DNA of 64,000 nucleotides, from positions 349,186 to 413,185 of the forward strand of contig MU278361.1 of assembly GCA_022385755.1 (NCBI GenBank). The letters are read 5' to 3'. The notes under the pieces are model-generated. The model saw nothing but the letters and a program-made list of their open reading frames with translations. It had not been told where the DNA came from and ran no database searches. Position 1 is the first letter of the stretch, and every line of letters starts with the position of its first letter. The position numbers were made by a program, and so were the translations under genes. Of this stretch, positions 1-64,000 are shown in pieces. Origin of the DNA: Trametopsis cervina (Eukaryota > Basidiomycota > Agaricomycetes > Polyporales > Irpicaceae).

Positions 1-2011
1 ATCCGAAGCAGCGCTACCGCTGACTTCGGATGGAGTAGTTTCAGGTACTCCGCTCTCTTCCTCGGGCTCTGACAGGGCAGGGGATGGTTCTCTTTCCGGC
101 TCGGCAAAGGAGACAACGGGTTCACGAGTACCCAATGTATTCTCAGTAACATCTTGCTCTGTTGGGGAAGAGGCCTGTTCCGCGGCGGCTGCCTTTAGGT
201 TCGCAATCGCCTCGGCAACGCGAGTAGCAATTTCGGCCTTCGAGAAACCCAGTAACATGATAAGTTCGTCCCTAGAATTGGCTTTGAAGAGACTGAGTAA
301 CGCCTTCCATCCAGCTGAGACTTCGGTCGGGTCGACTTCCGGGTCCTTCTGTTCTGCCAGTGCCTGGAGTGTATCATCGCTGATGGCATCCTGTAACTTT
401 GTTGCGCGTTCGATGATATCATCTTCTGTGACGACTTTGCGAAGATGAACGACACCCGTTTGGTGTTTGCCTTGTGCGGAAGAAAGGTTCGACACAGATA
501 CAAGCTTTCCGCCGTAACCGAAGCTAGATGAAACAGGGCGACGCAGCCACTTTGGTGGTTGCTTCAGAGACAAAGTGGCGTTGTTAGATCGGGAGAAACC
601 AGGTGCATCAAATACTTCCGAGGCGTTCACTCTAGACGGTGGAGGCGCAGCCTCTGAAGTTTCGTTCGTTGACTGAACGGAATGGATACCGATGGTACCA
701 TCAAAGAACGCCGCAGCAAACAAGTCGGGATTGCGAGGGCACCAGTCTACTTGGAACGCCCAGTTGTCAGCGGAAGGGAGCTAAATCATACGCTTTCAGT
801 TAGAGCTCCACCATTAAGACAAGACAAAAGTCTGACATACCTCGCCTATGATTTCTGAGGTCTGAGGGTTCCAGCAGAGCGCGCGGTTGTCTTTGCCACA
901 AGACAAGAGGAGGTCTGGATCTTGCTTACACCATGACAGAGAGAGCACTCCCTTCTCGTGACCTGTAAGAATCTGCAGGATTATCAGCTAACAGGGCCCG
1001 TGAGCATTGCGAAATCACAAACCTTCTCCGGAGCACGAGCGTTACGGAGATCCCAAACCATGATCACAGGGGAGGTATCGTCCTCGGACGAGGTGACGAG
1101 ACGCGTAGCCTGCATAAGACACCGGTTATGTTTGTGTCCTAAAAGTAAAGGAGATATACGTACGTTGTCTGGATGCCAAGCAACATCACTCATTCCACGG
1201 CGACCACCCACAGCAAGACCTGCAGCCCCGAAACCCTGGAGCCCTGACTGAGTTCCAGCACCGCCACCATATGCGAGCGCGGCGACTTCCCTCTTTCCTC
1301 TGAGATCCCATACGACCGTGTAGCCAGTGCTGCTCGAAGCTGCGAGCGCATATTGCACGTGATGATTCCATGACACAGACGTAATCTCGTCGAGCTTCTG
1401 GCTACGCGTACCAGGAGAATACGGTTTACTCGGATCTTTTAAATCCCATACGTATATCTGAGCAAGAGTGAGCATTTACAGGGTAGAGAATGACACATTG
1501 ATATCACCTCGCCGTTCACAGCACCAGACGCAAAGAGGTTTGTTTGTATAGGGTTGAAATCAAGTCCGCGAACGGGTCCAGTATGGCTCTTATTTCGCAG
1601 AATCAAAGATTCGGAGGTACTACAGCATAATCTAAGAGGAAAATACCACAACGGAGAGATGAAAACGTACTCTGCATGGATCAAAATCTTTGACGGATCC
1701 CATATGTCCAGCTCTCCGTTCTCCATCCCAGCGACCAATACACCTTTCTCACGTCCGCCATCCGTATACCCCCACGCCAAACGGTTGAAACGCGACGTTG
1801 TGGTGACGGAGGCTTTGGGTCCCGGTTGACCTTCCCCGCCGAGGTCGAATTCCTCCTTGTCCAGGAAGTCCGGAGCCCAAATCTCCAGCTGGCCGTTGTT
1901 GCTGAAGGATTCATCCAGTGCCCCTGCGACCGTTCCAGTGGCAAGTATTGGAAGGGCCGGTGAGGGAGACCACGCAAATGTTGAGGTCCTGCGGATCTCC
2001 TTGAGCTTCAT
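1..2011 (-). CDS. sec31: SEC31, COPII outer-coat subunit (N-terminal part; continues past the left edge)
   Basis: SEC31 pairs with SEC13 to form the outer cage of COPII vesicles leaving the ER. The ATG at 2009-2011 opens with [17 protein letters not shown], the usual SEC31 start. WD40 repeats follow, with blade-ending motifs such as [29 protein letters not shown] and VIMVWDLRN, and then the stretch [18 protein letters not shown] typical of the propeller's last blade. At least five short introns interrupt this part; the first donor is near 1670. After the propeller (below about 740) the protein runs into a Ser/Glu-rich linker and is cut by the window edge, so the Pro-rich and alpha-solenoid C-terminus is not seen. 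It is divergent from CFT1, 316 bp away. What I infer is only the exact exon borders; the identity is firm. Confidence 0.93.
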
Positions 2012-2327
2012 AGTGGTCGGATGAAATGTGTAGTATGGTAGAAGCTAGACATGGATTGACGACCGTTATACGTGTCTGGACCCCGGAACTCCCAGGATTA
2101 ATTTACCGAAATAAATACGCACACTACCTGTTACTGCAGTATTACCCTGCCATTGTCGCCTTGGGTTAGCCACAAGTCTGCACTTCGACCCCGTGGTATA
2201 GCAAAACAAACGTCACAAGCTCGCGCCGGATTGCAGTGAGTCTGCCATTTTGAGCATAGCGGTATGAAAGTGACCAAGACGACCAGTTCACAACGTCCTT
2301 ACGGTCATTACAAGGACTGTATAAACA
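2012..2327. promoter_or_regulatory. Divergent promoter between SEC31 and CFT1
   Basis: These 316 bp separate two head-to-head housekeeping genes and must hold both promoters. I see no clear TATA box, which fits constitutively expressed genes. No other feature is visible. Confidence 0.6.
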
Positions 2328-5300
2328 ATGCAGGCCGTGCATCACGAGATACTTCCTCCCAGTGGGGTAGAATTCGCCGCGTGTCTGAAGCTCACGCCCT
2401 CCACCGTCATACAAAACGGGCCCTCCGGTAGCCAAACGAACAAGCGTCCTCTCTTTAATGTGGTCACCGCGCGTGCGAACCTACTTCGGATATTCGAAGT
2501 ATGTGAAGAGCCAGCTCCAATTTCAACGCAGAAAGACGACGAACGGGAGAGGCGCGCCAGTGTTCGTCGAGGCACCGAAGCTGTGGAAGGAGAAGTGGAA
2601 ATGGATGCCTCTGGCGAGGGCTTTGTTAATATGGACACGGTCAAGGTGAATGCACGGTTCATACGGACACTACACTGTCATATATCGTTGCTTCGGTACA
2701 TGCAATTTAATGACATCCATTTCTTTGTTCTGATTTGCGGAGTCTCATAGAGTGCATGCTAATTTCTTATCTTGTTGGTAGTCCACTGCACGAAATGGTA
2801 TAACGGGTGCGCCGCCTATACATCGCCTATATCTCGTCCGGGAGCATCGTCTTCACGGAATAGTTACTGGGATGGAGAGTGTGCGGATCGTGAGTACCCT
2901 AGAAGATGGGTTGGACAGACTTCTGGTGTCGTTCAAAGACGCAAAGGTGACTTTCTACTTGCATTTGCTATTCCAAGCTCTCTCATAGTGTTGTGGAACA
3001 GATTGCTCTATTGGAATGGTCGGACGCCATGCATGATCTTCTCACAGTATCGATACACACGTACGAACGTACACCACAGATTGTACGCGCTTTTTCTGGC
3101 TTCGAATTAACAAGCATTCACGTATCATTGGTGTAGATGACTATTGAAGCACCTCTTCACCGCTCAAAACTTCGGAGTGATCCAGCGTCGCGCTGTGCTG
3201 CACTAATGCTACCGAAAGACTCATTGGCAATATTGCCGTTTTATCAGTCTCAGGCGGAGCTAGATGTGATGGAGCAAGAGAGTCAAACTAGGTAAATTGG
3301 TATCATTATGAGATTTAAGCCGCTAATGACCGAAAATCCCATTCAGAGACGTTCCGTACTCCTCCAGCTTTGTTTTAGATCTTACAGCGGATGTGGATGA
3401 GCGCATAAGGCATGCGATAGACTTGGTCTTTCTCCCTGGTTTTACGAGTCCCACAATCGCGGTATTATTCCAACACCCGCAAACCTGGACGAGGTGAGTC
3501 GACTCTCATACATCTGTATTAATATATTGAGCAGCTATTGGCAGCCGTCTTCGTGAATACAAAGACACAGTTGGGCTATTCGTGTTCACGCTGGATTTGG
3601 TGACGCGCAACTGCCCAATTATCACAGCTGTTGAAAACTTGCCGTATGACAGCCTTTTCCTGGTCCCATGTTTAACTGCGCTCGGAGGAGTGATGGTGGT
3701 CACAAGCAACTCGCTCATTCACATAGCACAGACGGGTCGTCGTGTGGTTCTGCCTTTGAACGGCTGGACATCCCGAGTATCGGACATCGCGCTACCTACT
3801 CTCACAGCCGACGATCTTATGCGCGACATGAAATTGGAGGGATCATGCGCAGCATTTGTCGATGACAAGACTTTATTCCTCATACTGAAGGATGGTACAG
3901 TATACCCTGTGGACATTTTAGCCGAAGGTCGGACAGTCTCCGAGCTCTCAATGGGTGCCCCTGTAGCAAGGACGACTATTCCAACAGTAGTCAAAACTAT
4001 CCACAAGGAGCACCTCTTCGTCGGTAGTATGGTTGGGCCATCGGTTCTACTCAAGGCTGTGAAAGTCGAAGAGGAAGTACAGGAGACAGATGTCACCATG
4101 TCTGTCCCTCCTACGACCGTCGTCGAGTCTGGCAACTCTATGGACCTCGACGATGACGACGGTATGCACTTTCACTTTATCCACGTGCCTCTATTCATAT
4201 TTTTCAGATCTTTACGGGTCATCAAAGCTGGACGAAAAACCAGCGGACGGTATGAATAATGGCGCAAATATATCTATCGCAAAAAGGCTGGTGGTACACT
4301 TATCACTGTGTGACTCTATTCCCGGATATGGACCGATCTTGGACATGACATTTTCACTTGCGAGGAATGGTGTAAGTGCGTTCTAAGTATGACATCGCTG
4401 GGCCTCATACCATGTGTAACCTTAGGATCGTCCTGTTGCCGAACTGGTCGCTGCCACAGGCTCCGGTGCTCTCGGCGGATTCACGCTCTTTCAGGTAAGG
4501 CTGACATTGCTTCTCATCATTCATCATCATTCACATACCTCACAAAGCGGGATCTGCCCACCCGCATGAAGCGCAAACTGCACGCTATTGGGGGTGGACG
4601 CGGTGTCTGGTCATTACCCGTCCGACAAGCTGTCAAGGTGAATGGATCAACTTACGAGAAACCATTGAATCCGCACCAGGCTAGCCATGATGCCATCATA
4701 GTCAGTACAGACGCCAATCCCGCTCCTGGGCTTTCGAGGGTGAGCCTTTGCCCCAATGTTCCGATAGCATGCGGTAGCTGAGATTTCTGGTTCGAAGATT
4801 GCATCGCGGTCTCCCAAGAATGACATCTCCATAACCACTCGTATACCTGGAACTACAATTGCTGCCGCTCCGTTCTTTCAAGGAACAGCCATTTTGCATG
4901 TGTTATCCAACACGATTCGTGTTTTGGAACCTGGTAAGCTCAAATGAGGATGTAGCACGTTTTCTAAAGCTAAGCATGACCGTACCTTAGATGGAACTGA
5001 ACGCCAGTCCATCAAAGACCTAGATGGTAATCTTCCTCGCCCAAAAATCAAATTTTGCAGTATTTGTGACCCCTTTGTTCTAATCATCCGTGAGGATGAG
5101 TCATTGGGGCTGTTTATTGGAGAAGCTGAGCGCGGGAAAATCCGGCGGAAGGATATGTCTCCTATGGGCGAAAAGGTGTGTAGCTGAACATGTCACGTGA
5201 CCACCTACTCACGCTGCAAGCAGACTTCAAAATATGTCTCAGGGTGCTTCTTCAACGATACTTCGGGTATATTTCAGTCAAGGCCGAATAGCGATGCAGA

Positions 5301-7826
5301 AGGCGCAGAGCAAAATGTGACATTACAGTCTGCGATGAATGCCGGAGCCAAAACGCAATGGCTGCTCTTAGTTCGGCCGCACGGCGTACTCGAGGTAGCG
5401 CAACATGCTCTAAGCGGTACCCTTCGTGCTCATGAGCCACTTACTACAGATATGGACTTTACCCAAACTCACTTTGATCTTCTCCACCTCGCTGATCTCG
5501 ACGTTGGACAACGTCCTGGTGGACTCTGGAGATCCTCCTGCGCTGTCTCTACCACAGGAGCCTCCCCGCCAGCCTCAAGATTTTGATGTAGAACAAATTG
5601 TAGTTGCCCCTCTAGGGGAGTCTTCTCCACGACCCCACCTTCTGGTAAGTTGCGCAGCTTGACGCATTACCGAATATCCATGACCTAGTATTTCATAGGT
5701 GTTCCTGCGCTCCGGCTTATTAGCCATTTATGAGGCCTTGCCCTCACCAGCGTCCTTAGATACTCCACCAGCTACCCGCGCCTCTACTCTCTTCGTCAAA
5801 TTTGTAAAAGTCGTCACTCGAGCATTCGACATACAGCAACGCGAAGAAGTCGAGCGATCGGTCCTTGCTGAACAGAAGCGTATTTCGAGGCAGTTGATTC
5901 CTTTCGTCACATCTCCTACCCCTGGACGAAGCTTCTCCGGAGTCTTCTTTACTGGGGATCGACCATGTTGGATTCTGGCAACCGACAAAGGGGGCGTCAA
6001 AGTCATACCATCGGGTCACGCAGTCGTCCACGCGTTCACCTCGTGCTCACTGTGGGAGTCCACAGGCGACTTTCTGCTATACACAGAGGAGGTGAGTTTC
6101 CGCCTCTGCGAAGCCTCTTAGTTCTTCAGTGTTCTGATCGAGATACGTAGGGACCGAGTCTGATGGAATGGATGCCGGACATCCAGCTTGACGGGCATTT
6201 GCCGACGAAGTCTATCCCAAGGCCTCGACCGTTCTCGCATATTGTGTTCTACCCGACAACAGCCTTACTAGTCGCGGCGTCGTCCTTGCAGGCTACGTTC
6301 ACATCTTATGATGAGGACGGAAACATCGTGTGGGAGCCAGACTGTACGTATCACGTCAGTCAATTGCCATATCAGTGTTGGACGAGTCTTTACAGCAACG
6401 AACGTATCTCTGCCACAATGTGAAACTTCAACCTTGGAGCTCATCTCCCCGGACTCATGGATAACAATGGACGGGTATGTGTCACGTGTCGACCATCCCC
6501 CAGCTGCTCATGAAATACGCCAACAGGTTCGAATTCGCTCCGAACGAGTTTGTAACATGTGTCGACTGCATTCCGCTGGAGACACAGAGCACGGAAACGG
6601 GTACGAAGGACTTCATCGTGGTCAGTACGACGATCAACCGCGGCGAAGATCTTGCCGTCAAAGGCGCAGTAAGTGCAGCTGGAGCTCATAAATGAACGAC
6701 AGACTCATCGCGACCTAGGTCTACATATTCGACATTGTAGAGGTTGTACCAGACATGACCTCAGGCTTTAAGCGATGGTACAGGCTGAAACTGCTTTGTC
6801 GGGATGAAGCAAAAGGGCCTGTAACTGCGTTGTGTGGGATTGATAATTATCTCGTTTCGTCTATGGGGCAGAAGGTATAGCCTAACTGAACTCCTACCGG
6901 GTCTTGCACGCTGATATCGGACCCCTCAGATCTTCGTTCGAGCATTCGATCTGGATGAACGCCTGGTAGGGGTTGCCTTCCTTGACGTCAGCCTCTACGT
7001 TACCTCGTTGGTCGCAATCAAAAACTTGCTTGTGATTGGTGACGCCGTTAAAGGAGTGTGGCTGGTTGCGTTCCAGGTAAGTCGCCGCGTTGTCTGCTCG
7101 ACGTATGCGTGTTCACGGAGTGTTGCAGGAAGATCCCTACAAACTCGTCGTCCTCACGAAGGACTACAATGCCGTCTCGGTCACACGGGCGGACATGTTG
7201 TTCGCGGAAGGCCGCATGTCTATCATCTCCAGCGACGAAGATGGTGTTCTGCGACTGAATGAATATGACCCTCACGGTATGACATCCCTTACAACAGGTC
7301 AGGTTACGTCTAACGGAGCCTATAAGATCCTGAATCAAGGAACGGCCAGAGGTTGATGTGCCGAACAGAGTACCATGCCCAGACAGAATTCCGATCGTCG
7401 CGTCTGATTGCTCGTCGGAGCAATGCTGATGATCCTGGTATACCCCAGTCAAAGCTTGTATACGGCGGCACCGATGGATCATTGAGCTCTCTGACATACG
7501 TTGACGAAGCCGCTTTCAAAAGACTCTATCTCCTACAGGGTCAGCTCACACGAAATATCCAACATGTGGCAAGCTTAAATCCCAAAGCTTTCCGGTGAGC
7601 GAGGAAAGACCAACGGCTGATACACTAATACTTATCTATCATTGCCTCTAGCACTGTCCGTAACGACAGAGTTGCCAGACCGCTGGCAAAGGGGATCTTA
7701 GATGGACGCTTACTAGCTGCATTTGAGGAACTACCTATTCCACGCCAGGTGGAAATGACTCAACAAATTGCCACTGAACGGTCAGTGGTTCTTAAGGACT
7801 GGCTCAGCTTTGAAGAGGCCTGGTAA
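2328..7826 (+). CDS. cft1: CFT1 / CPSF160, cleavage and polyadenylation factor large subunit
   Basis: CFT1 (CPSF1) is the largest subunit of the nuclear complex that recognises the poly(A) signal and organises pre-mRNA 3' cleavage. The start MQAVHHEILPPSGVEFAACL at 2328 matches the conserved N-terminus of the family. Further matches include the stretch MKRKLHAIGGGRGVWSLPV, a segment ending GTAILHVLSNTIRVLEPDG, and the C-terminus VLKDWLSFEEAW with TAA at 7824-7826. The family is built of three beta-propellers (MMS1_N and CPSF_A regions), and the whole length is covered here by about fifteen or more exons separated by introns of about 50-60 bp. All observed breaks are at GT-AG introns, so the gene looks intact. 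It shares a divergent promoter with SEC31. Individual exon limits are not fully resolved. Confidence 0.93.
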
Positions 7827-8552
7827 AAACCCGCCTGTACGCTTGTTAGTATTTTAGACACCCCCAAATGTGAATAATTGCGTTTCCAGTCACGTGAATG
7901 CGGGCGACAGTGAACCACGTATGCCTTATATAGTAGTAGACTTTGATGATCTACACGCATGCGAAACGTTCACTCATCGAGTCCTCTCGCAATGCTTAAC
8001 CTCAGCCTATAACTTCCGTCAGGTTTCAGGGAAATCATTAGCCAGCAGCATGTATACAACAGGTCTATGGTGTACACATGAAAGCAGACCACTGCAGGGT
8101 CGAGCAGCCGCCCATTTCCGCGGTGCGCCCGTTCCGTTGAATACAGCCTTCCACACCGTTTCTCACTGTTTGATCATCTAGACCCGCTTTCGTTAGCCTT
8201 GATGTTGTGGGGTCTCTATGAATGAGTGACTTCATCTTCTCATGTCGTCCGTGTTGCGAAGAGAGGCTTTACGTCAGTCCCGATAGGCAATCGGTGGTCT
8301 CTGCGGCGGTTTCTCGAAGACAACGTGTCCAGGCTTCCAGCAATCACACAAATGCCTGCCGCATGCAATGATTCAGCAGAGATGCATGCCCCACACGTCC
8401 CAAAGTGCCGCATCCGATAGGCGGGTGTCACACTCGTGCGAACAGCATGTCAAATACGTCTGGCGTGTTGCCCGCCCATTCTACGCTATAAACACCCATC
8501 CTTCTGGATTTCTTCCCGTCACTCTCAGTGACTTCGCTCGCACCTAACCACT
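7827..8552. other. Intergenic region downstream of CFT1
   Basis: Holds the CFT1 3' flank and the promoter of the next plus-strand gene. No supported gene. The only clear signal is the TATA-like element at 8487-8493. Confidence 0.5.
8487..8493 (+). promoter_or_regulatory. TATA-like element of the 8553 gene
   Basis: TATAAAC lies 60 bp upstream of the ATG at 8553 and is followed by a pyrimidine-rich leader, as at many basidiomycete promoters. Confidence 0.45.
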
Positions 8553-10088
8553 ATGCTGTCCTCCCTGGGCTTTGATAGCAAGGGCTCCCGTAATAGCCGC
8601 AATAGCTCAAAGGTTAGTTCCTTGAGGTCGCGTGTTACTTCAGATGCTAACGTTGCCTCAAGTACGTGCTGGAGGTTCCCCGTGGATTTTCCGTTCACGT
8701 CTTCAAAAGCCCCTCTCCTCCTCCCCCACAGCAAGGTGCTGGCGCAAAGCCTGACTATGCCAGTCGCACACCTTCTACTGCACCGTGGAAACCAAACGCA
8801 TACCCGTCACGCCAGGATGCAGACAGAAAACCATCTCTTGGCTGGTCAGAAGGAACGCGCCGCGAACCTATGCCGGAGTATGATCAGGGGCTTGCTCTCA
8901 CTCGTACAAAATCTAATAAGCCATATGGCATTGTGCCCGGTGCTATTCCCGACACCTACATTTATGAACGCTCCATATCTTCAGTATCGGACTTACCTGG
9001 TAGTCCATTATCGTCATCGAGTTCGGATACCGACTCCGTTGACGACGTATCCCCTTTCTCTGTAGAGGTCTCCTCCACACGCGCCAGTAGCAGCACAGAG
9101 ACCCTGGAGGCCACAGCCTATTATACGCATAACCGAGACGCTTTGAACGCGTCTGCCACCTCGCCCTACGGCAGTCCTCATGGCCCAGTCATCCCACCAT
9201 CCGGCCGCCAGGCGATGGCCAACATCACAAACAGTCACAATTCCCGTTACGTTCCCGCGGATCGTAATGACGACGAAGGTCCTGTGATTCTCGACGACTA
9301 CGGTGCTCTGCGGCCCACACCCACCAACGTGCAATCAGTACCGACACCCCTCAAGCGAGTCTCCGACGAACGATCAGGCCGGACAGCCGTGCCCGTCAAA
9401 GCACCGGAACCCCCTATTGCGAGACGCGACTCGCGCTCTCAGTCTATCTCCCCTACAGCTAACGCTCCGGAGGGGGAAGCAACTCTCAGATTACCGCCTG
9501 GGCTGCAATATCCTAACCCCAGCACGAGCCAGCCCAACGGCCCGATGGGAACTTTGCAGCGTGCGAACTCCTCCCCTACGGTTACCCTTACTCAGCGATC
9601 TCCCCCTGAGGCTGTAAAGCCACCGCTGACACGAGGACTGTCCAACCCCGAGACAGAAGGTGCGATTTCTAACGCTAAGCGCTGCGTGCGTTGGACGGAG
9701 GATTTGGTTTGTCCATCCCCCGTGCCCGCAGGTCAGAGAAGGAAGGGATGGTTCAACCGTCGTGGGTGAGTACCCGACCCTTCGTTGCATTGTAGTTTGC
9801 TAAATGTATTCTAGGGACCAACTATGGACCAACGACGGGAAGTACAAGTGTGCCGAATCTGGCCAAGAATATCCTCCTGACCTTGCTGTATGTTGTTTAC
9901 TCCACTCAGGATATCATACTCTAACAATGGCATAGGCCTACCCTGAACCTCAAGCTGGCTGGATGAACGAAGAAGGCGTTCGAATCGACGTTTACCACAG
10001 ACTTATACCTAAGCCGCCCCTGCGTTCTGCCCTCAAGCAGCCCAAGAATGCATCCCAGGCGCTACCAAATAATGCGTCACATATTTAA
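8553..10088 (+). CDS. Hypothetical disordered protein, 462 aa, with a compact C-terminal motif
   Basis: I do not recognise this gene. Splicing gives four exons (8553-8612, 8663-9765, 9815-9887, 9936-10088) that join in frame to 462 codons. The N-terminus is Ser-rich (MLSSLGFDSKGSRNSRNSSK), followed by about 350 residues that are Pro/Ser/Thr-rich and probably disordered, with PPPP and acidic patches. The last 85 residues differ: WTNDGKYKC, SGQEYPPDLA, GWMNEEGVRIDVYHRLIP and a terminal PPLRSALKQPK, which look like a small conserved element, perhaps a binding motif. A TATA-like box lies 60 bp upstream. It is convergent with the RecQ gene (216 bp between stops). The composition suggests a scaffold or signalling adaptor, but that is only a guess. 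Confidence 0.75.
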
Positions 10089-10304
10089 AAGAATTCCACA
10101 AGCGTATGAAATGCGTGGACGGTAGGATATGTAGGATAGCGAAGGCGCAAGTCACACAATTGTAGCGTAGTACTAATACCCCATTATACCCTAACGATAT
10201 AAGTAACTTATGGACACAGAACGACGCAGAAGCAGGCTTCCATGGTTGATACATATATGTATGCAAATAGTACATGTTGACAATAAATATGAATGTCTCC
10301 CCCT

Positions 10305-13300
10305 TTAGTCTGATGATAGTTCAATAACGTCGTTCGTAGCTAGTGCCTTCTTCGATGAGGTGCTGGTTCTTGGTCGTTTCCTTGTGGTTTTTGAACGCGG
10401 CCGAAGCGTTTGGCTCCAGTCATCGTCGCCGTCGTCCTCGGAGCTCGTTGAACCTGTTTTGTTCTTACCAGTCGTACGCTTGTAAGCTGGACTGTCTTCG
10501 TCTCTCCACGTGGAATCCGCTATATAGTCAAATTCTTCTTCCGCATGTCTCTTTGGCGAGTGCGACAGCTTCCTCTTCCGTCTAGCCGTGCCGCTAATGA
10601 TCGGAGGTGGATCTTGCTCTTTGTCGGATTCGGTCGTAGGATCAGCGGCCTTCTGCTTTCCGGACCGCTTGCTCGCCTTGACAATGAAAGAGCATTGAAT
10701 TCTTACGCCATTACCCTCACGAACATCGTCTTGAGAATGGCGCGTTATTCTGTAACATTGATCCCCCGGTTGTAGATACGTGTTGACGGTGTATGCGTTT
10801 TTAACCCAATGCTCTTTCAGGTATCCTTGCACCAGGAGCTGCACGCAAAGCCACTCCGTGTGCTATTCGAAAATAACGCGGGTTCAGGACACATAATAAA
10901 GAATTGGTAAGGAACTTACGTCTTTCGACAGTTTGACAGGGTCACCTATCACAGCCTCCCAATCGAGAGTGGATTTGGTTGCTTTCCCCCTCTTCCCATG
11001 TGAGGCACTTCCAAACTCGCCCTTGCCACTACCTCGAGCCAAGTCGGCCAGCTGACCCAAGGTAACACGACCACGCTCTTTTTGCACGGCTTCGGCAATC
11101 GTCAATATCTGCCACGCTTCTAACGTCACGTCCCGTCGATCGACGGTCTCCGGTGACCTGGTACAATTGTCGCAATGTCCGCACCGTGACATCGCATCCT
11201 CCTCGGCGGTTGTCCACGAGGCCGTGTCCAATTGAGAAGATGCGCTGAAGTACCTGAGAAGTTCCAAAAGGCGACGTGAGACGAGCTCCATCGACGCCAC
11301 CATGAACATGAACTAAGAGCGTTCCGCTTGAACGTACTTTGCGAATTGAACCTTACGGCATTGATCGAGATCTTGTGCAAAACGCAACATTTCGTGCACT
11401 GTTCCGAGGGAAACAGTCGCCTCAATAGTCGAACGTATGGTCACAAAAATAAATGGTTCGCACGATTTGCTTGAGGGGTGCGTTCGCTCATGGTTTGACT
11501 GTTGACTGCCATTCCATCTTGAGGGCGGTAGTACAGCACGCAGTCCGCATCTTCCCCGTCCCTGCCAGCACGGCCAGACTCTTGATAAAAACCGTCTAAT
11601 GATTTCTGTTCAAAGGCGTCAATTAGTCTGTGTTGGGTGTGTTTTGTCCGGGCTACTTACAGAAAGCTGCATGCTGCGAATGAGCGGATGTTCCTATGAT
11701 TGTAGGAGGTAACACATACAGTGTGATGAATCACGAATCGCACATTGCCCTTATCTATTCCCAAACCAAAAGCTACGATTTTCTTGAGTACAAGGCTCAA
11801 GACTTCTCTTACGAAGCTTACCTATAGTAGCACAAACAACCTGTACATCTCCATTACGCCACTTTTCGTGCAAGCGAAGTTTCGAGCCATCTGCGATTTC
11901 AGAGTGGTATACTCCCGTCTTAATCTTGCCACCACTCTCTTTGAGCACGGCCTCCGCAACTGCTTCCGTGTCCTATATCCAGGCGTAAGCGACGGATTCT
12001 CAATACATTTTATGTGCGCTGTACCTTTCTGCTGAAGCAATAAATAATGCCGGTATCGCGGGGATGTTCTTCTAAAATCCACCTCGTAATTTCCTTGTTA
12101 ACTTGAGACGCAGCAGATGGCTTCGTTAAAATCTTATAGTGTAGATTCTTCCTGTAGAGAGGTGATGTAAAGTATACGGTGCCTGATGGATATGAGGTCT
12201 CAGAAACAATTCAGGTTTAGAGCGCCAGACCTTCTTTAGAGGCGTCTACAGTAATTGTCCTCCACGTTAGGGGGCAGGGATGGAACAAATACTGCATGTA
12301 TCTTACCTCGCCCGTTGACAATAGGTTTGAGTTGAAGGATTTTGAGAATGTCCTTGAGTACCGCGGGTGGACAGGTAGCAGAAAGAGCGAGTATTGGGAC
12401 ACGTGGCCACAGCTTCCTACATGACTATCCAAACAATTTACATCAGTGATCTCCAGAAAGAATAAACTATAGTAGCGTACATTTAATGCGAGGTAATCGG
12501 GCCTGGAGACGATGATCAATACACATGATAACGATAAAGACGTCAAAAACAGATATACCTGAAATCATGACCTTGCTGAGATATACAATGCGCCTCGTCG
12601 ATAACAATGCGAGCTTGCTCCCGGTTAGACATTGCTGATAATCAAATAACAGATAGCATACCTAGCCTCCCTGAATCCGCAAGTTTCTGCATCTTCGACA
12701 TGAAAACGTTACTCTTGGACATCTTCTCCGGCTGCCTAACAGATAAGCTTACGAAACTATCACCATGGCTATACATACCGTCACATAACACATCTTAATG
12801 TCGTCTTGTCCTTGTATGGGTGATCTAGCCATTTCATCGAACCGCCGATAGATATCGTTCGATTCTGTTTTCGACGTGTATCCTGTTATCATAACTGCAG
12901 CAACTGATGCATCTCAATAAGCATTTGAGAAGGAAAGGAAAGAATAGCAAACTCACTCCCAAATTCTCGCAGGTGGAGGATCTGATCTGTCTGTGAATCG
13001 CTGTTAGTCAAGCGCAACCAGTAATTACCCACAACATACCATGAGAGATATAAGCGGGGAGACCACGAGTGTGCAACCTCGCGACATGATGGCAGGCAGT
13101 TGATATGTGAGGGACTTTCCTCCGCCTGGAGACGTTTGAGCACAGAGCTGGGTTCTCGAGGGAAACCGCACCTGTCGGCATGACACATATGATGTCCCGT
13201 GAATCCATATTGGCGTTGCAAACGCTATCAAGCAGGCGTTAAGCGCAATGATTCAGAGGTACGGCCAGAGCCCTACGTACCCCTCTTGGCAGAGACGGAA

Positions 13301-13833
13301 TGCATTGATCCCAAACACTTTCTTCATCTGTGCTTTCATCTGCGCGCCCCATTCAAAATCCGGGGAGGAATAGTCGATACTGGCCCCTCTTGGCGCAGAC
13401 GTCCCTTGGCGTGGTTTCGCCACTGCTACCGCACCACCTCTGGCATGTTGCCGCAGCGCGTCTAGTTCGAGCTCACGCTCACGCATTGCATCCTGGAGAC
13501 TCTTGCGGGCAAGTTCAGCCTTGCGAATTGTATCGTTCAACTCTCGGATTTCGGCTAGATCACGAGTGTTCTGCTCCTCGAGGTCCCGTATCTTATTGTA
13601 AGACATTGCGCTCGATGCGGCGGCGCGAGAAGTAGATGAACCGACAGCTGAGAGTTTGCGACGACTGGAGTTGGCGTTACCTTCACGTCGCATTGAATAG
13701 CTTTCGAGAGACATCTTCAGGACCTCCTCCATCTAAATCATGGCATTAAACGCGTGAAAACGCGTTCTTAGAGTCATTTACTTACAGCGTCGCCATCAGA
13801 CTGCTCGATCACATCTTCGTCATCGTAGTACAT
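10305..13833 (-). CDS. RecQ-family ATP-dependent DNA helicase (RecQ1-like)
   Basis: RecQ enzymes unwind DNA 3' to 5' during recombination and fork repair in the nucleus. The protein starts MYYDDEDVIEQSDGDA (ATG at 13831-13833), then has a coiled coil rich in Glu/Arg. Motifs follow in order: Walker A MPTGGGKSLTYQLP (split by the intron 13126-13171), TLVVSPLISLM, the DEAH box in ARIVIDEAHCISQQGHDFR, LALSATCP, IIYCFSRK, ATIAFGLGIDKGNVRFVIHH and FYQESGRAGRDG. A RecQ-Ct zinc site (QCRK, then CGHCDNC) and a winged-helix-like part come next, then a basic, acidic-tipped tail ending VIELSSD. No HRDC domain is obvious. Many introns interrupt it. The usual Trp of the SQWGHDFRPDY loop is Gln here. The short N-terminus argues for RecQ1 rather than Sgs1/BLM type. 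Confidence 0.9.
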
Positions 13834-14429
13834 AGTCGAGTGTCTGCAGAAGGAAGGAGGTGAGTTGGTGGTTGCTGATGGTCGAAAAGATAGGTTACCT
13901 TCGTCTTGCGTTGGACTTATGTGAGAATTAACATGAGGCAGAAAATCCCATAACGAGTTCGCCGCTACTATAAGCGAGGGCAGGTCGTAAGGTCAGTGGC
14001 ACTATTGGCGCCTGTCACCCTGTGACTTGGATGGATGCTACTTGACCCTCAGACGTCCAAATGCTCAGATGTGCAATACGACCGTTACGTGCATTGATGC
14101 TATTACCAATGACAAAAAATACAGAAGATTCTATGACAAGGTCATGAAAGGGCGTACTACATATGTAAGGTACGTAAACCATGAGAGACCGATAGAAATT
14201 AGGAACAATGATTGTGGAATGCGCTACTGCGCTGATAGCAATGTGAACGAAAGCAAAAACGGCGAACTGGATGAGGAAAGCGAATGATAAATAGCATGGA
14301 GTCCGTGAGGCAGATTACGTGAAGGGATAGTGTTTCCAAGATGAAAAGGGCTAAGGCTACAATGATGTGATAGACGTGCACATTCGGATGTCGGAGGTCA
14401 TTATTGTGTTCCGAGAACAGAAAGGAGCT
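13834..14429. other. Intergenic region upstream of the RecQ gene
   Basis: Contains the RecQ promoter and the 3' flank of the next minus-strand gene. Only short open frames without family resemblance are present. Confidence 0.5.
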
Positions 14430-16430
14430 TCATGCGCGCATGAAGATCTCAATTGGGATGGGTTTGCGTCGAAGTCCAGAGCTGGCTGTACTCTCGCCGC
14501 TATCGCTGCCAGAATCGCTCATCCTGGATGAGCTGCTCTCTCGTCGTTCGAGAGTGGCGGACGTCTGCGCGGCAGAGCCAAGTGGGGTTTGGGATTTGGT
14601 CGCCTTCAATGAAGGTTTGCTGATAGATGTTTTTATTTTGTGAGATTTCTTAGTGGGAGATACGGAGGAACCGAGGTTGAAGCGCAGCTTCCATGATGAA
14701 GGGGATAAAGGTGCCTGGCGAGTGTCGACCAAGGATGACAACGTCGAAGACGACCATCGTGAGCGCAGAACTCTTGGAGGCGCATCAGAGGCGTACATAC
14801 CCGCGAAGGGACTGTCAGAGATCGCGGGAGAGAGAGGAATCTCATCCGTTGAGCTGTCAAATCCGCCTTTGACAGCCTTAGGCGTCTCCATCTCCAGCGG
14901 GACCATGTCTAGGCTCATCGAGTCCTGAGAGTAGATGCTGATGCTCTTCGGAGTGAGGGGCCAGGTCGAAGTGGGCGGACTGTCAATGTCGAACTCGAAG
15001 CCGTCATCGCTCTCGTCCGGTAAGAGATCCCTGTCGTCGGGGCAACAATCGTCGTCGAAGAAGTCGTGGATATCCGCGGGGATCGAAGATCGGGGAGGAG
15101 GACGGGCAGTGACTGGCGTGACAATAGCAAAGGCGCTGCTTGGGGTTACTGGCAGCGAAGGGGGGAACACAGTGGAACCACTTAAACCGGTGCCAAGGAA
15201 AGCGGAATCCATTGCGGCATTGGCCAACAAAGCGAGCAACTCATCCGTCCTCTCTTCCATCGTGGGCGAAGGAGCAGGCTCGATGCGAATTGGTGGAGGC
15301 GGAGGCGGGCGAGTGGGGATTGCACGGCGCATCTTCTGAGGGAAAGTGGGATCTAGCTGTGCGCTTGGTCCTCTTGTGGAGGCCTCCGTGAGAGACAGCC
15401 TAGGAAGAGAAGGAAGGGCCTTGCTCTGCCTATGACGCCCAAAACTAGGGTGTGGCTGGGGGAAGACAGAGTCAGGGCGAGCACGACGAGTCTCATTCAG
15501 TGCGGACTCGGGGGAGTCCGTGGCCATCGTGACGATGTCGCTCAACTCATTTGCGAACCAGGATGCATCTTCGCTGTCGTCATCCGTGCGGGATGGTACC
15601 GGAGGGTGCGGCTGAGCCGCCGCGCGCTGCAAGTCGGGCATGGATTTCATGAAGAGTATTGACGCGCGCTGCGACTTATAAGTCGGCGCACGAGTGAGAT
15701 TTGAAAAGGGGTGTGGTTTCACCTGAGACTCGTCATCAGATGTGGGAGGCGTGAAGATAGGGGTCCGTGACGCGGCACTGGCGGCACTGGAACTGCTGGC
15801 GACTGTGCTTGTGGTCCGGCTACTGGTCGTTGAGGGGGTGGGGGATAGACTGCGGCGCGAGCTCGGTGTCGCGGGCGCATCGAATTCGAGGTTGAAGCCG
15901 GAGAATCTAAAATTGATAGAGTCGAGGGGCGACTCGATCACTACGAAAGGATCTTCAGATTGTCGGCGTGTCTGAGGGGGAGATGGGTTCACTTGAGGTG
16001 ATGGAGCAGGGCGAGGCTCGCCAAGAGCGGGGAAAAAGTCGTCGAATGTAAGTCCTTCTGCGCCAGTCAGAACAACACGCCTCGAATCGCGTTTACGATC
16101 AGCGGTATCCTGTACCCTTGAGGTGCGTGCGCCACTCCCGAGTGTCCGACTTCCACCGAAACCACGACTTGCGGATAATATAGGTGAGAGATAGTCGCTA
16201 GAGGGTGAGACCATTGATGAGGTAGAGGGCCGTGACTCTTCCTCTTCAAGCTCGGCAAGACCTGGAAGGATGTGCAGTGGTTTGGCTTTTGAAGGAGAAC
16301 TGAGTTCAGCTTTTGTGCGAGTGCGGGACTTCCGCTTAAGATTGGAGAAGACTGCAAAAGATGGCAATGAGTATTCGGGATACTGGTACGCGGTGGCTAC
16401 AACGGTGTCCGACATATCGTCGTTGTCCAT
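14430..16430 (-). CDS. Hypothetical Ser/Pro-rich protein, 666 aa, single exon
   Basis: Not recognised. A single uninterrupted frame runs from the ATG at 16428-16430 (MDNDDMSDTVVATAYQYPEY) to a TGA at 14430. It is striking among intron-rich neighbours. The composition is Ser/Pro/Thr-rich with runs of Asp/Glu, for example DIHDFFDDDCCPDDRDLLPD, and a basic C-terminus (SPTKKSHKIKTSISKPSLK, then LRRKPIPIEIFMRA). No transmembrane segment or folded domain is visible, so it is probably largely disordered. Short tryptophan-containing motifs such as RSRWSSSTLSSL may be docking or phosphorylation sites. It could be a regulatory or cytoskeletal phosphoprotein; that is inference from composition only. A 46-codon open frame ends 8 nt upstream of its start. 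Confidence 0.75.
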   Translation of the reverse strand: MDNDDMSDTVVATAYQYPEYSLPSFAVFSNLKRKSRTRTKAELSSPSKAKPLHILPGLAELEEEESRPSTSSMVSPSSDYLSPILSASRGFGGSRTLGSGARTSRVQDTADRKRDSRRVVLTGAEGLTFDDFFPALGEPRPAPSPQVNPSPPQTRRQSEDPFVVIESPLDSINFRFSGFNLEFDAPATPSSRRSLSPTPSTTSSRTTSTVASSSSAASAASRTPIFTPPTSDDESQVKPHPFSNLTRAPTYKSQRASILFMKSMPDLQRAAAQPHPPVPSRTDDDSEDASWFANELSDIVTMATDSPESALNETRRARPDSVFPQPHPSFGRHRQSKALPSLPRLSLTEASTRGPSAQLDPTFPQKMRRAIPTRPPPPPPIRIEPAPSPTMEERTDELLALLANAAMDSAFLGTGLSGSTVFPPSLPVTPSSAFAIVTPVTARPPPRSSIPADIHDFFDDDCCPDDRDLLPDESDDGFEFDIDSPPTSTWPLTPKSISIYSQDSMSLDMVPLEMETPKAVKGGFDSSTDEIPLSPAISDSPFAGMYASDAPPRVLRSRWSSSTLSSLVDTRQAPLSPSSWKLRFNLGSSVSPTKKSHKIKTSISKPSLKATKSQTPLGSAAQTSATLERRESSSSRMSDSGSDSGESTASSGLRRKPIPIEIFMRA

Positions 16431-16438
16431 CACAGTCG

Positions 16439-16579
16439 CTACCGCAGGTGTCGACTGTTACCCTCCAGCCCTTTTAACCAGCCATCTACAACTCCAACAA
16501 TCCTAGGACACTGCCCCTTGTATTGCCGCACACCGGTAGCCATCTCAATATGATTGAAGTTGTACTCACTTGATGTCAT
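16439..16579 (-). other. Possible upstream ORF in the leader of the 14430-16430 gene
   Basis: A 46-codon frame starts at 16577-16579 (MTSSEYNFNHIEMATG...) and stops at 16439-16441, just before the main ATG. It may be a uORF that lowers translation, or a chance frame. Confidence 0.3.
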
Positions 16580-17715
16580 CGTGTCAGTTGTCGTAAATGG
16601 CTAGAGAGTAGAGTGCAGAGTCGTTGAAGCCGATGAGGCAGAAGAGGATGATACAACGGAGGATCCAAAGCCATGCATGCACCTTTAGTATTAATACAGA
16701 GGGCAGACGTGCTTTTGTTGTTAACGTCCATTGTACTCGTCGCGTGTAGGAGAATAATAGCCAGGCTGTTTACAGAACAAAAGCGGCGCTTAAGCACTAT
16801 TGACGGCGTATTTGCCCGATTTGGGGGTATGGCGGCTAAGGCGCCGGTGGGATTCAATTTGGCTCTATTTGCGCTACGTCGGGAATTGCCATAATGGGAA
16901 TAAAGATGTCAGCGCTTCACGGCACAATAGCGAACTTTGAGTGTTTACTGCGTGTCGGACAGCCTGTGTCCCGGGTATCAAGAGACGGACCTGAGTGCCT
17001 CAATAGACAGTGCATGTACGTGATGTCTGCTTGCTTCGTTGTCAGTGGCATCAGGTCGATAAGATACAACCCATTGTCAAGCATCGTCATGCCCTGCTCA
17101 ATTCTACTTTACCTGACTACGCTCCTTATTGTTCCGGTGTATGATACGCATGCTAATCATAACGTTATGCAGAGAGGATGCGCAGGAACTTCACACCAGG
17201 AGGTTCAAGCATTGACTATGTGATAATAATTTCTTCACCCACGTAATCCCTGGAATCCTAGGATTGCGGATCTTCCGAGTCCGGCTCACATCGAGGATGA
17301 GGTGATTCGTTTCTATGACTCGCAAGGTGTACTTGGCCTACCACTCCCAACCCAATGCACATATCACAGCTCTCAGGTATGTAGCATGGCACCAGGACGT
17401 GGGATATCAGCAACAACTATTGCCCTGAGCACTGGCAAAATCCGTTATGCAGAACAAAGTTGATCTTCATTGATTACCTGAGTACAGCAAACCTCCGAGA
17501 TGAATTTCAATGTCACCGAAGGGGCCCGTACAGTATATCTCGGTCTTCACAAATTACTGAACATTCAGTAGGCGCCCCAGCTAGATGGATTTCCGGATAG
17601 AGCCAGTCGGGATGTGTCCTTATAGCCGCCTCTTACTCAGCAGCCCGGGTTCTTTCTGACGATGGCCGTCAAACGAGGTTGATACCACGACCAGGCCCGC
17701 CGCGCTGTGCAAGTA
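16580..17715. other. Intergenic region
   Basis: About 1.1 kb between two divergent genes. Open frames here are short, and no domain, repeat or RNA gene is recognised. The first exon of the oxygenase-like gene to the right could lie near its right end. Confidence 0.4.
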
Positions 17716-19453
17716 ATGGTCATCCTCATAGGAGATATAACTCATGACAAGTATCGCTCGTCACAGGTTAAGCATGTTACACACCTCCGCCAATACGACA
17801 ATTCGGTAATCAACGGGGACGTAATAGAGTTCTTGGGGCATGCCTGGATCCATGATACGAACGGAGCTGTTACAGAAGACATATGCACGGGGTACGAGAG
17901 TTTACGAAGCTATTTCCATCATACTGATCCGTCCTCCTAAGGTGGAGAAGCGTAGGAGATCCTGTTTGTGACGGCGCATTGGCTGCAGTTTTCGAGTCTC
18001 CTTCGTCCAGCGTCGGAAAGGATTTGCTTGCATCCGTGGAGAACTATGCACGCGATAATCCTTCTTCTCAAGAAGTCCAACCATTTTTGGATGAAGTAAC
18101 AAGTTCTCCCCCGGACGACATCATAGCAAGTGAGCGTGAGATCCAAATAGCACAGGACTTCTTCGTGGATCATTCCGTGCAAATCATGCAAGCTTTACTT
18201 CACTACTCCCTTGCAGGTGGATTCGCAAGGTATGCATCACTCCATACCCACAATACGATACATCTTATAACATCTGCCGGCAAGTCCTCGTATCATGCGT
18301 ACTCTTCAAGCTGTTTCCTATCTCGTAACGCCTGGAAATAAGAAGTCGCATCCAGATGATCTTGGGCGGTCTAACAAACAGGCAGATGATCGCGCATTCG
18401 CTCGTCTACTAGAGACTCTGCAATTTGTATTGGACGTCATGGCCTGCACACAACCTGGCGATGCTGCCCGCGGCAATAAGTCTCCATTAGAAGAATTGCT
18501 TCCTGGTGGTGAAGGATGGAAGTCTGCCGTTCGAGTTCGCCTCCTTCACGGTATCGCGCGACGGAGAGCGTCCGAGCGTTTGAGAAGGACGTCATCCTCT
18601 GAATCGAATATGGACGTCCCTGTCAGTCAGGAGGATATGGCTGCGACGTAAGTCTGCTACATTCTGTGCATAAATCACCCACTCACCGCTTATTAGACTG
18701 GGTGCATTCTGCATCATACCTCTCTGGTCTTTGAAACGTCTTGGATTAGCTCCACACCCTGAACAAGAGAGAGCATATCTAGCCTTGTGGCGACATGTTG
18801 GCTTCTACCTCGGGGTCTCCCCCGACATTCTCAGACGATATTTTGTCGAGCCGCGAGTCGGAGACTTGTTCCTCGTGACGATGGTCCTCGATCTATTCTC
18901 AGAGCATGACGCCTACGAGGCATCAGTATCGTCATCGCATTCCGGTGCAACTCTAGCTATCCTCAGAGCAATATCGGACCGCCCGCTAGGTAGGACATCG
19001 CTCGAGTATAATTGCGCTGTCACTCGCGTCCTAGTTGGAGACCCTCTGGCGGATCATCTAGGTTTGCCTTCCAGCTCATTGACCATGACAGCTGCCGTCT
19101 ATTGGAAAGCTTTCGTCGCCAGCATACAGACTCGGTTTGGCTATTGGTACCCGCGGCGTGCATGGCTCCAGAAACGCAGAGCTGTGTTCCGGGAGGGTCT
19201 CGTTCGCGGGGTTATTTGGAGTTTGGACATGCGACAAGCGACATTTCGACCGCGGACGGAGGTGGAAGGCGACGGCGGCGCGGAGATAGGCGAGGGTGTT
19301 AAGGAGGAGGAAAAGGTTCTCCTCGAGTATGCCGGGGCAGTGCGTCTAATGAAATTATGGAAGGAAGTGTTAGTTGAAATGGTGGTGGTTACTTGTGCGG
19401 TGGCCACGATACCCACGGCGACAGTTGCATGGTTCTGGTTGAAACGGAGATAG
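17716..19453 (+). CDS. MpaB / latex-clearing-protein-type oxygenase family (DUF2236), membrane-anchored
   Basis: The family (Pfam ER-bound oxygenase MpaB/B'/rubber oxygenase) contains heme b enzymes that cleave polyprenyl chains, such as bacterial Lcp and fungal MpaB of mycophenolate biosynthesis. Here the order is HLRQYDNSVINGDVIEFLGH, AWIHDTNG, WRSVGDPVCDGALAAVF, LLHYSLAGGFASPRIMRTLQ, ETLQFVLDV, VRLLHGIARRR (a likely heme-region His), then LAPHPEQERAYLALWRHVGF. A hydrophobic segment near the end (MVVVTCAVATIPTATVAWFW) followed by KRR* suggests an ER tail anchor. Introns are 17885-17940 or close to it, about 18230, and about 18650. The first exon is uncertain; the ATG at 17716 is the first in frame with the conserved part. 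The substrate is unknown. Confidence 0.7.
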
Positions 19454-20542
19454 CACCGCCCACCCGTTGTGTAATTGTTGTGATCACTATTTTGGATTAG
19501 CACTGTGTAGACATGTAGAATCAGGTAAAATAATGACAGCTTTTTTATAGATGAAGAAGGCATTCAATGCAGAACGACTTGAACGTGTAGGTACAAGCCA
19601 AGGCCGGAATCAACGATAAACAGCCTTCGTGGCGTGGGAAGGTTTATAATTAGCTTGAGGATTTTCCATGACTTCGCCAGGAACTACCACGAGCTCCAGC
19701 TCTGATGGGCACGTTTATGGTATGTTGAGCTCTTCGCGACAGTTTGACTTTTAATAGGCTCAGCCGTGCTGTAGGATCACACCCCGGGTCGTATCATAGG
19801 GTGTCTCACTTTGTTCACTTGACCACCTTCCCTGTGGAAATCCAACCGAGTTCATGCCGACCGCAGATCCGAGACAAGGATGTTGGTCTGAATTTGGCGC
19901 CCGATATTCTAGGACGAACGCGTTTACGACGGTCTTTTTCTAGGCACCACGCACTCAAACATTAGGTTCTGTCGCAGGTACAGGATTGCGTCTGGACGCG
20001 CGCGGATGCCCTCCGTGGCGTGCGTGCCTATCACATACTGGCGAGAACTTCGGGAGGCTCGAACACAAGAATAGCTACAAGATCCACCGGCTCTACTGTC
20101 GTGCTGCTGCACATGTGGTTGCGTAGCTCAGGACGACGTCACTGGTCTGCCGTACAGTACAATCCCATCGACAACGTGAGAGTACTCGATCATTTTATAC
20201 TACGCCCATGCGCGGCCGGACGCGTCAAAGTTGCGCTGCCGGGAGGTCAAGGCGTAGCCCTCAAGCGAGCTTATTCCGCGTTACAATGCGGGGTAATAGA
20301 GAAGCGTAACAGAAACCGCGGTGCCGTGACCCGAACGAAGTCACCCCACACTACCCGTCTGTCATAGACCGACCAGAACCCGTGGTATATCCGTTTCGGC
20401 CACCGCTCGAACTTGCTCGAGTGGCCTGACAAGCCGTGTTCGCTGATGTTTGCCGAGGTCTCAGGCTATAAAAGATCCCCACAGACTACGGCAAACAACC
20501 AAGACACTAGGTACAGTCGTCTCCTACGAGCAAAAAAACAAC
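19454..20542. other. Intergenic region upstream of the AA9 gene
   Basis: About 1.1 kb. It must hold the AA9 promoter, including the TATA box at 20467. Short open frames with no recognisable product are the only other content. Confidence 0.5.
20467..20473 (+). promoter_or_regulatory. TATA box of the AA9 gene
   Basis: TATAAAA lies 70 bp before the ATG at 20543, a typical arrangement for a strongly inducible secreted-enzyme gene. Confidence 0.65.
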
Positions 20543-21853
20543 ATGTTCGCGGTCACTGCTCTCCTCGCTCTCTCCTCTGCCATCCCGTCGGCGCTCGCAC
20601 ACGGTGGTGTTCTGTCTTACTCATGGAGCGGACAGTGGTACAACGGATGGTCTGTTCATTATCGCTTATTCTTCGCACTTCCTGCCAATACTGAATACTT
20701 GTCCTTTGCCCAGGCAACCCTACAACTCCCCTACGGGCCAGACCACCATTCAACGTCCCTGGTCCACATAGTAAGTTGCCCTGCCAAGTCTCCTTGGTGC
20801 AAGCTTGAGATTGATCCTGGGTTTTAGCAACCCAATCACTACCGCCACTGACCCGACTATTGCTTGCAACGATGACGGAACTTCAGGTGCCCTCCAGCTC
20901 ACTGCAAGCGTCGCCGCCGGCACTGCCATCACCGCGTACTGGAACCAAGTCTGGCCGCACGCCATCGGCCCTATGGTAAATATCTCTTCTCCATTGAACA
21001 TTCTGAGATCTGACCATGTGCATAGCTGACCTACTTGGCCCAATGCCCCGGCTCGTCCTGCACTGGTGTCAACGCCAACACTCTCAAGTGGTTCAAGATC
21101 GACGAAGCTGGTCTCCTCTCCGGCACTGTGGGCAGCGGTTCATGGGCTGACGGCAAGATGATCGCGGACAACTCGTCCTGGACCACGACCATCCCCAAGA
21201 CTGTCCCATCGGGCAACTACCTCATTCGTTTCGAGACGATCGCCCTCCACTCCCTGCCCGCTGTAAGCATTCACACATACGGACGATCTAACGAGGAAAC
21301 TGACATGCACCCCGATTAAAGCAATTCTACCCTGAGTGCGCCCAGATCACCATCACTGGCGGAGGCAACCTCGCCCCCACCGCTGCGGAGCTCGTCACCT
21401 TCCCTGGTGCTTACAGCAACAGCGACCCCGGTCTCAGCATCGACGTCTACTCCAACGCTGCCCAGACTCAGACCACCTACGTCATCCCCGGACCTCCTCT
21501 CTACGGCTCCAGCGGCAGCGGTACCGCCGCTCCCCCGCCGCCCCCGCCACCCACCAGCGCCCCTGTAACCGTGAGTGACATCCTTGGCGTTGCCGATATG
21601 TGACTAACATATGTATCGCCTGACAGAGCAAGCCAACGACCGTCAAGAGCTCCCCTACATCTGCTCCCGCATCTCCTACTGGTGGAACAGTTGCTCAATA
21701 CGGGCAGTGCGGTGGCCAAGGATTCACCGGCCCAACCGCCTGTGTTGCCCCTTACAAGTGCACTGCGCTCAACGGTACGTTCACCACACTCAACTTCTAC
21801 TTGATACAGGCACTGATTAGGACCCTCCAGCTTACTACTCCCAGTGCATCTAA
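20543..21853 (+). CDS. AA9 lytic polysaccharide monooxygenase with C-terminal CBM1
   Basis: AA9 enzymes (formerly GH61) are secreted copper enzymes that oxidatively cleave cellulose. Seven exons (20543-20649, 20714-20770, 20828-20975, 21026-21262, 21322-21570, 21627-21774, 21831-21853) join in frame to 322 aa. A signal peptide (MFAVTALLALSSAIPSALA) ends just before HGGVLSYSW, giving the essential N-terminal His of the copper brace. The second ligand is in NQVWPHAIGPM, and the axial Tyr is in QFYPECAQI. The core is followed by a Pro/Ser/Thr linker (PPPPPPPTSAP, SSPTSAPASP) and a CBM1 (YGQCGGQGFTGPTACVAPYK, then AYYSQCI). All expected cysteines of CBM1 are present. The C-terminal CBM supports activity on crystalline cellulose. 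Regiospecificity (C1 or C4) cannot be told from inspection. Confidence 0.95.
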
Positions 21854-22353
21854 AATACTACGGCATCTTGCCAGGCGGTGGATCGTTGGCGCTGTATAAG
21901 TACTTGATAGTGTATGTTCTAGTTTGCCCTGTATCACGATGTCTAGCGCGACAGCGAAAATAGTATGTCTGTTTCGAAGTCCAGTAGACTGCATATTCTT
22001 CTGCACCAAGTACTCGAAGCGTGGGCCGGTGTGAGAGGGATTCGGGAAAACCCGCTGATGGGATATCGAGCGACTATCGAGCGGTTTTCCAGTCACAACC
22101 CACTTTCATCTCTTTCCTCGTCGAAACTACTATGCTGAAGTCTAAAACGTCGTCGACGTCTTCCAACCATCTCGATCGGAACACTTGCTCTCCTTAGCTC
22201 CTGAACAGATTGAACTGCTTCGCAGCCGATTCACTGCCAGCTCTTATTCTGTCTCTTGCGGAAACCTCAAGGTGCGTAGTGTTGTTTATTGGAGAGGTGT
22301 CTAGCTCTGGAAGGTACTTCATTCTAAATTATACATATAACGGGGATCTACTA
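21854..22353. other. Convergent intergenic region
   Basis: 500 bp between the stops of the AA9 gene and the next minus-strand gene. Nothing beyond 3' flanks is seen. Confidence 0.5.
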
Positions 22354-23748
22354 TTACTGGCTCAAAACCGGAATCCCGATGCTCAAATGCTGAGCTGAGA
22401 CTATCATCTGCTCCTCATCCTCGTCTTCATTCGCGCTCTTGTTCTCGTCGGACGCCATAGCATTGGATGCTCCAGAGATGATCACCTCATCATCACTCTC
22501 GACGTACTCGTCGGAGCTTAGTCCGTCGCTAACCTCTCCAACATATGCGTAGTCGACCTCTTCTTCGCCCGGCACGTCGGGCTTCCACGAATGATCCCCG
22601 CTGTGCAGTCTTTCGTCGCGCTGCAGCCTCGTCATGAAGAACTGCTCCAGTATCTTTCTCTCCCGCCGCATTCTGGCCAGCTGCTCGACGTTCTCCTTCC
22701 TGATTTTCTCCGTCACTATCAGCAGCTCCTGCGCTTCTGTTAGCTGATGCCGAAGAGATACCCTCTCGTCGACAAGCACTCTCAGATGGCGCAGGATCTG
22801 TATGACCCGTGCTTCAGTAGGCCTAGCCGTGGCTGGTGTCGGGGAGGGAATCTGCGCCCTCTGGAATTTACGTAGTGTCAGTCTGGGCCGTAGCAACCCG
22901 AACCTGCTGAACAGAATCCTCACCTCTATACTCCTTGTGGCAGGGCTACCTACTCTCGACTGGGTGTTGACTGGCGGGCTTGTCACTCTTGGCGATACCG
23001 ATGTATGACTTTCTGGGGGTGTTGCTAGGCCAGCAGCAGTATGCGCCCCGCTTTCCCTTCTGATGCTTCCATTAACTGTCTGGTTCGGAGACTTTCTTGA
23101 TGCTACTAGGTCGTCTTCAACACGCACTGGGACCAGTCTACTTTCTATGGTTGCCGCGGCTTGCGGAGCAGCATTTGCAGTGCCAGTGGCGACGATTCCG
23201 ACTTTCGGAGCTGAGTGGTGGAGTGAGTACGACGGCAAGGCCGAGAGTTGGACAGCCTCACCTGGGATCGTGCCATCTCCGTTAGCTGAGACATTTATCG
23301 CATGCCCAGAAGTCTGTGCTCCTGAAGAAGACATTGCTCAGGGCCAAATGAGAGCTAAACTGTCGGGCCACCTACGCGTCCTCCTGCTTGAGTTTGTGGC
23401 GCGCACTTCTGCGCCCCGCTGGATGTTCGCTCTCGACGCGATTTCGTCGCGTACAATCGCGTTTCTGGCTCTCTTGGGAACAGGAGACAGCAGCCTGTAG
23501 GAATTCGTGTACATATGAGCACGACATGTCATCTCCCCACAATAAATGCATATACCTCGGTACGCCCTTGGGGTGCTTCTTCAATAGGTCGCGGATGATG
23601 ACCTCACTCTTCAGGTTGGCTTTTATGCCTTCTCGCTAGTACAGGAAGTTAGCCCTCTTGAAAGCAAACGTAGTAACAGCTTACAACACACCTGTGCCAG
23701 CTTCTGAATGTCTTTCCGAGACATGATGTTCAACGCTTTAGCGTCCAT
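22354..23748 (-). CDS. Hypothetical protein with a NuSAP-like SAP N-terminus and coiled coil
   Basis: The predicted start (ATG at 23746-23748) gives MDAKALNIMSRKDIQKLAQ, continuing after an intron as REGIKANLKSEVIIRDLLKK. This helix-loop-helix with the GIKANLK turn resembles the SAP motif of nucleolar-spindle-associated proteins, which binds nucleic acid. A basic stretch (TKSRRERTS) and a Pro/Ser/Thr-rich linker follow. A coiled coil comes next, from about VIQILRHLRVLVDERVSLRH through EKIRKENVEQLARMRRERK. The C-terminus is very acidic (SDEYVESDDEVIISG, NEDEDEEQ). Introns at about 23640-23695 and 23500-23580 and a short in-frame intron near 22860-22925 are inferred. The arrangement suggests a chromatin- or spindle-binding protein; no orthologue is recognised, and the function is inferred only from the motif. 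Confidence 0.65.
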
Positions 23749-24121
23749 AACTTTCAATGATTGAGGATATGTGTATCGACAGATAGGTGAGGGTATTGGG
23801 GAAGAGGGTGTGATGGTAGGTGAACAAGAGGGAATTTACATGTCAGTGAGGAAAGGCCCCGCCACTAGTATATGCTTGATGCTATGGCCACAGCTACTAC
23901 CCTTCCCAGACAATGAGGCTACGTAGCGCCCGCCACACGGCGAGCAGCCCGACGGCCAAGAACAAGGCGATATGCCTGGGTACGGTCCGCTCGTCCGTCC
24001 ATATTGATCATACATTTATTTGGGAGATGATAACTATATGCTACAGATCTGGAGTCCATGATTAACAGCTACTGGCTCTATGTATAGTGGGGGAGCACTA
24101 ATCGGTGCACACTTAAGTACA
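23749..24121. other. Intergenic region
   Basis: About 370 bp holding the promoter of the SAP-like gene and the 3' flank of the Atg14-like gene. No other feature seen. Confidence 0.5.
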
Positions 24122-26083
24122 TCATACCAAATCCCACCCGTCATCTTCTTCAATAATAGCCTCGCTTCGTGCCCGTTCCCTCGTCCCCAGGACTCTCGCT
24201 CTGGCGCGAGATGGGTTTGCTGCGGTGGCTTGAAGAAGTTGTGCGAAATCGAGGGGAAAGGAGGGCGGTGTAGGCGCGGGTAGAAGAGGATTTGTGGCGT
24301 GTGAACGTCTACAAACGTGAAGCAGGTCAAAGTATGTTCGGAGGGATAGCGTAGCACTTACTTTCCAAGCTCAGGGCTACAACATACTGCCCATAAGTTG
24401 CTCAGGACTTCTCCAGCTTGCGCGAGAGGGATGTCAACGTTCTGCGTATGTGCAAGGTAGCACACATTATATAACAGCATGGCCAATGCGGTGGTGAAAG
24501 AGCTTCCGCTTGCAGAAGTACTTTCAGAGCCCGGTTCTTCGACATGAGATTCATCAAGAGACGTTATGGGCGTGGTTGGTTTGCCTCGCATAGTCGAAAC
24601 CGGCGAGCTGACAGAGCGTTGTTGGGGAGACGGTCTCGCCTTGCTGGAAGGCGACTGTGAAGGTGAGGTTTGTCCGGTAGTCGCTTGTGGGGCTGCAGAC
24701 ACATGTAGGGGATGCTTCGTACTCCATCTAAGACAGTGTGAGCCTCAACTGCAAATGATATCTATGCCTAGTACTTACCGAGCCCATCCACCGCTCTCCC
24801 CTCCCCTAGTGGCACCTATCCAAGGTGTTCCCACTCCAAGCAACCCATAGTGTGAGTGATCAGCCCCGTGGTGAGACGATGATGATGACGGGGGTGTAGA
24901 CGACCGACTCCATACTACCTCAAACGGTAGCTTGATACCAAGGTAGAAAGCAAGCAGCGATAGAAAATGTAATGTGTGCGTGACAACTGCATTAATGTGG
25001 TCTGGCGGGTACCCTGGAAATAGCTGAGTAAGTCTCATTGTTCAACAGTTGATCCTGTAAAGGCTTACGTCGCATATCGCCCGGAACCGGTAGAACAAGG
25101 CCCCCAATAGTCCACTCTCCCTTCGTGCCAGCTTTGCCACCTATGGGAGGCCGACCGCCCACCTTGCATAAAATGTCAGCATGAAACATTGGCACTGGAA
25201 TGCAGGTTACTGACCTCTACGACACTGAATACCTCTACTAATTCTTGCACGAGGCCGGTACGGGCACGAGCCACAGTATCCGATAAGTCGGTTAGTCTGA
25301 AGGAGGCCTGCTCTATATGGCGCGTGATGGTAGCATCCAAATTCCCGGCTGCACTTCCAGACCTGACAGCTGCAGGGGCAAACCGGTTCAGGCTTGGCGG
25401 CGAAGCCGAGGAAGGCGCAGAACCAATCCGTGCTTGATTCCCGCGCGTCCCCTGTGGTGACGTCGATGGAAACAGTTGAGAGGTCCTGGATAGCGGCTGG
25501 GAAGGCCGGACGGGAGTTGAAGGCGTCAAGGGTGGAGACTTCCGTTGGCCGATCCGTGATGGAGGAGTGGCAGAGTCGGAAGGCTGAGATGAAGGTGACG
25601 CAGAGTGGGACGCCGGGCTCGAGTGAGTGTACGGGGTGATCGAAGATGCTACCGCTAGTGCCCGTCGGCGGGCTGCGAGGCTCTCACGTAGACTCAGAAT
25701 ACGTTCGCGTGCTGGAAGGGCAGGATGAGTTGGACGAGTTTGCACGTTGTTGCTTAGCGGACTCACCTTTCTCGTTCGCTTTCCTCACTTTCGCGAGCCC
25801 CTCCCAAATCTCACGAACTCTGTCCTCTCCATGCCTCAAGTCCGCTCTCCGTAGTCGGGCAGGATTGCCTAGTGTAATGAGCGAGCGCTGCGCGGCCGAT
25901 ATCTGTGCATCGCGGTCAGCTACAGCGTGCGAAATCTGTTGTCGGAACGAGGATATACTGAGCAACGGTGGTGTTCAATCAGTAAGCCGTGATATTCATG
26001 GAAGGCAATCCAACTTACTGCTGCTTCAAGCAGTTCTCACAATAGAACTGACGTTGTTTGAGTTCGCAATTCGGGCATTCCAT
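24122..26083 (-). CDS. atg14: Atg14/Barkor-like subunit of autophagy PI3-kinase complex I
   Basis: Atg14 directs the Vps34-Vps15-Atg6 kinase to autophagosome formation sites. The start at 26081-26083 gives MECPNCELKQRQFYCENCLK, the paired CxxC knuckles characteristic of the N-terminus. After one intron comes a long coiled coil (ISSFRQQISHAVADRDAQIS..., EDRVREIWEGLAKVRKANEK, ERILSLRESLAARRRALAVA). A Ser/Pro-rich insert follows. The folded Atg14/UVRAG region then includes VVEVFHADILCKVGG-like residues, GEWTIGGLVLPVPGDMRR, INAVVTHTLHFLSLLAFYLG and IKLPFEVVW. The last exon, joined across the intron that ends near 24310, finishes SEAIIEEDDGWDLV*, a common C-terminal signature of fungal Atg14. Vps38/UVRAG is the alternative, but it lacks the N-terminal knuckles. 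The gene appears intact. Confidence 0.82.
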
Positions 26084-26529
26084 ATACCGGGAATACTGAG
26101 GGTATGTGCTTTGGTTATCGAAACAGTACTATGAGAAGACAACAGCGAAGTAAAGAACTTGCACGACGTCAGTGAATGTCGTCCGAGTCAAAAGGCTAAG
26201 CCTAGAGGACGGGTGGCGGAAGGTGATTAGAGTGAGAGGCGCTCAATGATCACAGCGTTCCAAATTAGGAAGTGGAATTCATAGTCAGCGTCTATAAAGG
26301 ACAGGCCACAACTGCAGTTGATGGAATCGTACAGATAAAATGGTCATTCTGATGACGTGGCAAGGGTTGTGATGATACATGAGTGTTTCAATATCGCAGA
26401 TACATATAGCTGGCTATACTGTTCAATTACTACAACTACAATACAGTAGTGCTTTACGGGCACGTCTAATGTTCTTTCATCATCGCGTGATAGTCGTGTG
26501 TTCTCGGTTTGGCTCGCACATCTTGCATT
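26084..26529. other. Intergenic region
   Basis: About 450 bp between two minus-strand genes: the Atg14-like promoter and the 3' flank of the C2/SMP gene. No further feature seen. Confidence 0.5.
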
Positions 26530-29500
26530 TTATGCCTCAGACTCGACTTGGTTCCTGTCCTTCTCTCCGTTCCCTGTAATCTTCGCCTTGATAGTCCCCA
26601 TCCGCTTCTTGATCCCCTCCTTCGACCACTTGCTTGTTCTCGCTGCCTGGTACTGCATGACACCACGGTGTCTCATCTGAAGCTGGTGCTGCTTCTCTGC
26701 GTCGATCTCCTTACGCTCTTTCCGACTCAGATCATCTTTGTTCTTGAGCTCAGATGTGCGTTCGGCAATAGCAGCTTGGCCTTCGACACGGTCATACGCC
26801 TCATATCGGCTAGACACAACAAATAATGATTAATATACTCTGTTGAAAATAAAACGAATGATACGCACTGCTTCTCGTCGCGGGTGTTTTGGCTAAAGTA
26901 GACAGAACTCAGCATTTTTGGTCACAGCGCGTAGCACGAGTGGACTCACTAGTCCTCGTGATCCGGATCAAGTCCAGAGTCCAGTACAACCGTGCATGTC
27001 AGGTATCCGACGACCTCATACTTGTGCGTCTGAGCAGTTTGATCATTAACTATTACCGTCGTGTCAGTACCATAGACCTATGCACCCATAATCGAGCTAC
27101 TTACTATAGTTCTGCCTCAGCTGCTTAAAGTTAGCGCTCTTCAGCACTGGCACGGTAATTTCCGTCTCCTCGTCATCCGGCACGTCCTTGAACCAGTACA
27201 CGGCCAAGAAGTCCTCAGCCTGTCCAATGGGGCCAATGCCTCCGGAACCAATCTGGAACTGGACAGCAGACGAATAGCGGTTATACACCGGTAGCCTCAC
27301 TTTCTCGGTGTTGTCTGCGCCCAGGTCCCAGGCGACAGATCCATCCTCCGATGCATTGGCAGAGGACGATGACAGCTTCTCGGACTCGTCGGTCGTGCAT
27401 ATCTCGAGCTTCTTGGCACTGAAACCGCCATGGGCAGCTTTGTACTCAGGAGTCGGGCTGAGACGGATGGGGCCGATGACCTCGAGAGTGCCGGTTTCCC
27501 AGCCGAGCATCGTCCGCGGAAGGTCGGTCTTGACTTGACGGAACATGAACGAGATGTTCGCGCGGCCGTAGCCTGTCATAAATCATAAGTATCAGGGCTG
27601 AAATGCATACCTTATCGCAGACACTCACCAATACCCTCCTGCAACGAGAACAGCCTCGTGACCTCTGAACTGTTCTTGAACAGCTCCGCAAGCTTCACGG
27701 TTATCACACCCAATACGGGATCTTTCTCCCTCACTCTCGCATCCCTCACTTGTACTCTTACGACCGTCTCCCTCCAATCACGGACAAAGCGTTCCGTCCC
27801 GGCTTCAAAGTACGGCATGCTCGAGTATTGCTTTACACGAGTCTTATAGATCATGTCGTCGTTGACGATGATCTCGCAATAGCTGTTTGGCAAGTGCTCG
27901 CCCTCTTGCGCGGGCTCAGAAGTGTCTTGTCCACCCTGACCTTCGCGAGAGCCTGTGTTTCCCTTGATATCTTGTCGTTCCACTACGGCGTGGTCAGTCG
28001 TGCCAAACATGCCCCACAGTATTTACTCACAATTGTTGATCTGGTGGATCATGATGCTCAATACTCCGGTAGGCACATTCGGGTCGGGTGGAATGCGCAG
28101 CGCATCAGCCTCCTCTTGGGTATCCGCCACACTTGGCTTGTCTTGGAGTTGCTCCTTATCCTTAAGCCCAGCGGGTACATTCGCGGTTGCGTCAGTTTTC
28201 AGAGCCTGGTTCAAAGGAGCCTTCTCGCTGCGAAACATTATCAGCATCAAGCTCATTTTGCACGAGGCGCCACTCACTAGTAGCCAACTTCCCAAAAGAG
28301 CGTTCCGGGCATGTCATTCGCATCTTCGAAGCCCTTCAGCTTATCTGTCCGAGTGTGCATCTTGCCAGGCTCTTGCATGAGGTCCGCAACCGGCACGTTA
28401 ACTCTGCCAACTAGGTCATCCGCACTGCGCTTATCACTATCCCACAACATAACACCTAGGTCCTCCTCGCCCTTCACTTCATCTTCGGTTACCAACAGCA
28501 CCGCTGTCTCCTCCCACACCGGGTTCAGGTCGCCCTCGATGATGCGAGTCGTGTACAAAGGCTTTCCAAACTTGGAATAAGCCAGAACAATGTACGGGTC
28601 TGCGGAGCGAATGTTTTCTCGCTTCGTGGAGGAAGTAAGCGCAAGAGGGTTGTAGTTGCGATCCTGAGGAGCGAGATCGGCAGCATGGTGGATGGTGATA
28701 ACGAAGACGCCAAGGGCACGAGTGTCCTTAGGGACGTTTGAGCCTGCAAGTAATTGGGCTAGATTCAGAGTGAGAGACTTGGGTGCAATGAATTGGGCAC
28801 ACTAGAGGAAAAGGAAGTCAACGGGCCGGCCGACTATATGCGCGGATTCACATACAGCTGCTGCAATGCCCATCTCCACAAACTTCTTGATCATGGGGAG
28901 GTCCAAGACATTCGGAAGCTTCTTCGTGAACGGCTCAACACTGACTTCGACCTGCACATCCGATTAATCAGCTGTTTGTTATATGAGTTATCGTACATAC
29001 CTTAGGGACACCAACAAGAGTGACAGTCAAGTTTCTTACGAATGGGGGCTGTTGCACAAACTGGACACGCATCCTAGCGGTAGCCACAAAGCCCTCCACG
29101 ACAGCGTAAATGGGGATAGGAATCTTGAACCAGTCAAATGCGCCGACGAAGAATTCCAGCATCAAGTGGATGTTGTGGAACCGCAAATTCTTTTGCTGTC
29201 CAGGAAGGGCCTGATACGACACCGAGACTTCGTAGTTCTGGTCGTCAGAGCGGTCGAATCAGCCGTGTACGACAACGATCATATGGGATGGCTCACGAGA
29301 TAGTCGCCAGTCTGGTCATTATCGTCACCGTCGCCGCTATCTTTGACATCCTGTTCTTGCGCCTTACTCTCTTTATCTTTGTCCAAACCGACCCACTCTT
29401 CTCGAGGGTAATCCGGGTGTCCAGGCTGGTCAGGGAGTGCACGCATTGAAACAATGCGCAACGGATTCGTGCCCTGGCCTACGTCTGCAATACGAACAGC

Positions 29501-30522
29501 GTCTACAAATCCTGGTAGCGATGCCTGGAGAATGTCCTCGACCATCTGCGAATAGTTCAGCGGTCACTCAGTTCAATCTTCCACATCCCACTCACATCAA
29601 CGACGGGAACAAACATGTCAGGGTTTACTAGCCCCCACACCAACTTCAACAACGCGTTCAGCCATTCCACGCTCTCAGGAGTTGGCGGACTAAATTCGTC
29701 TGCACGCCTCTTCTCCGCCTCCCACCGCACTCTCTCAACCTCTTTCTCAATCTTCCTCCCTGCGTTCTCGGCAGCGACCCACGAGACGCCAGCTATTGAC
29801 CAGATCAAACTTGACCGAATGAACCATGCCCCCCAGCCAATATGCTTCCCGCACGCGGTGAATATCCAGGCGACGAAGCACAAAGCAGTAGTGACTGCGG
29901 CACCCATGCGAAGGATAGACTTGGAGGTTGCAATCGACACAGGAGCGAGTGGAGGGGGAAACGGATGGAGGGCAATATTTCCAACCTTTGCGACAGTCGG
30001 CGCCGGGTATGTTGCAGCTTGATGCTCATTGACCGCACTGGGAGGAGGTCGTACAGCCGTGCCAGGTTTTGAGGTATCGGACGAATCGAGGGCGGCGTTG
30101 TCGAGCCCTTGAGCGCGGTATTCTGATAAATGTGGGTGTAAATATAATAGTAATAATGCAGAAGGGGACGAAGACGTACCATCGAACTTTGGGTCCCTGA
30201 TCAAAACTTGCCCTCCAGTAACTGGGTCCTGTGCCCATCGGTCTCCCTTTTGCTCCGCCAAGTCAGTTGGCTTGCTACCTTTCGGCGGTTGTAGCCGATC
30301 CATCAACGCCTTCTTCTCCTCCTTTCCAGACTTCTTCTCGTGCTTTGGTTGTGGTGGCACGTTATTCTCACTTGCGTTTGTACCGCCGTTTGGCTTCGCG
30401 TCGCCATCGGAGATGCCAGGGGCTGGAGCCACAGGAGGAACAGCTGCAGGGGTCGGAGGTAGCGACTTATCTGGGAGAAAGGGGTTACTCTCTGTTGGTA
30501 TGAGTCTTTGACCTGCGCTCAT
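26530..30522 (-). CDS. Mug190/tricalbin-like protein with SMP and C2 domains (ER contact-site lipid transfer)
   Basis: Proteins of this class tether the ER to other membranes and move lipids through an SMP domain. The start MSAGQRLIPTESNPFLPDKS at 30520-30522 leads into a charged, disordered N-terminus. Two adjacent hydrophobic segments (MGAAVTTALCFVAWIFTACG and WFIRSSLIWSIAGVSWVAAE) look like an ER hairpin. The SMP region follows: VEWLNALLKLVWGLVNPDMF, ILQASLPGFVDAVRIADVG, FDWFKIPIPIYAVVEGFV. Two C2-like parts come next: SADPYIVLAYSKFGKPLYTT with NPVWEETAVLLV and VMLWDSDKRSADDLVG; later NSYCEIIVNDDMIYKTRVKQ. The basic C-terminal helix contains RKERKEIDAEKQHQLQMRHR. About ten introns are present. 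S. pombe Mug190 and yeast tricalbins are the nearest families I know; Mug190 fits better. Confidence 0.83.
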
Positions 30523-31001
30523 CGTGGAAATGGGCGGTCGTCGCGTTCGTCGTCGTAAAGGTTTGGAGGGGCGAAAAAGTAAAGCATGAGTGAGCGCGGT
30601 GCCGGCCTATATATACGTGGGGATGACCGCGGTGGCTCATCCAGGCACTCGTCCGTTTGACCTGTCTAAACGATGTCCACAACCACGCCGACGACGTCGA
30701 CATGATGTCATCCCGATTCGTGTCAAGGGCCCCTCGCAGCGGAGTCGGTCAGATAGGCTATTCCATAGACGCCCTCTGTGGCTATCGCGGTGAGACGCGA
30801 TCACGTGGTACGTCGTCACTGTGCCGTGCAAACTATACACGCAAACTATACACACAACGCTCATTGTTTGCTTGAAAAAAATACAGTAATTGCATGGCGC
30901 GTGAATCATGTGTCCGTATACTGATGGTAGGGTAAACACTATAGATGAGGTTCAGTAGGACCCGGAACAACGGTTGACCTCCATTACAGTCTGACAGCCT
31001 T
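30523..31001. other. Intergenic region upstream of the SMP/C2 gene
   Basis: About 480 bp containing the promoter of the gene to the left (TATA-like stretch at 30608-30615) and the 3' flank of the first C2H2-RING gene. No RNA gene recognised. Confidence 0.5.
30608..30615 (-). promoter_or_regulatory. TATA-like element of the SMP/C2 gene
   Basis: TATATATA lies 86-93 bp upstream of the ATG at 30522, a position suitable for a TATA box on the minus strand. Confidence 0.4.
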
Positions 31002-32982
31002 TCACAGATGCAATCGAACCAACATCGCCTTCTCACATACCGGGCAACGCAGGCTCTTCGCCAGCTCAGCTATGATACACCTATTTGACGGCGAGATTAG
31101 AAGACAGGTTCACGCCGCGCACAGGAAAGGGAATATGCGTAGCACATACCCGTGACAGAACAAATGCCCACAAATCGTCGTTACAGGATCCTCTGGGTCC
31201 CTCCCGCAGGACTTACAGCCCCACTTCAAAGATGATGCAGGTTCACGGGGCGCTTGCTTGCTGGACGTCGAATGAACTTCATTTGGTGCCGAAGAGTCCG
31301 CCTGTTCCTCGGGTTTTGCGCTCTCACGACTCTCTGCCACCGTCTCTTTGCGCAGTTCCTCATCAGCTATGGGTGTGGATGGGCCACGTTTTTCCTCCTC
31401 CTTCTCTGACACTGTATCCTTGTGCAGTTCCTCGTCAGGTATGTTTGTGGGTGGGTCATGTCGTGCCTCCTCCTTCCTCTCTGCCGATGTCTCTTTGCGC
31501 GGTTCCTCGTCAGGTACATCTCTGGGTGGACCATATCGTTCCTCCTTCAATGCGTCAGCGCGTTCTTTCTTTTTGAGCTTCTTTTTCTCCGTCCGGGCCG
31601 TGCGACTCAATGGGGGAGTATCGGCAGGACCTGTGTCTATTCCCGGGCGGATGACATCGTCCCCAGCGACAGGATCCGAGCGAGATTCGCTCGTCTCATG
31701 GCTGGGAGCGACATCTCTGCCCCTCGTGAACAATATTGGCGGCGACCAGAGTATGACGGCGCCAGGACCGTACCCAGGCCGATGCGAAGTGACGGGAGGT
31801 ACATGGCTCTCCGCTGATACATTCGGCGGTCTGGAAGAATTAGTATCGGGCTGATAAGCTTGTTCATCAAACCCGGCGGGGAGGCTTCCTCCACAATATT
31901 CAAGATGCTGGAATTTAGTATGCTTAGTGTGCATTGTCTGCACAGCTGTCATAATAGCACAAGAGATGGCTTACCATTCTCAGTCCTGCTGCAGATATGA
32001 AAGATTTGTCGCATTGCAAGCACGCAAGGTGCATAACAGCATAGTGTGCAGAAAGGAGATCGACTGAATCAGCCGTAAGCGAACAGTTGCCGCATTTGAA
32101 CGGTGGATGCTTGGTTTCGGTGTGCTATTTGGGAACGTGATGTGAGTGTGTGCGTAAGGCCGGATAAAGAGGGGTTGCCCGAACCTTCCGCAAATCGGCA
32201 CAGTAAATGCCACAGACGTCGCATTTCGGGTGGCAGAAACGTATGTGCTATAACCCGGGGCGTTTGCATCAGATGTGGGATAGAGACATTAGGATGCTCA
32301 CAGAACGGACCAGCAGCGCGTCGTACGCAGCTTTACCACATACCCCGCATTTCGGGTGGACATTCGTCTGCTGGTAATGCGTTTGTAGTGCGTCAGGAGA
32401 CCGATGTGTCGTGTTGCAGCGCTTGCAGGTGTATGATGCCTCTGTGGCTATGTCGGCTAAGAACGGGCGATAGGACCTGTCGTTGGGTGGAACCGAGCGT
32501 GTCTGTATTCAAAGTTGAGATCCAGTCTCACTGATGGATAGCAAAAAGAGACTGAGCGAATACAGTGCTCACCACTGGAATAGCTTGTGGTGGAGCCGTA
32601 GTATTTCTACTGCTCCTTGGATTGGATTGGGAGTGTATCGCCACAGTGTGCGCCGTTAAAGCCTCTAAATCAAGATACACCTGAAAACATAACTGGCAGG
32701 CATGGAGCTGTTTGCCATGATGCTTCAAGTAATGCTATGTGTCTTATTAGTAATCATGCCCACTCTCATGCATATGCGGAAGCTGGCAAGAGAGCATTTC
32801 TTTGCTCTCCTAGCACATAGCAGAGAGCGTACATTATTTAGGGGGCTGAATGCCGTCCACGGACGCTTGGTAGGACACAAAGGACATCCCCACGCATGGC
32901 CTTCGGCAGCATAGTGTTGCTTGCGCAGCGAATTCGAGTCGAAATACTTGAGACATTGGGGACATTGCTTCGGCTTAGTCAT
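31002..32982 (-). CDS. C2H2 zinc-finger plus C-terminal RING protein, copy A
   Basis: The start at 32980-32982 gives MTKPKQCPQCLKYFDSNSLR followed by KQHYAAEGHAWGCPLCP: a C2H2 finger of the pattern C-x2-C...H-x5-H and a following CPLC knuckle. More C-x2-C...H units follow over several short exons (LHACQLCFQ, YTCKRCNTTH, HPKCGVCGK, HPKCDVCGIY, FKCGNCSL, LACLQCDKSF). Then comes a long charged, disordered part with three 25-residue repeats (core DEELRKETVAE). The C-terminus is a C3HC4 RING: CKSCGRDPEDPVTTICGHLF, CHG, then across an intron CIIAELAKSLRCPVC, ending seven to nine residues later with MLVRLHL*. All eight zinc ligands are present. It is probably an E3 ubiquitin ligase with nucleic-acid or protein-binding fingers. 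It is the first of three tandem paralogues. Confidence 0.8.
31355..31560 (-). repeat. Three degenerate 75-bp coding repeats in copy A
   Basis: Three consecutive units encode 25-residue acidic/basic repeats built around PDEEPRKETSAERKEE, PDEELHKDTVSEKEEE and ADEELRKETVAE. The nucleotide units share the motif GTTCCTCGTCAGGTA on the plus strand. Confidence 0.75.
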
Positions 32983-33081
32983 TGCCAAGGAAAATGCGAA
33001 GCGAAAACGGTATCGAGGCTGGCAGTACAAGAAGAGACTAGCAGCAAAAGAGTGTTGGTGGGGAAACGGCACTCACCAGGG

Positions 33082-33541
33082 CAGGCTCCTTCCCAGCCGT
33101 CCTTCCGAGCTGGGGAGGCTAGGTCTCGAGGGAAATGGCGAACAGTCTCCGTAGAATACAGAATTGTAGCACCAGATAATTTAATAACAATTACATTTTC
33201 GAAACAACGTCTATATTGGGATATCCATCAATTTGTAAGCAATGCGATCATTTAATGTAACCCAATCCGGACCACCCATCAAATTTTTCAACCTTATTCC
33301 TCCCCAGCCCTATAGAGCTGGGGAGGAATAAGGTTGGGAAAATTGATGCGGTTGCCCCTTTTGGACAGATTAGATAATCATTCTGCTTTGTAATGATGGA
33401 ATTGCCGTATATGGTTGAGATTACATATTATTCTTCACGTCATCTACCGCATACTGTGTACTGTACGCCTACTGATACTCTCCGTTATTTCCCGCGAGAC
33501 ATAGCCTCCCCAGCTCGGAAGGGCGGCTGGGAAGGAGCCTG
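33082..33541. mobile_element. Non-autonomous Mutator-like (MULE) MITE, 460 bp
   Basis: Terminal inverted repeats of 55 bp at 33082-33136 and 33487-33541 match at 52 of 55 positions and begin CAGGCTCCTTCCCAGCC. They are flanked by a perfect 9-bp direct repeat, TCACCAGGG, at 33073-33081 and 33542-33550, which is a target-site duplication. The interior is a more diverged palindrome that ends in a strong central hairpin (33289-33336) whose midpoint coincides with the midpoint of the whole element. No transposase frame exists inside. A 9-bp duplication with long terminal repeats is the Mutator-like signature; hAT elements give 8 bp. It lies 100 bp upstream of the ATG of copy A. The direct repeat includes CTGGTGA, so the insertion may have entered a 5' leader splice site. 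Confidence 0.8.
33289..33336. repeat. Central hairpin of the MITE
   Basis: Perfect 20-bp arms (33289-33308 and 33317-33336, beginning CAACCTTATTCC) flank an 8-nt spacer. Imperfect pairing continues outward to about 33278 and 33347. Confidence 0.9.
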
Positions 33542-34297
33542 TCACCAGGGACCCTTTATTCGCTTCCCACGCACATTGCTGACGATACGGCGTCTGGGGA
33601 TACTCGTCAACTGCCAGCTGCAGACACGAGTGCGCCTAGACTCAAACCTAAATGGGCGGCTGGTTGATATTACGGTGTCTTGCTCATACATGGGTTCTTC
33701 GAGCAGGCCAGGTGAGAGGTAAGCGTTCAGGCCAACCTGTCTGTGAATACTGTATACAGTAAGAGACACATGACGGAACAGAGCAGGTGCAACATACCAA
33801 CTGAAAATTCACGATGAGACTCGGCAAGTCCAAGACGTGCCCCTAATGTAGTGTCTACACAGATGTCTCTGAGGATTCGGGTGAGAAAACAGGAAGTAAT
33901 TTTTCACATCAAGTCGCGATATGGGTACCCAAAGTTACTGAGTGCGTGCAGCTTGGACGCAACACGATCACATGATCTACAAAGATTTGAATCGCCGCGG
34001 CATGCGAGCTCGTGTTCTGATATGCATTTCGGTCGGTCGGGTTCTACATATCGGGGACAAATTAATGGCAGGAAAGAGTGCTAATAAGCACAGTGTGATA
34101 GGACTCTTTGAGGACAAGGGCTGACAAGGTTTTACGCTGGGAAATAAGCAGGAGGTCTGAAGCGACCAGAACCACCAAAGCAAAAGGAGGGAGGTCATAA
34201 CAAGATAACAATGGATAGCTATAGGCATGGCAGGATGTGGATTGTCCCAAGGAAAATAGCCCTAATATTAAGCCACAAGTAATACTTGGGTGCCCCA

Positions 34298-35987
34298 CTA
34301 GTCGAGGCGGAGGCGTACTAGCATCACCGTGTGACACACTGGACACTTCAAGCTCTTCGAAATTTCGGCAACAATGCAACTGTGATAAACGTGATTTAGA
34401 ATATAGTAAAGCTTCATGCAGCGAGTACTCATACCTATGACAGAACAAATGACCACACATCGTAGTTGTAGGGTCGATCGGTTCGCATGCGCACACACGA
34501 CAGACGAATCTGCTTGGGGGCGACGATTGGCTGGATCTTTCTATATCGGCTGGACCGCTGGGCAGTGGACTAGCACTACCACCCGTACGCGAAGCTGAAA
34601 AGAGATGAATACAGGTTCTATCTGGACCCAGCCATGTATCACGACGCACCTTCATCTCGAACTGGTTCACTTTCGTCTTGGGTGTTGTTTTGTGGATGTG
34701 CGTAGGTTGTTTCTACATTATTTGCAGGCCCACGAGGTGGATCGTCCTGGGTAGCTGGGGTACTGTGTGAAGTAAACTGAGAATTGTGTTCCAATGACGC
34801 AGCTGACTCTAAAAACAGCGGAGGAACCACATCTACTTGCCCACATTCGCTCCCTTGGCTCATCGTAATCGGGGTACAAGTTGTGATAGTGAGGGATAAA
34901 TGATCTATACCGGCCGGTTCGCCAACTTCTGAAGCGCTATCAAGGACGACTGAGTCAATCTCAGAACGATACGACAGTTCTGAAGCTTGCTCCCAGTCGT
35001 CCAAGGGAGGCGTCAGAGGTTCTGATGTCCCGTTGTCCATGCCGATGTCTGGAGGTGAAGGCTCGACTTCGGCTACGTCGGCTGTAGATGGCGGACCATC
35101 GTTTGGTTTGTCACTTGACAGTGCAGCCTGGAGATCCCGGTGAAAGGCATCCTGTAGATCATGTAACCGCAAAGGAGTGATAATAGTGGAGAAATCGGTC
35201 CCCTCGATGAGGCTGTCAACCTCAAGAAGCGTCACGTCCGCTGTGGCACGTGTCTCGAGAACATGTTCTGCGCGCCGGCGTAGGCGAATCAGAGCACGGG
35301 GATCATCCTTTATATCTTTGAGATGATCTCGTTTGAACATCTCGATCATGTCCTGGACGAGAAAATCGACGAAAGTGGATGGCACTGGAGGGCTACTTGC
35401 TGTAGCATTATTACCCCCGTGATGCCTAGGGAAGCGGTATAGATGTCCAAAGGAGTACGCGGGCAAACAGAAAAACTTACCTGGATGTCGCGTTCGGAGG
35501 CCTGTCTGTGTTTCCAGTTTCTGGCGCTCGTCCCAGTTCGCCAGTATCCTGTCTTGGGGGTGATGGCTCTGGTTGCTGGGACCATCGCGCAGATTGTGAG
35601 TTGCTGTCTGAAGCGGAGGTAAACGCAACTCACTGTTGGCGCATTAGCCGAAGCAGTCTGCGGGGCCAATGCTGCGATATGCGCTGCAGTACCGTTGTGG
35701 ACGGCCAGTGCCGCAGCATCGTCGAAAGCTGCGAAGCAACTGTGGCAACTATGCAACCTGCTGGTCGTGTGTTTGGTGCTGAAATGCTAGCAGGGTATAG
35801 ATATCAGTGGATAAACCGGTTGCTCGATTGTAAAACTCACCGTGTTGAGAGCGTTGAAAATTGCGAAGGGGTCCTTGTTAGGACATAAAGGGCACTTCCA
35901 CCCGTGGTTCACAGCGACCAGGTGCTTTCTGAGACTGGCCCGTGTATCAAATAACTGCTGACATTGCTCACAGTCAAATGCAGGCAT
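34298..35987 (-). CDS. C2H2 zinc-finger plus C-terminal RING protein, copy B
   Basis: It starts MPAFDCEQCQQLFDTRASLR at 35985-35987, followed by KHLVAVNHGWKCPLCPNKDP: the same finger-plus-CPLC layout as copy A. A second finger contains SCHSCFAAFDDAAALAVHNG. After an intron comes a helical, charged region (VDFLVQDMIEMFKRDHLKDI, RRAEHVLETRATADVTLLEV) and a long Ser/Thr/Pro/Asp-rich disordered region. The C-terminal RING reads FVCRVCACEPIDPTTTMCGH, LFCHR, then across an intron CIVAEISKSLKCPVC, ending MLVRLRLD* at 34298-34300. All eight ligands are intact. The RING and last residues are much closer to copies A and C than the middle is, so the middle evolves faster. Ubiquitin ligase activity is inferred from the RING only. 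Confidence 0.8.
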
Positions 35988-36331
35988 GTTCACTGGCAGA
36001 GGAATTGTACAAGAATCTGGGAGACATCCGCGTAAGGAAGCACTGTTGAAAAACTCAGTGCTGTATATAAGACGGCGCCTGGCTGTCCTCGGATTCTCAC
36101 ACGACGGACTTCTCATCAGCATGAGGGTCTCGGGATCCGGGACAGTTATGACACGTACAAATGGGACAGTGCAGACGGTACTGCGTCTGGAGGTAGGCTC
36201 ATTCACTCTAATGAGACCACATCCAGCGCAGGCCGATAAAGAGATTTGGAACATCTGAATCGCAAAATCATGACATACCAAACACGTACAAACACAGCTA
36301 CAAAGAAACTCGCATTATCCACAAGAAGCGT
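35988..36331. other. Intergenic region between copies B and C
   Basis: 344 bp: promoter of copy B and 3' flank of copy C. A TATATAA run at 36064-36070 is about 80 bp upstream of the copy B start and could act as a TATA box. Confidence 0.4.
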
Positions 36332-38837
36332 TCAGTCTACATGTAACCTAACAAGCATCACAGTACGACACACTGGACACTGCAGATCCTTAGAAATGGC
36401 TTCCACAATGCAACTGGAGCCAGAGTGTAAGGTAAGGGGGATGAAATGCGTTGAGCAACATGACATGCGTACCTGCGACAAAACAGATGGCCACACATCG
36501 TGACCGTAGGTTCCGTTGGAATATCAGTGCACTTCCGGCACCGGAACCGAGAGGCCGGCTCTGGTTTGGATTCGCCAAAGGGGCCACTTCTTGCTGTGTG
36601 AGTCCGAGCATCACTTGCGCTGCGTCCTGGTCGAGAGGGAATGGCCTTGTCCATCACGCTGGAGGCATCCGATTCCCATGTCAGGGTGGACGCTATAATG
36701 AGCCAACGTAAGCACAGGCATCGCACAACGCCAGCGAGCTCCTGAACAGCTTACCTGCCCTGGACACCTTGGATGCTTTCGTTTTCTGCTGCGCTTTGCG
36801 TGCCGATACCCCGTTTTTGCTGCGAGCCGCATTATTCAAGTTATCGGCGTCCGGTCCGCCGACTTCTGTTTCTTGTACACGCGCGAAAAACACGCTTTGT
36901 GCAGAATGAGGGGTAGAAGGCCCACTCGTGCTCTCCGATGCAGGCGACGCCCCGCGGGCTGCATCCGGAGGCTGGGCCTCGAATTCAGCAACACGCATAG
37001 CAGCATCCTTCTGCGAGTCATCCTGGGTGCGTGACATATTCCGAGCGAGGGTGAACAGCAGGCTGTACGCCGACCCAGGTGAGGCGAGCCCACTTGAACT
37101 CTCCGGGGCAGGCGAATTTCCTGTCACATGCTGCCTGAGTGCGGTGTGCAAGGATAGTCTCGAAATTGCGCGGTTCGGAGAGGGGATCCGGCTGAGGGAG
37201 TGGTATCCGGATGTCGAATTCGTGGCTGAGGAAGTAGGGGACTCTCCTGTTTCCCGGGCGTCCGATAGGTCCACAAGTACAGGACTTGGACTCTCGCTAA
37301 CAGAGGCATGCTTAGGAGTGGGAAGCAACGATCATTGTAAAACACACCTAAGTCGTGCCGGCGCTGTCTCTTGCCCGCGTGTTTGCGGGCTTGCGGAACG
37401 AGTTGACGATTCGATAGGAGTTGGCGCGCGGACGTCCGTCCATGCTTCAGACAGCGCCACGGGATCCTCTGTGCCAGCAGAGCTAGAGTGTGTGGTTGGT
37501 ATGGCAGGCGCGGAGACTGTGCGAAGAAGTGTAGAGATCGGTGGAGGACCTGCCGTCTGCGATATATCAGCATAAGCAGGACACCAATATGTAGCAAGGA
37601 CAACTGACGATTTCCTCAGACACGTCAGTGAACAACTCCTCGTCTGACTTATAGGCGACCGACGGGACAGTGTCCGGACGGGGGTCAATCCGCTCAGGGA
37701 TTGGCGGGAAGACCTTTTCTTTGCCGGCCGGCGATTTAGATACTGAGGTCGGTACGAAACCAACCAGGGACAATAAGTCACTTGATGGGTGATACACAGC
37801 AGTGTGCTACGTTGACAGTTAGTAGAGGGTGAAGACAGTACCGTGTGACTGCACCTCTGCAAGGTTCTCCGCTGTCTCAAATGTCCGGTGACACACACCG
37901 CAGGAACGGGGGGAGCTTCCGCTCAACTGCTTACCAGCGGGGTTTACGTCTGGCGCAATTTTGGTAGAGTGGCCTGAAACTAGGTGCTGTGAAGGCAAAA
38001 CGTTGAGTACAAAGGCTCTCTCATCCTAGAAATGGCATACTCGCCTGATTGTACAACATCGTATCTCTAAATCCGATTCCGCACATCTCACAGGTAGGAT
38101 GCATGACAGATTTCAAATAGTGATCCAGCAGATCTGAGGCATTTTCATATGTTGAACCACATGGGAAGCAGCAGAGTTCCGTATGTGTCGCAAACTTGTG
38201 CTATATATGCATGAGCAACGAATAATACGAGACAAACGTACAACGAGAGTATAGCTAACCTGCTGGAGTGCGCCAGTGCTAAATAGCTCGGCTGGGCATG
38301 CCGAGCATCGAAAAGAGAGAGTCGGGGGTTGGGGTGGGGCGGGCGGGCTGTGCTTGGGATTTCCCAATTGATGTGTCGCCCAATCCTCTACATACACGAA
38401 TTTTCGACACTCGGCGCAGTATTTCAAGGGATGGCTAATCTTCCGATGCTATAGAGAAACAATGAGCTCTCAAAGAACTCCAGACAACACATTGGCAATA
38501 CCTCCTCGAGAACGGCATGATTCTCGAACCCTTTTGCACACTTCAGACACCTCGGGTGATGGTGCGTCGCACCTCTGCTGAAGTGCGCCTGCAGCAGCTG
38601 CTCTGTGCCGAAGTCCAACTTGCACGCCTTGCAGTAGCCCGGCTGCCCCGTTTGAACAGCTTCCAAAACCGCAGGTTGCACTGATTTGGGAGTACCAGGC
38701 GAAGACACAGTGTGCTGAGAGTTCAACAGTACGCTGGCCTTTTTCTGGTGGGTCTTGTTATCTCGGGCGTGCTGAGCATAGGCTTCTTCGTCCTTGAATT
38801 GCTTGCCGTTGCATACACGACAGGTCACCACCGCCAT
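36332..38837 (-). CDS. C2H2 zinc-finger plus C-terminal RING protein, copy C
   Basis: The start MAVVTCRVCNGKQFKDEEAY at 38835-38837 is a C2H2 finger (CRVC...HARDNKTH). It is followed by GYCKACKLDFGTEQLLQAHF, HPRCLKCAKGF, KYCAECRKFVYVEDWATHQ, FRCSACPAELF, CFPCGSTYENASDLLDHY, HPTCEMCGIGF and CGVCHRTFETAENLAE, so this copy has the most fingers. A long disordered Ser/Pro-rich region and a basic patch (KAQQKTKASKVSRAGK) come next. The RING is FRCRKCTDIPTEPTVTMCGH, LFCRR, then CIVEAISKDLQCPVC, ending TVMLVRLHVD* at 36332. Many short introns are needed and not all are resolved, so splitting into two genes cannot be excluded. The fingers (C-x2-C...H-x(3-5)-H of the matrin/U1-like spacing in places) suggest RNA or DNA binding. 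Confidence 0.75.
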
Positions 38838-40083
38838 GATGTACAGAGTCGGAAAGACCTGTCAAGAGGCAACGATAGGTGATAGAGGTAGAGAATGAAA
38901 CTGCGTGGATGGAACCGAACGGGAGACACATTATATGCGCGTAGATCATGCGACTTCCGCGTTGGTTCAGTGAGGAGACGGAGTTCTGTGGGATATGAAA
39001 TATTCACTTACGGGGGACGTACATCACACTCTTTCGGCACTCCTGCTATCAATGTAATCGGCTTCTTCGACTCGTCAGCAGCAGCAAGAGATGAACCGAA
39101 CAAATTAACGCGACGATATACCTGGGGTGGCATGCATGTGACAGCCACGAGGGTGCTGCGTTGAAACGATGAATTCTTTCCAAGGGCTAAGAAAGCCAGG
39201 AGACGGATTTCGGCCAGAGACGGACTTCGTCAATATGATACTACGGTCCGGCAAGAAAGTAGCGGAAGCGGTAAGCGGGCTTTATCGCAAGGACACGTAT
39301 GGGTCAGGTCAGACATATAGACTGCCTTTGAGACTGTCGCTACTACCGATTCCTTGTGCAGAAACAGACGTCGAAATCACGACGCGTTGCCAGGTGTTGC
39401 AGCTGTTCAAGCATAATGGGATGAATACACGTATAAATTTGAGGATGCTTGTACAAAGAGCTATACGATGCTGGATAGAAATGCTTGCGTCCGCGAGACC
39501 AGTATGGATTGTCGTGGTCGTGGTTGAGCTGATCGTTCTCACCCAGACATATCCGAGCTTTCGGCGTCAACCCAGCCCTGCCAATTTCGTGCAATCATTC
39601 TCCCAAAATCATTCAAGTCGACGTTGACAAGACCCGCACCATCTATTTATAAGTCCACCGCGAATCCTTCAATGTTATTCTATCCGATTCAAAGTTCCCA
39701 TGGGGTAGCTCTCCGAAACTCTCGTGTGACACTATCCTAACGGACACACGTCTGCATCTGTCTATCTTTTGGCCAACGCAGAACCACGTCTGGCATCATA
39801 TACATGTGAACATTGTCAGACGGGCAATGCTATCCGACAGTTGCTATACGCTGCAATCGCACGAGTGTGAGATTTAACGGGAGAGGGCCATGTGGTGAGT
39901 AGGTCGTTGTGCTGTTGTTGACCACCCTCACAGTATACGTGCGAAGACCGACGTTATCAGAAGTCTGCGCTGCAACACTTATCGTATCTTCAACGCGATG
40001 TTCTCTGGATTGTCCTGCATCCATATAAATGGGCATGTTGGCGTTCTAGGCAGGAGGTGGGTACCCTTGACAATCTTGCCAAT
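38838..40083. other. Intergenic region between copy C and the aspartic protease
   Basis: About 1.25 kb shared by two divergent promoters. A 152-codon plus-strand frame (39169-39627) has no recognisable features. The TATA-like element at 40024 belongs to the protease. Confidence 0.45.
40024..40030 (+). promoter_or_regulatory. TATA-like element of the aspartic protease gene
   Basis: TATAAAT lies 54-60 bp before the ATG at 40084. Confidence 0.5.
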
Positions 40084-41576
40084 ATGGTACAGCTCACTCT
40101 GTTAGGCCTCCTACTCACCATTGGCGTAGTAGCAGCTCTTGACATCCAGCGTCATTTTTCACAGCGTTCAGTCGCACAAAATTCCGTGTTGCCTACAGCT
40201 CCCTTCGTCAGCACCCTCTCGCATAAGGTACCTCGACGGACACACAAGAAGCAGGCCCTTCGCGATCTGCGACGTGCCTCATCCAAGCTGGCAGTCATAG
40301 ATGGCACAGGCGATGACGAGGAATATGCTGTGGGTATGACAATTGGGGGACAAAATTTTCTGGTCATCGTTGATACAGGAAGGTATGCCCTTCTTGTCTA
40401 GTGTCCCGTTGATCTGCGCATGTTAATAGGCGATTATGTAGCTCCGATACATTCCTCGCCAAGAAAGGTTTCAGCTGCTTCGACTTGAGCGATAACCCCG
40501 TTCCCGAATCAGAGTGCGCTTTTGGAACTGCGGGTTTTGATACGGCCAAGTCCAAGACGTTCCAACCTTTCCCCAACATGAACTTCAACATCTCATTCGC
40601 TGACGAAGAGTTTCTGACCGGAGAGGTTGGCTTCGAAACTATCACCGTTGGCGGGTTGACGGTCCCTCATCAGGAATTCAGTCTGGCCACCAAAGCGGCT
40701 TGGGACGGAGATGGTGTCACGTCGGGACTCATGGGGCTCGCATATCCAGGGCTAACCAGTGTCTTCACTGGGACAGACCCTGATGCGGACAGCGGTGCGA
40801 ATAGCGTACCGTACAACCCGTTTTTCTTCACTGCTGTTCAACAAAAACTTGTCGCAGCTCCATGTTCGTTTTTTTCCACTATGACCTCCAAACTCGTTCA
40901 CTCACATATATCTAGTCTTCTCCGTTGCTCTGAATCGCGGCTCTTTCGCTGCTGCGGCCAACTCAACGTTCGACCCGAATCTGGGATTCCTCGCCTTCGG
41001 AGGCATAGCACCCGTTTCTGTCACAAAAACGGCCGTTACAGTCCCCGTACAAGGATTTACGGTCTCATCTGGTGCAACCGAGCTCTTCTTCTACAACGTC
41101 GACGTCGATTCCTACGTCTTTCCTGGATCAACTCGCATCAAGACTTCCGGCGCTGCCATTCTCGACACAGGAACGACACTAAACTTCGTTCCGACTAATG
41201 TTGCTCTGGCCTATAATGCCCAGTTCGACCCTCCTGCACAGCTAGACGAAGAAGAGGATCTTTTCTTTGTGGACTGCAACGCCAAGGCGCCTCCCTTCTC
41301 CGCCGTCATTGGCGGCAAGTCGTTCGCTGTCGACGGACGCGACAACATCATCCCCAGTCTTGACTCGGATGGCACTCTGGTTTGCATCTCTGGTGTGCAG
41401 GACGGCGGGCCCAATGAAGACGGCAACATCTTCGTCCTGTGAGTGCGACCCAATGCTACGCTCTGCTCCACTCTGATATCTTCTTTGTTAGCGGCGACGT
41501 GTTCCTGCACAATGTGGTGGCGACATTCGATATCACGAATAACACGATCACATTGCATGAACGAACCAAGTACTGA
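40084..41576 (+). CDS. Secreted pepsin-like aspartic protease (A1 family), 442 aa
   Basis: Four exons (40084-40382, 40442-40863, 40916-41438, 41492-41576) join in frame. A signal peptide (MVQLTLLGLLLTIGVVAA) and a propeptide rich in basic residues precede the mature enzyme, whose first strand is YAVGMTIGGQNFLVIVDTG. The first catalytic motif DTGSSD is split by the first intron between the codon bases of Ser. The flap region is MNFNISFADEEFLTGEVGFE, and the second catalytic motif is AAILDTGTTLNFVP. The C-terminus GDVFLHNVVATFDITNNTIT is typical of the fold. Both Asp residues are present, so the enzyme should be active at acid pH outside the cell. The context (AA9, fungalysin nearby) fits nutrient acquisition. 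Specificity cannot be read from the sequence. Confidence 0.93.
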
Positions 41577-41926
41577 AACTGGCACCCCATTGATGATCGC
41601 GGTATAGGTTGGGGTCATGACGTGTATTAGTGAGAGTACAATTTTCTCCTGTTATACTGAGAATGCATATCACCTGCGACTCGATATGCGCGTGGAGGAA
41701 AGACTACTGGTTTACGGCGCTTCGCTGTTCAGTCGTCAAGAGTTCCATATATACCCCATCACAACGAATTGGTCTTGATGAGAAGTGAAGTGGTGTTTAA
41801 GTACTCATGGAAACTCGTGACTGGTCTACAGGGATACTGTGTATAAGACGCGCCGTCGTTCAGACGATAATCCCACAATAGGCGTCCCACTTCGCACATA
41901 TTGAATTATCTCCCTCCGCTGTAGAT
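41577..41926. other. Intergenic region
   Basis: 350 bp between the aspartic protease and the RING-type pseudogene. Nothing recognised. Confidence 0.5.
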
Positions 41927-42432
41927 ATGGCCGAAGATATCACTAAGAGTAAATTCTGCGCTCAATGTGGAACCACATTCCCCACAGCTAAAACTCTAAA
42001 GGGCCATCTCAAGAGGTCCCAGTCGACGATGCCATACGTAGCACCTTTACTCCAACGGAGAGCCCTCAGCTCTTCGAAGCCAGGGGTTCGTCGGGCCAGG
42101 TTCTCGGTGTCATCAATGCACTGACCTTGTAGCACGTCCGGGTACCTCGCATGGTCTGAACGCGAATCACAAGAATGGCCATGCCATCGATACTACTCAG
42201 GTATCGCCGCCACCAAGTCGGGTTCAGTGCCGTGTTTGTCATGCCAGCGAACCTACGGAGCCAACCACGACAATGTGCGGACATTTGGTTCTGCTGTAGG
42301 CAAGAATTATATTGTCTTTGGTTCGATGCACTCAGAAACTGTGTCCGTAGATGCATCATCGCGGAAATGACGGAGAATCTGACACGCCCGGTCTACGGCA
42401 TGGTGATGCTAATTCGCCTTCGTGTCGATTAG
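41927..42432 (+). pseudogene. Decayed fourth copy of the C2H2-RING family
   Basis: The left end reads MAEDITKSKFCAQCGTTFPT then AKTLKGHLKRSQ, a family-like N-terminal finger. It soon hits a stop at 42122-42124, and the fingers and long middle are missing. At 42220-42290 the RING start is clear: VQCRVCHASEPTEPTTTMCGH. One extra base just after the His codon breaks the frame before the FC ligand. After the position of the family's last intron comes CIIAEMTENLTRPVYGMVML ending IRLRVD*, matching the others except that both Cys of the terminal CPVC knuckle are lost (RPVY). With the deletion, a frameshift and missing ligands, it cannot make a RING. It lies on the strand opposite to copies A-C, so an inversion followed the duplication. 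Confidence 0.8.
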
Positions 42433-42925
42433 TGGCTAGAGGAATATGAGATGCTTCTCGAAAGATAGTGTTCTATCTTGTATTATTTTGCGGTCGAACA
42501 TTTCTTGAACGAAGTTGTGCATATCCAGTCGTATCAACGGTATATTATTAGGCAATCCGACTGGTCAAAATTGTACTTATTGTGTGCACAACAGGTTCGA
42601 GTGTTATCCACAGACAAGGAGCAGTATGCCTTGGTACGACTACTGAGCTATAGCTCAGTAGTCGTAATAGCTATTGAGATGGGACGTGTTCTAGCTGAGC
42701 GGCACTGAAGATCGCTCGCGCTTCTTGAAGTTCAATTTCGCAGCCATTTCGGGCAGTGGTTTTCTGATAGCGCTCTTCCTCCGCCTTCGTTCCCTAGTCT
42801 TCTGTCGATTCAGGATCGATCCGTGGGTGTACCCATGGTACAGCACCGCAGTCATACAAGAGGCTGTGAGGGTGCGACCTGATACATTCCACCTCGCTTC
42901 CGCGCCCGAGCCCACACATCCTATC
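42433..42925. other. Intergenic region upstream of the RdRP gene
   Basis: About 490 bp. The only structure seen is the perfect 32-bp palindrome at 42635-42666. Confidence 0.5.
42635..42666. repeat. Perfect 32-bp palindrome upstream of the RdRP gene
   Basis: The left half is TACGACTACTGAGCTA and the right half is its exact reverse complement with no spacer. It lies 260 bp before the predicted RdRP start. Confidence 0.95.
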
Positions 42926-45900
42926 ATGCTGTCCCGACACTCGCCTATGCTTGAGGAGTCGTCTTCGGAAGAAGAATCTTCATCCGACTCTGAGTCAGAT
43001 AGCGCAGAGCAGAGTAGTGTTGAGCAGGGGGTACAGACCCAGTATTTCACACCGGGTACGTTTAATACGTCGGTCTTATAGTCTACTTGCCTCTCCGCTT
43101 GAACATATGTCCTTCGATCGCTCAACGTCTATCAGAGCGCATATACTCTACCCCCTCGAACTCGCAATCAATCTCTAGAGTGAGGATCATTTCCAGTAAG
43201 TCCTGCGAGAACATCATTTATGCCTGCTCTGACCGACTGATGCAGGTCAACCAATTGGTAACGAGTCTCTTGCCCATCTTGCTTATTGCTCCAGTCGCTA
43301 ATACCTCTGCGTAGAGGTGCCTGACTCCGACTCTGACTCTGATCACGGTGGATCAAAGTCTGACTCCGAGTCAGAAGTCTACAGCGACGAGGTCGATGAG
43401 ACCGACAGTGAGGAAGATGCTAGTGAAGATGATATACCTTCCGTCTTCCCGCTAGTGCTTAAAGAGAGCCCTACAAGGACGGCAGGAGGAACTTCCCGAA
43501 CATTGGCACTACCACCTGAAGAAGAAGCGGGTACGGACAGGGAAGAGTGAGAATCAACTCCATTAATAGTGTCACACGTATATGTGACTTGCTGAACAGC
43601 TTGAGTAGACCATCTCTCTCTCGCCCTACCGTCTCGACGAGACTTGGACGTGCGGCAACCCTACCGACCATTGGCTCCTCGCGAGCGAGCGACCCCTTCC
43701 TTGTACAGAAGGAGAATGATGTTCCCGCCATTCCTGTTGCGCCGGTTCTCTCTCGTGCTCGCTCAGATGATCAAGCAACGCCGCAAAGGAACGCAATGCC
43801 GGTCCGAGCGACCAAGGCCCACAAAGACGTTCCTGCGGGGCCTATACTACACTTATCTTCAGATGGCTACGCTGTCATCGCACACAACGACCAGGCGCAA
43901 GAATTATTCGATAACTATGACCTCTCCTGGGGAGTTCAATACGAGCTTGCCCGCGGTGTCACGAAGGGGTGGTGGCACTGGAGCGACGTCAATCAGGAGA
44001 AGATAAAGACACTGATGGGTATGAAGGAGCGCGAGATGATGCCGGCCCATGTACTCGACGTCATGCTCGGTCGCAAGCCAGGCATGAGCAGGCCTGAACT
44101 GTGGTGAGTATTCTACGCCCCTCTAGCGCACACGCTTCTCTCAGCTGTCCCAGGAAGGAACTACATCGCGAGCAGTTGGCAATAATAGATAATGATTCCC
44201 GCGGACTTGGGCTGAAGGGCGACTGGGAGGGTCAGCACGACTGGTACGGCGGTAAAATCCAGCAGCTGGTCCGACTCGTACCGGAGGAGCAGATTGGCAC
44301 TGACAAGCAGAAGGGAACTTTACCTACCTTCCATCTCCAGCTTGAGCCGATGAAGATTGGGCGATCGCACCGCTTCGCGCGGTTCCTGGGCTCCCGGAGA
44401 GTGCTGAACATGAAGATTCCGACACTTTATGACGCGGACTGGGAACTCCTGAAGAAACTACTTGCGCAGAAGTTCGTCCTTTGTGGGAGAATATACGTCG
44501 CTTTCGCTGTCAAGGAGAGCAAGCTGTATCTGTTAGAGACCGACGAGGACTACGGCCGCGCCGCCCAAGTGTCCCAGGGTGACCATTACCGCATGACGCT
44601 TGATGAACTCATCTCGTGGTACAATCCCATGCATTTGAATCATAAACAGGTGGGTACGTTTTTCGTTACGTAGCGGACGACATCCTGACGAGAACACACA
44701 TGAAGAAAGTCAATAAATGGGCCGCACGGTTCGATCTTGGTCTCTCTACGTCCATTCCTATTCTACAGCTCGAGCCGGAAGATATCTCAATCATAGACGA
44801 TCTCTGTACGTCCTAATGTGAGCTGGTGTGGTTTGCTCCGGTATTAACACTGTGTAGATGCCCCACACGACGGCGAGAACGTCCCTACGAACAAGATTTA
44901 TACGGACGGCTGCGGATTCATGAACGCGAGCGCGTTAATGGTCATCGGGCGCAAGATGAGCCTCCCCGAACGACCCACCGCTGTTCAAGGACGAGTGCTG
45001 GGGTCGAAGGGCGTATGGATTCTGCACCCCGAACACACCATCCCTACAGGACCTCCCAAGGTCTGGATACGGAAGTCGCAGCAGAAGGTTCACCTTGTGG
45101 ACACGAAGGAATTCACTGTCGCAGCACTAAAGAAGCTGCACCATGCCCACTTCATTTTCGACCTCGTCGCCCCCGCGAGGGTGTGGAAGCCCTCCAGGCT
45201 GTCCAAAGATACCTTGATCAATTTCGAGCACAATGGGGTCCCGAAAGATGTATTCGTCCGCCTCATGGACGAGGGACTGCGGCGCGAAGTTGAACTCCTC
45301 ACACAATGGAAGGGCGACAAGGCGATGGTACGTCTGTGGGACGCCATCAACGGGAATTCTGGGGTCTCTGCCCAGAGAATACAGCGAACTGCCGATGGAA
45401 TGAAGCGCGCACTCGGGCTGACGAACAACCGCAAGGAAGATCCGGATTCCGACGGTGAAGATGAGCCTCCGGAAGAAGAAGCAGACCGCGATGCAAGTTC
45501 GAAAACGGATGCACCACCGTTCTCCTTCGCAGAGCGCGTTATGGATAAGTTGCAAGCTGGGTTCTCACCCCTGGAGGATCGGATACTCTACGAGGACATA
45601 CGGAGAATACTCACGGAGACCATCAAGCGGTACATCCAGGACTGCGCCATTGTCATGCCGCAATCTGCGGAGGCGTTCATAGTCCCAGGTGCGCACAACG
45701 TACTCAGTTCTCTTTCACACAAGTATATTAAAGCCGCGCCTCTTAGACCCTACCGGCTTGTTAGAGCCAGGACAGATCCAGTTCGTCTCTTCGCAATATC
45801 TGAAGGATCCGCTCGAGGACAGTCAGCCCCGTATCCTAACGGGGGAGGTTCTCGTAAGTGCGTGCATCAGTCACAATCCCACAGTCAATCTAATCGCGAG

Positions 45901-47289
45901 TAGATCTATCGTAACCCCGCGCGAGTTGCATCGGACGTGCAGAAGGTAACTTCGCCATACTGTACATAATAGCTATGCCGTACTCATAAGGTTTCTGCAG
46001 GTGACCGCGGTTTGTCTCCCTGAACTTGCACAATACGTCGATGTCATCGTCGTGCCCGTGCAAGGGTTCGAGTCGCTGCCAAGTATGCTAGCCGGTGGAG
46101 GTTAGTTTCTGGTCATGTCTCGCTGTTGACGTGCTAATCCTCATTTCATTATAGATGTCGATGGAGGTATTCGTGCTTCTTACACATACTTCGGTCATCC
46201 TGACTGATATTCCCTTGAACAGATACGGCTGTATGCGTCTTTGATCCGGCCTTGGTTGGGGCATTCAAGCCCTCGCGAATGGTCAGAGAACCACATGGGC
46301 TCATGGATAACTTTGAACCCTTGGACAAGGTACCAACTATCGCCTCAGTCATGCAGCACATGAATCAGCAACTGGCCACTGAACGGGAAGAAACGCTTCG
46401 CGCATACCTGCTGACCGGCTTAGCAGAGACTAGGATGGGTTTGTACTCTATGTTCCACGAGAACGCAATATATGAATTTGGGTACGGCCACCCAAAAACT
46501 GTCCGCAACGCATTCATGTAAGTGGAACTCCGCCCACAAATTTTTCTTCTCACAAGGCTGAAACTTCTTAGGTTTACGACCATACTCGACTCGCGCAAAT
46601 CAGGCCTGATCTTGAGGAAGGATGTCCTCCAGAAGGATCGAGCGAGTTTCGGCTGGCCGAAGCCCGAATGCTTCGGCGGTGTCAGCGACCCGCAGTTGGT
46701 TCGACACGCGCGTAAAGTCCGCACTCCGTTTATCCTGGATGAGCTCCTGGAAGAGGGTGCCCGCCTCAAGGATGAAAAGCTGGCGGAATATGGTCGCATG
46801 GGAACCGGGCTTGAATATAGACCAGACGAAGACCTCAAGCGTCCCTGGAAAGATGCCCTTCTCCTCGATATTCCCGGGTACAAAGAGGAGCTCAAGATTC
46901 TCAGCGCTCACGTCAATGAGTGTCTGAAAGACTGGGCGGTCTCGGTGGGGGACACGGCTATGAATAGTCGTTTGGCGGAAAGTAAGGCAAAGAGAGAGGC
47001 GAGACAGAAGGCTGGAACGAAGGGCAAGCTGGATCTTGCCAAGAAGTTCGCGGCTGGACCAGTTGGCTGTCCGCTCCTACGCGCCCTTGGGAAACTGGAG
47101 AGCGTGAGAGCCTCCTGTGCTTACACGAAAAACATGTCGTTTGGGTGGGCGATGGCTTTTCAAGCATTATGTGCAATCAAGGCTTCGACCAAGGGCACAA
47201 AGGCCTTCACGGTCGAGTTCGCGGAGGTAATGAGCATATCGTCGGCCGCCATGCGGGTGATATCCCAAGATTTCCTAGGGTTGGAATGA
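42926..47289 (+). CDS. RNA-dependent RNA polymerase of RNA silencing (QDE-1/RdRP family)
   Basis: Cellular RdRPs convert aberrant single-stranded RNA into double-stranded RNA for Dicer. The inferred N-terminus (ATG 42926) is Ser/Glu/Asp-rich (EESSSEEESSSDSESDS). Exons from 43316 and 43615 join it in frame to the core. Conserved stretches include RPTAVQGRVLGSKGVWILHP, KIYTDGCGFMNASALMVIGR and KWAARFDLGLSTSIP. Further matches are SLPSMLAGGDVDGDTAVCVF, which holds the catalytic DxDGD motif, and SNHKQ-type loops. The motif is carried on a 12-nt micro-exon (46155-46166) between a 54-bp and a 56-bp intron. The C-terminal head region ends QDFLGLE* at 47287-47289. All three catalytic Asp are kept, so the enzyme should be active. 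This is an endogenous gene, not a viral polymerase. The N-terminal exons are less certain than the core. Confidence 0.9.
46155..46166 (+). other. 12-nt micro-exon encoding the RdRP catalytic motif
   Basis: The exon ATGTCGATGGAG is flanked by the introns 46101-46154 (gttagt...atag) and 46167-46222 (gtattc...acag). Joined as GGTGGAG|ATGTCGATGGAG|ATACGG it reads G-G-D-V-D-G-D-T, restoring the active site. Confidence 0.88.
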
Positions 47290-47627
47290 TTGATGTATGT
47301 TTTACTGCTTCACTGCGTCTGGAAAACCTCGCTAATGATATATGCAGTTCTAGCGTGCGATATTTAATAATACTTGGAATCTACTGTAACATACGTGGTG
47401 TAAGGATGATGCTGGGATGTAGGATACAACGGGATACAATGATATTGTATGTACAACGTCATGAAGCAGCGAAGTGGAGAGCAGGAAGTACAATGCAATC
47501 AAACAGGGCACTGGCAGATGCGCAAATTTGACTGAAAGCGATGGCTGTCGAAAGAATGCTATCAATGCAGCACGAAAGAAAGTATATAATCGAAATCAAG
47601 ATTTACAGGTACTCCACGGTCTAGTCT
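47290..47627. other. Convergent intergenic region
   Basis: 338 bp between the stops of the RdRP and fungalysin genes. No further feature seen. Confidence 0.5.
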
Positions 47628-49815
47628 TCAGCACCCTCGAGGGACCGTGAAGTCGTCCTGGAAGTTGGCAGCTTTGGAGCCAAGGCCCCGACTGGCAAAT
47701 GTCCGCCATAACGTGCAGCGGTTTGCGCCGAGGTATCGATTTACATCGGCTTGTATCCATGCATCTCGTGCGTTCACGAATGTTGGATTGCACGGCTGAA
47801 GCGGAAGGGAATCAATGAAGAGGTGCATGAACACGACGTTGCCCGCAGTGGAACTGTCAAGATCTCAACATCCTGGCGCTATGCAGTGATCAAAGTCACT
47901 TACGAAGGGGTTGTGCGTGCGTCCGGAGCGAAGCCGTGAGCATTCACAAGTCCAGCGTGGACGTTATGCAGAATATTAGCCCATACTTCCCCGATGTCGT
48001 GCACCTCGTTGAGCGATGCAACGTTCGAGTATCGGAGAGGGTTGGTAGAGTTGTTGGTTGAATAAGGACGTGTTCGAAGACCGGCCGTGTTGTTCGTAAC
48101 GTAAGGCCCGACTACAAAGTCAGAGATATTTGCAGAACTCTGGCGGACCCAACTGGCGGAATATCAGAAAAGTACAGCTTAAGAAATACAAGAAACTTAC
48201 TCTGCCATCGCATCCGACCAGCCTTCGCCCAGTCCGCCCGACTCAAGTGATTGAAGACACGAAGCCGTACCACCGCCAGTCAAGCGATTGGTTATCCCAT
48301 GAGTGGTCTAGACCCACGAATCAACTACAGAAAAGAGACAGCGATGCAAAATATTACCTCATGCACAAGGATATCATTCTCCAGAGCACCGTCTCTCCTT
48401 GGAGTCGCGAAGTCCCAAACATACATGCGCAATTGTCCGTTAATCCCGTCCGCCATAGTCGCGAAGAAGGCGTTGTCCGTGCCAGGCATCATCTGAACAG
48501 ACGCAGTAATGCGGTCGTTCCCTTTCCCGCCTCTGTTGAAGTTATCCGTCTGGAAGTTGAACGCAGATTCAGTGAATCCGTATCGGTACGCGAAGTCATG
48601 GACAGTGTTGACGATGTAGAATGCATTCACGCGTGCAGCGTCTAGGTTGACTTGAACAGTGGGATCCTGGGTAGGATCCTGCGTGTATAAAAATTGCAGA
48701 TTGTTTGAGGATTGAAAAGAGGGCTCTGATTGAACGCTGTGAAAGGAAATGACGTTATTGCCACTAGAGGAGGGTGAGCATCTGGACGTGATGGTATAAA
48801 AGGCGGTGTACATACGCGGTGGAGTTGGAGATGATTTTGCCGTCGTTGTGCCAGCCTAATGGCGACGCTGCAGAGTCCCACGGATCCGTGAGGTCCTCGA
48901 ATCCTTCTGTCAGAAGTTCCTTCTCAATTGGCAGGACGCGGTACTATGAGCAAAATGTCAGGCCAGAAGCTTGCGGTTTGAAGGTGCATAGCGTACGGTA
49001 GCATGAGCCACGAAGTCAGTAACAGAAATTAGTTCGCCCGAATGCGCATCAACAAACGCTTCGTAGTAGGTGCCAACGGTCTCGTTTGTTACATGAAAGA
49101 CGTGTGTCAGTGCTAGTGATTGGCTGTCGCGCGCAACGTATTGCAAAGACGGAGCAGGATATGCTATATTGTCATATTTGCCGCCAAGATGTTGTTCGGC
49201 AATGAGAATTGCCTCATGGACTGGTATAGTAGGTTCGGCTGACGAGATCTTAGCTGTGCAAGTACCGGGGTCAGCATACGTCACCACCACATGATAACAG
49301 GAATAAAACAGACCGTTCCGAATAAAGGAGGATCCAAAGGCAATAACCTTGTTTTCCTTGTTGAAAGCGACGTTAGCAAACGCATTCGCTACCCGTATGC
49401 CGTTGATCTGTTGTTGGATGTAGGCATGACTGGCGCTTTCTCCTTTGAAGGCTGAATGAACACGGAGCGCGTCGGACTTGATATTGAGATGGGTCTGGAT
49501 AAACGCTGTGGCTGATTCATGAAGACTTGCATCTGCACGCTTTGACAAGGGATGATCCAAGCCTGACGCAAATGTCTGGAGGACAAAAATCAGTTCCTGC
49601 AGCATGCCTGTAAGGACACGAGTATCTATTACCTCGAATGAAGATGGAGGGTGGTATGATTCGATGACCAGCCCACGGGGAAGACACCGACTCCGGTGTG
49701 TGGTGTGTTTGTGAACGCTCCTAATGTTCAAGGGCAGACCGAAGACGAAATCAATATGCAGAGCTAAGCAGAGAACGAGGACGTTTCGGAGAAAAGAACG
49801 AATGTGGCGGGCCAT
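47628..49815 (-). CDS. Fungalysin, secreted M36 zinc metallopeptidase
   Basis: Fungalysins are extracellular zinc proteases made as preproenzymes. The start at 49813-49815 gives [20 protein letters not shown], a signal peptide. An FTP-type propeptide follows ([20 protein letters not shown], then [15 protein letters not shown]). The catalytic part has [57 protein letters not shown] and RMYVWDF. The zinc motif HETTH is split by the intron 48308-48357 (CATGAG | ACCACTCAT) and continues [20 protein letters not shown], then [13 protein letters not shown] with the third ligand Glu. The end covers [20 protein letters not shown] and DDFTVPRGC* (stop 47628-47630). All catalytic residues are present. 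It lies convergent with the RdRP gene. Extracellular protein digestion is the expected role. Confidence 0.93.
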
Positions 49816-50640
49816 GTCTTGCCCAATAGTATGTCAAGCAGTGAAGCGGGGTATTCCGAAGTAAGTGGAAGGCTGGTCCTCTCCTTCAACCTGCGCAGAG
49901 AGGAATACGAAGAGGAAGCCAAGAGTTTAGTAGTCGTCGTCGCTTCGCTTTTGTATGCATCCACTGCAGGTTGAGGAAGCACATGTCTCTGAGTCAATAT
50001 TATTCCAGGCAGGGACTAGTGTGGCGCCCTAACTGAGAACAATTGTATTCCCGGGCCTGAAAACAGAGGCGTCCCGTCACCACTTGATAGAATACATGTT
50101 CGGGGAACCATGTTGAAGGACTTCCGGGCTAGCCTAAGTCTAAAACAAAAGGAATTGCTTGATTAGTATGCAAGCCATCAAGATGGTGGAAAATCTGACT
50201 ATGTTACCGAGCGTTGCGGACAACCGGTTGGGGTGTATTTCCATCTCGGGAACAAGGACGGAGGATGTACACGTTCATACGCGCTGGGCCTCATATTCCG
50301 CCTGCTAGCTACAGGTAGATAGAGATAATGATCATGTTATAGCAAAACGAAGAAGAGAGCACCTCTCTAGTGTCGAGCGAGCTGAGATGACACTTGCGTC
50401 GATGAATACAGAGCAAGTATTTCATGGTCACGGTGAACAATCAGCCTAACGCCACCAAGCGACCGGAACAATGGGAAATACCATGTTTGGGAAGGGGCGG
50501 GGCGCCCGTGAAACACACAGCGCTTCCTCGTCTATGATCGCATTCCACCGCCGCCACGAACCAATCTTTGTCCACCTCCACTTACCCATCTCTACCTTTT
50601 GCCTTCATTGGAAGATAACACTGGAGTAATACAGAATCTC
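49816..50640. other. Intergenic region
   Basis: About 825 bp between divergent genes, carrying the fungalysin and JTB-like promoters. No repeat or RNA gene is recognised. Confidence 0.45.
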
Positions 50641-51276
50641 ATGACTTCACTACGCCTGTGGCAGTTGTACGTCCGTACCATCCTCCGTCTTCTCTGTATT
50701 CTAAGAGCCACACAGCTTATTGTACCTTGTAGCCGTGTATACTCTCCTAGCATCGAGTCAAGAAACACCCTCGCTCCCCGAAACCCCACCCACACATAAT
50801 GACTCCCAGCTGATATGTGTCTCGTTTGGCACATGCGAGCCATGTCCGGAAGATGCAGTACGTGTGCCGTAGCCTATTGTTCCAACCGTCATCAGTGTTC
50901 ACGCATCCGTCTCCAGCTTAAAGAACCATTCTGTCAACCATTTGGGAACCGCAGACTGATGCACTGCGCCCCCGCCTCCTCAACGACGTTCCCCCAGTCG
51001 CACAGCCATCCTCCACATCCGCACACGCCCGCGTCCCCATCCTCGTTCCAGGGCGACGCACACGCAGGCGAAATACCCGCGTGGGAATCCTGTGGGCGGA
51101 TCGTCGAGAAGGAGCGGGCGGACTTTTATGAGTTTCTGGCGTGTAATGTTGGCATTGGGTTGGTGGCGGTTGGGCTGGTGTTGGTGCGGTCGAAGCAGTT
51201 ACAGGCGATGCAGGCGAGACAGTTGGCTGCGAGGATTGGGCTTACGAGGAGGGTTCCTGGTGGATGGGTCGGATGA
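50641..51276 (+). CDS. JTB-like cysteine-rich single-pass membrane protein, 175 aa
   Basis: Three exons (50641-50666, 50716-50857, 50917-51276) join in frame. A signal peptide or first hydrophobic segment (MTSLRLWQFLLYLVAVYTLL) is followed by a lumenal Cys-rich part: ICVSFGTCEPCPEDA and EPFCQPFGNRRLMHC. A His/Pro/Ser linker leads to IPAWESCGRIVEKERADFYE, then a transmembrane segment (NVGIGLVAVGLVLV) and a short basic tail (RSKQLQAMQARQLAARIGL). The C-x2-C, C-x2-x-G...C, SC-x(4-6)-E...F plus TM layout matches animal JTB proteins, which act at membranes and in mitosis; that comparison is from memory and is not a computed alignment. Two short introns, one only 26 nt after the ATG, would make the gene easy to miss. 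Confidence 0.6.
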
Positions 51277-51589
51277 AAGGGGAATGGGTTGATGTTGCTA
51301 TTGAGGTGGTAATTAGGAGTTCGACATTCCGGTGCGTCTTTCTCCTGCGTATATATAGATGCCATATTGATGGGTTGGCGTCCATCCAGACTTACCTTAT
51401 ATTGTATCAATAATCTCATACCGTTCAATTTTAATGGGAGTCTGGCTGAGGAAACGCGACCACGGCAGTCCTTTTGAGTTGCAACGGAGAGAAGGAAGTA
51501 GTAAAACAGACAGCAATATTATTCTGCCTAGCAGGATGGATAGTACAAGCGTGCAAACAACTCCGCATTCCTTGGCTACACTCTCCTCC
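51277..51589. other. Convergent intergenic region
   Basis: 313 bp between the JTB-like and SRP19 stops. Only 3' flanks are seen. Confidence 0.5.
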
Positions 51590-52752
51590 TCACTGTCGTA
51601 CACGCACCACCTTCCTCTTGCCCTTCCCGCCACCACCGCCCGGCGCACCCATAATGGGATCCGGTGCATTCATACCCGCCTTCACGGTATCAATCAAAAC
51701 CCCTGACACCAACGCAGGAGAGTACGGAGAGACACGGTTCGCGAGAGGGGGATGCGGCGCTGGAGGTGCAGGTAGACGCTTCGCGGCCGATGTCGCGGCG
51801 GGTGCTACGCTTGTACCTGATGATGCGCCCTTGCCGGCCGTCTTCGATGCAAGCTGCTTGCCCTTTGCTGGCGTTGAGGGTGCGACGGGTTCCACGGGGG
51901 CGTCGGGTACGTTTGCGCTGAAAGGAGGGCGGGGGACGTTCTCTGGCTTTACCATTTGTATTTGCATGGAGATCAGTTCTAGGAGCTCTTTTTCTGTGGT
52001 AGTGGGAGGCATGCAAGCACGACAGTGGAAGGCAGGCAAGTCAGCGGGTGCAGCGGGGAGAGACGACGGCGACAAAAGCGAGTGGTTTGGCAGTTTTACT
52101 CAGCGCATGCCGACAGATACGAGTAGATCACGCACTGTTCCTGATTCTAGGATTCACCAGCCTGCCGTCCTTCTTCAGCTGCACCCTGACACGTCCAGGG
52201 TTCTCCCAATCTCTGGGGTGGAACTTCTGCGCCTCGTGTAGCGTGCCAAAGCCGAGACGAGTCGCCGCTTCAGCCATATCTCTGCTCAACGGCCACCATA
52301 CCGCCTTTTCGCGGGGAATGCGTCGCTGGCCGGTGCCATACGCTCGCTTAGCATCGATGTATATGGGGTACACGCATATCCATCTACCCGAGCACAACGT
52401 GTTCTTGTCAGATAATCATCGTGCGACATGTGTGAGAGCGGCAGCAGGGGACGTACTTCTTGTACGGCGTGATGTCTGTTACTTGGTTTACGTGCGGCCA
52501 CGGTGTCCCTGCGTTGTCTCCTGGACGCATTCCGCCGCTTGCACTGACCGCGCCCGCCGCTGCTGCTGCTTCCCGGCTGAGCTGCGTCTTGGAGGGCGTC
52601 GCGGGCCCGGCGGAGCTCGAGTCGCCTTCATCATCTGATACAGCCTCGAGGATCGCGCCCTTCGTGCCCGTGTGCGGCAGAGACTTAGCAGGGAGAGGCA
52701 GGTCTGTGTCGTCGTCGAATTCATCCTCGATGACTGCTGTTCTGCGGGACAT
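51590..52752 (-). CDS. srp19: SRP19 / Sec65, signal recognition particle subunit, 315 aa
   Basis: SRP19 binds helices 6 and 8 of SRP RNA and allows SRP54 to assemble, in the nucleolus and cytosol. Three exons (52457-52752, 52136-52383, 51590-51993) join in frame. The N-terminal 99 residues are acidic and Ser/Ala-rich (MSRRTAVIEDEFDDDTDLPL). The core is WICVYPIYIDAKRAYGTGQR, RIPREKAVWWPLSRDMAEAA, LGFGTLHEAQKFHPRDWENP and GRVRVQLKKDGRLVNP, the conserved RNA-binding fold. It continues into NKKELLELISMQIQMV and a Pro/Ala-rich tail that ends with a Gly/Lys/Arg patch (GGGGGKGKRKVVRVRQ). It is longer than the human protein (144 aa) because of both extensions, as is usual in fungal Sec65. The identification is firm. 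Confidence 0.92.
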
Positions 52753-54991
52753 GGCGAGTGTGTTGCTGTGATATTGAGGATAATCGTGGATAAGTCGTTG
52801 TGCAGACTCAGCGCGGCGCCCCGGTTCAGTTCGGATCGGGAAGATGATTGCACATTTCACATTCGAACCGATCCCCTGCGCCCCCTCTCGATCGATGTCG
52901 ATCCCCAGAAGCGCTGGGGAGTCCGAGGCCAAAGCGTCGACGACCGTCTGTCTGCTCCTTCGTTCTGACCCTCATCTGCACGTTGTACTCGCGACCTGGT
53001 CATCGCGGCTTCTCTTCACTGCACCCTGTTTTCCCAAAGCTTGCTTGAGACGCCTGCACTGGCCTCACGACACGCCGAAGATGAGAACTTCAGGACGGCA
53101 GAAGTCGCGTGTCTTGAGCACGGACGGCAAGCTCAAGCTCTCGCGACTCCACGCCCATCAAACACACGGCAGACATAGGCCCCCTCGTGAATCACGCCCT
53201 CGTCGCTTATTTGTTATCGTCTCCACATCCGATGCTGACTTACGACCCCATTTGTGATGATTCGACGGCGGAGGTGCCGAGAGGATCGAGCTATATATAT
53301 GTGCATCGCAGAAGTTGAAAGACCACGATTCCGTTCATCCTCGAGTTTCTGACCGTGAGAGGTGAGTAGACAGACTGAGGCCTGCAGACTGCTGGCTTAC
53401 TTCGTGGTACGATCAGGGATGATCGTGCAGGCTGAGGCTGTCGATGGTCCGCTATGCGGCCTGTGCAGAGAAGGTCGGCTGATTAGACCTGTGGTCGGTC
53501 CAGACCTTTGCGCATGGGTCACTGACGCAGCGATGGGTGACACCGCAGCTGTGCATTGGCTAATATGCCATTTCCATGCCCTTGTGCGGATAGGTTGTAT
53601 AGCTTAGCAATGGCGCTTGCGAATAATCATTCGTGGGATGTAAACGCAGTGTACCGATTTGACGTTTCTGCGAAGCCTGAACTCGGGTAAGCTGCTCAGC
53701 GCACAGCGAACGTGCAAGGTATGTCATATTTCTGCTGTCCTGTATGTTTCCTGATCAGAGGTTTTGGCCTCGTTCTATAAAGGTGCGCATTCACTACTTT
53801 AGACCTTCATCATTGATTACTTTGTAGGATACAGCGAGAACTCGTGCTGTTTAATACTGCACGAGCTCCTATTGTATTCTCGGCACCCGGAGGAAGGTAA
53901 GTGCTATTACCTGGGTCAATCGTTTGACATTTCTATTGCACCGAAGCAGCCCACGCGCCGAATGTCCGTCTCTTCTTCGCCCGCTGTTCCGTTTCTACAT
54001 ACAGCAAAGACCGCGGCCGAACATTGTCCACAGACAGTCATGGCAATGTCCATCGAGTTCTCTGATCCCTGGAGACCACATCTCACACCACTCGCGGGAT
54101 CAACGCAGCTCATTTACGTACAACAAACGTCCTCCGCTCAAGCGCTGCCAGGTGTCGTCTATCATCGATATCCCCACACTGCCAAATTCCTCGATACAGT
54201 TGCGGGGCCTCGAAACCCGACGTTCACCCGGTGTATCCCATGCTACGCGGTGTCTGGTGTTGCGTAAGGTATGTCGCTTTTTACATTTTGTGAACTGTTC
54301 GGACCGAACTCATGTTCGCCTATTCTGGATTATAGACGTATCTAAGACACTCATCCCATTGGTTATGTTTAGGGGTCCCTTGGTTCACGACGATATCATG
54401 ACCACCTCAAGTCTGGAACCGGGATACTCGTCGGCAAGGCTGCGGATGTTGGGTTTGCTCCAGCAAGACCCGCATTCACTGTGGTCTACTGACTTCGCTG
54501 GGTACGCCTCTGGAACGTCACATTGATGTCAGTCAATAGGGAGTGAGCGATGATGCTCCCTGTGATGGTCTCTCGCAGCCTCGCACCGACCCGTGTACGG
54601 TCTCGTGTACGGTCTGCATGGTTCTAGGTACGAGCGCTGCACATTATTTGGCCGTGTTACTGTATTCAATCGTTAGCTTTCGGGAAGGGCCGGGAAGCCA
54701 AATCTCATCGCTTACGTGAGAAATTTCCTTTCGAGGCCTTGCCTTGGAGTTTTCGACTTGCTCGTCCTCAAATGGCAGCGATCGACTGGGCGGTGAATGT
54801 CTCCTATCCCTTCCTACAAGAGGATGCGGTTCGCTGTGCGTCTGGCCCTTCTACCTTACCCTCCCTTCTACTCTTACCCTCCCGCTACCTACGTTTTGCC
54901 CCCCGTGGCCTCGTCATTAGCCAGTACACGCTACATACCAACGAGCCTTTCGTGCTCATAGCAATAGATCATCGTCTTCCGTTAACCCAAA
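52753..54991. other. Long region without a supported gene
   Basis: About 2.2 kb. It contains a TATATATA run near 53290 and several splice-donor-like sites (for example GGTGAGTAG near 53362 and AAGGTAAGTG near 53897), plus open frames up to 200 codons that show no domain or composition I trust. Near 54590 there is a 12-bp tandem repeat of GTGTACGGTCTC. An unrecognised spliced or non-coding gene is possible. Confidence 0.35.
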
Positions 54992-57124
54992 ATGATCGTC
55001 AAAACCGCCAATCCCCTGCAGTCTGAGCCAGTTATCGTGCATGACAAGTTACACACGACCTTCACCGGTCTCGTTCACCCCATTTCAGACGAACGCGCTG
55101 CAGTGCACCAATACTTGGGCATCAAATACGCCTCAGTGCCAGCTCGCTTTAGGCAGTCGAGGCTGTTCACTACCTTCCCGCCCACGACGGACGCGACGCA
55201 CCATGGGTACGTGTTGTTCGAAGGACCATATCACCTGTGACGTCGATATTTACATGTTTCGGAAAAGCCCGATCTGCCCACAGGCTAAAATGTCCACGAA
55301 GGGATACGAGGAAGAGCTGTTTGACCTGACCGAGGATGTTGTCCCCCGACAAGCTCTCAAACAGAACGAGTTCGAGTGTCTGAATTTGAACATCACTTGC
55401 CCCTCTGATGTTCTCCCCGGCACTCGCCTTCCTGTGATGTTCTTCATTCATGGGTGAGTTCAATATCTATTGCCAAATCATATACCTAGCGCTCATTATA
55501 GTTTCATGTCGCTCAGAGGTGGAAGCCGCGGATCCGGCTCCAGTTGGTTGTACGATGGAGGCGCCTTCGTGCAGAAGAGTATCATGACGGGCAAACCAGT
55601 GGTTTTGGTCACAATCAAGTGAGTATATGCGGTCAAGACGTCAATGGGCGAATCTGATAGTCGGTCGTCTGTAGCTATCGCCTGGGTATGCTCGGTTTTG
55701 CTGCCAGCCCCGCTCTGCGTGAGGATAACCACCACGCTGGCGACGAAGGCGTCGGTAATTACGGGCTTCGCGACCAGCGTAAAGCCTTGGAGTGGGTATA
55801 TAGCTTCATCTCCGGATTCGGCGGCGATCCAGAGAACATCACTCTCTTCGGTTCAGCGTCTGGCGCCGCTGATATCCTGTGTCACTTGCACTCGTCTGCA
55901 AACGAAAAGCTTCCGCTTTTCAAGCGTGCCATCGTCCAAAGTGCCCTCATGGATGGGGATATCCCAAACGTCCACTCCGCAGGATGGCAATTCTCAAAAC
56001 TCATGTCGGCTCTGCAGGCTCACACTGTCGACGAGCTGCGCGCCGTTCCAGTTGAAAAGCTCGCGGCCTGTACACCTCACATACGAGCCGTCGACGACGG
56101 TGTCTTCTTCGCCCACGGCTGGCGCGACGCTCTCTGCCCGGAACCCCCAGAAGAGCCGTATCACTTCAAACGCCACGAAATCGTCCCAGAACTCGAGGCT
56201 ATTGCCCAGAAGCTCGGGACACGCCATCGCGGTCTGCCATCCCGGTCAAGATCACGCTCACGCACTCGCACACCCCAGCATCCGCACAGACACGAAAACC
56301 CTGCAAACCAGCAGCCGCTGATGATAGGCGACTGCGCCGCCGAGTCGCTCCTGTGGTCTCTCCCGGCTTCGCTCTGGAGCGGCCCAGGCGTCGTCCGACG
56401 AATCCGAGCCATCTGCCAATCGCTCTCCAAATCGTCGGCGCTGCTCCGCGCATACGATATCTCCTCTCACACCCCCATCGACGAGCTTCCCGACCGCGTC
56501 CTCGAACTGATAAACGACGCGCGATTCGCATGGCCGACCGAGATCGTGGCCTCACATGCGAAGGAAGCACGGGGCGGGCGGAACGTGTGGAGATACGTCT
56601 TCGACCAGGAGGGACCCTCGAAGGGCGTCCCACACCACGCCGTCGACCTGCTCTACCTCTTCGACAACGTCCCACTCACCGTCCCCGCATCCATCTCCCC
56701 TCCGAGCGTGTTCTCGCCCGGCATGTCGCCAATGCAGACCCCGCATCTCTCGCGCCCCGACACGCCCGAGATGTCGTTCGGGTCCGACACAGACTCGGAC
56801 GTCGACTTTGGGTTCGGGTTCAACGCGGCGGGTGAGGACGACGCGTGGGGCGTGCCGGTCGTGGACGAGTGGACGTACACGCGCGTGCGCGACACGGTGC
56901 AGGGCCGGTGGCTCGCGTTCGCGCACGGCGAGGCGCCGTGGTCGTCTGAGGAGAAGGTGTATGTGTTTGGGCCCGAGGGCGAGGTGGGCGAACGCTCGAT
57001 GAGCATCTTTGCGGGGAGGAGACGCGAGAGCGCGTGGAAGGAGGCGTTGGAGCCGCTTGGGATGCAGCTCATGCAGAAGGTCGGAATCGAGCTTTCAAAT
57101 GGGCCGTCTGCTGGCATGCGGTAG
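54992..57124 (+). CDS. Type-B carboxylesterase-fold protein with altered nucleophile, 650 aa
   Basis: Four exons (54992-55206, 55268-55453, 55517-55618, 55675-57124) join to 650 codons. The alpha/beta-hydrolase core shows YLGIKYASVPARFRQSRLF, the oxyanion loop FFIHGGGSRGSGSSW, VVLVTINYRLGMLGFAAS, GNYGLRDQRKALEWV and GGDPENITLFGSASGAAD. In the family the last segment is FGESAGG; here the G-x-S-x-G nucleophile position is Ala (G-S-A-S-G). The other triad residues appear kept: Glu in GDCAAESLLW and His in GVPHHAVDLLYLF. There is no signal peptide, so it is cytosolic. It may be a catalytically weak or dead pseudo-esterase, or it may use an adjacent Ser. It is convergent with a FunK1 kinase gene. 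An esterase scrap at 63957 resembles its nucleophile-elbow region. Confidence 0.88.
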
Positions 57125-57430
57125 CGTCTCCTTCCCCTCCGCTCCAGGGGTCGTACAACCCCGCTTTCCTCTTTTTTTTTGTTCATGCTTTGTCCTTGGG
57201 TTTGCTCTCGCATCTTTCTTTGCTTTGTTTAGGGATATATACAGTCTGCTCACTCGTACACTTCTTTAACTTTATGCTCTCACTCATAACTACACCGCGC
57301 CGCATCACCATGGAACACAATACCTCATATATCCATCCGCATATATATTTACATTCCTGCATCGCATACAAGTATCATACACAAGCCGTTGTAATCCTAG
57401 CCATATTGGAGTCGACATACAATGCACCCC
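57125..57430. other. Convergent intergenic region
   Basis: 306 bp between the esterase and FunK1 stops, T-rich just after the esterase stop (a run of T at 57172-57180). No other feature seen. Confidence 0.5.
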
Positions 57431-60280
57431 TCAATCCTCGTCTGATCCTGCCTCGTCACGCAGTGAGATACGGCTGGATCTGCGTAATGCAATGGGCCGT
57501 GTAGATCTGGCGCTGCTTGAAGCTCCGTGAAGGCTGGCCTCACCAACCGTTCCTGGGTCCGTCGGAATACTTTCGTCATCGTCTCCGCCATGACCGACCT
57601 TGCTGGGTGGCTTGAGGGAGCGCATGCCTTCTATCATCCCTTCAATTACGTCGTCCCGGGTGCGCTTCCTCGTCTGAAGGAAGTCGAGTTTAGCATCGAG
57701 GGAGTAAGGGGGAGACGGGGGAGGCGTTTTGGGGCGTGGATCTACAAATTCCAGTGACAAGGAAGAGAGTTCGAAGTCCTTAACCTTCCCCTTCCCCTTC
57801 GTGAAAGCTTGACGCATAGCAGAGTATCTCCGGGCCATCTTGGAGTGCAAGGCGGGAAGTGTTGCGGTAGTGTCAACGCCAGTTGTGAGAAGACCAGACT
57901 CCGTCTCTCGATACGCAGTTACAAGAGAGCTCCGGATGGCGTTCAATTCTACCGCAATAAATTGCAGGGAGTTGTGAACACCTTGCGTCTTTGATTTAAA
58001 TATACCTGCCAAGGAACGAAGCGCCACGATACGGTTTTCAGCATGAGTGAGGACGTCGTTGACCCAGACAGATGCTGCATCATCCCTTGTAATAGCATGT
58101 TTGCTAATGACACGTCGGGAAAGTGTCAGATAGAGTGAGAGCCACCAGAGAGATTCTAGGTCGTGTAGAGCGTTGCTCTTGAAAATGGCAACAGGCTGTA
58201 CTGGTATACTATGACGGGATGTGTTGTTGTCATCGTTGGTATCGTTCCTGTCGCCGCCCTCATAACTAATATTGCCCACATCCTCGTCTTCCTCGTCTTC
58301 TGCTTCTGCTTGTTCTTGTTCTTGTTCTTGTTCCTCATCTCCATCTTCATCTGGATTATCATCAAGATCAGGGCCAAATAGGTACGCCTGAAGCTGCACT
58401 TCTATAGGGACAAAGTGATACGTGCCCTAATTGATGTGAGTTTGGTCACCCCGCAGCTGGAGAAAGCAATGACATACCGTCCGGCCACGATGAATGGGGG
58501 CATCATCGTCGTGACGCTTAGAATATTCTAAATCAGCGATCTTCACCACACCGTCATCCATAACCAGAACGTTGCCAGCACTGATATCGCGATGGATCCA
58601 ACCAAGCTCATGCAGCGTTGACAATCCTGAGAAGAGTATTCAGCAGGTGCATAAAGATTACTGATGCAGCGCAATTGCATACCTGTGTTCGCTTCGTGCA
58701 ATGCTTTGCAGATCTTCATCGCTGATGTCAATTTGTCAATGGTCTTCCCACATTCCTGGAACACAATACGGTAACGAGTCTTTGCACCGTGCTCGACCAT
58801 GGCTTTCTTCTTCGACACATCCAGGTCGCCTTGAACAGAACCAACAGGAGGGTTTGCCACGGCCACGGCTGCCTCAAGCCTCTTGAGCTCATACGGCGGT
58901 AGACTTGAGGGGAGGGGAGCTGATTTACGCATGAGGGCTAACGTGTTGTCCTTCTCGCCATCAATGTAGACGTCACCGTGACAAACGACGTGAAGGAAAT
59001 GTCTGTCAAACCTCTCCTTATGAAGTGGGTTATCCGATGCCTGTGCCGCTTTTTCGATTGCTGCAAGTATATCGCCCTCTCGAGTCCGGTCATCGTCGAT
59101 CCAGCAGTCCTTCACCACCACTATGTTTCCCGTCACATTTCCCTCCCTGTCGACTTGACGACCCTTCCAAACGCGCGTACCCCGGCCTTGCGCTGCCTCC
59201 GCAGCAACATTGGCCAAGGGATCCAATGTTCGATACGTGGTCTTGCAAACCTGTTGATCTGAATCAATCCAGCGAACGGTAATGTCATACATCTTCTTCT
59301 TTTCGTTCCCAAGTGCGACAGAGGGGGTGATAGTCGGATCGTACCCAAGCTGGGAACGACTGGCAAACATCACGGAGAGGAAGAAGTGAATGAGCTTGTC
59401 ATGGTCCTGCCGTGTACACCAAGTCAGAAACGTGCGTGATAGCCTAAAGCATCAACGTACCGTGATGAAGTTGAACTGCTCCGACACAAAAAAATCAGCG
59501 CGACTACAGAACCATAGGCGCATCGAAGCATCCTCAATCGTATAGCCGAATACGAAACGGCGCTGCACGGTCTCGCGCATACAGTGGTTGAGTGACCATA
59601 TGATCTTCACGTTGTTCTACATAAAATCCATGCGTCATCAGTACGACACAGGGCCTGAGAGTTGTGTTAAAAGAAGCACGAACATCGTTGATATCCTTGA
59701 CACTCGAGTGTTTCTTCTTCTCGCCCGGGATTACGATGTTGTCCCAGTGTATCTCCTGCCTACGTACTTCAGACGGCTGTTTCAACACAGCATAGCCGTC
59801 AGGCCGTGACGTGTTCGTTCTATTCGTAGATGAAGGGGTGTGATTCGGATTGCAATAGAAAGCGGCCGTCTGCTGCATCTTGAGACCCTTTTTCCTGATG
59901 ACGACCATTGCCGCCCGGGCCACAGCTTTGGCAATGACCCCAAACGGCGCAAAGACTAAATTCTCGGATTTGTCATCGTTTTTCTCGTGACTTGGATCGT
60001 ACTTGAACGAGGTCCATCTGTTACCGCTGATAGGTGCTGGTGTCTTCTTCTTGAGTTCCTGCTTGACTCTCTCGACGTCTACGCCTGGCGGAAGGGGCGG
60101 AAGGAGATTGTCATGGAAGTAGTTCAGCGGTACCTGCGGAATATGACCCCCGACGTCGGCCATGACTGCCTTTCGACCTGCTTCCAATCCATGGTGGGTG
60201 GCTGGATAAGTAACAGCCTGCTTGAATTTGACCGGACTATCAGAGGTGAGCACTGTCTGAGACCCAGGTGGCGTACGCAT
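57431..60280 (-). CDS. FunK1-type fungal protein kinase, copy 1
   Basis: FunK1 kinases are a fungal, Agaricomycete-expanded family of unknown substrate. It starts MRTPPGSQTVLTSDSPVKFK at 60278-60280. The N-lobe includes NIVVVKDCWIDDDRTREGDI, with the likely catalytic Lys in VVKD, and FLHVVCHGDVYIDGE. The catalytic loop is LGWIHRDISAGNVLVMDDG and the magnesium motif is KIADLEYSKRHDDD, where DLE replaces DFG as is normal for the family. ALHDLESLWWLSLYLTLSRR and a variable C-terminal tail (PPYSLDAKLDF, RSSRISLRDEAGSDED*) follow. Within the tail an acidic Glu/Gln/Asp run corresponds to repeats of GAA/CAA-type codons. Several short introns interrupt the gene. A TATA box lies 47-53 bp upstream. It is intact, unlike copy 2, which is interrupted by the gap. 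Confidence 0.9.
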
Positions 60281-60915
60281 CGTGATGGGATGAATGAGTC
60301 AACATCCATTTCTATCATGTTCGTTCTTTTATAGCGTGTAGCCAGGTGTGCACGGGATTAGGATGGCTACGGAGAAATGCGAGTGGCGAGACAATGGGCG
60401 TTCTTGGTTGAAGTTGCTGAGATTGAACGTGTCATTCATTTTTGGAAGCTGGCCATGATTGGCGCCCAAGAAGTGCCAGCTGATTGGACCGCTGCCATGA
60501 GGCTTTCATATCGTATCCTATGCCTCAGGCCTCAGGCCCGAACACGAGTGAGCGTGTTGCTGGCTGTGCTCCCATATCGGAGCGCCTCTGAGAACCTGAC
60601 TTTCGCACCCTTCGAGAAATAGTGGCTTTATCGGAGTTTTATTTATTTTTATGTGAGCAGAAAATGCGATGCACGCTGTTCAATGATAGCAGCATAATTG
60701 AATGCGAATAGTAACATATCTATGAACAGGGAGACTAGCTCCGCAACCGCTATAGTACCCGAAGCGTCGATATCAAAAGCGTGTCTTCATCACTTCCGCG
60801 GGGCCTTCCGCAAGAGCACATAACCAGACTATTTGCACCGCGCTCCCCGCATATCATGCGACATCCCTCACTCCTCATCGCGGCGTCGTTGCATTAGACT
60901 CAACATACAGTACAC
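60281..60915. other. Intergenic region between FunK1 copies
   Basis: 635 bp with the FunK1 copy 1 promoter, including the TATA box at 60327-60333, and the 3' flank of copy 2. No other feature. Confidence 0.5.
60327..60333 (-). promoter_or_regulatory. TATA box of FunK1 copy 1
   Basis: TATAAAA on the minus strand, 47-53 bp upstream of the ATG at 60280. Confidence 0.55.
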
Positions 60916-63451
60916 TTATTGATCTTGCACTGCTGTTGCATTGGCACGCATTGCGATACGGCTGGATCTGCGTAAAGCCGTGGGCTGGGTAGATCTGGCA
61001 CTGCTTGAAGCTTCGTGAAGGTCGGCCTCACCAACCATTCCTCTGTCTGTCGGAATACTTTCGCCGTCGTCTTTGCCATGACCGACCTTGCGGGGTGGGT
61101 TGAGAGAGCGCATGCCTTCTGTTATGCCTGCGATTGCATCGTCCCGGGCGCGCTTCCTCGTCGGAAGGAAGGCGAGTTTAGAATCGAGGGAGTAAGGGGG
61201 AGGCAGGGGAGGCGTTTTGTGGCGTGGATCTACAAATTTCAGCGACAAGGAGGAGAGTTTGAAGTCTTTAACCTTGCCCTTGACCTTGACTTTGCCCTTG
61301 ACCTTCGTAAAAGTTTTGATCAAAGCAGAGTATCTCTTCGCCATCCCGGAGTGAAGAACAGGCAGTGCCGAGGTAGTATCGATACCGGTCGTATAAAGGT
61401 TACACTCCGAGCGTGTATAGGCCATTACAAGGGAGCGACGCATAGCGTCCAACTCTTTGGCGACAAACCGCAGGGACTTATGAACATTTTGTGTCTGAGA
61501 GGCGAACCGGCCTCTGGTTCGAAGTGCCATGTAACGGCTGCTTGCATCTGGCAAGACGTCATTGATCCAGATACGCGCCTTTTCGCTATTATCGTATTCA
61601 GAGGCCGCCGATGCATTGGCACCTCTAGTTTCGACACGCCTGGAAAGCGTCAGATAGAGTGAGAGCCACCAAAGGGATTCAAGGTCGTGTATAGCGTTGC
61701 TCTTGAAGGGGGGTCGAGGCACCGCCCAATTAGACGGACCGTCCCCGTCCTCGTCCTCGTCCTCGTCCTCGTCGCCGTCGGTGTCATCGTTCTCGTTCTC
61801 GTTCTCGTTCTCGTCCTCATCCTCGTTCTCATCGCTATCGCTCTCATTGTCGTCGTCAGAGTCCTCGCTATCCTCATCTTCTTCACCGGGATCAAATAAG
61901 TACGCCTGAAGCTGTACCTCTACAGGAACAAAGTAGTACGTGCCCTGCGCAACGTGAGTGTTGTCGTTCCTTAGCTGCAACAAGCGACGACATACCGTCC
62001 GGCCATGATGGATGGGAGCATCATCGTTATGACGCTTGGAATACTCTAAATCAGAGATCTTCACCACACCGTCATTCATCACAAGAACGTTTCCAACGCT
62101 GATATCTCGATGGATCCAACCAAGCTCATGTAGCGTCGACAATCCTAAGAAGACTATTCAGTGGATGCGTACAGATCAGTTGCACCACACAGTCACATAC
62201 CTGTGTTTACTTCGTGCAATGCTTTGCAAATCTTCTTCGCCGAAGTCAACTTATCGATGGTCATCCCATATTCCCGGAACACAATACGATAATGGGTCTT
62301 TGTGTTGCCTTCATCCAACCTCGCATTCTCTCTAGCATTCCAGTCATCCCGACGAGAACCGAGACCGATGGCTTGCGTCTTGAGCTCGTAAGGCTTGGAA
62401 CATGAAGGAAGCGGAGTCGAATTCCGCATGAGGGTGAGCGTATTGTCCTTCTTTCCATCAACGTAGACATCCCCGTGACAGACAACATGAAGAAAATATT
62501 GGTGGAACCTCGCCTCGTGTTTCACATCCTTTGACACTCTCGCTGCGTCCTCGATAGCTGCAAGTGTGTCACCCTCCCGAGGTCGTCCATCGTCAACCCA
62601 GCAATCCTTTATCACCACAAGACCGCCTGTCGCATCTCCATTCTTGTCAACTTCACGCCCTCGCCACACACGTGTAGCCCGGCTCCTCAGCGCCTGCGCG
62701 GAAACATTGGCCACGACTTCTGTTGTGCGATAGACCGTATGGCGAATGCTACTGTCCCGGTCAATCCAGCGAACGGTGATGTCGTGCATCCTTTTCTCTT
62801 CATTGCCAAGCGAGATGGAAGGGGTGATCGTGGGGTCGTAGCCGAGCTCGGAAGGTTGGGCGAACATGACAGAAAGGAAGAAATGTACAATTGCGTGATG
62901 GTCCTATCATGAACAGTGAGGAAACTACGTACACCATGAGCCGAAACGTAAGCTCACCTCGATGAAGTTGAACTGTTCCGATACAAGAAGGTCAGACCGA
63001 CTACAGAACCATATACGCATCGAAGCATCCTGAATTGTGTAGCCAATCACGAAACGGCGTTGGATGGTCTCGCGCATGCACTGATTTAGTGACCATATGA
63101 TTTTTGTGTTGTTCTATACGAGACCGTGGGTCATCAATTAGACACAAGGCTAGACGGTTGTGAAAAGAGACACAGACGTTGTTTATATTATCATAACCTG
63201 AATACTTCGTTGTCTCGCCAGGGATTGCAATGTTGTCCCAGTGGATGATCCCACGACGTGGAACTAGCGGCTTTTTGAGCAGAGCGTAGCTATCAGGCCG
63301 TGATACGTCCGTCCTGTTAGTGCACGGCAGCGCGTGGTTCGTGTTGCAGTAGAAGATAGTCGTCTGCTTCAAGAGGTCGGATTTCTTCTCGCTCATTTTC
63401 AGCGCCGCTTGGGCCACCGCCGTGGCGATACTCGCAAAGGCTGCGAATACC
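60916..63451 (-). CDS. FunK1-type fungal protein kinase, copy 2 (N-terminus in the assembly gap)
   Basis: This copy parallels copy 1 along its length: HWDNIAIPGETTKYSGYDN, FAQPSELGYDPTITPSISLG, GLVVIKDCWVDDGRPREGDT, FLHVVCHGDVYVDGKKDN, LGWIHRDISVGNVLVMNDG, VKISDLEYSKRHNDD and LHDLESLWWLSLYLTLSRR. The last segment is ALRRSSRIAMRANATAVQDQ* at 60916. By analogy with copy 1, about 110 N-terminal residues (about 330 nt) should lie in and just after the 295-base gap at 63452-63746. The exact start cannot be stated, and a broken 5' end is possible. An Asp/Glu-rich low-complexity run is encoded at about 61740-61890. The catalytic residues are kept. It is probably a tandem duplicate of copy 1. Confidence 0.85.
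61740..61890 (-). repeat. Hexanucleotide-like acidic repeat in FunK1 copy 2
   Basis: Plus-strand runs of GTCCTC, CTCGTT and similar hexamers encode an Asp/Glu/Asn-rich stretch on the minus strand. The tract is likely length-variable. The first part repeats TCGTCC and the second TCGTTC. Confidence 0.8.
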
Positions 63452-63746
63452 NNNNNNNNNNNNNNNNNNNNNNNNNNNNNNNNNNNNNNNNNNNNNNNNN
63501 NNNNNNNNNNNNNNNNNNNNNNNNNNNNNNNNNNNNNNNNNNNNNNNNNNNNNNNNNNNNNNNNNNNNNNNNNNNNNNNNNNNNNNNNNNNNNNNNNNNN
63601 NNNNNNNNNNNNNNNNNNNNNNNNNNNNNNNNNNNNNNNNNNNNNNNNNNNNNNNNNNNNNNNNNNNNNNNNNNNNNNNNNNNNNNNNNNNNNNNNNNNN
63701 NNNNNNNNNNNNNNNNNNNNNNNNNNNNNNNNNNNNNNNNNNNNNN
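63452..63746. other. Assembly gap (295 N)
   Basis: All bases are N. It interrupts the likely N-terminus of FunK1 copy 2, so no gene call across it is reliable. Confidence 0.99.
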
Positions 63747-63956
63747 TTCGCACAAGTCAGCATCCGTTTCCATTTCGTATGGCATGAGAAGAACCACATA
63801 CTGAGCGCTCGTTGATGTTTACACGGAACGACCACCACGGGTACTGTAAGTGTTGTAGCCGCGCTATGAATCATTCGCCAGTTTTCTCTGCGCGAGCATC
63901 TTATCCGCATGATATAGCGCAGATGACAATGTATCACAGTCGAAATCTGCAACGAA

Positions 63957-64000
63957 CCTGTGTCACCTGCACTTGTCTGCAAACGAAAAGCTTCCGCTGT
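63957..64000 (+). pseudogene. Fragment of a second carboxylesterase copy at the right edge
   Basis: These 44 nt match 55876-55919 of the esterase at 41 positions in the same orientation and encode LCHLHLSANEKLPL against LCHLHSSANEKLPL. The bases before 63957 do not match the esterase, so the copy is truncated, rearranged, or starts after an intron (CACAG at 63936-63940). The window ends before its status can be settled. Confidence 0.6.

Follow-up and report, generated by a model that had tools for sequence, protein, structure and literature searches.

A low-copy family of palindromic, probably Mutator-like transposons in Trametopsis cervina, with one member carrying a host-gene fragment

A 460-bp palindrome flanked on both sides by the same 9 bp in the genome of Trametopsis cervina raises the questions of whether it is a mobile element, to which kind of transposon it belongs and how it could have formed. 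It was located in a window of 64,000 nucleotides (the whole stretch of DNA analysed, C14:349186-413185 of a 29.4-Mb genome in 59 contigs), which also contained a run of 295 N bases at 63452-63746 and a carboxylesterase frame with 99% identity to a T. cervina protein. The features of the element are given below in window coordinates; open reading frames were taken from stop to stop, with at least 70 aa, wholly within 33082-33541.

33082..33541, plus strand: 460-bp palindromic non-autonomous transposon, CAGG...CCTG, without an open reading frame of at least 70 aa fully inside
33073..33081, no strand: left copy of the 9-bp target-site duplication TCACCAGGG, exact match to 33542-33550
33542..33550, no strand: right copy of the 9-bp target-site duplication TCACCAGGG, exact match to 33073-33081
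33082..33140, plus strand: left terminal inverted repeat, outer 59 bp, 54/59 identical to the right end
33483..33541, minus strand: right terminal inverted repeat, outer 59 bp, 54/59 identical to the left end
33289..33308, plus strand: left arm (20 bp) of the central perfect hairpin, holding part of a terminal-motif copy
33317..33336, minus strand: right arm (20 bp) of the central perfect hairpin, holding part of a terminal-motif copy

The exact 9-bp repeats, the inverted ends (52/55 over the outer 55 bp, ungapped) and the perfect 20-bp-arm hairpin at the centre, all described in the first-pass annotation of this DNA, were recovered as described. Identity between the ends was 88% over 73 bp, the arms of the hairpin were separated by an 8-nt loop, and the midpoints of hairpin and element (33312.5 and 33311.5 respectively) lay within 1 bp of each other. 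The description of the whole element as one palindrome held for its full length (all 460 bp matched the reverse complement of the element, at 71% identity, E=3.7e-44) but not for its uniformity: in 20-column steps, agreement between the arms was 19-20/20 for the outermost 40 columns and 19/20 for the innermost full step, falling to 11-16/20 across the nine intermediate steps. With arms alike at the outer ends and the centre and less so between, the element seems to be an old palindrome that has since diverged in its middle parts.

The RNA of the element was predicted to fold at -229 kcal/mol and that of the other strand at -243 kcal/mol, vs. means of -119 and -123 for shuffled sequences (50 mononucleotide shuffles each). 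So strong a fold follows from the palindrome itself and says nothing on expression, and the hairpin RNA, put forward earlier as a possible source of RNA silencing, is a fold prediction only. A minus-strand open reading frame began near the element, with its ATG 90 bp from the left duplication. The neighbouring gene had been annotated as a putative RING/zinc-finger gene; no Pfam match was obtained for its 286-aa and 50-aa frames (the latter cut at a guessed exon end), and a 285-aa version of the first frame gave no protein match at E<=0.001. A row of similar small frames flanked the element on both sides on the minus strand (window 31110-36750), with CxxC-type zinc-finger and RING-like motifs recognized by eye.

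In DNA searches of the genome, for which the whole stretch and the 73-bp end served as queries, related elements were present at at least 4 loci; the repeat counts from these searches are lower bounds. A 28-nt terminal-motif pattern, allowing up to 3 mismatches, hit 9 genomic sites, all of them within the following four loci, and its reversed control hit none.

C14 (window): 460 bp, full palindrome, duplication TCACCAGGG
C8:376600-377048: 449 bp, full palindrome, duplication CCTTTACAT
C5:1324535-1325717: 1183 bp, longer member, duplication GGTCGACTA
C3:1371343-1383021: split member, outer duplication AGAACGACC

Copies with different 9-bp duplications had been proposed as a check of the first-pass reading, and perfect, mutually different 9-bp duplications were found at 4/4 loci. 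The duplications also differed from locus to locus in their boundary bases (G, T, A and C as the last base; T, C, G and A as the first), showing that these are host bases and not part of the element. The seven readable long ends were identical at 48-58 of 59 bp in all pairwise comparisons; the left end of C3 was located through its duplication followed by CAGGCTC. Since further copies carry different perfect 9-bp duplications, the status of the family as a mobile element is well supported.

The label of MITE, also given in the first-pass annotation, fits in part. The 460-bp element is short and non-coding, with inverted ends and a target duplication, but MITEs are also expected at high copy number in near-uniform copies, and two full palindromes, one longer and one split member at at least four loci do not amount to this. 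Four loci are very few for a MITE, and this number counts against the best explanation given below.

Aligned end to end, C14 and the reverse complement of C8 were identical at 382 of 446 ungapped columns, with 64 differences (27 transitions and 37 transversions) and 17 gap columns; an excess of transitions of the kind left by RIP-type mutation was absent among the 64 differences. The left arm of C14 corresponded to the right arm of C8, and the right arm of C14 to the left arm of C8. Both copies thus share the whole palindrome at different sites; the palindrome therefore predates their separation and moved as a unit. The recent insertion proposed earlier from the near-identical ends was not upheld: end-to-end similarity within a DNA transposon is unsuitable as a clock, and a difference at 64 of 446 bases speaks against a recent burst. 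From the perfect duplications (36/36 bases over the four loci), the age of the insertions is bounded only loosely.

The longer member, C5, had inverted ends of 261 and 243 bp (211 of 265 aligned columns identical) around a core of approximately 680 bp. Of this core, 299 bp matched a gene on C42 (282 identical and 17 mismatched bases, with one gap of 35 nt), and the match of the fragment to a second C42 paralogue was lower (174/239). The frame on C42 contained a BBE (berberine-type oxidase) domain just past the captured part; C5 is thus a Pack-type structure, with an oxidase gene fragment lying within the family ends. The identity of the fragment to the gene (94%) was higher than that between the C14 and C8 palindromes (86%), suggesting that the capture may be younger than the C14/C8 split, though rates may differ between sequences. 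Each arm of C5 contained one inner copy of the terminal motif, inverted, at its inner edge (score of 38 for the copy in the left arm; the highest score among 2000 mononucleotide shuffles was 25), and no tandem motif array of the Foldback/Tm1 type of internal repeats was seen in these arms.

At the split member, C3, 10,754 bases read N (C3:1371732-1382485), and the family sequence still visible consisted of the outer 9-bp duplication, 7-10 bp on the left and 104 bp on the right. The readable left part was, from base 8 on, 97% identical to a separate repeat at C5:1156352, and the readable right part matched both ends of a KDZ element on C41 at 78% over 136 bp. The left repeat and the KDZ-like right part were read as nested insertions, the inner side of each lying within the N run, and an 11.7-kb autonomous element at C3 was accordingly set aside. 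The 8 bp that follow the KDZ-like end, TCACGTCA, were also found in the left arm of C5, which makes a nested insertion the best reading of that end.

Single ends sharing 16 bp with the family were observed at C16:294194-294209 (1 mismatch) and C33:27684-27699 (0 mismatches), and these two shared approximately 20 bp more with each other, forming a related 35-nt end. For the C16 end, which matched itself alone when used as a genome query, the 20 kb examined yielded neither a partner end nor another copy of the 9-bp flank. For the C33 end, the 30 kb examined yielded neither; C33:37597, the best candidate partner (24/35, vs. 19-20 in three shuffles), was rejected, the matching flank being absent. 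The C33:27684 end lies a few hundred bp upstream of a putative P5C dehydrogenase frame. For a third site, C33:21619 (1 mismatch in 16), no partner end was found either. None of the three was counted as a member of the family.

To our knowledge, CAGG..CCTG termini are not a hallmark of MULEs, and some MULEs lack long terminal inverted repeats. The 9-bp duplication, the long inverted ends and the captured gene fragment taken together nevertheless make Mutator-like the best superfamily call, as in the first-pass annotation: duplications of 8-11 bp, long inverted ends and a propensity for picking up gene fragments are described for MULEs (PMC6446971), and the family showed duplications within this range at 4/4 loci together with long ends. 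The family is probably a non-autonomous, low-copy, cut-and-paste DNA transposon of the MULE/foldback type, a best reading drawn from structure, with no transposase linked to the family ends and no autonomous copy with these ends found.

The transposase domain searches of the genome covered MULE, KDZ and Merlin. Between the family ends no transposase gene was found, the 10,754 N bases at C3 being unreadable. A MULE domain was present at 2 genomic loci, on C26 and C55 (1 over the curated cut-off), and the family ends were found at neither. The C26 MULE (C26:421219-425196) had inverted ends of approximately 310 bp (a 263-bp stretch at 99% and one of 48 bp at 100%, with a one-base overlap), was flanked by the 9-bp duplication CTTGGTACA and carried a minus-strand MULE-domain frame; it was rejected as the autonomous partner, terminating in ACTTGACG and not in CAGGCTCC. 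On C55, a scan of 9.8 kb for CAGG-type ends with fewer than 5 mismatches in 17 came back empty, and no pair of 8-10-bp duplications and inverted ends (at least 10/15) was found around the MULE-like frames there.

Other origins were weighed against the Mutator-like reading. Palindromes can arise at breaks, and an inverted duplication of this kind with fortuitous 9-bp repeats would need no transposon at all; with the same palindrome at C8 inside another 9-bp duplication, and the same ends at C5 and C3 inside two further ones, such a local origin is hardly credible. Mobilization by a KDZ (Kyakuja-Dileera-Zisupton) transposase would have candidates in the genome (24 domain matches, some of them parts of one gene), and a KDZ-end-like sequence lies 104 bp from the family end at C3, although that sequence is best read as part of a nested insertion whose far side is hidden in the N run. 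CA..TG termini have been reported for Kyakuja, but with 7-bp duplications and without inverted repeats, and Zisupton duplications are of 8 bp (Kojima 2025, PMC12730594). The KDZ element on C41 (C41:42857-52191, 9.3 kb) also differed: its ends, CACCTGGACCTC, were identical over 200 bp or more, and its duplication, AGAATTCT, itself palindromic, was of 8 bp, vs. 9 bp at 4/4 family loci. A KDZ source is accordingly quite improbable.

Somewhat less remote, though still unlikely, is another superfamily with 8-9-bp duplications (hAT-like, Merlin or P) or an undescribed one. In its favour, no MULE transposase was tied to the family ends, and the CAGG termini resemble hAT starts. For Merlin, PF12762 (the IS1595-type transposase) gave no matches at E<=0.01 in the readable genome sequence. 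For hAT, the bases that an 8-bp reading would assign to the element differed at every locus, and are hence host bases; hAT duplications are usually of 8 bp (PMC12730594), and of 5-7 bp in some groups, vs. 9 bp at all four family loci.

For a Mutator-like family, a mechanism can be proposed as follows. A transposase encoded elsewhere would bind the conserved outer 40-59 bp or so of each end, and the element would be excised by cut-and-paste, both the type of transposase and cut-and-paste itself being inferred. Insertion would take place at a 9-bp staggered cut, with fill-in yielding the 9-bp duplication. In the 460-bp form, the long inverted ends would adjoin each other with hardly any core left, and the seam would lie in the inner terminal-motif copies; in the window copy, the central hairpin contains two terminal-motif parts face to face. 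By the simplest history, the palindrome would have formed through loss of the core between long ends, with C5 a longer member retaining a core with host-gene DNA; alternatively, a palindrome may have gained a core. A more ambitious scheme, tentative and on balance doubtful, is a foldback-like, gene-capturing MULE family in which palindromes and gene-carrying elements interconvert, the geometry promoting exchange of the core and homogenization of the ends. At C8, a two-base change common to both ends (columns 23-24) and absent from the other 5 ends gives a small hint of homogenization, but columns 31 and 51, where the right end of C8 agrees with a C5 end and not with its own partner, point in the opposite direction.

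No description of this family was found in the accessible parts of the literature on fungal Pack-MULEs, palindromic MITEs and T. cervina transposable elements, and a literature search for Mutator-like MITEs with target-site duplications in basidiomycetes returned no papers. The interest of the family lies in a fungal full-length palindrome that has moved as a unit, and in ends that can also carry a host-gene fragment, like plant Pack-MULEs. Gene capture by fungal DNA transposons was already known (PMC6710886) and the scale is small (4 loci), so the family is relevant chiefly for the annotation of mushroom transposons and for studies of how palindromic elements form and capture genes.

Among known systems, the Tm1 Mutator/Foldback family of root-knot nematodes (PMC3169594) is alike in its 9-bp duplications, low copy number, composite motif-repeat ends and both MITE-like and longer members. 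Tm1 ends have 1-9 consecutive units, mostly of 14 bp, and one known type of Tm1 member bears a transposase, whereas the Trametopsis family has one inner motif copy per long arm and other end sequences, and a transposase-bearing member was not found. Plant MULEs with multiple long inverted repeats (PMC3310237) share internal terminal-repeat sequence and a gene fragment between the ends; their extra repeats are mostly tandem, while the family described here is fungal and has one carrier (C5) among 4 loci. The fungal MULEs Hop and Mutyl (PMC6446971) were likened by description only, through the 9-10-bp duplications of Mutyl and inverted ends of 22-220 bp. The hAT element of Pseudocercospora fijiensis with a histone H3 copy (PMC6710886) is likewise a fungal DNA transposon with captured host-gene sequence, but differs in its 8-bp duplications, 20-bp inverted ends, size (approximately 9.5 kb), many copies and RIP signature. 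Within the same genome, the C26 MULE is alike in its 9-bp duplication and long ends and differs in its terminal sequence. Set beside these systems, the Trametopsis elements are a new low-copy family of a known kind: mobile, MULE-like and palindromic, with one gene-carrying member.
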